Shown here: piece by piece, positions 1 through 64,000 of the stretch
How positions within the stretch are numbered: position 1 is the first letter of the stretch
How the letters are laid out: every line of letters starts with the position of its first letter
Assembly (NCBI GenBank): GCA_029907255.1
Contig: JARYMF010000003.1
Location: 128,061 to 192,060, forward strand
Direction of reading: 5' to 3'
DNA from: Armatimonadota bacterium
GTDB taxonomy: Bacteria > Armatimonadota > UBA5829 > DTJY01
Length of the DNA: 64,000 nt
Position numbers and translations under genes: made by a program
Notes under the pieces: generated by a model
Told to the model about the DNA's origin: nothing
What the model saw: only the letters and a program-made list of their open reading frames with translations
Database searches by the model: none

Positions 1-1
1 G

Positions 2-151
2 CCGGGGACACACGGTCTTGGCGCATCAGCGGTTGAGCTCCAGGATGCACGCCTGGCATTCGATGTCACACTCAAAGCTTTATGGCAGCGTGGCGGAATT
101 TGTACACAACGGATTCTAGTTGTTCCTATTGAAGCGGAGGAAAACTCATGA
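2..151 (+). CDS. C-terminal end of an unidentified protein (cut by window edge)
   Basis: An open frame runs from the left edge to a TGA at 149-151 and overlaps the start codon of the next gene by four bases (ATGA). That overlap is typical of translationally coupled genes in one operon. About 49 residues are visible, without a recognisable motif. The position directly before a deacetylase-like protein and a series of sugar enzymes suggests it belongs to the same glycan locus. The function is not known from this fragment. Confidence 0.5.
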   Translation, partial: PGTHGLGASAVELQDARLAFDVTLKALWQRGGICTQRILVVPIEAEENS

Positions 152-996
152 ATGGCAAGAGGCAAGTAGTCCTTGCGGTGGAATGTGATTTCCCTGGTTA
201 TCAGCCATATGAAGGATTGTGCACCTACGACCACGCTCAAAGTAAAAGACTGGTTTCTTTGGCAGTCGATTTTGTACTAAAGGTTTGTGGTGGAAAAGGA
301 GTATTTTTCATCCATACTTCCCCATTTATGAGGAGAAACCATAGCAATCCTTTCTTTAATAACAGCGAATATCTTAATCTGTGGCAAAGGGTGCAAGATG
401 GCGGGGGAGAAATTGGTTTGCATCCTCATGAAGAGGAGCCAGATGGAAGCTGTTTTTATTATTATTATTCGAAGCATATGGAAAGAGTTATAAATGAACA
501 TGCCGAACTTCTACGTTCCCGCGGCTTTAACATCAGCTCTCAGATGATGGGCTATTTCGGCATGAACGAGTGGATTACGCCAATTGCCGAAAACCAAGGT
601 CTTGTCATAAGCATGAACAATGTCGGGAAATATGTTAAGTATTCGCACAATAATTGGAACGAAGCACCGTTGAAGCCTTACTTTCACTCATATGATGACT
701 CAAAAGCGCCTGGTGATTCTCGTGTCCTAGAGATACCCTTGGGTATGACGGACCTTATGCGCTATGAAGATGGGTTGGTGCTTGATGCCAATAGCTTATG
801 GGATCTAAAGAGAACTTGGCGGCAAATGGAGGCAGAGGGGAAAACGTGGCCATGTTTTGTGCTTCTCAGGGCGAGCAAGATTGAACAATGCCGTGCAACC
901 GCTGAGAGGTTTCTTGGTTTCATAACAAAAAGAAGAGCAATGCTTTCAACGCCCTCAGAGATATACAAAATCTACACGGAAGGACAGCTTTATTAG
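148..996 (+). CDS. Polysaccharide deacetylase-like protein
   Basis: 282 residues, cytoplasmic by appearance (no signal peptide). The N-terminal strand ends in an acidic motif (AVECDFPG, E12/D14), followed by a strand reading GVFFIH and then GLHPHEE with H92 and H94. This arrangement resembles the metal-binding acidic pair and histidines of NodB-type carbohydrate esterases, but the classical HxxxH spacing is not present, so the assignment is by fold pattern only. A GGAGG ribosome site lies 7-8 bases before the ATG. It opens a run of same-strand genes for glycan assembly. It could instead be a catalytically inactive member or another hydrolase; activity is not shown. Confidence 0.5.
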   Translation: MNGKRQVVLAVECDFPGYQPYEGLCTYDHAQSKRLVSLAVDFVLKVCGGKGVFFIHTSPFMRRNHSNPFFNNSEYLNLWQRVQDGGGEIGLHPHEEEPDGSCFYYYYSKHMERVINEHAELLRSRGFNISSQMMGYFGMNEWITPIAENQGLVISMNNVGKYVKYSHNNWNEAPLKPYFHSYDDSKAPGDSRVLEIPLGMTDLMRYEDGLVLDANSLWDLKRTWRQMEAEGKTWPCFVLLRASKIEQCRATAERFLGFITKRRAMLSTPSEIYKIYTEGQLY

Positions 997-1009
997 GAGG
1001 AGATATAAC

Positions 1010-2128
1010 ATGAAAGTCTTGGTAACCGGAGGAGCAGGCTTTATAGGTAGGCGGTTGGTAAAGGCACTGCTATCCAATTCACATACTGTACGTGTCCTTG
1101 ACAACCTGACTACCCAGGTTCATGGAGAAAATCCGGACCCTCGCCGAATTTTGCCAAAGGATGTGGAGTTCATTTACGGAGACGTTCGCAATGCTGATAT
1201 AGTGCGGCGTGCGCTCGAGGACGTAGAAATTGTTTTCCACTTCGCAGCTCAAACAGGCGTGGGGCAGTCAATGTATAAGATAAAGGAATATATTGACTGC
1301 AATGTTGGCGGTACTGCACAGTTGCTTGACATACTGGCTGCCGAACGTGGAAGTGTCAAGCGCATTGTTCTTGCCTCCTCAAGAGCTGTCTATGGTGAGG
1401 GCAAGAGCTTATGTCCGCTGTGTGGACCAGTTTATCCCGACCTGCGAAAAGAAGAGCAGTTAGCCGCGGGCGAATGGGAAGTTAAATGCCCATCCTGTGG
1501 TCATACTGCAGAGCCAATGCCAACAGATGAGGATAAGCCGCTTCGCCCAGGGTCAGTTTACGCTATCTCTAAAAGAGATCAAGAGGAACTTTGCATCTGT
1601 GTAGGACGCGCCTACAACATCCCAGTAGTTGCATTACGTTTCTTTAATGTTTATGGTGCCGGCCAATCGCTTATAAACCCGTATACTGGGATTATTTCAA
1701 TATTCGCATCACGTATTAAAAATGGGGAGCCGCCTTTAATTTATGAAGACGGCTTGGAGAGCCGAGATTTTGTCCATGTGGACGACGTTGTTCAAGCATG
1801 CATGCTAGCGATGACCAATGAAAATGCCGATTATCAAATTGTAAATGTAGGAAGCGGAACGGCGCTTTCCATAATTGACGCAGCACGCGTAATGATTCGT
1901 GTGATGGGCGCCTCGGTGGAGCCCCAGGTCATTGGGAAGTACAGGGTTGGCGATATACGCCATTGCTATGCCGACTTGAAAAAAGCTCGAAAGTTATTGG
2001 GTTATAAGCCGAAAGTTTCTTTTGAGGATGGAATTAGAGAGTTTATTAATTGGGCAATGAGCGAGGAATCAGAAGATTTGCTGGCGGCGGCAACTTCGGA
2101 GTTAGAACAGCGCGGTCTTTTCAGATAG
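1010..2128 (+). CDS. NAD-dependent epimerase, dTDP-L-rhamnose 4-epimerase-like
   Basis: 372-residue extended short-chain dehydrogenase. The Rossmann motif GGAGFIG is at residues 7-13 and the catalytic Tyr-x3-Lys is Y184/K188. A characteristic insertion between them carries two CxxC pairs (C135/C138 and C160/C163), probably a zinc knuckle. This cysteine-rich insertion is, to my knowledge, a hallmark of the dTDP-L-rhamnose/6-deoxy-L-talose 4-epimerase branch, so the product may be a 6-deoxytalose donor. A UDP-glucose 4-epimerase role cannot be excluded. A strong AGGAGG site precedes the start. It lies 14 bases after the deacetylase-like gene, in the same operon. Confidence 0.8.
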   Translation: MKVLVTGGAGFIGRRLVKALLSNSHTVRVLDNLTTQVHGENPDPRRILPKDVEFIYGDVRNADIVRRALEDVEIVFHFAAQTGVGQSMYKIKEYIDCNVGGTAQLLDILAAERGSVKRIVLASSRAVYGEGKSLCPLCGPVYPDLRKEEQLAAGEWEVKCPSCGHTAEPMPTDEDKPLRPGSVYAISKRDQEELCICVGRAYNIPVVALRFFNVYGAGQSLINPYTGIISIFASRIKNGEPPLIYEDGLESRDFVHVDDVVQACMLAMTNENADYQIVNVGSGTALSIIDAARVMIRVMGASVEPQVIGKYRVGDIRHCYADLKKARKLLGYKPKVSFEDGIREFINWAMSEESEDLLAAATSELEQRGLFR

Positions 2129-2164
2129 TTTTATATTCTAGCGCTACCAGGTGGGCACTTCATT

Positions 2165-3124
2165 ATGAAAGCAAAAATGACTGAGGAGAATCCGGATCTT
2201 TCAATAACAATTGTAAGTTTCAACACAAAGGATTTAACTCGGCAGTGTTTGCAGTCAATTTTCGATGGCACTCATGGCATTTGCTTTGAAGTCTGGGTTG
2301 TCGACAACAATTCGTCGGACGGCAGTGTTGATATGATTCGCCATGAGTTCCCCAATGTGAATCTAATCGTCAACAATGAAAACAAAGGACTCGCTGCCGC
2401 TACAAATCAGGGCCTGGCTAAAAGCACCGGAAGATACGTGCTTGCTCTTAATAGCGACACAATTGTCCGACCGGGAGCGCTAGAAACCATGGTGCGGTTT
2501 ATGGATGAACATCCGGACGTTGGTGGAGCTACTCCAAAACTAGTTCTGCCGGATGGAGGCAAGCATCCCCAATTTTGCGGCAGTATTCCATCACTTAAGA
2601 CGGAACTTGTAGAGGCTTTGGCACCTTTGTTCGGTAATGCGGCAGAAGCTTTGCAAAAAGATAGGTTTGGAAAACCCATTGATTATAACACCAGCCAAGA
2701 AGTTCAATGCATCTTATGGGGATCTTCTTTTATCGTTAGGCGGGAGGTAATGGAGAAAATAGGCCTCCAGGACCCAAGGTTCTTTGTATACGCTGAGGAC
2801 ATTGATTGGGCAATGAGGATTCGGAAGGCAGGTTGGAAACTTTATTATATAGCAGAAGCTGAGGTAGTCCACTATGGTGGTCAAAGTACAAAACAGTCAT
2901 CATCGAGGATGCTTGCACAAAAATATCGAAGCAAATGCCGTCTAATTCACAAACACTATGGATTTTTTTCAGCTTTGGTATTGAGACTTGCCATTGCACT
3001 AGTAGCAGGTATTAGGTTGGCAAAGTGGGCTGTGATTTTTACTCTACGAAGCAGTGAACGCCATAAGGCAAAATCGAGAATAGACCAGATGTGGCTTCTT
3101 ATACGTGCGGCCCTTGAGTGTTAA
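2165..3124 (+). CDS. Family 2 glycosyltransferase
   Basis: 319 residues. The N-terminus has the GT2 beginning SITIVSFNTKDL, a DNNSSDGS nucleotide-binding segment and the LALNSDT motif that supplies the DxD-type metal site. The middle contains FVYAEDIDW, typical of rhamnosyltransferase-like GT2 enzymes. A hydrophobic stretch near residues 267-290 may attach it to the membrane. It probably adds a sugar to a lipid-linked surface glycan; donor and acceptor cannot be read from the sequence. An AGGTGG site precedes the first ATG; an internal Met at residue 5 is an alternative start. Confidence 0.85.
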   Translation: MKAKMTEENPDLSITIVSFNTKDLTRQCLQSIFDGTHGICFEVWVVDNNSSDGSVDMIRHEFPNVNLIVNNENKGLAAATNQGLAKSTGRYVLALNSDTIVRPGALETMVRFMDEHPDVGGATPKLVLPDGGKHPQFCGSIPSLKTELVEALAPLFGNAAEALQKDRFGKPIDYNTSQEVQCILWGSSFIVRREVMEKIGLQDPRFFVYAEDIDWAMRIRKAGWKLYYIAEAEVVHYGGQSTKQSSSRMLAQKYRSKCRLIHKHYGFFSALVLRLAIALVAGIRLAKWAVIFTLRSSERHKAKSRIDQMWLLIRAALEC

Positions 3125-3141
3125 AGAATTTGGTGAGGGAT

Positions 3142-3813
3142 ATGGAAAAAAACAGTGCTAATTCTGCTGGATATCGCGCCAAAACCGCCTACCAAGATGA
3201 AAAAGAGGTAATGACATATGATAGCGCGCGGTTCAAAAGCCTGAAAGGACGTATAACAGACTGGCTGGAGAAGCGCGCCGTTTGCCATGCCCTAGCAGTC
3301 GTTCCACCGGGAAGTCGAGTGCTAGATATTCCCTGCGGCACTGGCCGAATAACTGCTTTGCTTCTTCAACTTGGATACCGCACAGTCGGCGCCGACATTT
3401 CGGCAGGGATGCTCAACCTGGCACAAAAGGCTCTTGAGAAGTTCGAAAACCTCGAATCGCTCGATGAGGCTGATGCGGAGAAGCTACCATATAAAAATGA
3501 AGAGTTTGATGCTGTTACCTCGATTCGGCTAATGAACCACCTGCCTCCTAATATTCGCGTTAATGTGCTCAAAGAAATGGCGCGCGTAAGCCGATTAGCG
3601 GTAATTGTTTCCCATTGCAATCCAAGGTCAATATCAGGGATAAAAAGGCGGATAAAATACTTGTTCAAACCGCCCCATGCACCGTGGAACCCGGCAGCAT
3701 ACGAGCAGGTAAAGAAAGAAGCAGCTGAAGCTGGGCTATACATAGCGGCTGTGTTTCCGATTCTTGGCCCAATTGCAGAAACAAACGTCTATTTGCTAAG
3801 AAAGGCAAGTTGA
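3142..3813 (+). CDS. Class I SAM-dependent methyltransferase
   Basis: The SAM-binding motif I reads VLDIPCGTGR, followed by an acidic end of strand 2 (VGADIS) and a FDAVTSIRLMNHL motif, as in UbiE/COQ5-like methyltransferases. It probably methylates a sugar or the chain end of the glycan made by the neighbouring glycosyltransferases, but the substrate is unknown. I chose the ATG at 3142, preceded by GAGGG at short spacing; a GTG at 3118 would overlap the upstream gene and add eight residues but has no evident ribosome site. The stop is one base before the next start. Confidence 0.8.
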   Translation: MEKNSANSAGYRAKTAYQDEKEVMTYDSARFKSLKGRITDWLEKRAVCHALAVVPPGSRVLDIPCGTGRITALLLQLGYRTVGADISAGMLNLAQKALEKFENLESLDEADAEKLPYKNEEFDAVTSIRLMNHLPPNIRVNVLKEMARVSRLAVIVSHCNPRSISGIKRRIKYLFKPPHAPWNPAAYEQVKKEAAEAGLYIAAVFPILGPIAETNVYLLRKAS

Positions 3814-3814
3814 C

Positions 3815-5020
3815 ATGGCTGAAATCCTGATAATTTCGGCTGAGATGCCGTATCCTGTAAGAGGTGGCGACCAACTCAGACAATATAATCTTATAAAGCG
3901 AATAGCCCAACACCACAACGTTTATTTAGCTACCTTTCTGCACGGAAAGGAAGAGGAAGAAATTGGTGTTCAAGAGATGCGCAAATACTGCAAAGGCGTC
4001 CATGTTGTTCATGCGCCAAAGTTTAGCGCTCCTGTCCTAATGCGGCGCTTTATCAGCAACTTGGCGCGCTGGAGGCCACTTTGCGAATCATATCATTTCG
4101 TTCCTGTTCTCGAAGCGAAAGTCCGCGAAATAACATCTAAACAAAACTTCGACATTATTCAAGCCGAGCATGTTTATATGTCGGAATATGCGCACTGCGC
4201 TCCCAAAAACTCGGCACATAAAAAGATTTTGACATTAATAGACATAGAATCAGTCAGAATAAAGCGCCAATTCTTCCTCGAACCAATAGGTCAGAACAAA
4301 GTTCGCTATTTAATTGACTGGCTGGTTATGAAATCGTTCGAGCCTCGGTCTATGCGTCGAATGGATAAATGTATTGCCATGTCGGAGATTGAAGCAAAGA
4401 TTGCTAGAAAAATGGCACCAATGGTAGATGTTGAGGTAGTGCCAAATGGAGTAGATTCAAAACTCTTAACACCTGTTGTCCCTAGTAAAGAAAAACAACT
4501 GCTGATGATTGGGAGTCTTTGCTATCCGCCAAACATTGACGGTGCAGAATACTTTGTTAAAAAGATCTTTCCATTAATAAGAACCCAGGATAGAGAAATC
4601 AAGCTCAACATAGTAGGTCGAGCGCCAACACCAAGAGTACAAGCCCTCGCATGTGTGGACGGTGTTGCGTTATTCAGCAATGTGCCCGAAGTAAGACCTT
4701 TCTACGAAAGGTCTGCAGTCTCAGTCGTCCCTCTTCGTTCTGGGGGAGGTACAAGACTCAAGATATTGGAATCCATGGCATTTGGTGTGCCGGTAGTATC
4801 AACTTCGATAGGTTGCGAAGGCTTAGATGTTACTAATGGCAAAAACATACTAATTGCCGACACGCCAAAAACGTTTGCAGAAAATGTAATTCGCATTCTA
4901 AATGATCAATCGCTACGAGATAAGCTAATCCAAAATGGACGAAAACTAGTAGAGGAAAAGTATGACTGGGATATCATCGCACAGCGTCTTCTAAAGATAT
5001 ACGATGAGCTATTGGGGTAG
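3815..5020 (+). CDS. Family 4 glycosyltransferase (first of five)
   Basis: 401-residue GT-B fold enzyme. The N-terminus starts MAEILIISAEMPYP and continues with a GGDQLR segment, the glycine-rich acceptor loop. The C-terminal half contains LLMIGSLCYPPN and the donor-site region RSGGGTRLKILESMAFGVPVV, whose glutamate corresponds to the second Glu of the E-x7-E motif. It lies one base after the methyltransferase gene. The role is addition of an unidentified sugar, presumably on the cytoplasmic face of the membrane. Confidence 0.85.
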   Translation: MAEILIISAEMPYPVRGGDQLRQYNLIKRIAQHHNVYLATFLHGKEEEEIGVQEMRKYCKGVHVVHAPKFSAPVLMRRFISNLARWRPLCESYHFVPVLEAKVREITSKQNFDIIQAEHVYMSEYAHCAPKNSAHKKILTLIDIESVRIKRQFFLEPIGQNKVRYLIDWLVMKSFEPRSMRRMDKCIAMSEIEAKIARKMAPMVDVEVVPNGVDSKLLTPVVPSKEKQLLMIGSLCYPPNIDGAEYFVKKIFPLIRTQDREIKLNIVGRAPTPRVQALACVDGVALFSNVPEVRPFYERSAVSVVPLRSGGGTRLKILESMAFGVPVVSTSIGCEGLDVTNGKNILIADTPKTFAENVIRILNDQSLRDKLIQNGRKLVEEKYDWDIIAQRLLKIYDELLG

Positions 5021-5026
5021 GAGAGA

Positions 5027-6190
5027 ATGAGCGTTAGAAATGGAGATCGCTTAAAAGTTTTAATGGTTGAACCAAGGGGCGTTCGAGGCATCAACCATTA
5101 TACTTACTTGCTATGCAATTCATTATCTGATTATGCAGATGTCACTATGGCGACAAAACCAAACTTTGAAACGGCGGATAAAGAACGGCTTTTTAACGTA
5201 GAACCAATGTTTACGCGTACTCGCAATTACCCTATCGAAGCACTCAAACTCTTGAGCTATGTTCGCAGAAACCGTCCTGATATTGTGCACTATCAGATGT
5301 ATTTCTATTGGCCATTTGATTTAGTTTTCTTCAGGCTTCTTTCAAAGTCTACCGCGAAAGTAATCGTAACAGCCCACGATGTTCTTCCACATAATGCTAA
5401 ACCTTTCCATAAATATATAATGAAAGCACTTTATAAACCTCTAAGCCATATCATTGCACACGATGACTACTGCAAACGGCTTCTAACGGACCTGCTTTGC
5501 ATTTCGGAAAAGAAGGTATCCATTGTACCAATGGGCAATATTTCGGTTTTTCATGACACTGTAAAAAGTCCGGGAGATGCAAGAAAAAATCTCGGCATAC
5601 CATCGGATGCAAAAGTTGTTCTATATTTTGGAGTCATCACAGAACGCAAAGGAGTCCCATACCTGATTCAAGCATTCCCTCAGGTTTTAAAAGATATTCC
5701 CAATGCTTATCTCATAATCGCTGGACTTCCACATAAGATTAATTGGAATGATTATGTGTCCTTAATAGAAAGTACTGGAATCTCAAACCGAACGCTAGCT
5801 ATGCCAAAACATATTCTAATGGAGGAGGTAAAGCAATTATTCTTATCTGCTGACGTCGTATGCTTGCCTTACCTAGGCGTATATCAAAGTGGCGTGCTTC
5901 AAGTCGCTTATACGTTCAGGAAACCTGTTGTTGCAACAACTGTTGGTGGTTTGCCAGATGTCATAGAGGACGGTAAATCAGGCTTTCTAGTACCGCCCGG
6001 CGACCCAAAGGCAATTGCCGATGCGCTAGTTCGAGTATTGCGGGACAGCGAACTGCAAGCAAAGATGTCGGCGTACATAGACTATCTCAACGAAACAACT
6101 TACTCCTGGACGAATATCGCAGCAAAAACTTACGAGACTTACCTCAAGGTTCTCGGGTGTCCACTTCCAGGCAAAGGAGTGGCAGAATGA
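5027..6190 (+). CDS. Family 4 glycosyltransferase (second of five)
   Basis: 387 residues with GT-B organisation. [18 protein letters not shown] at the N-terminus forms the acceptor side, [17 protein letters not shown] marks the start of the donor domain, and [19 protein letters not shown] is the standard GT4 C-terminal motif. The start has an AGGAGAGA site. The last four bases (ATGA) overlap the next start codon, so the pair is translationally coupled. Substrate specificity cannot be read from the sequence. Confidence 0.85.
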
Positions 6191-7392
6191 GATTGGTTCT
6201 AATAGGCGTTGGGTTCTTTCCTTGGATTGTTGCTGGGGACAAGAACTTTTTCACACGCCTAATACCGCTGTTGGCTAGTCGGTGCGAAAGTATTGACGTA
6301 TTTTCCGTCAACGACCGCGAGGGTAGCGAGAATGTAGTGATTAACAGCTGTCCAGTCACATACCACAGCGCACCACGGCCGCTCCATTTAGGTAATCGCG
6401 GTCGGTTTTTTGCAGGCAGTGGTATCCTCATGGATTATCAGCATAAACATTCACCTCCGCAAGAAATTGCCGAACTTCTATTGACAACGATGCTTTGGCT
6501 ACCAAGGCTACGTCGGCTTGTTCGAGAGAGAAAGATAGACGTAGTCCATTTCATGGATAACATGGGCCCTTCAATGCCCCTAATAAAACGCACACTCAAT
6601 GACGTAATGGTTACTCATTCGGCGATGGCTTATGCCCCAAGGGGACACTTTTACGATAAATACCTTCGTTTTTGCATGAGCAAGCTTGATAAGATAATCC
6701 CATACTCCCAAGCATATGCCTCAAAACTCTTACAATTAGGGATAAGCGCACAAAAGATAGAGGTTATCAGATGGGGAGTTCAAATAAGCAAGGATGAACT
6801 AAGCAAGGAAAAGAAAGCCATTATTCGTAAAGAATACGGCGTGCCACCCAATGGCCGCCTCATCCTTTGGACAGGATTCATCCAACAAATACAAGAAGCT
6901 GACTTTCTAGCAGCCGTAGAAGTTGCCAAGAAAGTAGTCGCTGTAAGACCAAACTGTCGCTTTATTTTCGCATTCAAGCCGCGAAGCTTCCGGCCTGAAT
7001 ACAAGCATCTTGAATGCGAAGGAATCCTAATAGAAACAAATATTGAACACTTTTCAGAACTTCTGGAAACCGCAGACTATTTGTATTCGCCCCTTCTTAG
7101 AACCGACGTAATAGTCGCTCCACCTCTTACATGGCTCGAAGCTATGAGTAAAGGAACGCCAGTTATTTCGACAGCCGCTGGCGGTGTTGACGAGGTAGTA
7201 ATTCACGGCAAGACGGGTTTTGTGGCACAATCATTCGAAAATCTACCAGAGACTTTGATTCGTGCAGCCGACTTCGACGACTTACAAGGCATGAGTAACG
7301 CCTGCAGGAACTTTACCGCTAAGAAATGCGATATAAATGACGTAGCTGAAAGATACCTCCGAATGTGGGAAAGCGGCAAAGGTATAAGTTAA
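6187..7392 (+). CDS. Family 4 glycosyltransferase (third of five)
   Basis: 401 residues from the ATG at 6187, which overlaps the previous stop by four bases and has AAAGGAGTGG directly upstream; an in-frame GTG 30 bases earlier has no such support. The enzyme has the GT4 donor-domain features: GRLILWTGFIQQ, then LEAMSKGTPVISTAAGGVDEV and GKTGFVA. A cytoplasmic transferase in the glycan pathway is inferred from the context. It is more divergent in its N-terminal half than its neighbours. Confidence 0.82.
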   Translation: MRLVLIGVGFFPWIVAGDKNFFTRLIPLLASRCESIDVFSVNDREGSENVVINSCPVTYHSAPRPLHLGNRGRFFAGSGILMDYQHKHSPPQEIAELLLTTMLWLPRLRRLVRERKIDVVHFMDNMGPSMPLIKRTLNDVMVTHSAMAYAPRGHFYDKYLRFCMSKLDKIIPYSQAYASKLLQLGISAQKIEVIRWGVQISKDELSKEKKAIIRKEYGVPPNGRLILWTGFIQQIQEADFLAAVEVAKKVVAVRPNCRFIFAFKPRSFRPEYKHLECEGILIETNIEHFSELLETADYLYSPLLRTDVIVAPPLTWLEAMSKGTPVISTAAGGVDEVVIHGKTGFVAQSFENLPETLIRAADFDDLQGMSNACRNFTAKKCDINDVAERYLRMWESGKGIS

Positions 7393-7393
7393 T

Positions 7394-8620
7394 ATGAGAA
7401 TCCTGCTTTGCAACAAGTTTTACCGTCCTGTGGGCGGTCCTGAGTGGATGGTTTATGATATGACCCGCCGCTTTGAAGAAGCTGGGCATACGGTCATAAT
7501 TTTTTCTATGGAGCACCCTGACAACTGGCAATCGTCGTATTCTAAGTACTTCATGCCAAACGTCGAATATTCAGAAGGAACATCGTATGGCTTAAAACGC
7601 AAAATAGAGGAAGCATTCAGGATTATATATTCGGTCGAGGCTAGAAAGCGAATAGACCTTCTAATAAAAGACACAAAGCCTGACATTGCGCATCTACATA
7701 ATATTTACCATCAGCTTTCGCCTTCCATAATTCATGGGTTAAAAAGGCAAGATATACCAATTGTAATGTCTCTGCATGATTATAAACTAATATGCCCAGC
7801 AATTAGGATGTTTGTTAGGGACAAAGTTTGCGACAAGTGTATTGGTGCAAGGTTCTATAATGCTATTAGATATAAATGTGTAAAAGACTCGCTTGTTTAC
7901 AGTCTAATTTGCTGTTTGGAAGCTTATATTCATAGGATACTTAAGGTTTACAATTGTGTAGACCTATTCATCTCACCAAGCGATTTCCTGCGTGAAAAGA
8001 TGATAAAGTCTGGAGTGCCCGCAGACAAAATTATCACCCAACATGTTGCCGTCGAGTTGTCGCAATTCAAACCATCAAGAAATGGTGGCCATGTTCTTTA
8101 TATGGGGAGGCTCACAAAGGAAAAAGGAGTGCTTACGTTAGCAAAGGCAGCGGCAAAACTACCGAACGTCAGGTTTTGCTTTGCTGGCGAAGGTGAAGCT
8201 AGAGCAGAAATAGAATCTATGATTGAGCAGGAAAATATTAATAATATCGTTCTAGCTGGTTTTAAGGCTGGCAAGGACCTAATTAATCTAATAGAAGATT
8301 CATTGGCTGTTGTAGTCCCGTCGGAGTGGTATGAGAACTGCCCAAGGACTGTATTAGAAGGCTTTGCATGCGGCAAACCAGTGATTGGCTCGCGAATTGG
8401 TGGAATTCCTGAATTGATTTGCGAAGGCGTAGACGGATATCTCTTCGAGCCAGGAAATGACGCTGAATTGGCAGATAAGATTTTAAAGCTTCTTTCGGAT
8501 GAAAAACGAAGGGTAGAAATGGGGCTAGCGGGACGTCGCAAAATGGAAGAGCATTTCTCTCCCGATGCTTTTTACAGCGGAACGCTCGATATTTACCGGC
8601 GGGTTGCAGGTATCCAATAA
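7394..8620 (+). CDS. Family 4 glycosyltransferase (fourth of five)
   Basis: 408 residues. The acceptor loop is seen in MRILLCNKFYRPVGGPE, the hinge in VLYMGRLTKEKGVLTL and the donor motif in YENCPRTVLEGFACGKPV, followed by GGIPELI. The central region has several cysteines (VCDKCIGARFYNAIRYKC), a pattern also found in other GT4 proteins of exopolysaccharide loci and possibly metal-binding. It starts one base after the preceding stop, in the same operon. Confidence 0.85.
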   Translation: MRILLCNKFYRPVGGPEWMVYDMTRRFEEAGHTVIIFSMEHPDNWQSSYSKYFMPNVEYSEGTSYGLKRKIEEAFRIIYSVEARKRIDLLIKDTKPDIAHLHNIYHQLSPSIIHGLKRQDIPIVMSLHDYKLICPAIRMFVRDKVCDKCIGARFYNAIRYKCVKDSLVYSLICCLEAYIHRILKVYNCVDLFISPSDFLREKMIKSGVPADKIITQHVAVELSQFKPSRNGGHVLYMGRLTKEKGVLTLAKAAAKLPNVRFCFAGEGEARAEIESMIEQENINNIVLAGFKAGKDLINLIEDSLAVVVPSEWYENCPRTVLEGFACGKPVIGSRIGGIPELICEGVDGYLFEPGNDAELADKILKLLSDEKRRVEMGLAGRRKMEEHFSPDAFYSGTLDIYRRVAGIQ

Positions 8621-8662
8621 GAAGTGTAGAAATTAGAAAACCTGGTTTTCAGGATAGCCTTA

Positions 8663-9829
8663 ATGAAGATTGCAATGCTTGGGACAAAAGGCATACCGGC
8701 TACATGGGGTGGAATCGAACATCATGTCGAAGAAATTTCCACTCGCATGGTTAATCTTGGACACGAAGTGACCGTGTACTGCCGGCCTTACTATACTACA
8801 ACAGACGAACAATATTACAAAGGAGTACGGTTAAAGAAGCTCCCCACAATAGCAACAAAAAACTTAGATGCTATCACACATACATTTATGGCAACTATGC
8901 ATCTTCTACTTGAGGATTACGATATTGTGCATTACCATGCCATTGGGCCTTCGACTTTATCTGCCTTCCCTCGTCTAGTTGGGAAACGAACTGTAGTAAC
9001 TGTACACGGTCTTGATTGGCAGCGCGAAAAGTGGGGGAGCAAAGCCAAGCTATTCCTAAAGTTTGGTGAGTATGCCTCAGTGGTTTTTCCACATGCAACA
9101 ATCGTTGTCTCCAAATATCTCAAAAAATATTTGGAGTATAAGTACGGAAAGACTGTTAATTATATTCCAAGTGCCGTTACAGATCCCATAATTAGGCCAC
9201 CAAATAAGATACGCGAATACGGACTTGGCGAAAGAGATTACATCCTATTTGTTGCAAGACTTGTTCCAGAGAAGGGCTGTCATTTTCTTTTGGAAGCTCA
9301 CAAGCGCCTAGGAGCAAAAATGAAACTTGTTGTTGCAGGTGGATCAAGTCATTCTGATGACTATGTTGAAAGCCTCCATAAGATGGCTGGAGACAATGTG
9401 ATATTTACCGGCTATGTTTATGGCGAAACTCTGCAAGAACTTTATTCAAATGCCTACTGCTACGTTCACCCGTCCACTATCGAAGGGTTACCTGTAACAC
9501 TACTAGAGGCTGTGGCATATGGAAACTGCGTCATTGCAAGCGATATTCCTGCAAACAAGGAGGTTGTTCAAGACTCGGGCATAATTTTTGAGAGCGAGAA
9601 TGTTGAAAGCCTTTGTGAAGCGCTTGACAAAATTATCAAGAACTCTGAGCTGGCCCGAAATCTTGGTGAAAAGGCAAAAGCCCTCGGTGTTAAGGAATAC
9701 AATTACGACAGCGTTACTCAAAAAACCCTTGCACTGTACCAAGAGGTATATGAAAGGAGTCTTCATTCTCCAACTGCAAAAATTGAAAGCAAATTACAAC
9801 CTCCTGTTGACTCCAAGGATGCTCCATGA
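8663..9829 (+). CDS. Family 4 glycosyltransferase (fifth of five), rhamnosyltransferase-like
   Basis: 388 residues. The N-terminus GTKGIPATWGGIEHHVEE is a signature shared by rhamnosyltransferase-like GT4 enzymes. Donor-domain motifs are YILFVARLVPEKG and STIEGLPVTLLEAVAYGN. An AGGA site precedes the ATG. A rhamnose or 6-deoxyhexose donor would fit the epimerase at 1010 and the dTDP-4-dehydrorhamnose reductase at 23970, but this is inference. The stop overlaps the next start (ATGA), coupling it to the secreted glycosidase-like gene. Confidence 0.85.
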   Translation: MKIAMLGTKGIPATWGGIEHHVEEISTRMVNLGHEVTVYCRPYYTTTDEQYYKGVRLKKLPTIATKNLDAITHTFMATMHLLLEDYDIVHYHAIGPSTLSAFPRLVGKRTVVTVHGLDWQREKWGSKAKLFLKFGEYASVVFPHATIVVSKYLKKYLEYKYGKTVNYIPSAVTDPIIRPPNKIREYGLGERDYILFVARLVPEKGCHFLLEAHKRLGAKMKLVVAGGSSHSDDYVESLHKMAGDNVIFTGYVYGETLQELYSNAYCYVHPSTIEGLPVTLLEAVAYGNCVIASDIPANKEVVQDSGIIFESENVESLCEALDKIIKNSELARNLGEKAKALGVKEYNYDSVTQKTLALYQEVYERSLHSPTAKIESKLQPPVDSKDAP

Positions 9830-12417
9830 ATAATGCGTTAGTGAAAAAGCGCACTACAAAGACACGGAACACATATATAAAAACCCTCCTACTTTTGCAT
9901 CTAATAATACTTTTTACTGCCCCTTCACAAATGCTTGCTGCCATTGAAGCATTAGATATTGGCAGTGCCTCAAGAGTTGCTGAAATTATCAAATACCATC
10001 CAGGTTGGTCTGCACACGAAGCAGGTGGGGGGAGCCTTTCCATTATACAATCCGACTTGGTTCCTAGCGGCCGAACAATTAAAGTTGATATTCCTTACTC
10101 CGAGAGCGCCGCATTCCTTCGGTATACTCTTGAAAAGCCTGTAGAAGAGATATGGGTCGCATTTGCTATTCGAATTTTGAACGCAAGGCCAGATTGCGAT
10201 TGGGCAAGACCTTTCGCCTTGGTTGGTGATGACGGAAAGAATCTATTAGAGATGCGATTGCGTGAAACAAAGCTAGTAGAACTAGCAAGCCAACCACAAT
10301 CAAGCATCTACACAAGAACCCATCTTACGGGCTATCCATGGTGGCCAGGACAAAAATATCGGTATATCATTGGTTTCAGAAAAGGTGACGCAGGATTTGT
10401 AAGGTTTTATGTGGACAATGCCAAGATATACTGTCTTGACGGCGTAGACATGGGCGAAGGAATGATTTCCAGGGTTGAGATTGGCGGCTTTAGTACCATT
10501 GGAGTCAACCTGGGTGGGTCGCTGGAAATTGGAGATATACGAATTTCTACAAACCCAGAAGACTTAATCACCCAGATTCAACCAACTATTAATATTACTA
10601 ATAAAGTTCTATCCACGGTAAACTCTGACTGCTTCGGAATAAATACTTCACACCCAGGAATTGACTGGCCTGCTAAAGCTTTTGATTTAGAGCGAGCGCT
10701 TAAATTCAATACCTACCGATATGGATATCGGTGTACTGAGAAAGATTGGGATGGCGAAACGACATGGCAGGCGAACCCAAATCGTAACTATTGGTATGCG
10801 CGCGAAGGACGTGGAAATGCGAAATCATTTCTTTATTCAAGTTTTTACACCGCTTGCACGAAAGACCCCCTTTTTATTTGTATTTTGAACTGCATGGGGG
10901 AACGCGATTCCAGATGGGATGCTGAGCATGCAGTAGAGTGGGTGAGGTTTAACAACAACTACAAAAAACCTGATGGTGCAATTGGTCTTAGAGCCATTTA
11001 CGAAGCAGGCAACGAGGTTTCTCTCCCTCAATCTTTTACCGAAGGCTGGTGGTATGATGGCAAATCGTATATACAAATAGGGAGTGGTGTGGCGCTTTGG
11101 AATGCCAAACATGCTAAAGAGGTTTATCCGCGTGAAAATGGCATTCCCGATAGCCTTTCGAGCGAAGAAATGAACTTCAAGCTGGACTTCGGGCCCGGCA
11201 AGTATCTTTATTTAGGCTTTCGGTGGAAGTTCAATGAAATTATTTATGAACTTGCAAACATACCGAAAGAGAAGACAGCAGGAAGCATCAGGCTCAATTA
11301 TGAATATTGGGATGAAACCACACGGCAGTGGCGTAACTTCAACCAATGGGTGAATGGATGGGAAACTGATAGGCGTCCTCACTTCCTTGCTACCGGACAG
11401 CTGAATAGAATTACCTTCGATTGGCGCCGTCTAGAAGGCTGGGGTAAAAGGTCAATTCGAGAAGAAGCAGGCGATAACAACTCTTTGATTTCAGATGACC
11501 GCTTATATTACATAAGATTGAGCCTTCATTCGCATGGCACGCTTTTTGCAGAAGCTCCAGTAGAGAAATTCATACGTGTTTGCATGCCGGGCGAATCCTA
11601 TATTGACATATTAAAGCACTTTGCCCCGGTGCGCAAAGCTGGTGGCAAATTGTACGCATGGATTGGAATGGTTGGCAGTGTAGACTTTGAAAAAGCTCTT
11701 GCTGAAAATACTGATCTCTACGATGGAATAGTTTCTCATTTTTACACTAGCTACGACTGCGAACCCAATAAATCAGATGGCCCTGCGCATATCATGATTA
11801 ATGCAGGGCTTTGGATGCCGGAATTGGTAAGCAAGTATGCGGAATATTTGCGAAAGAAATTTCCAGGGAAGAAAATCGGCCTCACTGAATGGGACTTTTC
11901 AGGCGTTCATCCATCGCTATTAACTTGCCATATAAATGGACTTCGTGCCGCCATAACGCAATGCGAAATTTTAAAGGGTGGCTGGGATTTCGCAGCATAT
12001 CATACAGGCTTTTTCCCATATAAACTTGGGTATTCATATATGATTAATTCTTCCACTAATCCCAGGCTTCGGCCGACGGGGTTAGGGATTAAGCTTGTCC
12101 GTGATTGTGCGCTGAAATATGTACTTGATACGCAGTCGAATCATCCGTGGCTTTATGTCTGTGCTTTTCAGGGTGAGACCGAGAAGGACATAAGCCTGGT
12201 AGTAGTTAATCGGGCTGATTCAGACCTAACTGCTACGATAAACCTTCCAATCGAAGGATGTAGTTTCCGAATAAGGGATTTCAGCGGTTCTCCTTATGAA
12301 AATAATGAGGAGTCTTATGCGATTAAGTTTCGCTACCATCCTTCAATAGATGCAGGGCGTTCATTTACATATACTTTCCCTGCTTATTCTGTAACGGCTT
12401 TCGAAGCGAAAATATAG
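9826..12417 (+). CDS. Secreted clan GH-A-like glycosidase (GH39/GH51-like)
   Basis: 863 residues. The N-terminus has basic residues followed by a hydrophobic signal segment ending near residue 40. Residues about 45-240 look like a beta-sandwich (lectin-like) domain. A TIM-barrel part follows, with YEAGNEV carrying the probable acid/base E397 and IGLTEWDFS carrying the probable nucleophile E688; this Asn-Glu plus late Glu pair is typical of clan GH-A. An inserted beta-rich segment lies between them and a small beta domain ends the protein. It probably trims or releases the polysaccharide made by the upstream enzymes, as it is translationally coupled to the last glycosyltransferase. Family number and substrate are not certain. 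Confidence 0.65.
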   Translation: MNNALVKKRTTKTRNTYIKTLLLLHLIILFTAPSQMLAAIEALDIGSASRVAEIIKYHPGWSAHEAGGGSLSIIQSDLVPSGRTIKVDIPYSESAAFLRYTLEKPVEEIWVAFAIRILNARPDCDWARPFALVGDDGKNLLEMRLRETKLVELASQPQSSIYTRTHLTGYPWWPGQKYRYIIGFRKGDAGFVRFYVDNAKIYCLDGVDMGEGMISRVEIGGFSTIGVNLGGSLEIGDIRISTNPEDLITQIQPTINITNKVLSTVNSDCFGINTSHPGIDWPAKAFDLERALKFNTYRYGYRCTEKDWDGETTWQANPNRNYWYAREGRGNAKSFLYSSFYTACTKDPLFICILNCMGERDSRWDAEHAVEWVRFNNNYKKPDGAIGLRAIYEAGNEVSLPQSFTEGWWYDGKSYIQIGSGVALWNAKHAKEVYPRENGIPDSLSSEEMNFKLDFGPGKYLYLGFRWKFNEIIYELANIPKEKTAGSIRLNYEYWDETTRQWRNFNQWVNGWETDRRPHFLATGQLNRITFDWRRLEGWGKRSIREEAGDNNSLISDDRLYYIRLSLHSHGTLFAEAPVEKFIRVCMPGESYIDILKHFAPVRKAGGKLYAWIGMVGSVDFEKALAENTDLYDGIVSHFYTSYDCEPNKSDGPAHIMINAGLWMPELVSKYAEYLRKKFPGKKIGLTEWDFSGVHPSLLTCHINGLRAAITQCEILKGGWDFAAYHTGFFPYKLGYSYMINSSTNPRLRPTGLGIKLVRDCALKYVLDTQSNHPWLYVCAFQGETEKDISLVVVNRADSDLTATINLPIEGCSFRIRDFSGSPYENNEESYAIKFRYHPSIDAGRSFTYTFPAYSVTAFEAKI

Positions 12418-12433
12418 CGGATAATTAGACTCA

Positions 12434-12442
12434 TGATATAAT
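12434..12442 (+). promoter_or_regulatory. Extended -10 promoter before the DUF362 gene
   Basis: The sequence TGATATAAT is a perfect -10 box with an upstream TG. No good -35 box is placed 17 bases before it. It lies about 49 bases before the DUF362 start codon and may let that gene be expressed apart from the glycan operon. Confidence 0.5.
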
Positions 12443-12490
12443 TAGGTGCCATCCTTTTCAAAACACTAGCTTTTGTGGGAGGAAAAAATA

Positions 12491-13564
12491 ATGTCAACGG
12501 TTGCAGTATTGAGAACAAGTCCTGCTACGGTGCTTGATGACTATGAAAAGCTAATGCACCTAGCAGGTTATAAAGATTACTTATCAAGCCAAAACGATAC
12601 CCTGCTCAAGCTAAACTTGTCATGGACGAAATTCTTTCCCGCATGCTCAACGGCGCCTTGGCAGCTTGAGGGGGTAATTCGAACAATGCTTAACGATGGC
12701 TGGGATACCACGAAGTTAATCCCTGTGGAAAATAAAACTGTTGTTACTAATCCGCGACTTGGGGCGAAGAACAATAAATGGATTCCTGTGTTGAACAAAT
12801 ATGGGCTTAAGTTTGTGCCGCTGACTGACGTAGAATGGACTAAATACGAGTTCAAAACACCTTTGCTAATGCTGGACAAAATCTTCCCCAAAGGTATTGA
12901 AATACCAAAAATGTTCATTGGTAAAAACGTCCTTCATCTTCCCACTGTAAAGACGCACGGTCACAGCATAACTACAGGTGCGATTAAAAATGCGTTTGGT
13001 GGTCTTTTGAAAGAAGTTCGGCACTACGCGCATAAGTACATCCACGAAGTGCTTGTCGACCTACTGATAATGCAAAAAGAACTGCATCCAGGCGTTTTTG
13101 CTGTGATGGACGGCACCGTTTGTGGCGATGGCGCGGGGCCGCGAACAATGGAACCAAAAATACAAAATTTTATCTTAGCGAGCGGAGATTCAGTGGCTAT
13201 CGACGCAATAGCAGCAAAAATGATGGGATTTGAGCCCATGGAAATTCCATATATACGAATGGCTACTGAGATGGGACTAGGTTGCGGCAATCCAAGTGAG
13301 ATTAAGGTTGTTGGAGAGGATATATCAGGTGTTAATTTCGGATTTCGAACAAAGAAAAGCCTAGTTATCTTGGGGGACCAAATTATCAGAAAGGGGTGGC
13401 TGCAGCCATTAGAAAAGCTACTTTTACATTCACCGCTTGTGTTTTGGGCTCCTCTTGCGTCAACGATATACCATGATTGGTATTGGTATCCGACAAAGGG
13501 GAAAAAGGCTATTCGCGAGTTCATGGAAACTGAATGGGGCAAGTTGTTTGCAAGCTATTCTTAA
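12491..13564 (+). CDS. DUF362 family protein
   Basis: 357 residues from the ATG at 12491, which has GGGAGG 8 bases upstream; an in-frame TTG 18 bases earlier lies ahead of that site and is less likely. The protein matches the DUF362 pattern: an N-terminal LLKLNLSW segment, a middle VLHLPTVKTHG...GAIKNAFGG region, and AVMDGTVCGDGAGPR followed by SGDSVAIDAIAAKMMG. Family members are often annotated as iron-sulfur proteins, but no ferredoxin cysteine cluster is visible here. No signal peptide is seen. The biochemical role is unknown. Confidence 0.8.
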   Translation: MSTVAVLRTSPATVLDDYEKLMHLAGYKDYLSSQNDTLLKLNLSWTKFFPACSTAPWQLEGVIRTMLNDGWDTTKLIPVENKTVVTNPRLGAKNNKWIPVLNKYGLKFVPLTDVEWTKYEFKTPLLMLDKIFPKGIEIPKMFIGKNVLHLPTVKTHGHSITTGAIKNAFGGLLKEVRHYAHKYIHEVLVDLLIMQKELHPGVFAVMDGTVCGDGAGPRTMEPKIQNFILASGDSVAIDAIAAKMMGFEPMEIPYIRMATEMGLGCGNPSEIKVVGEDISGVNFGFRTKKSLVILGDQIIRKGWLQPLEKLLLHSPLVFWAPLASTIYHDWYWYPTKGKKAIREFMETEWGKLFASYS

Positions 13565-13566
13565 CA

Positions 13567-13613
13567 AACTAGCATATCTACTAGTTGACGGTAAGCAAGA
13601 TGCAAAATAAAAT
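13567..13613 (+). promoter_or_regulatory. Promoter with overlapping operator-like dyad
   Basis: A -35 box TTGACG (13585-13590) and a -10 box TAAAAT (13608-13613) are separated by 17 bases and point to the metallophosphoesterase gene. The inverted repeat AACTAG-N8-CTAGTT (13567-13586) ends inside the -35 box, so a bound protein would block RNA polymerase. The regulator is unknown. Confidence 0.55.
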
Positions 13614-13649
13614 GAAACAATAACTTTCAGCAAACTGTTGTAAGGTAGT

Positions 13650-16600
13650 ATGTTTAGAACTTGTCTGACTGTAAAAATGAGGAATACAAACGCCAAACTA
13701 GGGCTGGTGGCAGTCGTTATTTGTTTGATTCTCGCAAACAAGGTATTTGCGACAACATACGGCTGTGAGATTAATTACGCTTCCTTTGCACAGTTAAGGC
13801 TTTATATTAATAATCCAGCAAAAAAGATATCCTACCGATTTGTAGTTCCTCCGTCCCTCAACGGCAAGACCTTGTATGGAGTATACATTTATTCGACCGA
13901 TGGCAAGGGTAGCATCCCCATATGTCGCGTTGGTTTGCAAGCAGATATTGACGGTTTGCCGTCGGGATCTTGGCTTTCAACGGGACAAGTGCCGGTTACA
14001 ACCACATTTTTGCCAGCTGGGCGTGGAACTTTTGAACCTATTCAACTGCCGGGATACACATTATCAGCAGGAACAGCATACCATTTAGTAATATGTTATG
14101 AGTCAGGTGTCGCCAACAGCCAAAATTATGTGGCTTTTGCTTATGCTGCAGGCCATGATAAAGCTGACATGTCTGTTCTTACTGATTATGGGAACGGTTG
14201 GGTCATGCATAAGAATGCAGACCCAATATTTGCTCTAAATTTTGGACAAGGCCAATTTTATGGTCAAGTTTATACTAATTGTACAGACCAGCTTATATAC
14301 GGCAGTGGCTCTAACTCCGGCTTTGGTCAACAGTTCGTAGCCACTAATACTGCTATCATCAAGCGCATATCATTTCTTATGCGATTGGCAGGTAGTCCAA
14401 CAGCTTCTTGTCGCATAGTAATCAAAGACGTGCAGTCAGGCGAAGTTCTTGTAGATGAGGTATTTTGCACCCCTGCTGATTTTCCACGATCCAGTTCAAG
14501 GTTTTCAAACTGCTACTGGGTAGGCCATGATTTAACATCCCCAGTAACATTGACTGCAGGTCGAACTTACCGTATATGGTTATATGAAGATGGATATGGA
14601 GGGGATGCATATAATTGCTATAGAATAAGATGTTTCTCAACCACCTCAGAAACACTATCACCATTAACTTGGGGAGGCTCAACCTCCTGTTCAATTGCCA
14701 TAACAGGATGGGGTAATTTAACACATTTGCCTCGTGCTGATACTCCTTTTCGCTTGAATACAGCTTCTCTGGAAATCAACTATAGACATCTGACATGTGT
14801 TACGCCTACCTCCGCCACAATTGTAGTAAGTACAAATAGAACTTCAAACGTAACAGTAGAATATGGTGAAACAAACCAATATGGAATGACCGCAAACTCA
14901 TCAAATCTCTCACGCCATGAGATAGTATTGACTAGACTTCAAGCTGGAAAAAATTACCACTATAGATTGACATGCATTGATTCTAGCAATCCCAACAATT
15001 CAATAATTACTGAGGATTCTGAGTTCAGAATTCCACTTCCTGACGATACAATAACAGTTGACGTTATCGGCGACCTTCAACAATGCTCTAATAGTTATGC
15101 AATCGGTCAGGTAATAGGGAGACGTGGCGACATACTTTTAACAGCAGGCGACAATACGGAACTCGCACAATTTATACCCGGCGTCAACCCGACAAAAGAA
15201 GAAGCAAAGTTCGAATGGCAATTATTCCTTGGGCTGCTTAATCCTAGCTCTTGGTCACCGGCGCTTTATTTAACAACAGGCAACCATGATAATGTATCTG
15301 CAACAACCTGCGCTCAGGCTTGGCAGGAAGAACTGACACTGCCTACAAACGGTGCCTCTGAAATGTACTACTCCTTTGACTATGGACCTGCGCACTTTGT
15401 AGTTCTGGATTCTGCATCTATTGACCGAACAATCAGCAGCCAGCAGTTAGATTGGTTAAAGCAAGATTTAGGAAGTACAAACAAGCCTTGGAAGATTGCA
15501 GTAATTCACTATCTTATAAAGGGAATGAGCCCTTTAGAGGAAATACATAATTGGTGGGTTCTAAAAAATGCCGATACCTTGCATCAAATCTTTACTCAAT
15601 ATGGAGTTCGTCTTGTGTTGCAGGGCCATAGACATGTATACAACCGTTACGTAAAAGATGGAATATTCTATGTGATTAATTCGACAATGAGTTATGACCT
15701 TTCTTACGCCCCCTTTGGGTGGGAAACTCCCTACAGCGGCGTGGAGGAATTGGAGAATATCGATGGCGAATCAGGTACTATACCTGCATATATTAACTTC
15801 GCTGGCTCGACCCGCCTGGAGATATCACCTGAGCAACTTACCGTGAGCTTTATTGATGGAGCCGACAGAGTATTAGATAAGTTCTCGCTAGCGCCTAGCA
15901 ATTTTGATTTAATTTCTCCCGCAAATGAAGCAACTGTATCGTCAGCAACCCCAACTTTTTCATGGGCTCCTTCAATCGATGATGCTAGCGGATTAGTTGA
16001 ATACGAACTATGGATAGATAATCAACTATGTGTCGACAATATTCCACCCCAATGGACATATTGTATTCCATTTTCACCTCTAAGTGATGGAGCACATACT
16101 TGGTGCGTAATAGCCAGGAACCGAGCCGGTCTTAGCAGATTATCGGAGACTTTCACTGTAAATGTTAACGTTGGCTCCGAACCAGACATAACACCTCCAA
16201 CTAATCCAGTTAATGTTATTGTGTATTCTAGCTCAGATAGGGAGGAGATTCTTCAAAGCAACCATTGGTACAGCTTCCAAACACCCCTAATTATTTGGAA
16301 CGGTGCCACAGACGACAGTTCAGGCGTGGATGGCTATTATGTATATTTCGGTACAAATCCGAATGCAGAACCAGTTTTTTCTGGTACTTACTGCAGAGTG
16401 AACTGGTATGCTCCGACCACGCTAAGTTTGGATGGCTACTACTACCTAAGAATACGCACTGTTGATAATAGAGGCAACTTTTCTCCTGATGTCTTTGAAG
16501 GTTTCGTTTATTGGCTAGATGCCACTTCGCCAACGCAGCCTGGTATACCCTTGACAATTACTCCAACGCTCGATCCAACCCCGGTATGGCAATGGGCGCC

Positions 16601-17420
16601 TTCTGTGGATAATGCATCAGGCTTAGCAGGATACCGAATAGACGTAGTAGTTGAAAAATCAGGCTATTTTCGCGTATGCAACCTTTGGTTAGGAAATACC
16701 ACAATATGGGAGCAAACTGTTTCTTTGGAACCAGGTAATTACATGTGTAGAGTTCAAGCAATTGATAATGTTGGGAGAGCCAGTTTATACTCGGAATGGG
16801 GAAAAGTATTGATCTTGCCTGTTAATAGCATTGCTTGGGCTAAAACTTTAAAACCAGGCATAGGAGTTTCCCTGAGTGGCAAGGTTGTCACGGCTTCTTT
16901 TGCTGATTGTGTTTACATCGAAGAACCTAACCGTTGTTCAGGACTTCGCATAAACGGTTCGTTCCCGGTTGCAATTGGCGATGAAGTAAGTGTATCTGGT
17001 ACGACGTCTTTGACTGATACCGGCGAGTTTTGTATTTCCAATGCTAGTGTTTCGGTAACCTCTTCTGGTATTAACATTAGACCGATACTTATAAACCAAA
17101 GGAATATTGGGTACGGAATTCTTTCTAACAAGATAGCGTTGGGACCAAATGTTACGTCAATGCTGATGAAAGTTCATGGACGAGTAATAGGAATCCTTTC
17201 AGATGGCTTTTATTTGGATGATGGCTCTTTACTTGAAGCACCTAATGGTGCCTTTGGAATTAAGGTATCCACTTGCGACCTTGCGCCTGGCAGCTTCACG
17301 CCGCCTAATGTGGGCGACTATGTCATAGCAACTGGAATAGTATGCCATTATAAAACAGGCAGTAATGTTTACCCTTACATTAGGTGCCGAGTTCCTTCGG
17401 ATCTTGTAATATGCCGATAA
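13650..17420 (+). CDS. Secreted multidomain metallophosphoesterase, purple acid phosphatase-like
   Basis: 1256 residues. A signal peptide (hydrophobic GLVAVVICLILA, cleavage near FATT) is followed by two beta-domains with the choice-of-anchor type pattern, a fibronectin-like domain (about 370-470) as in purple acid phosphatases, and a calcineurin-like metallophosphoesterase domain. Its metal motifs are GDLQ, GDN, GNHD (N545-D547) and GHRH (H660, H662). Ig/FN3-like repeats containing FSWAPSIDDASG and WQWAPSVDNASG follow, then a C-terminal OB-like domain. It probably dephosphorylates organic phosphate or phosphorylated glycans outside the cytoplasm. The start has a TAAGG site; a later ATG at 13677 is possible. 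No anchor or sorting signal is seen. Confidence 0.8.
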   Translation: MFRTCLTVKMRNTNAKLGLVAVVICLILANKVFATTYGCEINYASFAQLRLYINNPAKKISYRFVVPPSLNGKTLYGVYIYSTDGKGSIPICRVGLQADIDGLPSGSWLSTGQVPVTTTFLPAGRGTFEPIQLPGYTLSAGTAYHLVICYESGVANSQNYVAFAYAAGHDKADMSVLTDYGNGWVMHKNADPIFALNFGQGQFYGQVYTNCTDQLIYGSGSNSGFGQQFVATNTAIIKRISFLMRLAGSPTASCRIVIKDVQSGEVLVDEVFCTPADFPRSSSRFSNCYWVGHDLTSPVTLTAGRTYRIWLYEDGYGGDAYNCYRIRCFSTTSETLSPLTWGGSTSCSIAITGWGNLTHLPRADTPFRLNTASLEINYRHLTCVTPTSATIVVSTNRTSNVTVEYGETNQYGMTANSSNLSRHEIVLTRLQAGKNYHYRLTCIDSSNPNNSIITEDSEFRIPLPDDTITVDVIGDLQQCSNSYAIGQVIGRRGDILLTAGDNTELAQFIPGVNPTKEEAKFEWQLFLGLLNPSSWSPALYLTTGNHDNVSATTCAQAWQEELTLPTNGASEMYYSFDYGPAHFVVLDSASIDRTISSQQLDWLKQDLGSTNKPWKIAVIHYLIKGMSPLEEIHNWWVLKNADTLHQIFTQYGVRLVLQGHRHVYNRYVKDGIFYVINSTMSYDLSYAPFGWETPYSGVEELENIDGESGTIPAYINFAGSTRLEISPEQLTVSFIDGADRVLDKFSLAPSNFDLISPANEATVSSATPTFSWAPSIDDASGLVEYELWIDNQLCVDNIPPQWTYCIPFSPLSDGAHTWCVIARNRAGLSRLSETFTVNVNVGSEPDITPPTNPVNVIVYSSSDREEILQSNHWYSFQTPLIIWNGATDDSSGVDGYYVYFGTNPNAEPVFSGTYCRVNWYAPTTLSLDGYYYLRIRTVDNRGNFSPDVFEGFVYWLDATSPTQPGIPLTITPTLDPTPVWQWAPSVDNASGLAGYRIDVVVEKSGYFRVCNLWLGNTTIWEQTVSLEPGNYMCRVQAIDNVGRASLYSEWGKVLILPVNSIAWAKTLKPGIGVSLSGKVVTASFADCVYIEEPNRCSGLRINGSFPVAIGDEVSVSGTTSLTDTGEFCISNASVSVTSSGINIRPILINQRNIGYGILSNKIALGPNVTSMLMKVHGRVIGILSDGFYLDDGSLLEAPNGAFGIKVSTCDLAPGSFTPPNVGDYVIATGIVCHYKTGSNVYPYIRCRVPSDLVICR

Positions 17421-17565
17421 GTGGTTGCTATAGTATTGTTGACTCTCAACATCCACACTTTTTCAGCACACGTCTTAAGCCTCCAACACACATCACCGAT
17501 AATAAGTATTGGAGCCATCTTCATAAGAAGGAGATGGCTTTTATGCTTGCAAGATTCATGAGAAC

Positions 17566-17594
17566 TTGTCGCCTAGATGACCCTGTGATATAAT
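17566..17594 (+). promoter_or_regulatory. Sigma-70 promoter of the histidine kinase gene
   Basis: TTGTCG and a perfect TATAAT are separated by 17 bases, with TG one base before the -10 box. Transcription would begin around 17601, giving a leader of about 20 bases before the kinase start codon at 17623. Confidence 0.75.
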
Positions 17595-17622
17595 TTGGCT
17601 GTAAGCCCCAAGGAAAAAAACA

Positions 17623-20316
17623 ATGTCTGACCCGGCACAAAAGCGCATTCAAGAAGTTTCCGCAATTTACGAGATTAGTCAAGCCATCAATAACCTCTCT
17701 ATAGACGAGCTTCTGAAGCTCATAACGGAGAAGGCCGCTGACGTTATGGATGCACAGGCATGCTCGTTGATGCTTAAAGACCCAAATAAAGACGAGCTGG
17801 TCATCAAAGCGAGCTATGGCTTGTCTGAGCAAATAGTTGAAGAAACTCGGGTTGCAATTGGAGAAGGCGTTGCTGGCAGAGTTGCGTTGACAGGCGAGCC
17901 TATGCTACTGACTAATCTTCAAAATGACCCTAGGTTTATCAATACGGACGTTGTACCACGGCCGGAAATTGCCTCTTCAATATGCGTGCCACTAAGAGAT
18001 GAGGGCTCAAATATACTAGGGGTGCTAAGCATCCGGCGAATTTCGCCAGCTAAAATGTTCACCGAAGAAGATGTCAAGCTGTTTAGCGTTTTTGCAAGCC
18101 AAGCAGCCCTCGCAATATCAAACTCCCATCTTTACGCCAGCCTAAAAGACAGGGTGCAGGAGCTTTCCGTTCTGCACGAAGCAAGTAAAGAGTTAAGTGG
18201 TGCATACAGCGTTGAAAATGCGGCGCATTCGCTAGCCCGTCTTGCAACGCAGATGATTGACGGTTCGTCTGCGATGGTACTTTTACACGAGCGTAGGCAT
18301 GGGGTCAGAATCCAAGCAGCATCTGGTGTAGCTGCCAAAATACAAAATACCATAGCAGAGACAATAGACGAAGGTTTCATTGCATGGATGCATGGTTTGC
18401 GTGAGCCAAAAACCATTTTGACCAAAAACAAGAACCGATGGCCAACGAGTTTATACCGACTGGCAGACGTGCTAAAACGCTCGTTCGCAAGGATTATAGC
18501 CATACCGCTAATTGCAGAGGGCAATGTAATAGGCTTACTTTTGCTTTGTAATAAAAAAGATAAGCAAATCGAGAAACAAAAAGTTCGCTTACTTTCAATA
18601 ATCTCCTCGCAGGCTGCAACAATCATTAAAAATACCACTAGATATAAAGAGCAGATTGAACAGAAAGCGCTTGAGCTAACCGCGTTGTACCAACTTTCAG
18701 AGCGCATAAGCACCGCTGCAAACCTAAAAGAAGCTTTGGATTCGATTCTTGACATAGTTCGCGATATAGTTTGGTATGACCAGGGTTATATATCAACGAT
18801 TGATTATGAAAAGAAAACAATGACCCTTCAGGCTTGGAGAGGTATTGATATCAAGCCTTCAGAAACAGAAGTTCCACTTGAAAAGGCGCCCTTAAGCAAG
18901 TGGACAATCAGCGAAAGGAAAGCTATTGTTGCTCCAGATATAAGCAAGGACAACCGTTTTAATAAGCCAGCTGTCTTTTCAGGAATAGTAAAATCACTCA
19001 TGTCAATTCCATTAATTGTCCAAGACGAAGTGGTTGGCGTGCTAAACATCGGTAGTCATGCGCCAAATCTTTATACTGAGGAAAGTGTTCGGATACTTTC
19101 GATTATCGCTTCTCAAGCAGCTGCTTTATATAAAGAGCTAGAGACGTCAAGTGCTCTTGCAAACTATACTGACAACATTCTTCGAAGTATTGCTGCAGGA
19201 GTTGTAACACTAGATAGCGACGGTAGAGTATTAACATGGAACAAAGCAGCTGAAGAGATCGTGGATATACCCGCAAATCAAGTGATTGGGAAACACTTTG
19301 CAGAGATCGTAAACAATATAGGTATTTCGGAAACCGATAAGGAACGAACGCTTTCTATTATTAAGAATGTATTTCGTTCGGGGCATGGATACCTTGGGCA
19401 CAAACTGGAATATCATCCAACCCAGGGAGATGCAGAAGTTATCTATATTAATATGAATATCACCCAGCTACGTGATCATACTGGCGAAGTCCTTGGGCTT
19501 GTTCTAATATTCGAAGATGTAACAAAAGAAATCGAAATGGAAAACGAAATGCGGCGCATTTCGGAGCTTGCAGCAGTAGGCCAGCTAGCTGCAACGATTG
19601 CCCATGAGCTCCGGAATCCTTTAAGCTCTATAAAGGGCGCCGCGCAATTCTTGCGAAAAGAATACGAGGATCATTCAGCCATAAAGGAATTTCTTGATAT
19701 TATAATCGATGAAGTCAATGTTTTGAGCAAGATTACAACCGAATTCTTAGACTTTGCTAGACCAACGAAGTTGAATTTGAAGGAAACAGATGTGAACGAT
19801 GTTGTATTTCGCACTCTTCAGTTCATGCAACTTGAAATCACAAAGCAAAATGTTCACGTTCGCCAAAACTTCAACTACAACCTGCCAAGAATTTGGGCAG
19901 ATGACAAGCAGCTTGAACAGGTATTGCGCAACATCATTTTGAATTCTCTTCAGGCAATGCCAGATGGCGGAAACTTGTATGTGGACACAGCCCAAGCAGA
20001 CAATGCAGTTCGAGTCATCATAACAGACACAGGCATTGGAATACCAAGCGATAAAATTGATAAAATTTTCGTTCCATTCTTTACAACGAAAACAAAGGGA
20101 ACAGGCTTGGGACTTTCGATAGTGCGCAAAATCGTAGAAAATCATGGCGGTACGGTACGGGTGCAGAGCGAAGTAGGAAAAGGAACAACTTTCGAGATAA
20201 CCTTGCCTATAAGGAGCGATAGAGCTAGAATTTTGTCTTCGGAGGTTGATACTATAACACAAAGAGAGGAAGCAGAGTTATTAAGACGCAGTCATCATCG
20301 GGAGATTCCCACGTAA
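17623..20316 (+). CDS. Multi-GAF, PAS sensor histidine kinase
   Basis: 897 residues with no transmembrane segment, so a cytoplasmic sensor. Three GAF domains (about 20-175, 190-340, 360-510) are followed by a PAS domain (about 525-640), a HisKA domain with phospho-acceptor H661 in AHELRNPL, and an HATPase_c domain with DTGIGIPSD and GTGLGLS nucleotide-binding motifs. This is an NtrB-like class of kinase. The gene starts after an AAGGA site and lies 29 bases before an NtrC-like regulator, its likely partner. The ligands of the GAF domains are unknown; no heme or bilin cysteine can be assigned from sequence alone. Confidence 0.88.
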
Positions 20317-20345
20317 AGAACCCATCATTAATAGGAAGGAACGGT

Positions 20346-21548
20346 ATGGAAAACAATAAGTCAATACTAATTGTTGACGACGAGCCGAATATCAGACGTG
20401 TGCTCGATGCTGTTTTTACAAAAGAAAAATACCAAGTATTTACTGCCGAGAATGGCAAAAAAGCCCTCGACATAATTGCAACGGAGCCAGGGTTGTCTGT
20501 TATGCTTTGTGACCTCATAATGCCTGACCTTAATGGCATTGAGGTTCTCAAAGCGGCAAAAGAGCTAAATCCCAATTTATCGGTTGTTATGATAACAGCC
20601 CACGGCACAATCAAGAGTGCTGTTGATGCAATGAAGCTTGGGGCTTTTGACTATATAACAAAGCCCTTTGACATGGATGAGATAAAACTAATTGTAAAAA
20701 ACGCTTACGAACGTAGCCGTCTTCTGGGCGAAAACATTGAGCTAAAACAAGAGTTAAAAGCGCGCTATCGTTTCGACAATATTGTTGGAAGCAGCACGAA
20801 AATGCAGGAAGTTTATAAAATCGTAGAGCGTGTTGCAAATAGTAATGCAACTGTGTTAATCCGAGGTGAAAGTGGAACGGGTAAGGAGCTAATTGCTCGC
20901 GCAATACATTACAACAGCCCAAGAAGCTCAAAACCATTTATCGCGGTATCATGCGCTGCTCTACCTGAAACATTGCTAGAAAGCGAGCTTTTTGGGCATG
21001 AAAAAGGTGCATTCACAGGAGCAATAGGTCAAAAGGCTGGTCGTTTCGAACTTGCCCACCAAGGAACTTTATTCCTTGACGAAGTTCCGGAGATTTCCCC
21101 ATCTGTGCAAGTAAAGCTACTTCGGGTTTTGCAAGAAAGGGAATTCGAACGAGTTGGCGGCACAAAAACAATAAAAGTAGACGTTCGGGTAATTGCAGCG
21201 ACTAACCGCAATTTAGAAGAACTTGTTGAGCACGGGCAATTTCGCGCTGACCTTTACTACCGTCTCCAAGTTATTCAAATCTTCCTTCCACCTCTTAGAG
21301 AGCGGCGAGAGGACATACCTGAACTCGTTGAATTCTTTATTAATAAGTATAACAAAGCGAACAATAAAGAAGTTAAAGGCGTGAGTCCCCAAGTTATGGA
21401 TCTCTTCATGAAATATAATTGGCCAGGGAACGTTAGAGAATTAGAAAACGCAATTGAGCGAGGAGTCGTACTTACAGAACCAGGTGCCGATTTAATAACT
21501 CCAGACCTACTCCCCATGAGCATTCAGGTAGCAGCTGAAACGTCTTAA
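20346..21548 (+). CDS. NtrC-type sigma-54 response regulator without C-terminal HTH
   Basis: 400 residues. The receiver domain has the phosphorylatable D56 ([10 protein letters not shown]) and the AAA+ domain has Walker A GESGTGKE, the sigma-54 contact loop GAFTGA and Walker B LFLDEVPE. The R-finger region and [12 protein letters not shown] are present. The protein stops about 35 residues after that motif, where relatives continue with a Fis-type helix-turn-helix of 50 or more residues; a terminator follows 30 bases later. It should still remodel sigma-54 holoenzyme, but would have to act without a specific enhancer site or with a DNA-binding partner. An AGGAACGG site precedes the ATG. Confidence 0.88.
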
Positions 21549-21578
21549 CAGCAAGAATGCAATTTATTAGGATTCTGC

Positions 21579-21609
21579 AAAAGGGTCTTGTACGACAAGA
21601 CCCTTTTTG
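21579..21609 (+). terminator. Rho-independent terminator after the two-component genes
   Basis: A perfect stem (AAAGGGTCTTGT / ACAAGACCCTTT) with a three-base loop is followed by a T run. It ends the kinase-regulator transcript. Confidence 0.9.
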
Positions 21610-21796
21610 TTTACCAATTTTTTAAAAAATTTGGGCATCGAATACTTCTATGGCACACCAATGGCACAGTTTATGCAGTTAAATCAATTGGGAGTAGGGT
21701 ATAAGACAAACTTACGAAGCCAATCTTTGGCAATTGTGCGCGACAGCAAAAATGCCTGGCCAACTGTCGGAAGTTTAGCAATGGGGGCTCGGGAAA

Positions 21797-22852
21797 ATGA
21801 TTAGAAAACGCAACATACTGGTCGCGGACGACGAGGTCAATCTCTGCAAGATTCTCGAGGCAGAGCTGAAAAATGCAGGATATGCGGTCACCGTGGTTCA
21901 TGATGGGGTACAGGCTGTCGAAAAAGCTAGAGAAATAGATTTCGACATTATCGTCCTTGATTTGCGAATGCCAGAGATGGATGGCCTTAACGCACTGCGG
22001 GAAATTCGCAAACATGACAAGGAAACTCCCATCATAATAATGACAGCTTATGAAAATCACGACACCATGGCCAGTGCCCTATCAATGGGAGCCACCGCCT
22101 GCATTAATAAACCATTTGATTTGGACAGCATCACCGCCCTTGTGAAAGCCACGCTCGACGATGGAAATGGCCAGAAATCAGTAGATTGGTCAGGGTCCGT
22201 GCGCACAGTATTCTTCAATAAAAATCAGCCGGTGCTAGTTGAAGTCCACGATGGTGAGTATGTTGGGCAATATCACAGCAGGATAGAAGATAAAGATGAC
22301 CGGACATTGACCATACTTTGTCCGACAAGCGGAGGAAGCCATATTATTTTGAGCCCAGGCACGCCGGTTTCTATTGGACTCGCCGGCGAAGATGCGTTCT
22401 ATAGCTTTGAGACAACAGTTCTTGCCCAGCGTGAGAATTATCTTCCGCTTATAGTTCTAAGCAAGCCTTCGGTAATCTACCGCGTTCAGCGACGAAAGCA
22501 CGCGAGAATAGCTGCTAAAATTGCTGTAGAGATGGCGCTGGTTGAGAAAACTGGAGAAAACGAAGAAAATTCTACAATAGGCCCTGTTTTTACGGTTTAT
22601 ACCGAGAATATTGGAGCTGGTGGATTGAAGATAGTAACTCGCCAAAGACTTCCCGACGGAGCAACGGTAAGAATATGGGCTTCCAATGTGCCTGGCTTAG
22701 GCGAGCTTACGGGAACCGGCAGAATTACACGTGCGCAGAAAATATCTGTGAACAGCCATGAAGACTGGGAATATGGCATCCAGTTCACAAAAATAGCCGA
22801 TGAAGTGCGACATACACTTGCTCAAGTGGCTGAGTCAAAAGTAACCGTTTGA
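21797..22852 (+). CDS. Receiver domain fused to YcgR-like and PilZ domains
   Basis: 351 residues. Residues 1-125 are a CheY-like receiver with D55 in VLDLRMPEMDG. After a short linker, residues about 140-225 resemble the YcgR N-terminal domain, and residues 229-345 form a PilZ domain with the arginine motif RRKHAR (R232/R233, R237) and TENIGAGG standing for the (D/N)xSxxG motif, here with Gly in place of Ser. PilZ proteins with these motifs bind c-di-GMP. The protein would combine phosphorylation input with c-di-GMP input, probably acting on pilus or surface motility. It is the third signalling gene of this region and is flanked by terminators on both sides. Confidence 0.8.
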   Translation: MIRKRNILVADDEVNLCKILEAELKNAGYAVTVVHDGVQAVEKAREIDFDIIVLDLRMPEMDGLNALREIRKHDKETPIIIMTAYENHDTMASALSMGATACINKPFDLDSITALVKATLDDGNGQKSVDWSGSVRTVFFNKNQPVLVEVHDGEYVGQYHSRIEDKDDRTLTILCPTSGGSHIILSPGTPVSIGLAGEDAFYSFETTVLAQRENYLPLIVLSKPSVIYRVQRRKHARIAAKIAVEMALVEKTGENEENSTIGPVFTVYTENIGAGGLKIVTRQRLPDGATVRIWASNVPGLGELTGTGRITRAQKISVNSHEDWEYGIQFTKIADEVRHTLAQVAESKVTV

Positions 22853-22872
22853 CTTTAATAACAGCTAAGCTA

Positions 22873-22912
22873 AAAACAGCCTAGCGATCGTTAAGACGCT
22901 AGGCTGTTTTGT
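22873..22912 (+). terminator. Rho-independent terminator after the PilZ gene
   Basis: The arms AAAACAGCCTAGCG and CGCTAGGCTGTTTT pair perfectly around a ten-base loop and end in a short T run. Confidence 0.88.
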
Positions 22913-22978
22913 TATTCCCATCAAGGCAACAAAAATGTACTATATTTTCTATCGCCATATCGCTTAGAATTGACTTGT

Positions 22979-23007
22979 TTGACTACATTCTCAGCCAATG
23001 ATATACT
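22979..23007 (+). promoter_or_regulatory. Sigma-70 promoter of the zinc-ribbon gene
   Basis: TTGACT and TATACT are separated by 17 bases, with TG one base before the -10 box. The start codon at 23041 follows 34 bases later with an AAGGAGG ribosome site. Confidence 0.75.
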
Positions 23008-23040
23008 CGATTCGAAACCATAACCAAGGAGGATTCCAAG

Positions 23041-23931
23041 GTGAAATGTGCTAGGTGTGGAGCTGAAATACCAACTCAGGGCGGTACGAGGTTTTGTCCG
23101 TCTTGTGGAGCACCCGTCTCATTAAGACGCCCTGAAAGCACAGGCTCGGCTTCTATGCCAAAGAAAAAACTAACAATATGGGCAGTTGTTGCATCAATTT
23201 GCATAGCGGGCATTATACTCGGTGCTGTGGTTCTTGCGAAAAGAGGCGGTAAAGTAACACAAATCCCTGAAGCACCTCCTGTTAAACAGCCGCCAGTTAC
23301 ACAGCAAACAGGACTGCCTGAAGCAAAACAACCTGGTGTGTTGAAAACCGATGTAGAGAAACCACCTCTTAGCGCAAAAACCCCTGAAAAAAACGCTCCT
23401 CCGCCAGAAGTACTGGCGTACCTTGAACACCTAAAGAAGGTCGAGGAAGCTCGCGTTGGACTTAAGGAAAAAGAAGAAGCAGAACTTATCAACATGATGG
23501 TTCACATTCAACTAGATCCCCTGAAAGAAGTTCTAAGTTGGTCTGATACTGACACATCAAACAAAAATGAAGAAGACCCCCAGCAGAAAGCAATAAGAGA
23601 GATGAGCGAACTATCAAAAGAGTGGCAACAACTGGCAAGATTTTTTGTTTCAGTTCAGCCGCCTGAACCATGCCACAATCTTGCCACAAAGTATTCCGAA
23701 ATGTTGGCAGACGTAATCTCTTCGGTTGGTGATATTCAGGATTTCCTGCGCAAGGCTGATGTTGGAACCCTAGTGAAAATGCAAGGCAAAAGCAGCAGAA
23801 TAGACCAAAAATTGAGCGCAGCTGATGAAGAGCTAGGGAAAGTTTGTAGCCAGTATGGCATTGAAAAAAGCTTCTCAATTCAGCCAGATGCTGGAATGTC
23901 ACCTTTGTTCAATATAATTCCTCGTAAATAA
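23041..23931 (+). CDS. Zinc-ribbon single-pass membrane protein
   Basis: 296 residues starting with GTG. The first 27 residues form a zinc ribbon with two CxxC pairs (CARC and CPSC). A transmembrane helix spans about residues 45-66 (AVVASICIAGIILGAVVLA), followed by a proline-rich linker and, from about residue 120, a helical, charged domain that is probably extracytoplasmic. The topology suggests ribbon inside, helices outside. The family is not recognised beyond the zinc-ribbon module and the function is unknown. It has its own promoter and strong ribosome site, and lies 38 bases before rfbD. Confidence 0.75.
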   Translation: MKCARCGAEIPTQGGTRFCPSCGAPVSLRRPESTGSASMPKKKLTIWAVVASICIAGIILGAVVLAKRGGKVTQIPEAPPVKQPPVTQQTGLPEAKQPGVLKTDVEKPPLSAKTPEKNAPPPEVLAYLEHLKKVEEARVGLKEKEEAELINMMVHIQLDPLKEVLSWSDTDTSNKNEEDPQQKAIREMSELSKEWQQLARFFVSVQPPEPCHNLATKYSEMLADVISSVGDIQDFLRKADVGTLVKMQGKSSRIDQKLSAADEELGKVCSQYGIEKSFSIQPDAGMSPLFNIIPRK

Positions 23932-23969
23932 AAACACGTGGTTATTTTCGAAAGGCGTGGGACAGAATT

Positions 23970-24833
23970 ATGCGAATATTGATTACCGGAGCTGCCGGTA
24001 TGCTTGGCAATGATCTTCAAAAGGTCCTCGGAGGCGAAAACGAACTAATTCTGACCGATATAGTTGGCGATTTCATTCCGCTAGACATAACGGATACCCA
24101 AAATGTTAGAGATTTGCTCTTTAAGGTGCATCCTGACCTTGTAATTCATTCTGCAGCTTATACCGATGTTGATGGGTGCGAGCGAGAGCCAGAAAAAGCA
24201 TATCGCATAAACTCATTTGGCACATGGAATGTTGCTACAGGATGCGAGGCTATCAAAATACCGATTATTTATATAAGTACTGATTTTGTCTTTGATGGTG
24301 AAAAGGGCGAGCCTTATTATGAGTTTGACACGCCAAATCCTTTAAGTCATTATGGCAAATCGAAATATGCAGGTGAATTGTATGTAAGCTCACTCTGCTC
24401 AAAGTATTACATTATTAGGACTGCCTGGCTATATGGCGAAAAAGGAAAAAATTTCCCACGCACTATGCTTACCCTGGCGAAAACTAGAAAAGAACTGACG
24501 GTTGTAGATGACCAGATTGGCTCGCCTACATTTACATATGATTTAGCACTTAAAATTAGGGACCTTATTCAATCTCCACTTTATGGCATTTATCATGTTA
24601 CAAATAAGGGTTTGTGTTCATGGTTCGAATTTGCAAAAACAACGCTAGCACTTGCGGGTATTACTGATGTAGAAGTTAAACCGATTAAGTCTTCCGAATG
24701 GCCAAGTCCGACAAAACGTCCGAAATATTCTGTTCTGAAGCACTGGGCGCTTGAGATGCAAGGAATGGACGACCTTCGTCATTGGGAAGAAGCCCTCAAA
24801 GATTTCATAAAGCGGATTTCAAATGGATTATAG
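23970..24833 (+). CDS. rfbD: dTDP-4-dehydrorhamnose reductase
   Basis: 287 residues. The NAD(P)-binding motif ITGAAGMLG is at the N-terminus and the catalytic Tyr-x3-Lys lies in SHYGKSKYAGE. ISTDFVFDG and VVDDQIGSPTFT are typical of RmlD/RfbD. It makes dTDP-L-rhamnose, the donor that the epimerase at 1010 and rhamnosyltransferase-like enzymes would use. The other rml genes are not in this window. Its 3' end overlaps the ileS start by 11 bases, so the two are co-transcribed although functionally unrelated. Confidence 0.88.
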   Translation: MRILITGAAGMLGNDLQKVLGGENELILTDIVGDFIPLDITDTQNVRDLLFKVHPDLVIHSAAYTDVDGCEREPEKAYRINSFGTWNVATGCEAIKIPIIYISTDFVFDGEKGEPYYEFDTPNPLSHYGKSKYAGELYVSSLCSKYYIIRTAWLYGEKGKNFPRTMLTLAKTRKELTVVDDQIGSPTFTYDLALKIRDLIQSPLYGIYHVTNKGLCSWFEFAKTTLALAGITDVEVKPIKSSEWPSPTKRPKYSVLKHWALEMQGMDDLRHWEEALKDFIKRISNGL

Positions 24834-27582
24834 TGAAACACTGAACTTGCCAAAGACCGATTTTCCGATGCGGGCTAATCTTCCAAAGCTCGAACCAGAA
24901 ATTCGCCAGTTTTGGGAGATGTGCAATATCTACAAGAAATCGTTGGAAAAGCCCGCACCTAAGGGGGATTTCATACTCCATGATGGGCCTCCTTATTCAA
25001 ACGGCCACATTCACATGGGCCATGCGCTCAATAAGATTCTAAAAGATATCGTTATCAAGTACAAAACAATGGCAGGCTACCGATGCCCGTTTGTTCCAGG
25101 TTGGGATAACCATGGAATGCCGATTGAAGCTGAAGTATTCAAAGAGTTTAAAAAACAAGGGAGAAAACCAGAACGCCTTGAAATTAGGCAAAGATGCCGA
25201 GAGTATGCGTCAGAGTGGGTTAATATTCAGCGTGAGGAGTTTATACAACTTGGGGTCCGCGCTGATTGGAAAAACCCATACCTTACAATGTCTACCGAAT
25301 ATGAAGCCACAATCGTGAAAGTTTTTGCTGAATTGGCGTTGGGTGGGTACATATATCGAGATTTAAAACCAATTTATTGGTGTACCAATTGCGAAACTGC
25401 TCTTGCGGAAGCAGAAATTGAATATCGAATGCATGTTTCGCCCTCAATTTATGTGCGTTTTCCACTTAAATCTGACCTTAACGGTATATTTTCTAATCTT
25501 CCAGCAGACCATTGTTTTGCTTTGATTTGGACAACAACCCCTTGGACAATCCCTGCAAACGTTGCTTTAGCGGTGCATCCAAATTACAGCTACGTGATAG
25601 TGCGCGTAGGCGAAGACTACTACTTACTTTGCGAGAATCTCCTTGAGAGAGTTTCCGCAGCAATTGGATTCCAAGATTATCAAATAATTAGCTTTGCAAA
25701 AGGAACAGAACTAGAGGGCACTGTCTTTGCACACCCAATCTTCGGCAGAGACTCTATTGTTGTACTTGCCGATTATGTCACGTTAACGGAGGGAACAGGG
25801 ATAGTTCACATTGCACCAGGACATGGGCGTGAAGATTTTGACACCGGACGAGAATACGGCCTTCCAGTGTTAAATCCAGTTGATGATGCTGGCCGCTTTA
25901 CGGAAGAAGCTGGCATATTCGCTGGCTTAACCATCGAGGAGGGAAATCGGAAAATTATAGAAGAACTTGAGCAAAGAGGACACCTTTTAGCTCACTCGGA
26001 GGTTGAACATAGTTACCCCCATTGCTGGCGCTGTCGCAAGCCAGTAATATTCCGCACTACAGTGCAGTGGTTTCTTAACCTAGAACACAATAACCTTCGC
26101 AATAAGATTATTGACTCCATAGAAACAATAAAGTGGTTCCCTGCAGAGAGTATTAACCGCATCACAGCAATGATTGAAAATTCGCCTGATTGGTGTATTT
26201 CTAGGCAACGCGCATGGGGTGTAGGAATTCCTGTCTTTTACTGTGCGTCTTGTGGGAAAGAAATAATGACCCAGGAATCTTTGGAGGCCGTTTATGAGTT
26301 AGTAAAAACCAATGGGTCAGACGCTTGGTTTACAAAAGAGCCGTCCGAAATTCTCCCAAATGGTTTTCATTGCCCGACCTGCGGTGGGACGTCATTCTAT
26401 AAGGAAACCGACATCTTAGATGTTTGGTTTGACTCAGGATCGTCATGCCGTGCAGTTCTCGAAACTCGCCCTGAACTTCACTATCCGGCAGATATGTATC
26501 TTGAGGGTTCCGACCAACATCGGGGGTGGTTTAACAAATCGCTTGTAATAGGCATTTCGACAAAAGGCATATCGCCGTTCCGTGAATGTGTAACAAATGG
26601 ATGGATGCTTGATGAACATGGCCGTACAATGCACAAGTCGCTGGGCAATGTGATTGCACCTGAGGAAATCACAAGCCAAAACGGTGCAGATGTGCTCCGC
26701 CTTTGGGTCTCTTCAACGAATTATTTCGAGGACGTAAGACTCGGAAAAGAAATTCTCAAGCGTGTAAGTGATGAATATCGCAGAATTCGAAATACTTTTC
26801 GCTTTCTTCTTGCCAATCTATACGATTTTAACCCTGCATCTGACAAAGTAGCTGATTCAGAATTATTAGAGATTGACAGGTGGGCACTTCATCGGCTTCA
26901 ATGTCTTATTCGTGAAGTAACGGCAGCTTATGAATCTTATGAATTCCATCGCGTATATCATTCAGTACGCAATTTTGCTGCAGTTGATTTAAGCTCATTT
27001 TATCTTGATGTGTTGAAGGACAGGCTTTATACGTCATCACCGAAATCCGTTGAGAGGAGGTCGGCACAAACAGTATTTTATATTATACTATCCTCAATGG
27101 TACGCATGATGGCTCCAATTTTGAGCCATACAGCTGAGGAAGTTTGGAAATTTATGCCAGGAAAGAAGGAAATTAGCGTACATTTGGAAGAATTCCCAAT
27201 GGTTAACGAGCGGTATGTGAGCGAGGACCTTGCTAGACGTTGGGAGAAACTTCTTGACATACGCGACCAGGTCTTCAAAGCTATCGAGGAAGCGCGGACG
27301 GCTGGCGTGATAGTAAAGCCTCTTGAGGCTGCTGTAACCATAGCCGCACCTCCTGAACTTTATGACTTTCTAGTTGGCTATGTGGACCAGCTTCCTTCGA
27401 TTTTTATCGTTTCACAAGTGAAGGTCGAACAATCTAAAAATAAGAAGTTGGAAATCCAAGTAAGTCCAGCGCCAGGTAAAAAGTGTGAGCGATGTTGGTT
27501 AGTAGTCCCAGGAGTAGGGGAGCATCCTATCCATCCAACGCTTTGCGCTCGTTGTGCTGAGGTTGTCACAAGGGTATACTAA
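24823..27582 (+). CDS. ileS: Isoleucine--tRNA ligase
   Basis: 919 residues, full bacterial length. The class I signature is HIHMGH at 62-67, the CP1 editing domain contains WTTTPWTIPAN, and WCISRQRAWGVGIP is the characteristic IleRS tryptophan region. The KMSKS loop reads MHKS (603-606) rather than KMSKS. The C-terminus carries the zinc site CERC...CARC typical of IleRS. It charges tRNA-Ile in the cytoplasm. The start overlaps rfbD. Confidence 0.96.
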   Translation: MDYSETLNLPKTDFPMRANLPKLEPEIRQFWEMCNIYKKSLEKPAPKGDFILHDGPPYSNGHIHMGHALNKILKDIVIKYKTMAGYRCPFVPGWDNHGMPIEAEVFKEFKKQGRKPERLEIRQRCREYASEWVNIQREEFIQLGVRADWKNPYLTMSTEYEATIVKVFAELALGGYIYRDLKPIYWCTNCETALAEAEIEYRMHVSPSIYVRFPLKSDLNGIFSNLPADHCFALIWTTTPWTIPANVALAVHPNYSYVIVRVGEDYYLLCENLLERVSAAIGFQDYQIISFAKGTELEGTVFAHPIFGRDSIVVLADYVTLTEGTGIVHIAPGHGREDFDTGREYGLPVLNPVDDAGRFTEEAGIFAGLTIEEGNRKIIEELEQRGHLLAHSEVEHSYPHCWRCRKPVIFRTTVQWFLNLEHNNLRNKIIDSIETIKWFPAESINRITAMIENSPDWCISRQRAWGVGIPVFYCASCGKEIMTQESLEAVYELVKTNGSDAWFTKEPSEILPNGFHCPTCGGTSFYKETDILDVWFDSGSSCRAVLETRPELHYPADMYLEGSDQHRGWFNKSLVIGISTKGISPFRECVTNGWMLDEHGRTMHKSLGNVIAPEEITSQNGADVLRLWVSSTNYFEDVRLGKEILKRVSDEYRRIRNTFRFLLANLYDFNPASDKVADSELLEIDRWALHRLQCLIREVTAAYESYEFHRVYHSVRNFAAVDLSSFYLDVLKDRLYTSSPKSVERRSAQTVFYIILSSMVRMMAPILSHTAEEVWKFMPGKKEISVHLEEFPMVNERYVSEDLARRWEKLLDIRDQVFKAIEEARTAGVIVKPLEAAVTIAAPPELYDFLVGYVDQLPSIFIVSQVKVEQSKNKKLEIQVSPAPGKKCERCWLVVPGVGEHPIHPTLCARCAEVVTRVY

Positions 27583-27668
27583 ATTGCATTGATCTAGCGG
27601 AGGAAGGATTTTTCGAAACCGTGGTGTTTTTTGTGGTCCATTCTCCGTATTTATGAAGGGGGAAATAA

Positions 27669-28043
27669 ATGCAAAAATCTATTGATAATGAAAAATACAG
27701 AAAAAGACTTATCGAAGAGCGTGAGCGGATTCGCAAGGAAATAGAAGAAATTGAACGTGATATAGGCTATTATGACACTGAAATTGGGCATTCGGAGCTC
27801 GCAGATTATGACAATCACCCTGCAGATGCAGGTTCTGATACATTTGAAAAGGAAAAAGATATTGCTCTTTTAGATAATTACAGGGATATACTCGGGAAAA
27901 TTGATGAGGCATTGGGCAAGCTTGATCGCGGCACTTATGGAATATGTGACCGGTGTGGTAGAAGGATTGCTGAAGGTCGCCTGGAGATAATCCCATATGC
28001 TATCTACTGCGTAGAGTGCCAAGATATTATAGAGGGTCAGTGA
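27669..28043 (+). CDS. TraR/DksA-type zinc finger protein
   Basis: 124 residues. An N-terminal coiled-coil (KRLIEERERIRKEIEEIE) precedes the C4 zinc finger CDRC...CVEC near the C-terminus, with GTYGICDRCGRRI typical of the YteA/DksA family. DksA-like proteins enter the RNA polymerase secondary channel; whether this member does so is not shown. An AAGGGGGA site precedes the ATG. The stop overlaps the likely lspA GTG start. Confidence 0.9.
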   Translation: MQKSIDNEKYRKRLIEERERIRKEIEEIERDIGYYDTEIGHSELADYDNHPADAGSDTFEKEKDIALLDNYRDILGKIDEALGKLDRGTYGICDRCGRRIAEGRLEIIPYAIYCVECQDIIEGQ

Positions 28044-28504
28044 CAAGAAGATTATTTTATGCAATAGCGCTTACAGTGGCGTTTATAGACCAATCTACAA
28101 AGATGCTTGTTTCCAGCCGTCTTCGGCTTGGTAATTCAATTCCAATAATAGACGGCATTGTGCTTATTGAGCCAACTCGCAACCCAGGTGGCGCATTTGG
28201 CATTTTTCAAGCATATGGAGGAATTATAACTTTTCTAACCGCCATAGCAATTATTGCCATCCTCGTTGCTAGCCGTCGAGACATTGCATTACCACGAATT
28301 GCATGGATTGCGCTGGCTTTGCAACTTGGCGGGGCAGTTGGAAACTTAATAGATAGAATACGCTTAGGTTATGTTTTAGATTTCATCAACTTTCAAGTAT
28401 GGCCTGTATTTAATTTCGCAGATGCCGCAATTGTAATTGGCGTTGTCTTGCTTTTGTGCTACGTAATTTTCGGCGAGAAATTTTACGCACGCAGTGCGTC
28501 TTAA
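28040..28504 (+). CDS. lspA: Lipoprotein signal peptidase (signal peptidase II)
   Basis: About 154 residues from the GTG at 28040, which overlaps the previous stop (GTGA) and has AGAGGG upstream; a GTG at 28016 is an alternative. Four hydrophobic helices are visible. The conserved motif NPGGAFG and the aspartates in NLIDR (D105) and NFADA (D128) form the aspartyl protease site. It removes signal peptides from prolipoproteins after Lgt action, and lgt is the next gene. Confidence 0.93.
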   Translation: MTRRLFYAIALTVAFIDQSTKMLVSSRLRLGNSIPIIDGIVLIEPTRNPGGAFGIFQAYGGIITFLTAIAIIAILVASRRDIALPRIAWIALALQLGGAVGNLIDRIRLGYVLDFINFQVWPVFNFADAAIVIGVVLLLCYVIFGEKFYARSAS

Positions 28505-28524
28505 CAGCCAACGGAGAATTACCA

Positions 28525-29349
28525 TTGCGTTCAGTCCTTTTTCAAATCGGCCCAATACCCATACGCTCCTATGGCCTTATGCTCTGGCTGGCTCTTGTAG
28601 TTGGCCTTTTTTGGACTATTAGAGCGTCCAAAAAAACCAGCATTAAGTCTGAGCATGTTGTTGACATTGCTCTCTATGGGTTAATTGTAGGCATAATTTC
28701 CGCACATCTTTCATCTATTTTACTGGATGTTCGATATTATTTAAGCAATCCATCGGAGATAACTAGTCTATGGAGCGGGATATTTTCACCTTCCGGTGGT
28801 TTACGCGGATTGTCGTTCCATGGAGGCCTTGTTGGTGGGATTATTTCGACCTTCATTTACACTAGGCGGAAAAAGCTCAATTTTCTCGCGGTAGCTGATT
28901 TGTTTTCGCCGGCTCTTGCGCTCGGCTATGCCATTACAAGAATTGGATGTCTTCTAAATGGTTGTTGCTATGGTATACCAACAAAGCTCCCCTGGGGTCT
29001 GCAATTTCACGTAGGACCAGCGTCCGACGGCTTAACTCCGCCGAGCCACCCAACACAAATTTATGCAGCAATAATGAATCTTGTTATTTTTGCATTTCTC
29101 ATAGCAATCGAGAAAAATCGGAAATTTAATGGCCAAGTATTTTCAAGTTATCTGGCTATGTATTCAGGCTACCGCTTTTTAATTGAATTCCTGAGGCGCG
29201 GTGTCACTGCTCAAGTTTGGCTTGCTGGTTTAACCCAGGCTCAATGGGTAAGCCTTATTATTCTTGTTATAACTATTCCTATTCTAGCATTAAAAGTAAA
29301 GCAGCCAAAACCCAAAAATCAAAAAGCGAAAATCCGAAATGGAGGTTAA
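28525..29349 (+). CDS. lgt: Prolipoprotein diacylglyceryl transferase
   Basis: 274 residues from a TTG with CGGAG 7 bases upstream. Multi-pass membrane protein with GLSFHGGLVGG, the RIGCLLNGCCYG signature and HPTQIYAA. It transfers diacylglycerol to the lipobox cysteine, the first step of lipoprotein maturation, and pairs with lspA. The open frame extends further upstream into lspA, but that region does not match the family. Confidence 0.93.
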   Translation: MRSVLFQIGPIPIRSYGLMLWLALVVGLFWTIRASKKTSIKSEHVVDIALYGLIVGIISAHLSSILLDVRYYLSNPSEITSLWSGIFSPSGGLRGLSFHGGLVGGIISTFIYTRRKKLNFLAVADLFSPALALGYAITRIGCLLNGCCYGIPTKLPWGLQFHVGPASDGLTPPSHPTQIYAAIMNLVIFAFLIAIEKNRKFNGQVFSSYLAMYSGYRFLIEFLRRGVTAQVWLAGLTQAQWVSLIILVITIPILALKVKQPKPKNQKAKIRNGG

Positions 29350-29355
29350 TCTCCG

Positions 29356-30342
29356 TTGCCGGAACTTATTGTATCTCCAGAAGACGCGGGATTGCGACTA
29401 GATGTCTTTCTTGCACTTCATGAGCCGTCAATTACAAGGTCTGCATTTGAGCGCCTTATTTCCGAAGGCCGCGTTACTTTAAATGGATTACCAACGCGGC
29501 CTGCCCGCAAAGTACGAGCTGGCGATGTAGTAGCTTACTCACTTCCACCACCCAAGCCTGCAAAAATAAAAGCAGAAGAAATCCCAATTGATATCATCTA
29601 TGAAGACTCCGACATAATAGTTGTAAATAAACCTAAAGGAATGGTTACACACCCTGCACCTGGACGTGAAGAGGGCACGCTAGTAAATGCACTTCTTGCG
29701 CACTGCAAAGGCCTCTCGCAAATCGGAGGAGTGGAACGCCCTGGAATAGTACATAGGCTAGACAAAGATACTTCCGGCCTTATGGTTGTTGCCAAGAATG
29801 ATATGGCATATCACAGCTTGCAAAAGCAGATTCAAGCTCGTACAGCAATAAGAAAGTATCTTGCTCTCGTTTGGGGCGATCCAAAATTCGAAAACGCGGT
29901 AGTTGATGCTCCAATTGGACGCCACCCGGTTGATAGAAAAAAGATGGCAGTAATTGAATCCTTAACCCTCAGATCGCGCATTGCGATAACAGACTTTCAT
30001 GTCTTGGAGCGTTTTGGATTGTTTGCGCTTGTTGAAGCAAGTCTCCGAACAGGGCGAACTCACCAAGTTAGAGTTCATTCAGCATACATTGGGCATCCAG
30101 TTGTTGGTGATCCCGTATACTCAGGCAAACGACGTGTTCAGTCGGGCTCGAAGGAGTTCATTTCATGCGTAAATAGAATGATTGACGGTCTGCAGGGACA
30201 AGCTCTTCATGCACATTATTTAAGCTTTGACCATCCCAAGACAAACAAGCGCCTTGAATTTACGTCTGAGATGCCAGTTGCAATGCAAAGTCTGATTGAA
30301 TATCTTAGGAAGAATATATCAACCATCAAGGAACGCGAATAA
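29356..30342 (+). CDS. rluD: RluA/RluD-family 23S rRNA pseudouridine synthase
   Basis: 328 residues starting with TTG after a GGAGG site. An S4 RNA-binding domain occupies residues about 12-75. The catalytic domain contains PGIVHRLDKDTSGLMVVAK with the catalytic aspartate of HRLDKDTSG, and the later motif TGRTHQVRVH. It converts uridines to pseudouridine in large-subunit rRNA; the precise target (RluD versus another RluA relative) cannot be fixed. It lies 6 bases after lgt; the lspA-lgt-rluD order supports a single operon. Confidence 0.9.
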   Translation: MPELIVSPEDAGLRLDVFLALHEPSITRSAFERLISEGRVTLNGLPTRPARKVRAGDVVAYSLPPPKPAKIKAEEIPIDIIYEDSDIIVVNKPKGMVTHPAPGREEGTLVNALLAHCKGLSQIGGVERPGIVHRLDKDTSGLMVVAKNDMAYHSLQKQIQARTAIRKYLALVWGDPKFENAVVDAPIGRHPVDRKKMAVIESLTLRSRIAITDFHVLERFGLFALVEASLRTGRTHQVRVHSAYIGHPVVGDPVYSGKRRVQSGSKEFISCVNRMIDGLQGQALHAHYLSFDHPKTNKRLEFTSEMPVAMQSLIEYLRKNISTIKERE

Positions 30343-30389
30343 AGGTAGCTTTTATTGCTAAACATATCTTGGAACTTTCGTGATTAGCA

Positions 30390-30572
30390 ATGATACAAGT
30401 TAGAGTAGGGGACATTGCGCATATGCGGAAGCCGCACCCTTGCGGGAGCATGGAGTGGCTAGTTACGCGCATTGGTGTGGATATCGGGATGAAATGCCTA
30501 AAATGCGGCAGACGAGTGATGCTACCGCGTGAGGAATTTGAACGTCGTGTTAAAACCCTTCGCCCAGGTTAA
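30390..30572 (+). CDS. DUF951 family small protein
   Basis: 60 residues. The pattern GDIAHMRKPHPCGSMEW and IGMKCLKCGRRVMLPR defines DUF951, a small protein with Cys residues (CxxC plus an upstream HPCG) that may bind zinc and probably nucleic acid. It is found in many Gram-positive and related genomes, and its function is unknown. It ends the housekeeping block, convergent with the sigma-GGDEF gene. Confidence 0.88.
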   Translation: MIQVRVGDIAHMRKPHPCGSMEWLVTRIGVDIGMKCLKCGRRVMLPREEFERRVKTLRPG

Positions 30573-30590
30573 GATTATTAACTAGGCTAG

Positions 30591-31913
30591 CTAAGCAGCT
30601 TTAGCTAATTTTTTCTGAGAGGTTTCAAGTGCAACCCAAGCAAAATCAATAAGTTCCTCAGCGCTTGCAGCCTCATCTGGATAAATAGCAGTGCCAAATT
30701 CTACATCAAACGTCATAGAACCGCGCGTCCGATGGATATCAAATTTCACCATCTTTATCGCATTACTTACCCGCTCACAAACTTGGCTTGCCTGCTCGCC
30801 AGTATAAGGCATTATTAGCCCGAAGACCTTATCATCCATTCGGCCAATTATGTCGCATTTTCTAACATTATCAGCAATGATGCGGGCAATGCTGTATAAC
30901 GCATCATCACGATGCATGCTTCCTGCAAGCTCCCCATATTTGTCAAGGTCTCTTACTGCAAGAAGCGCAAAGCTTAGCTTCGACTTGTTTCGAGCTGACC
31001 GGATAACTTCCTCTGCAAGTCGTTGTTCCATATAACTCTTTGTATATACTCCAGTAACAGCATCGGTGATAGCACTTTCCTCTGGGCTTTCCTGCCGACG
31101 ACCAGCTAGTTGCAATTGCATTTGCATTTCCTTAATCTCTTCCGTAGTCAGTATTCGCTTTAGCTTTCGAGTTCCATTGCGAAGAATATGCGAAACGTAA
31201 TTGCATGATATGCCAAGCTTTTTCGCAATCTCAGTTTGGCTCAAGCCATTGTAGAAGAATTCCTGAATGACCTTCTGTTCGATTAGTTTGAGCTTGTTCA
31301 TTGCCATTCCCAATACAACTCTATCTTCAACCGGAAGTTGAAAAGTCGTAAAGTCCTCATCTTTTACCTTTTCTACATCTACCGAAGCACCAGATTCCTC
31401 ATCCCGGTCATTATCAAGCGATGCAACTTTGAATATTTCTCGTGTCGTGAGGAGCTCCGCGACGCTTTCCTCAGGAAGATGCATAACACGACCTATTTCT
31501 GCTTCGGTAGGCTGGCGGCCAAGCTCTTGGTAAAGAGAATCAATTACCCGCGCCATCTTATGATTCAGTTCCTGAAGCCAGGCCGGTTCCTTTATTATCT
31601 TCCCTCTATCTCGAAGCGCATGCTTGATTTGGCCAATTATGAAATGTGTGGCATAGGTCGAGAACTTTACTCCCTTTTTGGCATCATAGAGGTCGGTGGC
31701 TGTGATTAAGCCGATGTAGCCCTCCTGTATCAGATCTTCAAGGGGCTCCCCTGACCCCGAGAACCTGCGTGCAATGCTCTCGACCAGGTTCTTGTACTGG
31801 AGGACAACTTTGTCTCGTATTCTTATGTCCTTGGTAGCAGCGTACTTTGCTAATAGTTTATTAATTTGCTCGTCTGTTAATCTGTTGGTAGCCATGATTT
31901 TCGCCATTTTCAT
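30591..31913 (-). CDS. Sigma-70 family factor fused to a degenerate GGDEF domain
   Basis: 440 residues. The first ~260 form a group 3/4-like sigma factor: region 2 with DLIQEGYIGLITATDLYD, a region 3 segment, and region 4 with the helix-turn-helix QTEIAKKLGISCNYVS. After a short linker, residues ~285-435 are a GGDEF domain that begins with DAVTGVYTKSYMEQRL. The signature GGDEF is replaced by DDKVF (360-364), so cyclase activity is unlikely. The I-site motif RxxD is kept as RKCD (351-354). The protein may be a sigma factor that binds c-di-GMP. It follows pilC on the same strand after a 98-base gap with a hairpin. The start has GGAAG at short spacing; ATGs at 31907 and 31895 are alternatives. 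Confidence 0.85.
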   Translation of the reverse strand: MKMAKIMATNRLTDEQINKLLAKYAATKDIRIRDKVVLQYKNLVESIARRFSGSGEPLEDLIQEGYIGLITATDLYDAKKGVKFSTYATHFIIGQIKHALRDRGKIIKEPAWLQELNHKMARVIDSLYQELGRQPTEAEIGRVMHLPEESVAELLTTREIFKVASLDNDRDEESGASVDVEKVKDEDFTTFQLPVEDRVVLGMAMNKLKLIEQKVIQEFFYNGLSQTEIAKKLGISCNYVSHILRNGTRKLKRILTTEEIKEMQMQLQLAGRRQESPEESAITDAVTGVYTKSYMEQRLAEEVIRSARNKSKLSFALLAVRDLDKYGELAGSMHRDDALYSIARIIADNVRKCDIIGRMDDKVFGLIMPYTGEQASQVCERVSNAIKMVKFDIHRTRGSMTFDVEFGTAIYPDEAASAEELIDFAWVALETSQKKLAKAA

Positions 31914-31968
31914 AGTACTTCCGAAATTTTTAAAGCATTATGAAATTGCCTATTTTTACAAAGAATCT

Positions 31969-32001
31969 GCGTTTGGTAGCCTCCCGAGGGCTCCCAAACG
32001 C
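31969..32001 (-). promoter_or_regulatory. Hairpin between pilC and the sigma-GGDEF gene
   Basis: The arms GCGTTTGG and CCAAACGC pair perfectly, with an inner AGCC/GGCT helix. On the transcribed strand it is not followed by a clear U run, so it may stabilise or attenuate the read-through transcript rather than terminate it fully. Confidence 0.5.
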
Positions 32002-32011
32002 CCATGCATAC

Positions 32012-33214
32012 CTAGCCTATCGAGCTTACTAGCTTGAAAATTGGACCCATTACCGAGATTGCAATGAACCCAACTACCACACCCATGAATACAATAAGTA
32101 GCGGCTCAATCAAAGAAGTAAGTCCTTTGATTGAAGCATCAACCTCTTTATCGTAGAACTCAGATACCTTAACAAGCATATCGCTAAGGCGACCTGTTTC
32201 TTCGCCTACGTCAATCATGTGCGTAACCATTGTAGGAAAAACGCCGCTTGCTTCTAACGGCTGGCTTATTTTCTGACCTTCGCGAACACTTTCGCGCGCT
32301 GTTTCAACTGACTTTGCAATAACAGCATTTCCCGACGTTTCACCAACGATTTCAAGCGCCCTCATCATTGGAACGCCACTGCTTACGAGTGTACCAAAGG
32401 TCCTAGCAAACCGTGAAATCGCCATTTTTTGGACAATTTCTCCAATTATTGGCAGCTTCAGCTTAAGATTATCTATCAAGTATCTGCCCTCGGGCTTGGA
32501 GTTGAGAATGCGGAAAGTAACTATAACACCGATAATGAGCCCTACTGGCACATACCAGTATGTTTTGAGAATGGTACTCATATCGAACAAAATGCGTGTT
32601 GCTGGTGGCATCTCAACGTTCATGCTAATAAAGATTTCTTTGAACTTTGGAAGAACAAATGTAAACAGAGCACAAATCAAGAGCACGGAAAATAAAAGAA
32701 CAATGATTGGGTACATCATCGCCGACTTGATTTTCGTGCGAATTTCCATTTCAGTTTCCAGGAAGGTGGCTAACCTATTTAGAATTTCATCCAAAATACC
32801 ACCTAGTTCTGCCGCCCTAATCATGTTCACATAAAGCTTGGAAAACACATACGGATGTTTCGCGAATGCATCTGTAAGGCTCATGCCGCTTTTAACATCG
32901 TTCATCGCCTGAGCAATCACAGGTTTCAGCACAGGGTCTTTACTTTGATTCTCAAGTATATCCAGGCATCTAACAATGTTAATTCCTGCGTCTATCATTG
33001 TTGCGAACTGGCGGCTAAAAATGGCAATGGCATTTAGCTTTACCTTTTTATGCTGAAACAAACGGAAGCCAGAATCTTTCTTCTCCGATATGTTAGTGAC
33101 ATGATAATGTTGGTCTTGCAGCTTGGATAATGCAAGCTGCTGGTTGTCTGCTTCTATTTTTCCTTTGATTGATTTTCCAGTCGAATCAACCGCTGTGTAA
33201 ACAAATGTTGGCAT
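32012..33214 (-). CDS. pilC: Type IV pilus inner membrane platform protein PilC
   Basis: 400 residues of the GspF/PilC family, with two repeated cytoplasmic T2SF domains (about 70-190 and 270-395) and three transmembrane helices. Typical motifs are FSRQFATMIDAGINIVRCL and ARTFGTLVSSGVPMMRALE. It anchors the motor ATPases PilB and PilT to the inner membrane. A GGGAGG site precedes the start. It lies 35 bases after pilT in the same transcript. Confidence 0.93.
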   Translation of the reverse strand: MPTFVYTAVDSTGKSIKGKIEADNQQLALSKLQDQHYHVTNISEKKDSGFRLFQHKKVKLNAIAIFSRQFATMIDAGINIVRCLDILENQSKDPVLKPVIAQAMNDVKSGMSLTDAFAKHPYVFSKLYVNMIRAAELGGILDEILNRLATFLETEMEIRTKIKSAMMYPIIVLLFSVLLICALFTFVLPKFKEIFISMNVEMPPATRILFDMSTILKTYWYVPVGLIIGVIVTFRILNSKPEGRYLIDNLKLKLPIIGEIVQKMAISRFARTFGTLVSSGVPMMRALEIVGETSGNAVIAKSVETARESVREGQKISQPLEASGVFPTMVTHMIDVGEETGRLSDMLVKVSEFYDKEVDASIKGLTSLIEPLLIVFMGVVVGFIAISVMGPIFKLVSSIG

Positions 33215-33249
33215 ATGGTAACAGCCTCCCTTACTTGTCTGGAAACAGA

Positions 33250-34389
33250 TTATTTTGAGCCATTAAGCATGCGAGAAAAGTTCTCCTGGTCAAGTGCTCG
33301 AGTAAGTGCCTCTTCGTAGCTTATTAAACCCGCACGGTGTGCGTCAGCAAGGACTCGATCCATCGTGCGCATGCCCTGTTGGCTACTAGTTTCCATTATG
33401 GAATATATTTGGTGCGTTTTTCCTTCTCGAATTAGATTGCGTATTGCCGGATTGGCAACCATTATCTCAACAGCTGCAAATCTTCCCCCACCTAGCTTTG
33501 GAATAAGTTGCTGGGCAATTACTGCTTCAATTGTGTTTGAAAGCTGAACCTTTATTTGGTCTTGCTGGTGCGCTGGGAACACATCAACAACCCTGTCAAT
33601 CGTTTGGGGAGCATTTCTTGTATGGAGAGTGCCGAAAACAAGATGCCCAGTTTCTGCAAGTGTGAGTGCTGATGCAATAGTCTCTAGGTCTCGCATTTCG
33701 CCAATCAGAATAACGTCAGGGTCTTCTCGCAACACTGCCCGAAGAGCGTTGTCAAAGGAATCAGTGTCTGAATTCAGTTCACGCTGATTTATCATACTCT
33801 TCTTATGGCTGTGTAGATATTCAATCGGATCTTCGATTGTCATTATGTGGCAGTTGCGAGAATTGTTGATGTGGTCAATCATGGTAGCAATTGTTGTTGA
33901 CTTTCCGCTACCTGTTGGCCCAGTCACAAGTATTAGTCCACTATGCTTGAGTGCAAGTTCTTTAAGTATGAGCGGGAGCCCCAATTCCTCCATGCTTGGA
34001 ACCTTGCTTGGGATAGCTCTCATGGCAGCGCCAACTGAGCCTCTTTGGCGATAAACATTGACCCTAAAGCGGCCGATATCCTTGACACCATATGAAAAAT
34101 CCAGCTCCTTGGTTTTTTCAAACCACTGGATTTGCTCGTTGTTCAGGATATCATATACCAGCCGCTGGGTATCTCTTGGTGTAAGTGGCATATAATCTGT
34201 AGGAACAAGCTTTCCGTCCATACGAATCATAGGCGGTAGTCCAACAGATAGATGGAGATCCGAAGCACCTTGTTCTGCGGTATATCTTAATAGATCATCA
34301 AGGTGCAGGTCTGCCACGGACTTTTTGCCACTTATTGGTGCTTCAGCATCAGATTTTCCTAGTGGTTCCAGGAGGTCTGTTTCTATCAT
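33250..34389 (-). CDS. pilT: Pilus retraction ATPase PilT
   Basis: 379 residues. A PAS-like N-terminal domain starts near DLLRYTAEQGASDLHLS. The core has Walker A GPTGSGKST, an Asp box, Walker B region ILIGEMRDLETI (the AIRNLIRE motif near the C-terminus also marks PilT), and conserved His in HLVFGTLHT. It drives pilus retraction. The ribosome site is AGGGAG. It lies between pilB and pilC. Confidence 0.94.
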   Translation of the reverse strand: MIETDLLEPLGKSDAEAPISGKKSVADLHLDDLLRYTAEQGASDLHLSVGLPPMIRMDGKLVPTDYMPLTPRDTQRLVYDILNNEQIQWFEKTKELDFSYGVKDIGRFRVNVYRQRGSVGAAMRAIPSKVPSMEELGLPLILKELALKHSGLILVTGPTGSGKSTTIATMIDHINNSRNCHIMTIEDPIEYLHSHKKSMINQRELNSDTDSFDNALRAVLREDPDVILIGEMRDLETIASALTLAETGHLVFGTLHTRNAPQTIDRVVDVFPAHQQDQIKVQLSNTIEAVIAQQLIPKLGGGRFAAVEIMVANPAIRNLIREGKTHQIYSIMETSSQQGMRTMDRVLADAHRAGLISYEEALTRALDQENFSRMLNGSK

Positions 34390-34430
34390 TCCGTACTCCC
34401 TTTCTCTAGATTGATTCAGCCAGCCTATTT

Positions 34431-36152
34431 CTATCCGGCATATATGACTCGAAGTGACTCTTCGAGCGTTGTAAGGCCAAGCAGAATTTTTTCCATAGCA
34501 TCATCTTTTAGCGTTTTCATACCAGCCTCAATTGCGGCTTCTTTGATGGCATAAGATGATGACTTGGCAAGTATTAAATCCCTAATTTTATCGGTGATGG
34601 GCATTAGCTCGTATATGCCTATGCGACCCTTATAGCCTGTGCCTTTGCAATGATCACAACCCTTCCCCCGATAGAAGGTGACGTCAGAGTTTTCGTCAAC
34701 ATTCATCCCAAGCCGCCTTATAGCGTCTCTGGGCGGAGTATACATTTCTTTGCATTTGGGACATATAGTTCTCAACAGCCTCTGCGCTAGCACACCAATC
34801 ACAGCAGAAGCAATCAAGAATGACTCTACACCCATGTCTAAAAGTCTTGTAATGGCGCCAGGCGCATCATTTGTGTGTAATGTGGCAAGCACTAAATGTC
34901 CCGTCAAAGCAGCTTCGATTGCTATCATGGCTGTTTCTTGGTCTCGAATTTCGCCAACCATTATTATGTCAGGGTCCTGGCGGAGCATTGTCCGCAAACC
35001 ACTAGCAAAGGTTAGGCCTGCTTTTACGTTAACTTGTGTCTGAGTTATTCCCTCAAGTTCGTATTCAACAGGGTCCTCAATTGTCAAAATGTTCTTCTCA
35101 CCGGAATTTAGCTTATTCAAAACAGAATAAAGAGTTGTCGACTTGCCACTTCCTGTTGGTCCAGTAACCAATATGATGCCGTATGTTCGGCTTATAATAG
35201 ACTCAAACATTTCCAGGGTTTCTGGAAGAAAACCCAGCTTGTTAAGACCTAGCAGGACCGAGTTTTTGTCTAATACCCTCAGAACGACTTTCTCGCCGTA
35301 AACACTTGGAAGGGTAGACACGCGAAAATCATAGTGCTTCCCATCCACAATCGCACTGATACGTCCATCCTGAGGCGCCCGCTTTTCCGCAATATCCATA
35401 TTTGCCATGATCTTCAGCCTTGAAATTAAAGACGCCTGCGCTTTCTTTGGCACTATCAATCCATCGTGTAGAATGCCATCAATTCGATAGCGTACCCTCA
35501 ATGAATTCTTGCCTGGCTCAATATGGATATCACTACATTTGTCTTGTATGCCCCTTGTTAGAATAAGATTGGCCAACCGAACTACCGGAGCTTCTTCGCT
35601 AAGTTCACGAAGCTCCTCAATACTAACTTCTTCCTCTGTGGTTTCACGTTCCGCTACCGCAATATTTGTCGTTTCCATATCATCAATCAGCTCACTTACG
35701 GCTTCAGTCGGCGACTTAATAGTGCCGTAGTGCTGACTGATGGCGTTCATTATATCTTCTTCGGTAGCTATTACAGGCTCGACTTCAAGCCCTGTAATTA
35801 AGCGAACTTCATCTGTCGCAAAGATGTCGAGGGGGTTTTTCATTGCCAGGGTAAGCTTGCCATTTTCCCTGGCAATTGGCAAAATTTTATATCTGCGCGC
35901 AATTTCTTGGGAGATCAACTTAATCGCTTCAGGCTCAGGAGTGCGCTCGGTAAGATCAACATAAGGCACACCCCAGTGGATTCCCAAGCACTTGACCTTG
36001 TCACGCTCGGAGATGAGCCCCATACTTACGAGCACATCACCGATTGTTTCTCGGTTGCCCAATTGGCGCTGCTTTTCAATAGCCTGATTAAGTTGTTCTT
36101 CCGTTATAAGTTTTGCGTTTACGAATATTGCGCCGATAGACTTTCTTTGCAC
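34431..36152 (-). CDS. pilB: Pilus extension ATPase PilB
   Basis: 573 residues, starting with GTG after GGGGAG. The N-terminus resembles an MshEN domain (IGAIFVNAKLITEEQL and IGDVLVSMGLIS), the module that in some PilB/MshE proteins binds c-di-GMP, but the usual RLG arginines are replaced, so binding is uncertain. The ATPase core has Walker A GPTGSGKSTTLYS, Walker B region IIMVGEIRDQET and a C-terminal four-cysteine zinc site (CPKC...CDHC). It powers pilus assembly. Confidence 0.94.
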   Translation of the reverse strand: MQRKSIGAIFVNAKLITEEQLNQAIEKQRQLGNRETIGDVLVSMGLISERDKVKCLGIHWGVPYVDLTERTPEPEAIKLISQEIARRYKILPIARENGKLTLAMKNPLDIFATDEVRLITGLEVEPVIATEEDIMNAISQHYGTIKSPTEAVSELIDDMETTNIAVAERETTEEEVSIEELRELSEEAPVVRLANLILTRGIQDKCSDIHIEPGKNSLRVRYRIDGILHDGLIVPKKAQASLISRLKIMANMDIAEKRAPQDGRISAIVDGKHYDFRVSTLPSVYGEKVVLRVLDKNSVLLGLNKLGFLPETLEMFESIISRTYGIILVTGPTGSGKSTTLYSVLNKLNSGEKNILTIEDPVEYELEGITQTQVNVKAGLTFASGLRTMLRQDPDIIMVGEIRDQETAMIAIEAALTGHLVLATLHTNDAPGAITRLLDMGVESFLIASAVIGVLAQRLLRTICPKCKEMYTPPRDAIRRLGMNVDENSDVTFYRGKGCDHCKGTGYKGRIGIYELMPITDKIRDLILAKSSSYAIKEAAIEAGMKTLKDDAMEKILLGLTTLEESLRVIYAG

Positions 36153-36285
36153 GAGGAAAACTCCCCACCACAGAAGTTTATTTTTTGGGTGGGCGTGTCA
36201 TTGCAAACCCGCCCACAGCTCTTAGTAGTTACCAATCCTAACAGTCTGTCAGATATTTGTTATTTGTCGAATGAAAACATCTACG

Positions 36286-38532
36286 CTATTTGCTTGCACC
36301 AACAATTTTTGGAGTAATAAACATCATTATCTCTGAGCGTATCTTCTCATTATGCTTATTCTTAAATAACCCACCAATTATTGGTAGGTCGCTGAGGAAT
36401 GGTATTCCCGTCATGCGCTCGCGGTCTTCTTCGGTTATGAGACCACCAATTACGATCGTCTCTCCATCTTTCACGCGAACTGTGCTGTCTATGAAGCGAC
36501 GTGAAATCTCGGGAAGGAGAAGGTCAGCTGGCGTCTTCAAGAAGCTTTTAATTACACTAGCCTCTGGGTGAAGGTCCATAGTGATATAACCATCCGAGCT
36601 TACCCTGCTAACTACGTGAAGCTGGACACCAACCCTTGCCGTTTCAGTTGTTACATTTACGCCTGTAGTAGTAACCTGAACACTAACGACGTACTTTATC
36701 TCATCTCCAATGAAGATGCTTGCTGGCTTCCCATCGAGTGCGAGAACATTAGGATTTGCCAATACTTTAGCCTTACCATCATCCACGAGAGCGTTAATGG
36801 TCGCTATTATCTCCATTGGCGAGCGTTGGAAATGACCAAGCACAACTGGCGGTTCCTGACCAACGTCGTTAACGTGTCTTTCATTAAATGAGACTCTACT
36901 CCATTCCCATTCGATACCAAGATCCTTAGCAAATTCATTGCGTATGTCTACAACTTTTGCCTCGATTAGGATTTGCGGCTGTTGTACATCAACCTTTGCA
37001 AGAAATTCCTTTGCCTTGTTAATCTCTTCAGGCGTACCCGTTATAAGCAGAGTCTTAGGTGGAGCTTCCTTCTTAGGTTGTGCATTCTGACCGGCTGAGC
37101 CTCCTTCAGATGTGTTACCCATTGCCAATGCGCTTGGCTTCTCAAGGTCAAAGCCTTGGTTCGGGCCTATTACAACCTTAACTCCCGGCACACAAGATTG
37201 CAGAAGAGCTGCTAACTCATTAATGTCGGCATACTTTACCTCATATACTTCCATAACCGAGGTTTGAGCCTTATCCGCTAGTGATTGTTCAACCTGGTCA
37301 ACAAATGCCTTGGCAGCTTTTACTTCACCAGCAGGACCTGTCAAAACAAGGACAACATTTGTTTTGGGAGCATCCTTATCGAGACTCTTGCTTGTCGTTG
37401 CTTTTACAGCAGCAAACTGGGTCTCAAGCATTTTAGTGACCATATCACTATCAGCGTATTTTAAGACCACAACCTCGGTAACTTTTTCGTCACCAAAACT
37501 GGCACCGCCCGCCGCAAGTGCCTTCAAATTCTCTGCAGTTCCAACCACATAAGCGCCTTCTACTTGGGCGTATTTGTAGCCACTAAGGTTAGCCACGAGT
37601 TTGAGAGCCTCTTCCACGGTGACATTGCTGAGAGCAACCGTTACTTCTCCCTTAACATCAGGGCTTGCCACAATGTTTACACCGCTTTCAGTTGATAGCG
37701 CTTTCAAAACGTCATGAATATCCGTGCCAACGAAATCAAGGGTGATTCGCTTTGCCGGCTTATTAGCATCCACTGTGGCCGCAGCAACGACAGCATTTGA
37801 TACGCCGATGGGTGCAGCGCTGGCAACTAGTATTGGCTTACTTTCGGTAACCGTTGGTTTAAGCTCAGCAACTGGTGCTGAAGCTACCAAGGTAATTGGC
37901 GCACTTGACTGCGCTTCCGCAGACACTTTAGGCCTGAGGCTAACAACTTCAGAAGCGGAGCTATTTGGCAAAACCGGTTTGACCTCAGCAACAGGAGCTG
38001 AAAGAGTGATTATTGGTTCTTCTATCTTACTTGTTTTATTCACCACAAACTTAGCTGAAGCTGAAGCTTTGGTAGAAGAATCAATCGCCGGCTTTTTTAC
38101 AGCATTATTAGTCTTGAAGATTGTAATAACTGCTGCACGCCTGCCGTTGAAGTAATTTACAGAATATTTTAATTTTCGACTCGTAGATACAACTATTCGG
38201 ACAATGGGTGGCGAATTTTTGTACCAACCACACTTTACAGTCTTGATACCGCCATCATTAACGATAAATTGCCTCGTTACATGTTTGCCGAGATATCCGT
38301 TAAGATCGAAAAACAAGTGTTGCTGCTTCACCCAGCCGCTGTGAATTGTCATCGGTCGTGAAGCACTGATATTGATTTGCACAGAGTCGGCCAGCTCGGC
38401 AACCTGGACTTTTTCGAATACTTGCTTTCCAGCGTAAGCTGGAACTGTCCATAACAATATGAGAACCAAAGCGATAAAGGTCTTAAAGAATGTTGCAGCA
38501 TACTTATGCCTGTGCCCCTTTGTTATTTTCAT
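36286..38532 (-). CDS. pilQ: Type IV pilus secretin PilQ
   Basis: 748 residues. A signal peptide is followed by an AMIN domain (about 35-140), a low-complexity linker with repeated SAPVAEVKP/SAPVAELKP units, a secretin-TonB short N-terminal (STN) domain (about 265-335), N-domains, and a C-terminal secretin domain with TIVIGGLITEEDRE and GIPFLSDLPIIGGLF. It forms the outer-membrane pilus pore, which is evidence that the cell is diderm. A strong AGGAGG site precedes the start. The 5' end overlaps pilP by 29 bases. Confidence 0.93.
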   Translation of the reverse strand: MKITKGHRHKYAATFFKTFIALVLILLWTVPAYAGKQVFEKVQVAELADSVQINISASRPMTIHSGWVKQQHLFFDLNGYLGKHVTRQFIVNDGGIKTVKCGWYKNSPPIVRIVVSTSRKLKYSVNYFNGRRAAVITIFKTNNAVKKPAIDSSTKASASAKFVVNKTSKIEEPIITLSAPVAEVKPVLPNSSASEVVSLRPKVSAEAQSSAPITLVASAPVAELKPTVTESKPILVASAAPIGVSNAVVAAATVDANKPAKRITLDFVGTDIHDVLKALSTESGVNIVASPDVKGEVTVALSNVTVEEALKLVANLSGYKYAQVEGAYVVGTAENLKALAAGGASFGDEKVTEVVVLKYADSDMVTKMLETQFAAVKATTSKSLDKDAPKTNVVLVLTGPAGEVKAAKAFVDQVEQSLADKAQTSVMEVYEVKYADINELAALLQSCVPGVKVVIGPNQGFDLEKPSALAMGNTSEGGSAGQNAQPKKEAPPKTLLITGTPEEINKAKEFLAKVDVQQPQILIEAKVVDIRNEFAKDLGIEWEWSRVSFNERHVNDVGQEPPVVLGHFQRSPMEIIATINALVDDGKAKVLANPNVLALDGKPASIFIGDEIKYVVSVQVTTTGVNVTTETARVGVQLHVVSRVSSDGYITMDLHPEASVIKSFLKTPADLLLPEISRRFIDSTVRVKDGETIVIGGLITEEDRERMTGIPFLSDLPIIGGLFKNKHNEKIRSEIMMFITPKIVGASK

Positions 38533-39178
38533 TGTTACCTCCTAAACGTAGAAAGAATGTTTTACCGTTGTAGGCAATCTTCACGCCTGCACGAGAAATG
38601 GAAACTACATTAAACTTTCCTTCAATCTTTTGGCCCTCGCGGACTATGTATCGAGTGTTGTTTGGCCCGCGGATTATTGCGACATTAATTGAGCCTTCAA
38701 TAACACCCGTAAGCCTAAGTTCTGGAGGGAGATCCTTTTCCTCTTCTCCCGTCATATTAGTCTGGCCGCTGCTTATTCCACTATTGCAATTGGTGCCAAT
38801 CGCAAGCGGCGGCATTATTTGAATTGGTGGTTTTGTATCGCTATTGAACAAGGGTGGCAGATTAGCCCTCAAGACCGGGCTTCTCTTTTCACCGAAACCA
38901 GGTTGTTGCGTTTTGGGTAGCGTCTGTGGTGCAAACGGATCACGAGCATCAAAGCTCTGCGCTTCTGCAAGCACAGACGATTCCTCTGCACCTTTAATCT
39001 GAACTTCTGTTTGTTCAGTTCTAGTAGACTGCTCCTCTGTCTGCGCCAGTTTTTCTTTTTGGGGTGGAGCAGCTTGTGTGCCTATGCCTATCACACGATA
39101 AACACCAAATCCTATAACTAATGCGATAAGGCAGCACAATACAATAAGCTGCTTTTTCTGTCCCTCTTCAATTTTCAT
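38504..39178 (-). CDS. pilP: Pilus assembly protein PilP-like
   Basis: 224 residues. One N-terminal transmembrane helix (LIVLCCLIALVIGFGVYRV), a disordered middle and a C-terminal beta-domain with LTGVIEGSINVAIIRGP and a final FFLRLGG segment. This is the PilP/GspC-like arrangement that links the inner-membrane PilNO complex to the secretin. No lipobox is seen, unlike proteobacterial PilP. The position between pilO and pilQ supports the call. Confidence 0.75.
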   Translation of the reverse strand: MKIEEGQKKQLIVLCCLIALVIGFGVYRVIGIGTQAAPPQKEKLAQTEEQSTRTEQTEVQIKGAEESSVLAEAQSFDARDPFAPQTLPKTQQPGFGEKRSPVLRANLPPLFNSDTKPPIQIMPPLAIGTNCNSGISSGQTNMTGEEEKDLPPELRLTGVIEGSINVAIIRGPNNTRYIVREGQKIEGKFNVVSISRAGVKIAYNGKTFFLRLGGNNENNKGAQA

Positions 39179-39190
39179 ATCTTACCTCCG

Positions 39191-39862
39191 CTATGTGCTC
39201 TGAGAAGCCTGTTTGACTTCATTTGGCTTAGCCAACGACTTTATTGGCTCATCCTTAAGAATGAAGGCTGTTGTATTTAGCTTGACGGATAACACGGGGG
39301 AGCCACGGTCTGGTTGATTGGGTATCCCTGCAGGGCTAGCTTGAAAACTATTAACCCTGACTATTTTTGGAAAAGCCGTTATTTTATAAAGAAACCGGAC
39401 AACATCCCAATACTTGCCGTGAATTTCAATGTCAATGTCTAACTTGTCATATGGTTCTTCTTTCGGCTTGACCTCTTTTTTATCTTCACCCTCAGAGGTA
39501 GAAGGCGTAACTGCTGCAGGTTGCGATACAATTGGTCTAACGCCAACAACCTTTAGGTTGACATTCTTTCCCAGTTCCTCCAGCTGACGCAGTAGGGTGG
39601 GAACATATGCCCTTGTAGAAACTCCCTGCTCAAGGCACGCAAGTTTCATCTGTGCGTCAGTATATTCGGCCTCAACCCTATTAAGGCGTTTTGCAATTTT
39701 CTCGCTGTTTTCAAGCGCTTCTTGTTTCTTGCTTACTTCCGCCTGTATCTTGTCCAAAACGCTTGATCTATTCCAATATCCTAGCCCTGATGCGACAAAT
39801 ACTAAGCCTGCACCAACTATCAACCCTATGAGCAAGGTCCTGGAGGGTTTAATTTTTAACAT
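39191..39862 (-). CDS. pilO: Pilus assembly protein PilO
   Basis: 223 residues with one N-terminal transmembrane helix (LIGLIVGAGLVFVASGLGYW), a coiled coil and a C-terminal ferredoxin-like domain, as in PilO. The segment YDKLDIDIEIHGKYWDVVRFL is typical. It overlaps pilN by 14 bases and is followed by pilP after 12 bases. It builds the periplasmic alignment complex. Confidence 0.85.
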   Translation of the reverse strand: MLKIKPSRTLLIGLIVGAGLVFVASGLGYWNRSSVLDKIQAEVSKKQEALENSEKIAKRLNRVEAEYTDAQMKLACLEQGVSTRAYVPTLLRQLEELGKNVNLKVVGVRPIVSQPAAVTPSTSEGEDKKEVKPKEEPYDKLDIDIEIHGKYWDVVRFLYKITAFPKIVRVNSFQASPAGIPNQPDRGSPVLSVKLNTTAFILKDEPIKSLAKPNEVKQASQST

Positions 39863-40484
39863 TGGTTACTCTCCCTCCTTTATCTGAGTTATAGGCGTTT
39901 ATAATAGCGGCAATTTCAAATTCCAATCCTTCATATTCGTTTGAGTTTGCTTTTTGCGTGTAGCTTAAATCAACCTTAGAGAACTCTGGGAATCTATTGA
40001 GCCTAAGCATTGTTTCTCCTACGAGTCTTTGGCTTGCAGATGTACCTTTTAGTTTCATCGTCGGTGTGTTTTCTTTTTTGGCTTGTTCCGACTGACCTTC
40101 CGAGCCGCTGGTAGGAGCAGGTTTGGTAGTAGTTACGCTACAAAGCCAAGTACTCTGGGGTACACTACGTGCAAGATCTTGGAGAACCGTATACCAGAGC
40201 AATGTTTGCTCTCTTGATTCTGCCAATAGATCTAGACGGGGCTCTAATTTTTTAATCTCTCTTTCGTAATATTGTATTCTGTCAACGGTTGGCTGAATTC
40301 TTTTCAAATCATTGTTTAGCTCTGCCAGCTTTACATTCGACGCGTGAATTCGCGCTGTCATGAAACTAAAAACACCTACTGCAAACAAAATTTCGCAGAA
40401 AAGAATAAGCGCAACAATTCGAATCTGCTTTTCCAGCCGTTTTCTTTCTGCCCTGCGGGCAGCAATCATATTGATAGAGGGCAT
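39849..40484 (-). CDS. pilN: Pilus assembly protein PilN
   Basis: 211 residues from the ATG at 40484. The N-terminus PSINMIAARRAERKR carries the Asn-rich INL/INM motif that binds PilM in the cytoplasm. A transmembrane helix (about 23-45) and a coiled coil with a C-terminal ferredoxin-like domain follow. The AAGGAAGGAA site favours this start over an in-frame one 48 bases upstream. Confidence 0.85.
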   Translation of the reverse strand: MPSINMIAARRAERKRLEKQIRIVALILFCEILFAVGVFSFMTARIHASNVKLAELNNDLKRIQPTVDRIQYYEREIKKLEPRLDLLAESREQTLLWYTVLQDLARSVPQSTWLCSVTTTKPAPTSGSEGQSEQAKKENTPTMKLKGTSASQRLVGETMLRLNRFPEFSKVDLSYTQKANSNEYEGLEFEIAAIINAYNSDKGGRVTNVKN

Positions 40485-40541
40485 AAGCAATTCCTTCCTT
40501 TTCGTATCCCTCGAAACTCCCGCTCGACCCACGGGTTAGCA

Positions 40542-41657
40542 TTATGCCGCATTTTTAAGTGCGGCTGGTGCTATCTCTTTAATGGCAAGTCCAAACGCAA
40601 CTGTGAGCAATGGTATGTCTTCTGCACTCAGTTCAGTCGGGTAAACCGAGGTATCAATCATACGACTCAACGCAGGATTACCAATAGTTACAGGAACGTT
40701 AAGTCGAGATGTGGTATATGCTCCGAGACCCTTCAGCCGCGAAGTGCCTCCAGTCAATACTAATTCATCAAAAGACATCTCCGGCGAGCCATCGGGAAGT
40801 TGGGATTGATAATAGTTTATTGACCTACGAATCTCTCTAAGTAATTCATCGACAAGGGGCTGAACAACTCTTAATACTGGATCATCGATAACCCCATCTG
40901 CTTTAAGTATTTCACTCAGATCCACAGCATACTTTACTTGTTCAGCCTCATCATCTGTGCAATTTTTTACATTTTTGATGGCATTTGTAAGGCTAGAACC
41001 TGCAATCGGTATGTTTCGTGAAAGAGCAAGCGAGCCTTTTGATACGAGGTTTATTTCCGTGTGGCTTGCGCCCATATCTAGAATTGCTATGTTTTTCTCC
41101 ATTATGCTAAAGTCAGGATTCTGTTCAACTAAAGCACGGAGAACAGCAAACGCTTCAACATCTACTGCAAGAGGCTCAAGACCTGCTTCCTCAAGCGTTG
41201 CTACTTTGCTTTCTACCATTGCCCTTGGCGCAGCCACTAATATAACGTCCATCTGATCATCTTCGGCATCACCAACAATTTCAAACTCTACTACGCTTTC
41301 ATCAACCGAAGCTGAAATATACTTGCTTGCTTCAAAATAAATTGTCTTTCTCAGAGCTGCTTCAGTCATTTTGGGCATCTTGACATGCCGCACAATTACA
41401 CCAGGCCCAGCAATAGCCGCCAAAGCAGCAGAAGCCTTAATTCCAGCAGAACGCATAGCAAACTGAATTGCCCCAGCTACCTCTTTAACATCAGTAACAA
41501 CTCCTTCTCTTATTGAGTTCGAAGGAGTTGGGCAGATTGTAACGTTTGATATGTGTGCTCCCTGCCTGGTTGGCTCGGCATAAACGATTTTGATGCTGCT
41601 GCTGCCGACATCCACCCCGACAACGCCTTCTTTTGATAACAAACCAGAGAATATCAC
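40542..41657 (-). CDS. pilM: Pilus assembly ATPase-like protein PilM
   Basis: 371 residues starting with GTG after AAGGAGG. FtsA/actin-like fold: VGVDVGSSSIKIV (phosphate 1), AILDMGASHTEINLVSKG (phosphate 2) and LVLTGGTSRLKGLG (adenosine motif). It binds the PilN N-terminus at the cytoplasmic membrane face. It is the first gene of the pilus unit. No pilin gene is found in the window. Confidence 0.92.
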   Translation of the reverse strand: MIFSGLLSKEGVVGVDVGSSSIKIVYAEPTRQGAHISNVTICPTPSNSIREGVVTDVKEVAGAIQFAMRSAGIKASAALAAIAGPGVIVRHVKMPKMTEAALRKTIYFEASKYISASVDESVVEFEIVGDAEDDQMDVILVAAPRAMVESKVATLEEAGLEPLAVDVEAFAVLRALVEQNPDFSIMEKNIAILDMGASHTEINLVSKGSLALSRNIPIAGSSLTNAIKNVKNCTDDEAEQVKYAVDLSEILKADGVIDDPVLRVVQPLVDELLREIRRSINYYQSQLPDGSPEMSFDELVLTGGTSRLKGLGAYTTSRLNVPVTIGNPALSRMIDTSVYPTELSAEDIPLLTVAFGLAIKEIAPAALKNAA

Positions 41658-41885
41658 CAGGATGCCTCCTTCAATTGGCTAATTATTTGTTTGCGCGCGG
41701 AGGGATAATTGTGGCCCTTTATCCGGGCCCTATGGACACGGAGAAAAACATAGAAGATTGTGCCCCACAAGCAGACCTGCCCCTCCATCTGCTTATCCTG
41801 TACTTAATTATTGACTCTCAACCGTTAAATATAGAGGGCATTTTCAAAAATTCACGCACAACTACGGGGTAATACCAGCAGGACC
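41658..41885. other. Intergenic region, leader of the pilus operon
   Basis: No gene is supported. On the - strand, upstream of pilM, the sequence has two short hairpins: GGGCC around 41713-41730 and GCAGA/TCTGC around 41771-41792. No convincing pilM promoter was found. The + strand promoter of the small membrane gene begins at 41886. Confidence 0.4.
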
Positions 41886-41914
41886 TTGACGAAGGAGAGG
41901 TAGGTTATTACAAT
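41886..41914 (+). promoter_or_regulatory. Sigma-70 promoter of the small membrane protein gene
   Basis: TTGACG and TACAAT are separated by 17 bases. Transcription would start near 41921, about 44 bases before the ATG at 41965. Confidence 0.65.
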
Positions 41915-41964
41915 ATAAAAAATACTGTTTCACAAAGGCTATTTTTGTTGGCGTGGAGAAAACA

Positions 41965-42174
41965 ATGGGGAAAAAGGCGAGAGATAAACAACCAAAAGTT
42001 AGCAGGGAAACAAAAGAACAAAAGACTGAGGAAGTTTATTGCATTCCTTGGTGGCGTGACTGGCGGCAAGTGCTTTTGGGCATTATCGTTCTGATATGGG
42101 CTGTATCACTCGTCAGCGTAACTATTTACGACGCAACACATCCGCCAACCCAAGAAGAGCTACTGCAAAGATAG
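41965..42174 (+). CDS. Small single-pass membrane protein
   Basis: 69 residues, starting at the ATG with GGAG 7 bases upstream; a GTG 12 bases earlier is possible. A lysine-rich, charged first half is followed by PWWRDWRQ and a transmembrane helix (VLLGIIVLIWAVSLVSVTIY), with a short tail. No family is recognised. It is transcribed divergently from pilM and has its own promoter. A role at the membrane is all that can be said. Confidence 0.6.
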   Translation: MGKKARDKQPKVSRETKEQKTEEVYCIPWWRDWRQVLLGIIVLIWAVSLVSVTIYDATHPPTQEELLQR

Positions 42175-42215
42175 ACTAAGCTTTTGAAACGCCAACGGCG
42201 TTCACTTCAACGCTT

Positions 42216-42381
42216 TCATATCCGTGGCATTAAGAATCCGAATGCCGTCATTACAAGGAAAGCAAGCACAGCTAGAAGCAGACCAATCTGCTTGCTAAGA
42301 TTGAACGGCCAATATACGCAGACCGCGTATACGATTATACCTCATAGCAAACCAACGAAAAATTCCACCGATAATACGCAT
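42216..42381 (-). pseudogene. Small membrane protein gene, probably frameshifted
   Basis: On the - strand an AAAGGAGAGG site precedes an ATG at 42381 that opens a 28-residue frame (MRIIGGIFRWFAMRYNR...). One base further on, in the next frame, a segment reads WPFNLSKQIGLLLAVLAFL without a start codon, ending at a TGA at 42216. Joining the two at the T run near 42308 would give a 55-residue protein with one transmembrane helix. This looks like a small gene broken by a one-base insertion, or a sequencing error. Low certainty because the gene is short. Confidence 0.35.
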
Positions 42382-42429
42382 TTGTAGCCTCTCCTTTTCT
42401 TAAAAAATCTCAACCTTGTTGAAAAATAA

Positions 42430-42458
42430 TTGACAAAACCATCAAGTTTTGCTATATT
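42430..42458 (+). promoter_or_regulatory. Sigma-70 promoter of a short orphan transcript
   Basis: A perfect TTGACA is followed after 17 bases by TATATT. No coding frame follows; the transcript would meet a terminator about 90 bases later. Confidence 0.75.
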
Positions 42459-42464
42459 AAGTAT

Positions 42465-42552
42465 AGTAACAAACAACTTTTCCCTCGAGGCACTCGGCGG
42501 CAGTTAAAGTTCGAGTTCCCCCTTTGATATTGCTGCCGCCGAGTGCTTTTTA
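42465..42552 (+). ncRNA. Candidate small RNA with a long terminator hairpin
   Basis: The promoter above would start an RNA near 42465. It contains a perfect 14-bp stem (GCACTCGGCGGCAG at 42490-42503 with CTGCCGCCGAGTGC at 42533-42546), a 29-base loop, and a T run. The RNA would be about 85-90 bases with no plausible coding frame. It ends 12 bases before the stop codon of the convergent htrA-like gene. The T run is on the + strand only, so the hairpin does not serve the protease gene. No known RNA family was recognised. Confidence 0.55.
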
Positions 42553-42563
42553 TTTGAAATCAA

Positions 42564-43640
42564 CTATGCTCGCGATAATTCCTCTGGCATCTCACACACA
42601 GTAAGCAATATCCTTAACTGCTTGCCACCACGTACAACCGTTAGTCTAAGTTTGTCTCCAACATTTAGCTTTTTGACTATAGCTTCCATGTCCTCCGAAG
42701 TTTTAATCTGCTTCCCGTCGGCTTCAATTACTATATCTCCAGTCCGAAGGTTTGCTTCTTCAGCGCAAGACCCACGGTATACTTGAATTATGATGCCCTC
42801 AATATAGTCAATACCCAGCCGCCTTGCAAATTGAGGGGTCATGTCGGTGTATATAAATCCAACCCAAGGTCGTATTACCTTTCCATATTTAATCAATTGC
42901 GGCACAATCTTGCGAATAGTCTCGGCGGAAATCGCAAAGCCCAGACCCTGGCCATCAGCTCGAATGGCTGCATTCATTCCAATCACGTTGCCATTAATAT
43001 CGCAAAGTGGACCGCCTGAGTTGCCAGGGTTGATTGCCGCATCGGTTTGGATGCAATCTTCAATCTTGCGCCCATCAGATGTTTCAATTCGGCGGCCAGT
43101 GGCACTAACTACGCCTACTGTCACAGTGTTTTGGAGACCAAAAGGATTTCCTATAGCAATTGCCCACGAGCCAATTTCTGGCTTTGGATTCACCGACAGC
43201 TTTAATGATGGTAAGTTTTTGCCGTCAACTTTAATTACTGCTATATCGCTGAGCCTATCGGCGCCGATAATTCTTCCCTCAAACTGTTGTTTATCTGGCA
43301 ACGTAACAACTATCTGCTCTGCGTTTTCAACCACGTGCTCGTTGGTTACTATATAACCGTTTTTGCCATCATATATCCAGCCTGATCCTTGGCCTTGCTG
43401 GGGCATAGGAGGCCCGAAGAACTCCGGAAACAAATCGAAAATTGAACCGGTTCGCCTCGACCTATAGGTGGTGTCTATATTTACTACAGCCGGTCCAACA
43501 AGCTTAACGGCCTTTACAACCGCATTCTGTGATTGCTCGCTTATGTCGGGTACTGCCGTGGCCGGACAAGCAGACGTTAAGCAAAGAACAAATGCCACTA
43601 AAGTAAATATAAGATAAAATTTGAAATGCTCCAAAGACAT
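42564..43640 (-). CDS. HtrA/DegP-like serine protease
   Basis: 358 residues. An N-terminal hydrophobic signal segment ends near residue 28. The trypsin-like domain has the catalytic triad H102 (TNEHVV), D132 (SDIAVIK) and S208 (NPGNSGGPL). A single PDZ domain (about 255-350) follows, with GIIIQVYRGSCAEEANLR. It degrades or refolds damaged exported proteins in the periplasm. The single PDZ is like DegS/HhoA rather than DegP. The start codon has an AGGTGA site. Confidence 0.9.
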   Translation of the reverse strand: MSLEHFKFYLIFTLVAFVLCLTSACPATAVPDISEQSQNAVVKAVKLVGPAVVNIDTTYRSRRTGSIFDLFPEFFGPPMPQQGQGSGWIYDGKNGYIVTNEHVVENAEQIVVTLPDKQQFEGRIIGADRLSDIAVIKVDGKNLPSLKLSVNPKPEIGSWAIAIGNPFGLQNTVTVGVVSATGRRIETSDGRKIEDCIQTDAAINPGNSGGPLCDINGNVIGMNAAIRADGQGLGFAISAETIRKIVPQLIKYGKVIRPWVGFIYTDMTPQFARRLGIDYIEGIIIQVYRGSCAEEANLRTGDIVIEADGKQIKTSEDMEAIVKKLNVGDKLRLTVVRGGKQLRILLTVCEMPEELSRA

Positions 43641-43764
43641 CGAATCACCTGCCTAACCTTGAATGCTGTTGCTGCGAATTTTACGATTGACGCTACCTTA
43701 GGTGCTTCCGTTCAAATACTTGCCGAGTAAAAAACTTCTTTTAGCATAACACTTTTAAGAGTCC

Positions 43765-44430
43765 TTATTGATGCAGCTCTTTTAGTTTTCCGGTTTCCAT
43801 ATAGTAAATCCGCTCGCCAATATTTGTGATATGGTCGGCAATGCGCTCAAGATATCTTGCAATGAGCAACAAACCAATAGCTTGATCTGTTAAGTCTGGG
43901 TTCTTCTTTATATAACCTATAAGCTCTTCGTATAAGCTGTTATATAGATGATCAACCTCGTCATCGTGTGCAACCATTTGTTCAACAAGATGAAGATCGT
44001 GAGTAACGAAAGCAGTTAGTGTTTCGCGAAGCATTTCTTGCACTATAGACACCATTTTGGGAATATCCTCAAGCGGCTTAAATAAGGGCTTATCAGCTAA
44101 TTTTTCTGCGATTTTAGCGATGTCGACTGAATAATCACCAGCTCGTTCCACATCTGTAATAATTTTCATAGCAGCTGCAATTATTCTTAAATCGCGAGCC
44201 ATTGGCTGTTGGAGAGCTAGAAGACGTAAAGAACGAGCTTCGATGTCAATATTATAATTATCCACAATATCATCTAATTCGATAACCTCACGAGCAAGTG
44301 CAATGTTGCGTGTTTTTAAAGCCTCAATTGCTTTGTCCAACATCTCTTCCACAACAGTGCCCATTTTCCTTAGGTCTTCTTGAAGAGTAGCTAACTCCTT
44401 ATCAAATTCTTTTCGGGCCTCAGATGACAT
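43765..44430 (-). CDS. phoU: Phosphate signalling regulator PhoU
   Basis: 221 residues, an all-helical two-repeat protein. LATLQEDLRKMGTVVEEMLDKA and ARYLERIADHITNIGE are the PhoU metal-binding motifs (E/DxxxD). It links the Pst transporter to the PhoR/PhoB system, which is not in the window. It is the last gene of the pst operon, 80 bases after pstB, with GGAG upstream. Confidence 0.93.
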   Translation of the reverse strand: MSSEARKEFDKELATLQEDLRKMGTVVEEMLDKAIEALKTRNIALAREVIELDDIVDNYNIDIEARSLRLLALQQPMARDLRIIAAAMKIITDVERAGDYSVDIAKIAEKLADKPLFKPLEDIPKMVSIVQEMLRETLTAFVTHDLHLVEQMVAHDDEVDHLYNSLYEELIGYIKKNPDLTDQAIGLLLIARYLERIADHITNIGERIYYMETGKLKELHQ

Positions 44431-44510
44431 CTTTATTCTCCAAAATTATGGTTTAAGAGTAATAAATCATAACCGTAAGCTCAACAACTTTCAACACAGC
44501 CGATTATTGA

Positions 44511-45275
44511 TTACCCGAATCTACCGGTAATATAGTCTTCCGTACGCTTATCTCTTGGCCTAGTAAACAATTCTTCCGAAAGGCCAAATTCGATTAGCTC
44601 ACCGCTAAGAAAAAAACCTGTATACGTCGAGACTCGCGCCGCTTGTTGCATATTATGCGTAACTATTATTATTGTATAGTTTCGTTTGAGATCACGCATT
44701 AGGTCTTCAATTCTGAGTGTAGAAATGGGGTCTAACGCCGATGCCGGCTCATCCATAAGTACAATTTCCGGCTCGATTGCCAACACACGTGCAATACAAA
44801 GACGTTGTTGCTGTCCGCCTGATAGGGTAAAGGCAGATTTATTTAGCTTGTCTTTCACCTCATCCCAAAGTGCTGCTGAACGTAAACTCTTCTCAACTAT
44901 TTCCTCTAGTTTGCTACCTTTTGCCATGCCATGGATTCGTGGCCCGTAAGCCACATTATCAAATACAGACATCGGAAAAGGATTCGGCCGTTGAAAAACC
45001 ATGCCAATACGCTTTCTCAATTCCACAACATCTACTTCGGGTGAATAGATATTCCTATTTTTAACAAGTACCTCGCCAGTAGTGCGTGCCCCTGGAATTA
45101 GGTCGTTCATTCGATTGATTGTTCTAAGAAAAGAGGACTTTCCACATCCAGATGGGCCAATTAGCGCTGTAATTTCTTTTTCAGGTATACTTATGTTGAC
45201 GTGCTTCAGCGCATGGAAATCATTATAATAAAGATTTAGGTCTCGGGTCGAAACAATGATTTCACGATTTACCAA
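44511..45275 (-). CDS. pstB: Phosphate ABC transporter ATP-binding protein
   Basis: 254 residues. Walker [10 protein letters not shown], the ABC signature LSGGQQQR, Walker [14 protein letters not shown] and a switch His in [21 protein letters not shown] is the PstB-specific segment. It energises phosphate import with PstC and PstA. The start overlaps the pstA stop by 7 bases. Confidence 0.96.
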
Positions 45276-46114
45276 TGAATATGCCTCCTGAATCGGTATC
45301 TAATAATTGCTGCGGCAAGGTTTAGACCGAGTACGATAATGAGAAGAGTCAGAGCGGTTCCCCATTGCATTCGAGGAGGAGCATTTGGTACTTGGGTTGA
45401 GATTATATATAAATGATAAGGGAGAGCCATTACTTGGTCGTATATAGACTTCGGAAGACTTGGTAAATAAAATGCTGCAACTGTGAACAAAATTGGCGCA
45501 GTTTCTCCTGCAGCCCGTCCCATAGCTAGAATTATTCCAGTAATTATGCCTGAAAATGCGTTTGGCAGGACAACCAACCTTGTTGTTTGCCATTTGGTCG
45601 CCCCGAGAGCAAGGCTTGCTTCCCGAAACGTTTGCGGCACTGCTAACAAAGCTTCCTCAGAAGCAACAATCATCAGCGGGAGTACAAGTATTGCCAAGGT
45701 CAGCGAGCCTGACAAAATGGATGCACCAAACTTCAACATTAGAACGAATATTCCAAAGCCGAACAAGCCATACACAATAGAAGGTACTCCTGCCAGGTTT
45801 ACTATCGATAACCTAATTAACCTAATAAGTGGCCCGGGTTTTGCATATTCTGCTAGATAGATTGCCGCAAGTACTCCCAATGGAACTGAAAATAGTATAG
45901 TACCAGCAATAAGGTAAAGAGTTCCCACAATTGCTGGGAATATTCCGCCTGATTGCATACCCTGAGATGGGTAGCTAAGCAAAAACTCAAGAGTAAGCCC
46001 CCTAGCTCCACGAACAACAATAAAAAAGATGATAAAAAAAGTAGGGAGGATGACCACCATTGCCGATGCTTTCAGAAAAGCAAATGCAATTTTCTCTATT
46101 GTATATCTACTCAT
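45269..46114 (-). CDS. pstA: Phosphate ABC transporter permease PstA
   Basis: 281 residues with six hydrophobic helices. The EAA loop region is [22 protein letters not shown]. It forms the membrane channel with PstC. It overlaps both neighbours by a few bases, indicating one operon. Confidence 0.95.
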
Positions 46115-46989
46115 CTCACTATTTCCTTTCGATGGAGCGCAAGGTCCGCTATTAAATTAATGAGAAACGAAATAATGAAAAGAACCAACCCAACGGCGAA
46201 CAACGCAAAGTAGTGAGGTGAATATTGAACGGTTTCTCCCATTTCAGCTGCTATTGTAGCCGTCATCGTTCGCACAGGTTGGAAAATAGAGTGGGGGATC
46301 ACTGCCGCATTGCCAGTTACCATAAGCACAGCCATTGTCTCGCCTATAACACGGCCTATTCCTAACATTACAGCAGCTATTATTCCGCTTTTTGCCGATG
46401 GCACAACAACACGGCTTATTGTCTGCCATCTTGTAGCACCAAGTGCCAATGATGCGCTACGATAATCCATTGGCACCGCTGTAATTGCATCTTCCGAAAT
46501 AGAAATAATTGTTGGGAGAGACATAAATGCTAGCATTAGCGAACCAGTAAACGCTGTAAGACCCGTAGGTAAATGCAACAATGTTTTTACTGCAGGTGCA
46601 ACTACAAGAAGTCCAATGAAACCAATAACTACTGAAGGAATCGCAGCAAGTGTCTCAACCGCCGGTTTCAAAAGTTCCTTCATGCGAGGAGACGCAATCT
46701 CAGCGATATAAACGGCAACTGCTATGCCTAGCGGGACAGCAATCACTAATGCACCTGCAGTAACTAAAAGCGAGCCTATTATAAGCGGTAATATCTCAAA
46801 ACGCCCTGAAAGTGGAAACCACTCGCGTCCAAAAAGAAACCTTCCAACGCTGGTGTATCTAAAGATTGGAAGGCCATTTGCAAGCAACAAACCAAATATT
46901 GAAACTACAAAAACGACCGTTGCAATTCCGCTTAGCTGTAACAATCGCTCGATAATTTTTTCTATAAGCTTTCTACGCCTCTTTGCCAT
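46111..46989 (-). CDS. pstC: Phosphate ABC transporter permease PstC
   Basis: 292 residues from the ATG at 46989; the upstream GTG is a less likely start. Six helices, EAA loop [19 protein letters not shown] and GIGRVIGETMAVLMVTGN. It is the first gene of the operon; pstS, which normally precedes it, is absent, and the upstream gene is divergent. Confidence 0.95.
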   Translation of the reverse strand: MAKRRRKLIEKIIERLLQLSGIATVVFVVSIFGLLLANGLPIFRYTSVGRFLFGREWFPLSGRFEILPLIIGSLLVTAGALVIAVPLGIAVAVYIAEIASPRMKELLKPAVETLAAIPSVVIGFIGLLVVAPAVKTLLHLPTGLTAFTGSLMLAFMSLPTIISISEDAITAVPMDYRSASLALGATRWQTISRVVVPSAKSGIIAAVMLGIGRVIGETMAVLMVTGNAAVIPHSIFQPVRTMTATIAAEMGETVQYSPHYFALFAVGLVLFIISFLINLIADLALHRKEIVR

Positions 46990-47005
46990 CACATCGCCCG
47001 TTTCT

Positions 47006-47014
47006 ATTCTATCA
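47006..47014 (-). promoter_or_regulatory. Possible extended -10 promoter of pstC
   Basis: Read on the - strand it is TGATAGAAT, with only a weak -35 region. The start would lie about 10 bases before the pstC ATG. No Pho box was recognised. Confidence 0.35.
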
Positions 47015-47074
47015 AATTCAGAAATTGCTTAAAAGTTCAGAAGTTATTCTTCCTTTGAAAATATGTTTCTAATC

Positions 47075-47101
47075 TTCACATTAGCCGATTGGGTATATAA
47101 T
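47075..47101 (+). promoter_or_regulatory. Promoter of the DHH-ligase pair
   Basis: TTCACA and a perfect TATAAT are separated by a short 15-base spacer. The first start codon at 47139 follows 37 bases later. Confidence 0.5.
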
Positions 47102-47138
47102 CCTTAGCAGAAATAATTAACACTTGAGGCGGTCATTG

Positions 47139-48242
47139 ATGGCAACGCTTGGATATCGCGCAGAAATTGATGCAGGCAGGCGTTTCCTTGAAAAAATTGA
47201 ACCCAGCAACACAATAGTTTTATTTTTTCATGGCGACGTTGATGGCTGTTGTTCGGGTGCGATAATGTATCGAACGCTAAGATATCACGGTTGCCATTTA
47301 ACTTTCCCTGTTTTTCTTGAAAAGGGTGAGACAATATATTCGGATTCATTAGCCAAACGTGCGCTTGTGCGCGAACCAACCCACTTAATAGTAATGGATA
47401 CGGGTAGTCGAAATCAAGCGATTCTGCCTGGCATTACAACAATGGTAATCGACCACCATAAGCCAGAGGGTGTTCCTCCCGTAGATGTTTACATAACTTC
47501 ATTTGGTGTTTATCCGCCCGAACCTTCAGCTTTACTTACCTATAATATATGCCAAGAAATAACACCGTTAAACGGGCTGGATTGGCTTGCAGCAGTTGGT
47601 ACGGCTGGAGATATGGGAATCAATGCTAAACTTGAAATACTGCGCGAAGCAAAATCGAGATATGGAGTTAAAACAATAAAAGAAACGGTTGCTTTAGTTG
47701 ATGCCGCACGAAGGTCACCTTCCCATGACATTGCAACAGCTTTCTCAGCATTAGTGAGCGCCGACAGTCCGTTCGATATTACTGAGGGTATTATTCCGGA
47801 ATCAGTTATTCTTCGTCAGTACAGAAAGATGGTAAGTGCTGAGATTCGGCATGCCATAAAAGCAGTGCCCAAATACAGTGGGAAATGGGCAATTCTGCAA
47901 TTCAGCAGCCCAGCGCTCATACATCCAATTGTAGCAGCTGAGTGGAGCAATCGGCTGAATGAAAATATTGTAATAGCCGCAAATTATGGATATACCGAAA
48001 GTAACGTCCACTTTAGCATTAGGACTAAAATAAATATTAACCTTCATGAAGAAATAATGGGTATTAAACCTCCTGATGAGGAAGAAGAATTTGTTAGCGA
48101 TTACAGCAAAGCAAGCGGAGGGGTGCTTCCTATCGTAGATTTTATAGAATTTTTGAGAATTCTCGATTTTCCGAAAGAAGTTGCTGAGTTTATTCCTATA
48201 CAAGCCCAGGGGTTAAAAAGTGAAGCTATCGAAACTTGCTGA
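47139..48242 (+). CDS. DHH-family phosphoesterase
   Basis: 367 residues from the ATG at 47139 with GAGG upstream. Metal motifs of the DHH superfamily are visible: FFHGDVDGCCSG (motif I), VMDTGSRN (motif II) and VIDHHKPEG (motif III). A C-terminal DHHA1-like region follows. The nearest well-known relatives are RecJ-type nucleases, archaeal GAN and oligonucleotide phosphatases; which one applies is not clear. Its 3' end overlaps a DNA ligase start by 23 bases, which favours DNA processing. Confidence 0.78.
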   Translation: MATLGYRAEIDAGRRFLEKIEPSNTIVLFFHGDVDGCCSGAIMYRTLRYHGCHLTFPVFLEKGETIYSDSLAKRALVREPTHLIVMDTGSRNQAILPGITTMVIDHHKPEGVPPVDVYITSFGVYPPEPSALLTYNICQEITPLNGLDWLAAVGTAGDMGINAKLEILREAKSRYGVKTIKETVALVDAARRSPSHDIATAFSALVSADSPFDITEGIIPESVILRQYRKMVSAEIRHAIKAVPKYSGKWAILQFSSPALIHPIVAAEWSNRLNENIVIAANYGYTESNVHFSIRTKININLHEEIMGIKPPDEEEEFVSDYSKASGGVLPIVDFIEFLRILDFPKEVAEFIPIQAQGLKSEAIETC

Positions 48243-49953
48243 CCATTTTGAGATTCTAGACAAAACTACTTCTAGAAACGCTCTTATAGAAGAGTTAGCC
48301 AAACTTTTTAAGGAAAGTAACGATCCAGAAGAGATTAGAAAGATTGTTTATCTTTCTGAGGGAATCTTATTGCCAGCATACGAAGGGGTAGAAATTGGCA
48401 TAAGTGAGCAACTTATGGCGCGTGCAATTGCAGAAGCCACTGGTGAAAGCATCGAGCACATTCGAAAGCTTTATCAAAAACTTGGGGACTATGGCCTCGT
48501 CGCAGAGCATCTAATCAAATGGGATGGAAAAGGACTCACTATTGGGCAGGCGTATGAAGCTCTGCTTAATATTGCTCAAATCACTGGTAAAGGAAGCATA
48601 GAAGCCAAGGTTTCAGAACTTGCCTCCCTTATAAGACAGCTTAGTCCTAAAGAAGCAAGATATCTTATTCGAATCGCTATTGGAAAACTTCGACTAGGCA
48701 TTGGCGACCCGACAATCATTGACGGTCTTTCTCTTGCTTATGGGGAAAATGAACAACTTCCGGCTCTCCTTGAGCGGGCCTATAACATTTCAGGAGACAT
48801 GGGGCGTGTAGCATATATTCTCTACAAGGAAGGACCTGAAGAGCTAGAAAAATTAAAAGTGCAGGTGGGGAGTCCAATTCGAATGGAACTTGCAGAACGT
48901 GCACCCGATGTAGAAACAATCCTCAAAAGATTGGGAAAGTGCTCTTCAGAACCAAAATATGACGGCTTTAGAGCTCAAATCCACAAGAATGGAGATATCG
49001 TACAAATCTTTACGCGAAATCTTGAAAACGCCACCACAATGTTCCCCGACATTATCGAAGCAACACTCAAACACATCAACGCACGCCAAGCAATTTTTGA
49101 AGGCGAGGCGGTTTCTTTTGACCCAGAAACAGGCGAATTTCATCCATTCCAAATTACCGTCCGCCGAAAGCGTAAGCACTTAATCGAAGAAAAAGAAGAA
49201 GAACTACCACTCAAACTTATGGTTTTTGACTGTCTTTTTGTAGATGGCAAGGAAATGATAGACGAGCCCTACATCGAGCGGCGCAAAGCACTCCAAAAAA
49301 TTGTTTCATCTAACCAGACAATCCAGGTTACCGATGCACTTATTTCAGATAAGCCCGAAGAGATTACTGCCTTTTTTAATTTAATGGTATCTTCAGGCTT
49401 AGAAGGCATTATTGCAAAAAGTCTTGAAAGCCCATACCGTGCTGGACGACGCACCTTCGATTGGCTAAAGCTCAAACGAAGTTATCAAGGAAAGCTCGCA
49501 GATACAGTCGATTGCGTTATAGTTGGCTATTTTGCAGGCAGAGGCAAGCGGGCAAAATGGGGCATAGGTTCACTACTTTGTGCTGTTTACGATGAAAAAA
49601 AGGACAAATTTCAAACTATCAGTCGCGTTGCAAGCGGATTAACGGACGAGGATTGGGTAAAAATGAAGCAAATACTCGATGAAATCATAGTTAACGAAAA
49701 GCCCGCGCGAGTAGAAAGCCTCATCGAACCGGACGTATGGGTTGAACCTCGATATGTGACAGAAGTCCTCGCCGACGAAATTACACGTAGCCCGATCCAC
49801 ACCGCCGGCCGCGACGACAGCGACACTGGTTTTGCACTCAGATTCCCTCGTATTATTAAGGCAATTCGAACTGACCGCCGGCCAGAAGATGCTACTACTG
49901 TGAGCGAAGTTAAAAATCTCTATGAAACCCAGCGGCAAGTAGCTATGAAATAA
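48220..49953 (+). CDS. ATP-dependent DNA ligase, archaeal type
   Basis: 577 residues starting with GTG. An N-terminal helical DNA-binding domain (about 1-190), the adenylation domain with nucleophile K246 in EPKYDGFRAQ, motif IIIa VFDCLFVDG, motif IV LEGIIAKS, motif V DWLKLK, and a C-terminal OB domain. This three-domain architecture is that of archaeal/eukaryal replicative ligases, not the NAD-dependent LigA of bacteria nor the short LigD type. It probably seals nicks in a repair pathway together with the DHH protein. It may have been transferred from archaea, but codon use looks like the neighbours. Confidence 0.93.
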   Translation: MKLSKLADHFEILDKTTSRNALIEELAKLFKESNDPEEIRKIVYLSEGILLPAYEGVEIGISEQLMARAIAEATGESIEHIRKLYQKLGDYGLVAEHLIKWDGKGLTIGQAYEALLNIAQITGKGSIEAKVSELASLIRQLSPKEARYLIRIAIGKLRLGIGDPTIIDGLSLAYGENEQLPALLERAYNISGDMGRVAYILYKEGPEELEKLKVQVGSPIRMELAERAPDVETILKRLGKCSSEPKYDGFRAQIHKNGDIVQIFTRNLENATTMFPDIIEATLKHINARQAIFEGEAVSFDPETGEFHPFQITVRRKRKHLIEEKEEELPLKLMVFDCLFVDGKEMIDEPYIERRKALQKIVSSNQTIQVTDALISDKPEEITAFFNLMVSSGLEGIIAKSLESPYRAGRRTFDWLKLKRSYQGKLADTVDCVIVGYFAGRGKRAKWGIGSLLCAVYDEKKDKFQTISRVASGLTDEDWVKMKQILDEIIVNEKPARVESLIEPDVWVEPRYVTEVLADEITRSPIHTAGRDDSDTGFALRFPRIIKAIRTDRRPEDATTVSEVKNLYETQRQVAMK

Positions 49954-50057
49954 TTTCACAGAACTCTTAGCTTCTTAAATCCTAATTTAGAAAAACGAAT
50001 TGTAGCTGCCTTAAAAGCTGAGTTAGTTCGATTTGACGCAACTAGCTCAATAAGGGT

Positions 50058-50789
50058 TTATAGCTTCTCCAAAGGCTGGCGATTACCAAATGTATGGACG
50101 ACTGTATTGACTGGAGCGGCCCAGCGCACAGCATTTTCGATTACTTTAAGCACATTGGCATCCCTATATGTTGGATAGCTTTCGTGGCCAGGTCGGAAAT
50201 AAAACACTTTGCCCCTACCTCGATGCCAGCAACACCCGCTTCGGAAAACTTCGCCACCCTTGAACCAACTTATGAATACCAGCTCATCTGGCTGGGGAAT
50301 GTCAAATCGCTCGCCATACATTTCTTCTTGCGGAAGCTCGAAATACTCGCCAAGTCCCTCAGCAATTGGATGACTCGAATCTATAACCCACAGGCGCTCC
50401 TTTTCGTCTGCCTCCCGCCAAATTAGATTACAGGTTGTTCCCATTAACCTTTTGAATATTTTCGAGAAATGCCCTGAATGCAAAACGATTAAGCCCATTC
50501 CACCAATTACAATTTTTTGTTGAAGTTTGTCTACCAACTCGTCAGAAACTTCACCATGCGCCATATGCCCCCACCAAATTAGGACATCTGTATCATCAAG
50601 AACGCTATCAGGAAGACCCTGTGCCGGTTCATCAAGGGTTGCTGTTCTCACCTTAAAGTCAGGCTGTGTTCGGAGGTGCTCGGCAATCGCCTCATGCATT
50701 CCCTTGGGGTAAAGTTTGCTAGCCGGATGGTCGGTGTTTTTTTCATGTCTGAACTCATTCCAGACCGTAACCCTTATTAATTTGCTCAT
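50058..50789 (-). CDS. ThuA-like protein
   Basis: 243 residues. It shows the ThuA (trehalose utilisation) fold, a class I glutamine amidotransferase-like Rossmann fold: [40 protein letters not shown] and [16 protein letters not shown]. It is the last gene of the sugar operon, 138 bases after the GH127 gene. Family members are associated with disaccharide use but the reaction is unknown. A GGAAGAG site precedes the ATG. Confidence 0.85.
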
Positions 50790-50927
50790 TGCTCATTCTC
50801 TTCCTTATTAAAATTTAGATTGCCAAGGAGAAATTATGTATTTAGCACAGATGTTCCTCCAATTTGCGTATAAATACCAAATAAAACTTCAGGCATGGGC
50901 TGACTAAATTAAGTAGGAATTAACTCT

Positions 50928-52775
50928 CTACTCAAGCACAGGTATCCATACTTCCATATGAGATGGCCCTCGGTTTGCCCAAGCATAGTAGGGGATTAAT
51001 GTTAAGTCTGCTTCTTTGACCTCCAACCTGATACTATCTTTGGCGCGATAAAGTGGACCGCGTTCTTGGCCTGGGATTGGATAAACACCTTTCGCCTTAA
51101 CAACAGCTATACCGCCAAGCATATTAGGCATAATCTCAACCGAAATAGGCTCATTAATCATTAGCTCGACATCGCGAATCGGAACTTCTGGATTATCTAC
51201 GCTCTCAATGCAATAAATAACCGGGCCACGTTGGACCGCCACGCATCCAAGATCTTCACGTACACGAGGGTCTGCTTCTTGAAGTGTGGTGTCTGTTGGC
51301 AGTTTGAGGTGGATGCGATCCCCTGGCTTCCATTCTCGTTCTATCTGCAAGTACTCTCCAGGAACCGCTCCTCGCTCAGCCTCGTCATTTATCGAAACCG
51401 AAGCAAAGCAACACCATCCTGGTATCCGAAGAAAAAGTGTAAACTTTGTCTCTATTTCAGGCGTTACTCTGATATTTACATCTCTCATCCATGGATAATT
51501 AGTCTCTTGTTCTAGTATTAACTTGACACCATTTTCTAAACGACAGTTGAGGACGGAATTATCATAAAAGTGCACCCAAACTCCTTCTTCACTTGTGCTG
51601 TAGAAGTATCCCGGTAGCGAGGCAATCATGCGCACCACATTCGTAGGACAACAGGTGCAATCAAACCAAGGAACGCGTTGGTACTCTTTGTAGCACGCTA
51701 AGGGATTGGTATAGAAATAATGTTTTCCATCAAGCGACACGTCAGAGAGAAACCCATTATATAAAGTGCGCTCAATTACATCAGCAAAGCGTGCCTCACC
51801 TTTTATAGCTAACATCCTCCAATTCCAGTATATACTGGCAATTGCTGCACAAGTCTCTGCGTACGCTTGCTCGTTTGGAAGCTCATACGGCGCTCCAAAT
51901 GCCTCACCCGCGCTTCTAGCCCCAACGCCGCCCGTTATATACATCTTGCAACTAACCATATCATTCCACACATGCTCAAGGGCATCCATTATTTCTTTGT
52001 CACCAGTTTCTGCAAAATAATCAGCCGCACCAGATGCAAGATAACAAGCTCGCACCGCATGCCCTTCAATTGTTTTTCTTTCTGAGTATTTCTGGCTCGA
52101 AAGGAAAAACCCAGCCAGATCGAGGTATTTCTTTTCACCAGTTGTGCGGTAAAGTTCAACTAGCGCCATCTCAATCTCGGGATGCCCGTCAGCTTGCTCA
52201 ATTTTCCCAGGTCCAAAAACTTTGGTTAAGTAATCAGCATATTTTAACGCTGCATCCAAAAATTTACGCTCGCCAGTTGCACGATAGTGTGCAATTGAAG
52301 CTTGGAATATGTGCCCTGCGCAGTAGAGCTCGTGTTCTCGTGAAAGATTTCTAAAACGCTGGTCAGCAAGCTCGCCTGCAAAATAGCTATTAATATAGCC
52401 ATCAGGACACTGAATACTTATAAGCTCGTCAATAGCGGCGTCTAGCAGCTTTTTAAGATTTGCGTCATCCTCTGATTGCAGGACAAAAGCAACCGCCTCC
52501 ATCCATTTTGCAAGATCAGAATCTGTCCAGACCGCACCTCGCCGTTCAACATTCTTTTTGCCCGAAATGCGCCGAAGGTTATCAAGGACTCCATGTTGTT
52601 CTAAAAGGCGGTAAAGTTCAGGGATGCCGCTTTCTCGGTTTGCATCCATCCTCTTCTTCCAAAACCCATCTTTCATTTTCACAGCCCGAATCGGGACGGG
52701 ATGTAGTTTTGCGTAAGGACTTTTCGCTGTATCTACGACGCCTGCGTCATGCCAGGCTGAAACTGATGAGCCCAT
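50928..52775 (-). CDS. GH127 family beta-L-arabinofuranosidase-like enzyme (DUF1680)
   Basis: 615 residues from the ATG at 52775, which has GGAGGGGG 8 bases upstream; the open frame extends 63 bases further but without a site. An (alpha/alpha)6 barrel with ELPNEQAYAETCA and DCTCCPTNVVRM supplies the glutamate and the cysteines that form the zinc-cysteine active site in GH127, followed by beta-sandwich domains. No signal peptide is seen, so it probably acts in the cytoplasm on imported oligosaccharides. Family members cleave beta-L-arabinofuranosides; this exact substrate is not certain. It is 84 bases after the permease gene. Confidence 0.88.
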   Translation of the reverse strand: MGSSVSAWHDAGVVDTAKSPYAKLHPVPIRAVKMKDGFWKKRMDANRESGIPELYRLLEQHGVLDNLRRISGKKNVERRGAVWTDSDLAKWMEAVAFVLQSEDDANLKKLLDAAIDELISIQCPDGYINSYFAGELADQRFRNLSREHELYCAGHIFQASIAHYRATGERKFLDAALKYADYLTKVFGPGKIEQADGHPEIEMALVELYRTTGEKKYLDLAGFFLSSQKYSERKTIEGHAVRACYLASGAADYFAETGDKEIMDALEHVWNDMVSCKMYITGGVGARSAGEAFGAPYELPNEQAYAETCAAIASIYWNWRMLAIKGEARFADVIERTLYNGFLSDVSLDGKHYFYTNPLACYKEYQRVPWFDCTCCPTNVVRMIASLPGYFYSTSEEGVWVHFYDNSVLNCRLENGVKLILEQETNYPWMRDVNIRVTPEIETKFTLFLRIPGWCCFASVSINDEAERGAVPGEYLQIEREWKPGDRIHLKLPTDTTLQEADPRVREDLGCVAVQRGPVIYCIESVDNPEVPIRDVELMINEPISVEIMPNMLGGIAVVKAKGVYPIPGQERGPLYRAKDSIRLEVKEADLTLIPYYAWANRGPSHMEVWIPVLE

Positions 52776-52858
52776 GTGTACGCCCCCTCCAAGCGAGAAA
52801 ATAACAATCTTGGGCATTTTCAAAATGCGAAATGTCAAAATAGTTCACGGATATATTC

Positions 52859-53944
52859 TTACCCTTTGAGACCAGTGAGAGTAATTCCTTGAATGAAATA
52901 GCGTTGGGTAAAGAAGAAAACAAAAAGAACAGGAAGCATTACGAGCGTCGAAGCAGCCATTAGAAGGGCATACTCAGCTCCATGTGCCCCCTGAAAGAGC
53001 TGGAGTCCATAAGAAAGCGTCATCTTTTCCGGCGAATTTATATAAATCAAAGGACCCATAAAGTTATTCCAAGAACTCATGAAGGTCATAATAGTTAGTG
53101 CCGCAAGAGCCGGTTTGATAAGTGGCAGCATAATCTGCCGATATATTCCAAAGTAGCTACAGCCATCAATTTTCGCTGCGTCTTCTAAATCCATTGGAAT
53201 TGTCATGAAAAATTGCCTGAGCAGGAAAACACTAAAAGCGCTTCCGAAGAATGCCGGCGTCCATAAGGGCTTGAGTGTATCCACCCAATTCAGTGCCCGA
53301 AACACGAGAAATACAGGCACCATTGTCACTGCGCCGGGAAGCATCATTGTTGCCAACAAGACAACGAAAAGCACATCCCTTCCAGGCCATCGCAATCTCG
53401 CAAATGAAAAAGCAACTAGTGAGCTTGATAGGAGAGTGCCAATGATGCTGAGAATGGTTACGTATACAGTATTCCATAGGTACAAAAGGCCTTTCTTTGT
53501 TTCCTCCGGAAGGAAGTTCAATGCATCGGTATAGTTTTCCCACTTCAAGCCAAATGCGCGAACTTTTTTAAGTTCGCCGCGTTCTACAAACGCAATTTTT
53601 TCTTTGCTAGAACCATTAGTAAGTAATCGCACTTTAATGCGTCCGTCATCTGTTTCACCAAGCTCCGCAACCCTCTGACCCATCCACTCGGAAACAGGAT
53701 ATTTGCGACCCTCTATTTCGATTTTGATTTGTCGAGTTGGAATCCATACCGGCGGATATTTAAAAATCTGGTCCTCCTCCTTTAGTGACGTCGTAACAAG
53801 CCAAATAAAGGGCAGCATGAAAACCCCAGAGCCAATAAGTAATACCGTATGCAAAATTGTTTTACGCACAAACTCTTTGCGCCTTCTTGCTCGTTTATGC
53901 TTCGCTAATTCTGAAGTGTTACGGTTGGCGCCTGGCACTTTCAT
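52859..53944 (-). CDS. Carbohydrate ABC transporter permease (MalG-like) with large loop insertion
   Basis: 361 residues. Six transmembrane helices and the EAA loop DLEDAAKIDGCSYFGIYRQI. MalG-like permeases are usually about 280 residues; here about 70 extra residues (about 68-135) lie in the external loop after helix 1, rich in charged residues (RKYPVSEWMGQRVAELGE). The start overlaps the preceding stop (ATGA), so it is coupled to the SBP-permease fusion and forms its partner. No ATPase gene is present, so a shared MsmX/MalK-type ATPase is expected. Confidence 0.9.
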   Translation of the reverse strand: MKVPGANRNTSELAKHKRARRRKEFVRKTILHTVLLIGSGVFMLPFIWLVTTSLKEEDQIFKYPPVWIPTRQIKIEIEGRKYPVSEWMGQRVAELGETDDGRIKVRLLTNGSSKEKIAFVERGELKKVRAFGLKWENYTDALNFLPEETKKGLLYLWNTVYVTILSIIGTLLSSSLVAFSFARLRWPGRDVLFVVLLATMMLPGAVTMVPVFLVFRALNWVDTLKPLWTPAFFGSAFSVFLLRQFFMTIPMDLEDAAKIDGCSYFGIYRQIMLPLIKPALAALTIMTFMSSWNNFMGPLIYINSPEKMTLSYGLQLFQGAHGAEYALLMAASTLVMLPVLFVFFFTQRYFIQGITLTGLKG

Positions 53945-56376
53945 TTTGCTCTTTCCCCTTCATAATGCACCCATCGTGGTGCTAGCTTGAGCTGGACTAG
54001 TGTAAGGATTAGCACAATTATAAAGAGAATCCAAGCAAGCGCAGATGCATATCCCATCTTAAAGTAGGTGAAAGCACAATTAAAGAGATAGAGCACGGGG
54101 ACAAGGGTGGAATCAACAGGACCGCCTCCTGTCATTATGTACACAGTTTCAAATGTCTGAAGTACTCCAATTGTGCCCATTATGAGATTAAAGAACAAAT
54201 AGGGCGTTATCATTGGGAAGGTTACGTTCCAAAATTTGCTCCACCAATTTGCACCATCAATTTCAGCGGCTTCATATAGATGCTGTGGAACACCCTGAAG
54301 ACCAGCTAACCAGAGAATCATGCCACCCCCTGCACCCCATAATCCCATGAGAATCAGTGCAGGTTTGGCAGTCTTTTCATGTGTAAGCCACAGTGGAGCA
54401 GGCAGACCAAACCACTGGCCAAGAGTAGCTCTCCATGCAGCATTAATTAGCCCGTATTCGGGGTTTAGCACCCAAATCCAAAGAATTGCATTAGCTACGA
54501 CTGGGACTATTGACGGAAGATAATAAATTGTACGATACCAAGTCATTCCGCCAACTTTAGTATTTAAAAGCATTGCAATTGCAAGTCCAGTAACCAAGCT
54601 TAGCGGCAAACCAAAAAGCGCTAAAAACCCAGCGTTGTAAAGCGCCTTCGAAGTATACTTGCCCCAGTCATCAATTAGTAATTCTCGATAATTGAGCAGC
54701 CCAACCCATCTTGCCGGGTGAAGCACGTCATAATCGCAAAAACTAAAAATTATTGATGCGATGATTGGACCGATAGTAAAGACAAGGAAACCAACAATCC
54801 ACGGAGATGCAAATAAATATCCTGCAACGGTTTCAGCTTTCGCAAGCCTGCCCATCGGTCCATATTGCCTAAGTTTCCAAAAACAAATAAAGAACAAAAT
54901 TACAACACCTATGCCTACAACACTTAAGGGATATGTCCAGTTCAGAAGGCCATATTTCGAGCGATTGAAGACTTTGTCTAGCTCCTTTTGGACTACCTTT
55001 GTTCCCTCGTCCATTGCTTCTTGAGCCGACATCTTGTGATGAGTTGCATAGTCGAATGCGCGCACATGTTCATCCCAAAGACGCTGACCTACAAAAGTTA
55101 CTGGCCGGTATCTTGAAACAGCCATTAAGTCAAGAAAAACACGAGTGGCTTTTCGGAATTTCTGTTGTTTTGGGGCGAATTTTGTAAAGATAACTTCATT
55201 TACTTTTGAGTTCGCGGTCATCCAAGGTACATATGGTCGTCCCTTGCTCATGTTGTACTTTCTCTGCGCCTCATTCGCAATTACTTGTGCCTCTTCAGAA
55301 ACCATCCATTTGATAAACTCCCAGGATTCTTCGACATGCTTTGCACCTCTAGGTATGGCTAGTGAAAATCCACCGCTCCAGGTAATAAATTTCGGCTGTC
55401 CAGTAAAAGGCGGCTTCCCTTCATAACGAGCTCTAGGCACCGGCGCTGGTGCAACAGCGAAGTCTAAATCTGGGGCATATCTCGCTATGTTATTGGTAAA
55501 CCAATTACCATCTATTTTCATAGCAACTAGACCTGTAAGGAACGGGTCAAGTTCATTAGCTTTGAACCCCGATGAGAAGGAATTGATTGCGTCCACGCCT
55601 TTTAATGCGTCGTAAACCGAGACCATATATTCTAAGGCAGCGACGGAACGAGGATTATTCATCGTGCACTTCCTACCATCAGGGCTCATGAACTCGCCCC
55701 CATTTTGCCAGCTATACAAATAAAGCCACGAGTTACCAAAGTTTGGTATAAAGCCTATACGTTCAAAACCCCCGTCCTTTCGATACTTAGTTAACTTTTT
55801 AGCGTAAACCAATAGCTCATCCCATGTTTTTGGGGGCCTGTCGGGATCTAACCCTACCTCTCGAAAAAGTTTGCGGTTATAGTAAAGCGCTCGGTCATCA
55901 GTATTAAACGGAATGGCATAAACTTTTCCCTTATAAACTGCTTCCGCCCAGCATGCTTTGTAGAACTCTTCCGGGCGAATTGGGGGTATTTGACCTTTTT
56001 TGTTTTTAATTCTCTCCCAACGACGCAGGTCTCTTTTAATTAGCCCATCCAAAGGCATAAAAGTATCCCGCGAAGCCCAATCACCAATGGTAAAGCGGTC
56101 CTGGTGGATCACGTCTGGCGGAACCTTTCCAACAATCGCGGTCATTAGCTTTTGAGGATTCATGCCACCTGCCCCCATCGAGAGGACCTTAACATCTATG
56201 TTTGGATGGCGACGTTCAAATTCTGCTACTGCCGCTTCTATACCTTTTGACTCCTCGCTCATTTGCAGTCCCCAAACGACAAGTTTGATTTTCCCTTTTT
56301 CTTTTGGAGCACAACCTGCAAATGAAATGCATAAAACTGCAAACAAGAGCAAAATGACAAACTGAAACTTTCGCAT
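53941..56376 (-). CDS. Fusion of an extracellular solute-binding protein with a MalF-like permease
   Basis: 811 residues. A lipoprotein signal with lipobox FAGC (C21) is followed by a family 1 solute-binding domain (about 30-470): IKLVVWGLQ, FERRHPNIDVKVL and NTDDRALYYNRKLFREVGL. From about residue 480 there is a first transmembrane helix, and from about 515 a MalF-type permease domain with EAAEIDGANWWSKFWN. There is no stop or frame change at the junction. The binding domain would be tethered to its own channel outside the cytoplasm. It probably imports oligosaccharides for the GH127 enzyme. If the lipobox is processed, the N-terminus is lipid-anchored as well. Confidence 0.9.
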   Translation of the reverse strand: MRKFQFVILLLFAVLCISFAGCAPKEKGKIKLVVWGLQMSEESKGIEAAVAEFERRHPNIDVKVLSMGAGGMNPQKLMTAIVGKVPPDVIHQDRFTIGDWASRDTFMPLDGLIKRDLRRWERIKNKKGQIPPIRPEEFYKACWAEAVYKGKVYAIPFNTDDRALYYNRKLFREVGLDPDRPPKTWDELLVYAKKLTKYRKDGGFERIGFIPNFGNSWLYLYSWQNGGEFMSPDGRKCTMNNPRSVAALEYMVSVYDALKGVDAINSFSSGFKANELDPFLTGLVAMKIDGNWFTNNIARYAPDLDFAVAPAPVPRARYEGKPPFTGQPKFITWSGGFSLAIPRGAKHVEESWEFIKWMVSEEAQVIANEAQRKYNMSKGRPYVPWMTANSKVNEVIFTKFAPKQQKFRKATRVFLDLMAVSRYRPVTFVGQRLWDEHVRAFDYATHHKMSAQEAMDEGTKVVQKELDKVFNRSKYGLLNWTYPLSVVGIGVVILFFICFWKLRQYGPMGRLAKAETVAGYLFASPWIVGFLVFTIGPIIASIIFSFCDYDVLHPARWVGLLNYRELLIDDWGKYTSKALYNAGFLALFGLPLSLVTGLAIAMLLNTKVGGMTWYRTIYYLPSIVPVVANAILWIWVLNPEYGLINAAWRATLGQWFGLPAPLWLTHEKTAKPALILMGLWGAGGGMILWLAGLQGVPQHLYEAAEIDGANWWSKFWNVTFPMITPYLFFNLIMGTIGVLQTFETVYIMTGGGPVDSTLVPVLYLFNCAFTYFKMGYASALAWILFIIVLILTLVQLKLAPRWVHYEGERAK

Positions 56377-56400
56377 TCTTATAACCTCACATTAAGTTCC

Positions 56401-56429
56401 GATATAGTTTTCTCATGTACGAATGACAA
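56401..56429 (-). promoter_or_regulatory. Promoter of the sugar uptake operon
   Basis: On the - strand TTGTCA and TATATC are separated by 17 bases, about 25 bases before the fusion gene start. The -10 box is weak. No clear operator dyad is visible. Confidence 0.5.
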
Positions 56430-56508
56430 TACCTGCAAATTAAATTCTTGCCATCGAGGTTTTGGAAAATTCGGGCTTCGCATAATGAATGGACAGGGCA
56501 AAAGCTAC

Positions 56509-56850
56509 TTAGTTACTTAGCCATACCATTGCATTATGTGTACATACGAGGGCAACATATATATCTAGCACTAGAAGCGATATTACAGCAAAAAGGCTAT
56601 TTCTTAACTCAATCTTTTCTACAATTTTCAACGCTGCATATGCCAAAAACATTTTTGCGGTAATAAGCAAAAGGGGAGTGCCGATTAAGAGGCTCATCAG
56701 TGGGTTAAGCTCCCTCACATTCCCCTTTGAAAGAGCTTGGTAGGTAGTAATTATGTCAAGGACATTGAGGAGGAGCCATATACACATTAAACAGATTGCC
56801 CACTGTGTGCTTCTTGGAAAGAGAAAAAAGTTGTTTTTCTGATTTTTCAT
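56509..56850 (-). CDS. DUF5658-like small membrane protein
   Basis: 113 residues with three hydrophobic helices. The segment LLNVLDIITTYQAL followed by ELNPLMSLL is the DUF5658 pattern. Function unknown. It lies upstream of the sugar operon on the same strand, 132 bases apart, and may be independent. Confidence 0.7.
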   Translation of the reverse strand: MKNQKNNFFLFPRSTQWAICLMCIWLLLNVLDIITTYQALSKGNVRELNPLMSLLIGTPLLLITAKMFLAYAALKIVEKIELRNSLFAVISLLVLDIYVALVCTHNAMVWLSN

Positions 56851-57170
56851 CTTAGATCAAGATTAATGTTACCCTAAATTTTTTGCTAATCCTCCTTCAA
56901 TTGCAAATGTTGAAGTTGAAAAGATTCCTTACATTCAATTTTTAAGCCCCTAAGTTTTAAAGTAACGTCTGGACAAACGCTGTTTTAGCTAGTAATCACT
57001 TGAAACCCCTATATTTTATCCTTCAAGCACCAAAATCTTTACTTTTTTTGCGTCAAAACTGGATTTTGGCCCAAAACTTGCAAGCATTGCATATGACACA
57101 AACGACAAGCCAATAAGAACAAATTGGCTTGAACCTATAACTACATCTTGCTAAGAAGGGGGTGACAAGT
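56851..57170. other. Intergenic region with two dyads before the PEP-CTERM genes
   Basis: No gene is supported in this AT-rich stretch. It contains TTTTGG-C-CCAAAA (57064-57076) and a perfect 9-bp hairpin CAAGCCAAT/ATTGGCTTG with an 8-base loop (57106-57131), about 40 bases before the downstream start. Neither is followed by a T run, so they are probably operators or leader structure. No clear promoter boxes were found. Confidence 0.5.
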
Positions 57171-57950
57171 ATGCTACTTCGACGCTGGCTATTGTTATCC
57201 CTGTGTGGGCTATTGCTAGCACTTCCGACCATCGTCTTTTCAGCGAAGGTCAAGATGCTGCCGGGCTCCTTTTTGAAGGAACCAGCATACACCCCACAGG
57301 ACCTAAGCCGCATGATTCAGCAAGACAAGGTTGTGGCTCTGCGCTATTCCAAGCACTTTGGGATGTCTCCAGAAGAGCTTGCCAAGTATGTAGAGACATA
57401 CACCTCTGCGAAAAATCTGACCCATTCTCACAGGTATGTTGTCTTCTACATCGGTAAGAATGGCAAGATTGCATCTCGTGCTAGGCTGATCAAAGCGGGG
57501 ACACGAGTATTAATCAACTGGAAGGGCGAGCCAATAATGGACTTGAGATGTGGCAATCCTTTTACCAAAGAGTTGCCAAAGCGCCCGACAGTTGCGCAAA
57601 AGCCTCAGCCTCCTCCAGCTGCTGCCCAGCCAGTTGCATCCCAGCCAGTCGCACAAGTTGAGCCAGCACAGCCGGAAACCGTAACAGTTGTACCTGTAGA
57701 GACCAAGGTTTTGGACGTACCACCAGCAGAATTACCACCACCAATTCCTCCGCAGGTAATTACGGAGACAAAGGTCACAAGCTTCATTCTTCCAGCTTTG
57801 GTTGGTGCTGGCGCCATTGGTGCTTTGTCTGGAGGAGGCGGTAGTTCGCCTGTTGTGCCAGAGCCAACTAGTTTGGTTGTGCTTGGTTTGGGAACGGTTA
57901 GTGCATTATATGCTACTCGTGTAATGATTCACAAAAGCAAAAGAAAGTAA
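57171..57950 (+). CDS. PEP-CTERM sorting-signal protein, proline-rich
   Basis: 259 residues from the ATG at 57171 (AAGGGGG upstream). A signal peptide (LLLSLCGLLLALPTIVFS) is followed by a 100-residue domain, a proline/glutamine-rich linker, a glycine-rich hydrophobic stretch, and the C-terminal sorting signal VPEPTS plus transmembrane helix and the basic tail HKSKRK. PEP-CTERM proteins are processed by exosortase and attached to the surface; no exosortase gene is in the window. The N-domain function is unknown. Confidence 0.75.
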   Translation: MLLRRWLLLSLCGLLLALPTIVFSAKVKMLPGSFLKEPAYTPQDLSRMIQQDKVVALRYSKHFGMSPEELAKYVETYTSAKNLTHSHRYVVFYIGKNGKIASRARLIKAGTRVLINWKGEPIMDLRCGNPFTKELPKRPTVAQKPQPPPAAAQPVASQPVAQVEPAQPETVTVVPVETKVLDVPPAELPPPIPPQVITETKVTSFILPALVGAGAIGALSGGGGSSPVVPEPTSLVVLGLGTVSALYATRVMIHKSKRK

Positions 57951-57975
57951 ATAAATGAAAGCAAGGTGCATTGCG

Positions 57976-58611
57976 ATGAAAAAGCTTCCGATGTATATGG
58001 TTACACTTGTTTTACTTTGTTTCGGGCTGTTAATTGGCTCTGCTCCTATTAATGCAGACCCATGGCCTGACTACATCTCGCACCCAGATACTGTTGACTA
58101 TATTGATGTTTTGTATTCCAATATAAACAACCTGTGGTGCTACTACTTGACCATTGATACCAATGCGTTTGACCCCAGGTTCGGTGAGCTAATAGGTGTA
58201 AAAGGTCTAGCTGTATATCTCAACGCCGGAAATCCTGTAGAAGGAATCCCAGATGATTGGACCGGCTATGAAACTAGCTATACGCGCACGGGTTGGGACT
58301 ACAACGGCGGCTGGGAACCTAATAAAGGCGCATTTGGATATATTACCGGCTCGCCGTTCTACTATGTCCTGCCTGGAGAAATTAATGCTTTGATTGGTGC
58401 AGCATTGTTTCCAATAGGATTCACACCCAACACGGAAACACAAGGATTCCTACTTCACGTAGCTTACCGAAACAACGATACAGTGAATACCCTTTGGGTT
58501 CGTCCCGAGGGTGGCGGCATTGCAGTTCCTGAGCCGGCAGGCGTTCTAGCTTTGATTGGCATAGGCATCCCCGCGCTTTGTGGATTCATTTATAGGAGGC
58601 GAAGCTTATAG
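57976..58611 (+). CDS. PEP-CTERM sorting-signal protein
   Basis: 211 residues from the ATG at 57976 (AAGG upstream); an ATG at 57955 is also possible. A signal peptide ends near residue 30, then a 150-residue beta-rich domain, and the C-terminal signal VPEPAGVLALIGIGIPALCG with the arginine tail YRRRSL. It is five bases after the previous gene at the earlier start, so they form one operon. The substrate of the beta domain is not known. Confidence 0.75.
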   Translation: MKKLPMYMVTLVLLCFGLLIGSAPINADPWPDYISHPDTVDYIDVLYSNINNLWCYYLTIDTNAFDPRFGELIGVKGLAVYLNAGNPVEGIPDDWTGYETSYTRTGWDYNGGWEPNKGAFGYITGSPFYYVLPGEINALIGAALFPIGFTPNTETQGFLLHVAYRNNDTVNTLWVRPEGGGIAVPEPAGVLALIGIGIPALCGFIYRRRSL

Positions 58612-58628
58612 AACGTAGAAGCAAGGCG

Positions 58629-58769
58629 TATCGGACGCGTACAGGGAGGTAAAAGGGGCACCTTCCGATAGACCTAGGCAAATCAGTTTCGCCGTTAGCA
58701 ATCGTTGGTAGAATTCAAAGGCAGCAGTTCATCATAGGTGAGCAAAAGCAAGATGCTGAGTTTGCTCAC
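58629..58769 (+). promoter_or_regulatory. Structured leader of the M48 protease gene
   Basis: Two helices are visible: TATCGGA (58629-58635) with TCCGATA (58664-58670), enclosing AGGT/ACCT, and GTGAGCAAA (58738-58746) with TTTGCTCAC (58761-58769). Neither is followed by a T run. No known riboswitch class could be matched by eye. Confidence 0.35.
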
Positions 58770-58842
58770 ACTTCCGGCCAGCCTCGAGTTAAAAAACGGC
58801 AGAAAAATGAGAACGCCGAAAAATCTAGGAGGAAAAGGTGCC

Positions 58843-60030
58843 ATGAAGCGCATAGCACACAAGTTAATAATACAGCCTCCCTTATGGGTCGTTATGCTTG
58901 TTTTCGCGTTCCTAGCAGTGGCTGGCTCCATTGCTTTATGCGATGAAGAACTTGCAAAACGCGAAATTAGGATGGGCCGTGAAGCCGCGGCTGAGGTAGA
59001 AAAAGAACATAAGCTCATAACAGACCCACAAATAATAGAGCGCGTTAATAGCATAGGCCAAGCAATAGCTAAAATTGCAAATTCCGTGCGAGTTGACGCC
59101 AGTTACGGTAGTTCTGAAATATGCCAGTTTGAATACAAATTTAAGGTAATCGAGGATGATGACATCAATGCATTCTCATTGCCCGGAGGTTTTGTCTATG
59201 TAAATTCTGGCCTGCTTAATTATGTGCAATCCGACCATGAACTGGCAGCCGTTTTGGCCCATGAGATTGCGCATGCCTCACATCATCACATGACATATCT
59301 GCTCAAGGAGCAAAGCCGATTAGACGGGCGCATAGCCCTGGTGCTCCTTGCAGGTATGCTGACAAAAATGAACGCAACCGATCTCGGCAACGTTCTAATT
59401 GGTGCTCAATTGGTAAAAATTGCGCGTATGAGCGGGTACGGCCAAAAAGCAGAACAAGACGCTGACAGAACTGCCGTTGACTATTTAGTAAAAAGCAACT
59501 ATAACCCAGTGGGCATGGTTACCTTTCTAGAACGTCTCGCACGCGATTACACTAATTTGCCGCAGCCAGAATTAGGAATACTTCGGACGCACCCGCCGTC
59601 AAGAGTGCGCGTTAAGAATACAATAGCTCGCATAGAGGCGCTTGGCTTGCCAATTAAAAGAAGGGATGTAACCAAAGCAGTAAAAGCCGAAACAGAAATA
59701 ACTTCGATTAATGGGCAGCAAATAGCGCGAATAAAACTTGGTGAACGAGTTCTTTTTGAACCAGCACCAACAGCAGAAGGATTAAGCTCGGAGGAGCGTG
59801 CGCAGGCAATAGCTGAAAGAGTCAATCAATTGCTTGACTCAGAACCTCAGCTACGTGAAATAAAGGTTGACTTTGACAAAAAAGCTGTAGTGGCACGCGG
59901 AAACACGTTAATAGTTGTTACTGAAGAAGACGTAGCGCTCCAGAAAAAGTCCGCTGAGGAACTTGCAACGCAAGCAGCAAATACAATAAAGCAAGTCATT
60001 TGGCAAGAACTAGTCCAAAGTTTCTATTAA
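58843..60030 (+). CDS. M48 family zinc metalloprotease, exported
   Basis: 395 residues from the ATG at 58843 with AGGAGG 9 bases upstream; the open frame extends 105 bases further without support. A transmembrane/signal segment (PPLWVVMLVFAFLAVAGSIAL) precedes the protease domain, which has the zinc motif HEIAH in LAHEIAHASHHH and a later Glu ligand in KAEQDADRTAVDYL. It resembles BepA/LoiP-type quality-control proteases of the periplasm. A C-terminal domain of unknown role follows (about 300-395). Confidence 0.88.
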   Translation: MKRIAHKLIIQPPLWVVMLVFAFLAVAGSIALCDEELAKREIRMGREAAAEVEKEHKLITDPQIIERVNSIGQAIAKIANSVRVDASYGSSEICQFEYKFKVIEDDDINAFSLPGGFVYVNSGLLNYVQSDHELAAVLAHEIAHASHHHMTYLLKEQSRLDGRIALVLLAGMLTKMNATDLGNVLIGAQLVKIARMSGYGQKAEQDADRTAVDYLVKSNYNPVGMVTFLERLARDYTNLPQPELGILRTHPPSRVRVKNTIARIEALGLPIKRRDVTKAVKAETEITSINGQQIARIKLGERVLFEPAPTAEGLSSEERAQAIAERVNQLLDSEPQLREIKVDFDKKAVVARGNTLIVVTEEDVALQKKSAEELATQAANTIKQVIWQELVQSFY

Positions 60031-60058
60031 TTAAAAACTAGAAATAAAATTCAATAAC

Positions 60059-60090
60059 AACCAGGTTTCGCTTGAAACCTGGTTTTTATT
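60059..60090 (+). terminator. Rho-independent terminator after the M48 gene
   Basis: AACCAGGTTTC and GAAACCTGGTT pair perfectly around a GCTT loop and run into a T-rich tail. Confidence 0.92.
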
Positions 60091-60179
60091 TTTAAGTGCA
60101 TCCCAGTAACCGTTTAGGTAATTAATTACAGGGTAATATAAAGCAAACACTGACCAACTCAATAGGAGGAGAAATAGAA

Positions 60180-60488
60180 ATGCCAGAGTTTGTAAATCCA
60201 TTTACAGGAATGACATCCCGCAAGATGACAGATAGTGAGCTTGTAAGAGCAATTATGCTAGATATAGCGGCTGAACTCGAAGCCGTTCATATCTACACTG
60301 CCCATATGGATGCAACTGACAATCAAGATGCTAAGAAAGTTTTGTACGATATTGCTCTAGAGGAGCTCGTTCACATGGGTGAGTTTACCAAGCTCCTATA
60401 TAATTTGGATCCGGTAGCCGCGGAGAAGGCAAAAGAAGGCATGGCAGAGGTAGAAGCTTTACTTGCCGCCAAGGAGAAAGAAGAATAG
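60180..60488 (+). CDS. Ferritin-like protein, encapsulin-cargo type (COG3461-like)
   Basis: 102 residues, two helices. AAELEAVHIYTAH and ALEELVHMGEFTK carry the Glu and ExxH iron ligands of the short ferritin-like domain known from encapsulin-associated ferritin-like proteins and from the N-terminal part of some archaeal encapsulins. Such proteins assemble to form a di-iron ferroxidase site. An AGGAGGAG site precedes the ATG. No encapsulin shell gene is nearby in this window and no C-terminal targeting peptide is obvious. Confidence 0.7.
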   Translation: MPEFVNPFTGMTSRKMTDSELVRAIMLDIAAELEAVHIYTAHMDATDNQDAKKVLYDIALEELVHMGEFTKLLYNLDPVAAEKAKEGMAEVEALLAAKEKEE

Positions 60489-60548
60489 ACACCGAGTAAA
60501 TTTGAAGATTATAAATCAAAGTTCCAACGTGCAGACTTAACAGAACTT

Positions 60549-63500
60549 TTATTCACCATGTTCCAGTGTAATTGCAAGGACCTTTATGCTCTCTGATTTT
60601 GGAAGGTGAATGGCTATCAGTTCTTTCGATGGGTCAAGTGGCATGGCATAATGATTTAGATAGCACTTTTCGCCGGGTCTGTCTCCATCCGGTGAATGCT
60701 TGTGAAGAGCAATTATACCAGATTTTTCGTCATGTTTTGGTCTTTCGTTCCATGCCGAGAAAAATAATCTTTGGCTATTGTTTCCTCCTGCATACTCAAA
60801 GCTAAACATTCCCTCTGCATCCTGCGATGACGCCGCCAAAAGATGGAGCGCTAAATATCTGCCTTGTTTCACTTTAATTCTCTGCCCTTTACAAGTAACA
60901 GCATTTTTCAACGTATCAACTTTTGGAGGGTATTTGAACGAGACGCGATGTTTCAGTTCTTCATTTGGCTTGGTTACAACCGTGAAATATTCCGATGGCC
61001 ACAGGCCATCCGCTGGAGAAACTGGAGTTGCATCAGGGGGTAACACTTCCGCTGGGAAAGTTGAACCATTCCCGTCAAAATCTCCATCACTTCGGTTGGT
61101 ATCGAAGCTGATGACATCAGCGTCAAACAATTTATCAAGATTTAGAATTTCTAATTTGCCCTTTTTAACCGAAACTGGTATAACAATGCTGTCGTTCCCT
61201 CTTGTTGCAGGAATAGTGGATAACCAAAGCTTGCCATCAATTACAAAATCCCAAACGACCAAGTAGTTCCCATCATACAGCGGCGGGGTAATAGTTGCTT
61301 GCAGAGTAATCTTATCCGCAGGTTTTAGCTCTGCATTTAGAGGAGTCAGCTTGCTTTCCGCAATTGCTTCAACACCGTCAAGGTAATACCAGCGATAGCC
61401 AATCGAAACTTGGCCAGCAGGATAAAAATTGGGACCAACATTCTCAACCGTTAAGCTTACTTTTGTAGGCTTTCCAGCTGTCATTTCCTTTGGCGTAGTG
61501 CTTTCGACAAAACGCAGTCCATAATCAGAATCAAGGTATACCAGTTGCGAAGCACACCCAAGTCCATGAGAACCTAGTCGATTCTGCTCCTCGAAAACGT
61601 CCCATTTTAAGACTAGCTCAGAAGGTCCGCCCAGCGAACTAACCGCAGGCGTTTCAACGGATGTCATTACTTCTACGGTTCTGCCTGGCTCAACATCCGA
61701 CGTGATATTTGCCGCAGATTCTATTGTCAACATAGGTTGAGACTCATCTGCGGGATTAAACCATCTGTATCCAATATTGCAAGTACCTGCTTTCCATGTA
61801 TTTGGCCCATCATTTCGAAGCTTCAAATAAACAGAATATTTACTGCGTGCCTTGGCAAAGGTTGGCATTGTTGAACTCACAACAGTAAATCGTGGGGCAG
61901 GGGGCGTTCCCACCTTGACAGGAACGCATAGAGGTGTGTCACCCGCGGCTGAAAACCAAGTATCGCGCAGACCTGTCATCTCCCACCTAAGCTCATAATC
62001 ACCCTCAGGTAGTGGTTTGCCCTCTTGATCTACAGCTCGTATTCCCACTGTCTTTTCTAATGTCTGGCCTGCGAGAACCGTTGTTTGAATTGGCAACCGC
62101 GCACCTGTATCCGCAAAAAGTCTTCCGTCCTTATACCACCTGCAAGCAATGAAAAACCCTTGTCCAGCATACCACGGCTTCGTCCCCGCGTTCCGAACAG
62201 TCACGTTTATTTGGTAGAGAGCACCCGGCAGCATAACAGATGGGGTATTATGCTTTATAAACTTCGCATCATACGCACGCATGCCGTTAAATCGAAGCAT
62301 GTTTATTCGAGTGAGACCAACGTATTTCACGCCATATTGTCGGCTAGGACATATCTCGCTCCCTTCATGGAAGCCATTCCAACTATCAACAACAACCCAA
62401 TTGGGCTGTTTTGCAATCAATGCATCCCAATCTTTTCGATAAGCCAAACCGTCCATCCTTGAGCGAATTTTAGAGTTTTCGCCGTTAACAGCAGAATCAT
62501 CGTAGCCTGGACCAATGCATGCAATATCAATCCACCCAGTATCATCATATTTAAGACCCAAACCTCCGTAGGGTGCCCAGTATCCATCAGCAGTTTCTAA
62601 TTTGGACTTTAGGCTGTTGGTTGCTATCCATATAAGCCTAGTTCCATCAAAATCTTCAGCAAAACGCTTGTTGCAATATTCGATTGCGGTGGTATCTAAG
62701 TCAGCATTAGATAAGGATTGACCAAAGAAAACAATGTTAGCAGGGCAGGCCCCTTTTTCTGGTGGTAGTTGAACCGTTGCTCGAAACTCTTCGGGTACGC
62801 GGAGAAAGAAATCCCTGATTTTACCGTATAAAACTTCTTGAGCCTTGGGGTTTATTTTACCAGCGTTTTGTTTACCAACTATTGGTGCGTTTAATAGCAG
62901 TGCGACAAGCGGATAATCCCGATTTTCAGCTTTAAGTTCCTTCAAAGCTTGAATAAGAAACAGGATGCTACGTTCCTCTGAGCCTTCATATACTGGAAGT
63001 ATTATGTCTATTCCTGCTCGCCTAACCTCTGAGCATTGTTCTTTATGCCATTGTACCCGATAACCAGAGAACCATGGGCCAACACCATAAAGCGGTTGGT
63101 CGGTTAACTGCATTGCCTCGCTATTTTTTGTCGTGGTGTTCCTTTGGGAAGCACACTGGAAGTTGCAATAATAAGGTGCAAACGAAAGCCTCTCGACAAA
63201 GTATTTTTGCTTTGGTGGCAAAAGGGCGGGCTCAGGCTTTATCATCTGGAAACTCATGTTAGGATTCCATTCTCCTGGGCTTAAGTTTCCATCAATCAAT
63301 GGCGCTCGAGTAACCACTTTTCTACAGACGACAGCGCCATCTTGGATAGCAATCACCGTGGGTACATCTACCAGCTTGATGGTTCCCCAATTTGCCGGAA
63401 CTTGTACATCCTCTTCTGTCTTGACTTTGGGGGAAAAGCTCACAAACCCAGTGTTCTCGCCCCGCATTCGACAGATAATATTAAAGCCCATAATTTGCCC

Positions 63501-63959
63501 AGCCTTTGGAGGACCACCCATCTCCCTCCAAGGCATTGCAAGTTCGATAACATACCCTATGTCTTTGTCCTCAGGCTTGTTAATGGTACCTTGTACCTTT
63601 TTTGCATACTTAAATGTATATATGGTCTTTGGCTTTGGCATGCCAGACTCGCCGACTACGAAACTAGAACCACCGCCCGCACTTACAGACATTTGAAACG
63701 TATTCGCAGACCTGTTGGGTGCTCGGTTGGCATCAGTTTCTAGGAATACTTCGATTGCATCGTCTTCCCAGGGATTGGACATGTGGGTGGTGTTAGTCGC
63801 TTCAATATCCGGATCCTGTATCTCAGCCGCTACGTAAAAGAAGGCGTTATCCCATGCTGTGTAACATGTTACGCGGTCTGCTGCTCTTACGGAAACCCCA
63901 ACAGCAAATACTAATGAGAAAGTTAACAAAAGCAGTACCGACCGTCGCGTATTCAACAT
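60549..63959 (-). CDS. Large secreted multidomain glycan-active protein (CBM9-like plus GH-like plus CARDB-like domains)
   Basis: 1136 residues from the ATG at 63959; the ATG at 63980 is an alternative but has no good site. A signal peptide (VLLLLTFSLVFAVGVSVRA) is followed by a DOMON/CBM9-like domain (about 30-210) with FYVAAEIQDPD and DAIEVFLETDA. A TIM-barrel-like region follows, with DIILPVYEGSEER and VVVDSWNGFHEGSEI, resembling DUF5010/GH99-type catalytic domains. Three CARDB/FN3-like domains containing the repeated GYRW segment follow, then a C-terminal domain. It probably binds and cleaves polysaccharide outside the cell. The substrate is unknown. Confidence 0.65.
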   Translation of the reverse strand: MLNTRRSVLLLLTFSLVFAVGVSVRAADRVTCYTAWDNAFFYVAAEIQDPDIEATNTTHMSNPWEDDAIEVFLETDANRAPNRSANTFQMSVSAGGGSSFVVGESGMPKPKTIYTFKYAKKVQGTINKPEDKDIGYVIELAMPWREMGGPPKAGQIMGFNIICRMRGENTGFVSFSPKVKTEEDVQVPANWGTIKLVDVPTVIAIQDGAVVCRKVVTRAPLIDGNLSPGEWNPNMSFQMIKPEPALLPPKQKYFVERLSFAPYYCNFQCASQRNTTTKNSEAMQLTDQPLYGVGPWFSGYRVQWHKEQCSEVRRAGIDIILPVYEGSEERSILFLIQALKELKAENRDYPLVALLLNAPIVGKQNAGKINPKAQEVLYGKIRDFFLRVPEEFRATVQLPPEKGACPANIVFFGQSLSNADLDTTAIEYCNKRFAEDFDGTRLIWIATNSLKSKLETADGYWAPYGGLGLKYDDTGWIDIACIGPGYDDSAVNGENSKIRSRMDGLAYRKDWDALIAKQPNWVVVDSWNGFHEGSEICPSRQYGVKYVGLTRINMLRFNGMRAYDAKFIKHNTPSVMLPGALYQINVTVRNAGTKPWYAGQGFFIACRWYKDGRLFADTGARLPIQTTVLAGQTLEKTVGIRAVDQEGKPLPEGDYELRWEMTGLRDTWFSAAGDTPLCVPVKVGTPPAPRFTVVSSTMPTFAKARSKYSVYLKLRNDGPNTWKAGTCNIGYRWFNPADESQPMLTIESAANITSDVEPGRTVEVMTSVETPAVSSLGGPSELVLKWDVFEEQNRLGSHGLGCASQLVYLDSDYGLRFVESTTPKEMTAGKPTKVSLTVENVGPNFYPAGQVSIGYRWYYLDGVEAIAESKLTPLNAELKPADKITLQATITPPLYDGNYLVVWDFVIDGKLWLSTIPATRGNDSIVIPVSVKKGKLEILNLDKLFDADVISFDTNRSDGDFDGNGSTFPAEVLPPDATPVSPADGLWPSEYFTVVTKPNEELKHRVSFKYPPKVDTLKNAVTCKGQRIKVKQGRYLALHLLAASSQDAEGMFSFEYAGGNNSQRLFFSAWNERPKHDEKSGIIALHKHSPDGDRPGEKCYLNHYAMPLDPSKELIAIHLPKSESIKVLAITLEHGE

Positions 63960-64000
63960 TTTTGCCAATCCCTTCTGCATGTGGAAACTTGATATTACCA

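Follow-up and report, generated by a model that had tools for sequence, protein, structure and literature searches.

What does the gene at the end of a type IV pilus operon in an Armatimonadota bacterium encode: a genuine protein in which a sigma-70 factor is joined to a GGDEF-like domain, and, if so, a sigma factor that carries its own c-di-GMP receptor? We analysed a 64,000-nt stretch of DNA containing the gene (the window); positions are given in window numbering, and residues in the numbering of the 440-aa fusion protein. The open reading frame lies on the minus strand, from an ATG at 31913 to a stop codon ending at 30591 (Table 1). Judging from sequence comparisons, we think it reasonably likely that the product is a group-3 sigma-70 factor that is linked to type IV pili and whose catalytically dead GGDEF domain serves as an in-built receptor for c-di-GMP.

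Table 1. Features of the fusion gene, its protein product and the upstream pil operon, in window coordinates.
Feature	Position	Strand	Details and basis
Whole fusion gene	30591..31913	-	440 aa, sigma-70 (regions 2, 3, 4) plus degenerate GGDEF; ORF and translation, Pfam
C-terminal Ala-Ala, ClpXP-type degron-like	30594..30599	-	73/92 family members vs 9/689 neighbouring ORFs
Degenerate GGDEF domain, residues 281-434	30612..31073	-	Pfam PF00990, E=2.3e-21; model; Foldseek
R381, equivalent of PleD R390	30771..30773	-	92/92; alignment
Dead active-site signature DDKVF, residues 360-364	30822..30836	-	GG[DE]EF in 0/92 family members
I-site RKCD, R351-D354	30852..30863	-	R and D 92/92; align with PleD R359/D362
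R305, equivalent of PleD R313 (secondary I-site arginine)	30999..31001	-	92/92; alignment
R298, fifth invariant residue of C-terminal domain	31020..31022	-	Invariant, n=92
Helix predicted to be continuous, residues 237-273, from region 4.2 recognition helix to linker	31095..31205	-	AlphaFold2
Sigma-70 region 4, residues 204-252	31158..31304	-	Pfam PF04545, E=2.3e-13
Sigma-70 region 3, residues 115-159	31437..31571	-	Pfam PF04539, E=9.5e-10
Sigma-70 region 2, residues 37-105	31599..31805	-	Pfam PF04542, E=4.4e-19
pilC, directly upstream of fusion gene	32012..33214	-	T2SSF
pilT	33250..34389	-	Domain match; gene order
pilB with MshEN domain	34431..36152	-	Domain match
pilQ, pilP-like gene, pilO, pilN, pilM	36286..41657	-	Conserved order
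Sigma28-like promoter element upstream of pilM, CTCTATAT-N12-AGTCAATAAT	41807..41836	-	11/11 class members, above shuffles

The initial annotation described sigma regions 2 and 4 followed by a GGDEF-like domain. Both regions are confirmed by Pfam, and region 3 (1e-9), which it did not mention, is also present; all four domains score above their cut-offs. Region 1.1 is absent from the window protein and from 66 aligned family members, giving the layout of a group-3 factor. The best NCBIfam match of the sigma part is the SigB/SigF/SigG family (TIGR02980; 171.5 bits, under the cut-off of 234.35), followed by the FliA/WhiG family (TIGR02479; 104.4 bits, under the cut-off of 189.6), and this ranking is identical in all 66 members. 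Since the protein is nearest to SigB/SigF/SigG, yet reaches no NCBIfam sigma subfamily cut-off, we regard it as a divergent group-3 factor. It shares regions 2, 3 and 4 with SigB, SigF and SigG, but differs from them in its sub-cut-off score, in its receptor domain and in an altered region 2.4, which reads KIIKEPAW where a SigB-type paralogue has WSLKVPRR, and which does not contain the sigma28-like sequence DWVPR.

The initial annotation had named an assembly artefact of this genome as one threat to its claim. An artefact is excluded by a congener copy with 98% identity and by recurrence of the fusion across many families and several classes of the phylum; it is no assembly error, and chance falls far short of explaining it. 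The genome itself has one copy, and also encodes sigma factors and GGDEF proteins that are not joined. Of 41 related genomes, 30 match at E<1e-50, nearly all over the full length, with identities of 98% within the genus and 35-50% in other families of the phylum. A search of 291 Armatimonadota genomes gave matches in 201 at E<1e-40, which is an upper figure because some matches are sigma-only; among the matches listed, down to about E=3e-79, all span the sigma part into the GGDEF domain. Pfam detects regions 2, 3 and 4 together with GGDEF in 66/66 aligned Armatimonadota members. Bacterial phyla beyond Armatimonadota were sampled through the best 80 matches of one scan of GTDB species genomes; the labelled loci among these 80 all belong to Armatimonadota (Chthonomonadia, Fimbriimonadia, Hebobacteria, Zipacnadia and others), and the remainder come from unlabelled MAGs. 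A plasmid search gave no match covering 80% of the fusion query. Three genomes without any GGDEF protein also do not have the fusion, which is partly trivial given that the fusion itself contains a GGDEF; some other genomes, such as G028, do not have it although GGDEFs and type IV pilus genes are both present. Like the initial annotation, which knew of no such protein, literature text searches, whose scope excluded most subscription papers, found no description of a sigma-GGDEF fusion, and none is mentioned in the searched places of a 2025 review of c-di-GMP effectors (PMC12564702).

The GGDEF domain combines a lost catalytic signature with an unusually constant I-site. As initially annotated, DDKVF stands at the signature position, and the I-site motif RKCD is kept, five residues ahead of it. 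Across 92 distinct homologues, GG[D/E]EF is intact in none, and the metal and base positions of PleD (D327, N335, E370 and E371) are not kept. The family alignment has 20 fully invariant positions over the whole fusion protein, of which only R298, R305, R351, D354 and R381 lie in the C-terminal domain. The last four align with PleD R313, R359, D362 and R390 (offset +8, then +9 past a one-residue gap). In PleD, a c-di-GMP dimer is held by R359, D362 and R390 of one GGDEF domain and by R313 of its neighbour (PMC7288161, PMC8041772). By contrast, a control set of 33 ordinary GGDEF domains from the phylum, all high-scoring, has the reverse pattern: the signature is kept (one reads AGDEF), and the equivalents of R305 (20/33), R381 (22/33) and R298 (26/33) vary. 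Equivalents of R351 and D354 are each found in 30/33 of these domains, so the mere presence of an I-site in the fusion is inherited, and the argument for a receptor rests on invariance of the I-site where catalysis has gone. The I-site was thus inherited from an ordinary diguanylate cyclase and has become frozen, with catalysis lost, in the fusion alone.

This combination is characteristic of an I-site receptor such as PelD (PMC7112168) or PopA (PMC12564702), degenerate GGDEF proteins proven to bind by RxxD, in which a dead signature likewise accompanies an intact RxxD I-site. The fusion family has the GGDEF fold, the lost signature, and RxxD with its supporting arginines in 92/92 members. The I-site-only pattern on which the initial annotation based its receptor claim stands, and extends to loss of the signature in all 92 members and to invariance of two further PleD I-site arginines. 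On these comparisons, the reading of the domain as a c-di-GMP receptor is well supported. The PelD and PopA domains control a polysaccharide synthase or the proteolysis of another protein, and neither has a sigma factor attached. The fusion shares its fold and I-site residues (PleD R313/R359/D362/R390) with PleD and DgcR, but these two are active, product-inhibited diguanylate cyclases with an intact signature and a REC input, whereas the fusion has lost catalysis and has a sigma factor as its partner domain. If the receptor reading is correct, the family would provide a case of a dead cyclase domain conserved purely as a sensor.

An AlphaFold2 monomer model built from a 66-row alignment (the window protein and fetched sequences) has a mean pLDDT of 88 and a pTM of 0.45. 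The sigma domains and the GGDEF domain (pLDDT mostly 95-98) are modelled confidently, and their mutual placement is not, as the pTM indicates. Foldseek matched the first part of the model to sigma factors, Staphylococcus aureus SigB among them, and the second part to GGDEF structures at TM 0.82-0.91, several of which were solved with c-di-GMP. The structure prediction of the linker that had been called for yields a single helix, residues 237-273, running from region 4.2 into the linker, with confidence falling to 55-77 at the linker end. The linker is 17-42 residues long in almost all family members; this variation does not suggest a rigid stalk of fixed register.

The placement of the gene on the same strand, directly after the pilus motor, is as initially annotated: it follows pilB-pilT-pilC and is the last gene of an operon with the order pilM-N-O-P-Q-B-T-C-fusion, all on the minus strand. 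The complete order from pilM to the fusion gene is kept in relatives from several families of the class, and pilC is directly upstream of the fusion gene in 45 of the 70 loci with enough upstream sequence, including loci from other classes. Separately, the PilB of this operon (34431-36152, minus strand) has an MshEN domain, a type that a reference title in PMC12564702 presents as receiving c-di-GMP. The pilus motor may therefore respond to c-di-GMP too, and there may be two c-di-GMP inputs in the pil operon.

A promoter element with the consensus CT(A/C)-A-GTT-N11/12-TGACRATAAT (also CTaaAGTT-N11/12-TGaCRATAAT) is found upstream of pilM in all 11 class members; its 10-base block has a log-likelihood of 59.9, compared with at most 28.6 in shuffles. 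The element is also present in held-out genomes and in some further classes, and resembles the FliA/WhiG consensus quoted in PMC8325347. Many loci in which the fusion gene is apart from pilC have the element immediately ahead of the fusion gene, four of them outside the training set (L052, L054, L061 and L063); where pilC precedes the fusion gene, the element is absent ahead of it. With zero mismatches allowed, the strict pattern matched once in each of nine genomes, always before pilM, and a regulon search with this pattern found no other perfect match in these genomes. The idea that the element is a plain flagellar promoter is not supported: flagellin promoters of these genomes have low scores and, in the cases with a match, read TGTCGATACG or GGTCGATAAG, and a relative that has no flagellum (G003) keeps the element. 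Prepilin promoters of the window's own genome have a plausible site in one cluster (L152) and none in the others.

The element may be read by the fusion sigma itself, as autoregulation, or by a non-flagellar sigma28-type paralogue (of the L004 type). Two genomes point opposite ways on this question: G034 has the fusion, no sigma28-type paralogue and no element, and G028 has four sigma28-type paralogues, no full fusion and no element. To judge from the region 2.4 sequence of the fusion, another factor, of sigma28 type, may recognise the pil promoter. No target promoter of the fusion sigma was identified in the element and regulon searches; its target genes would be expected among pilus or surface functions.

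We propose that intercalated c-di-GMP dimers would cross-link the GGDEF domains of two fusion molecules, as they do in PleD and DgcR. Because the linker helix is predicted to continue from the recognition helix of region 4.2, cross-linking would shift or block region 4, switching its access to RNA polymerase or to promoters. By analogy with RsiG-WhiG, we tentatively favour a scheme in which the sigma factor would be inactive at high c-di-GMP. The initial annotation proposed direct control of promoter choice; the effect of c-di-GMP could equally be gating of sigma availability or stability. A fuller version of this proposal, in which the fusion would be the first sigma factor to act as a second-messenger receptor in its own right, with a cis-acting c-di-GMP switch linked to the pil operon phylum-wide and turnover through a shared Ala-Ala degron, is one that we advance tentatively and hold to be somewhat doubtful as a whole.

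The closest known parallel is RsiG-(c-di-GMP)2-WhiG of Streptomyces and Rubrobacter, which PMC8325347 describes as the sole sigma/anti-sigma complex known to be a target of c-di-GMP. There, as predicted here, c-di-GMP acts on a group-3 sigma factor, and in Rubrobacter the system is connected with the expression of type IV pili by way of TAAA-N15-GCCGATAA promoters, which resemble the element before pilM (PMC8325347). In RsiG-WhiG, however, the receptor acts in trans, as a separate coiled-coil anti-sigma factor with E(X)3S(X)2R(X)3Q(X)3D motifs, whereas the fusion has a GGDEF receptor in the same protein and a sigma part nearer by score to SigB/F/G than to WhiG; neither the window, in any of its frames, nor the 92 family members contain the RsiG motif. 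A sigma factor with its own receptor, if confirmed, would link second messenger and promoter selection within a single protein, built from parts unlike those of RsiG-WhiG and again found beside type IV pili. It would also give Armatimonadota, where signalling has hardly been studied by experiment, a concrete c-di-GMP effector to test.

The fusion protein ends in LAKAA in the window, a feature that, like the pil promoter, the initial annotation did not mention; 73 of the 92 family members end in Ala-Ala although the preceding residues vary freely. Among neighbouring ORFs, this ending is found in 9 of 689 (1.3%). In the ssrA degron the key element is Ala-Ala, and other proteins are sent to ClpXP by related degrons (PMC7652416); the ending probably marks the fusion protein as a ClpXP-type substrate, and the level of the fusion sigma may therefore be controlled as well. 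This raises an alternative to control of sigma activity, which we consider unlikely though worth weighing: that the receptor domain sets the amount of sigma factor, with c-di-GMP hiding or exposing the degron, or recruiting an adaptor for ClpXP-type proteolysis. Such a role would have a precedent in PopA, which with c-di-GMP governs the proteolysis of CtrA in Caulobacter, and would fit the distribution of the ending within the operon, where Fisher tests compared frequencies of 20/20 in a fusion sigma set and 13/14 in PilM with 0/117 in PilN, PilO, PilP, PilQ, PilB, PilT and PilC. However, Ala-Ala also ends FliA (11/11) and 23/33 ordinary GGDEF proteins, which rules out a tail unique to the fusion, and it may be independent of c-di-GMP binding. 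Moreover, a pattern search for ClpX found no match in 1.65 Mb of the 3.23-Mb genome (about half).

More broadly, cytosolic motility and c-di-GMP proteins of Armatimonadota are much more likely than other proteins to end in Ala-Ala (in this genome, for example, L293:10266-10733, L293:16732-18793, L294:3527-3991 and, in the window, 40542-41657 and 30591-31913; in relatives, L118-L147, L199-L228 and L315-L324), perhaps as a ClpXP-type degron programme; a motility proteolysis programme as in Caulobacter would be a reasonable analogy. FliN also has the ending (6/7, including the copy of this genome), and homologues of FliP, FliQ, FliR and FlhA (0/34) and flagellin (0/16) do not. In the sampled half of the window's own genome, 25 of 1226 ORFs end in Ala-Ala; about half of these encode flagellar, pilus or c-di-GMP proteins, a share biased upwards because the flagellar contig, and stretches picked for their GGDEFs, are part of the sample. 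The PDB sequence of Caulobacter PleD has -GKAA at its end, so that an Ala-Ala tail on c-di-GMP proteins may extend beyond Armatimonadota.

Less probable again is that the GGDEF-like domain has lost c-di-GMP binding along with catalysis and serves as a dimerisation or docking module, its arginines making protein or DNA contacts. The invariant R298, which has no counterpart among the PleD I-site residues, and the lost catalytic site would fit such a role, but four of the five invariant residues, including D354, are exactly the PleD contacts for c-di-GMP, and the rest of the surface varies. Re-purposing of the pocket for ppGpp, GTP or another cyclic dinucleotide is very improbable: other nucleotides can bind to GGDEF domains, as in PDB entries 9g85 and 9g86, which are, by their titles, PleD with c-di-GMP plus (p)ppGpp, yet in the fusion family it is the complete c-di-GMP I-site that is conserved, and not the substrate-site residues. 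An active diguanylate cyclase, for which there is homology to such enzymes and nothing more, is excluded by the absent signature and the lost metal ligands, and we give it, together with the assembly artefact, a negligible chance against a family that recurs across the phylum.

Lastly, we note several features of RNA leaders. Rfam has no match in the window. A hairpin, GCGTTTGG...CCAAACGC, lies at 31968-32005, between pilC and the fusion gene, and is possibly an attenuator or a processing site. The leader of the fusion gene in the window has no GGA-loop hairpin. Hairpins of this kind, which resemble CsrA/RsmA sites, with stems of at least 6 bp, are found in 22 of 77 fusion-gene 5' leaders (L038-L117), where shuffled sequences give 1.7 on average, and in Fimbriimonadia-type loci one often lies about 43 bases ahead of the fusion start.
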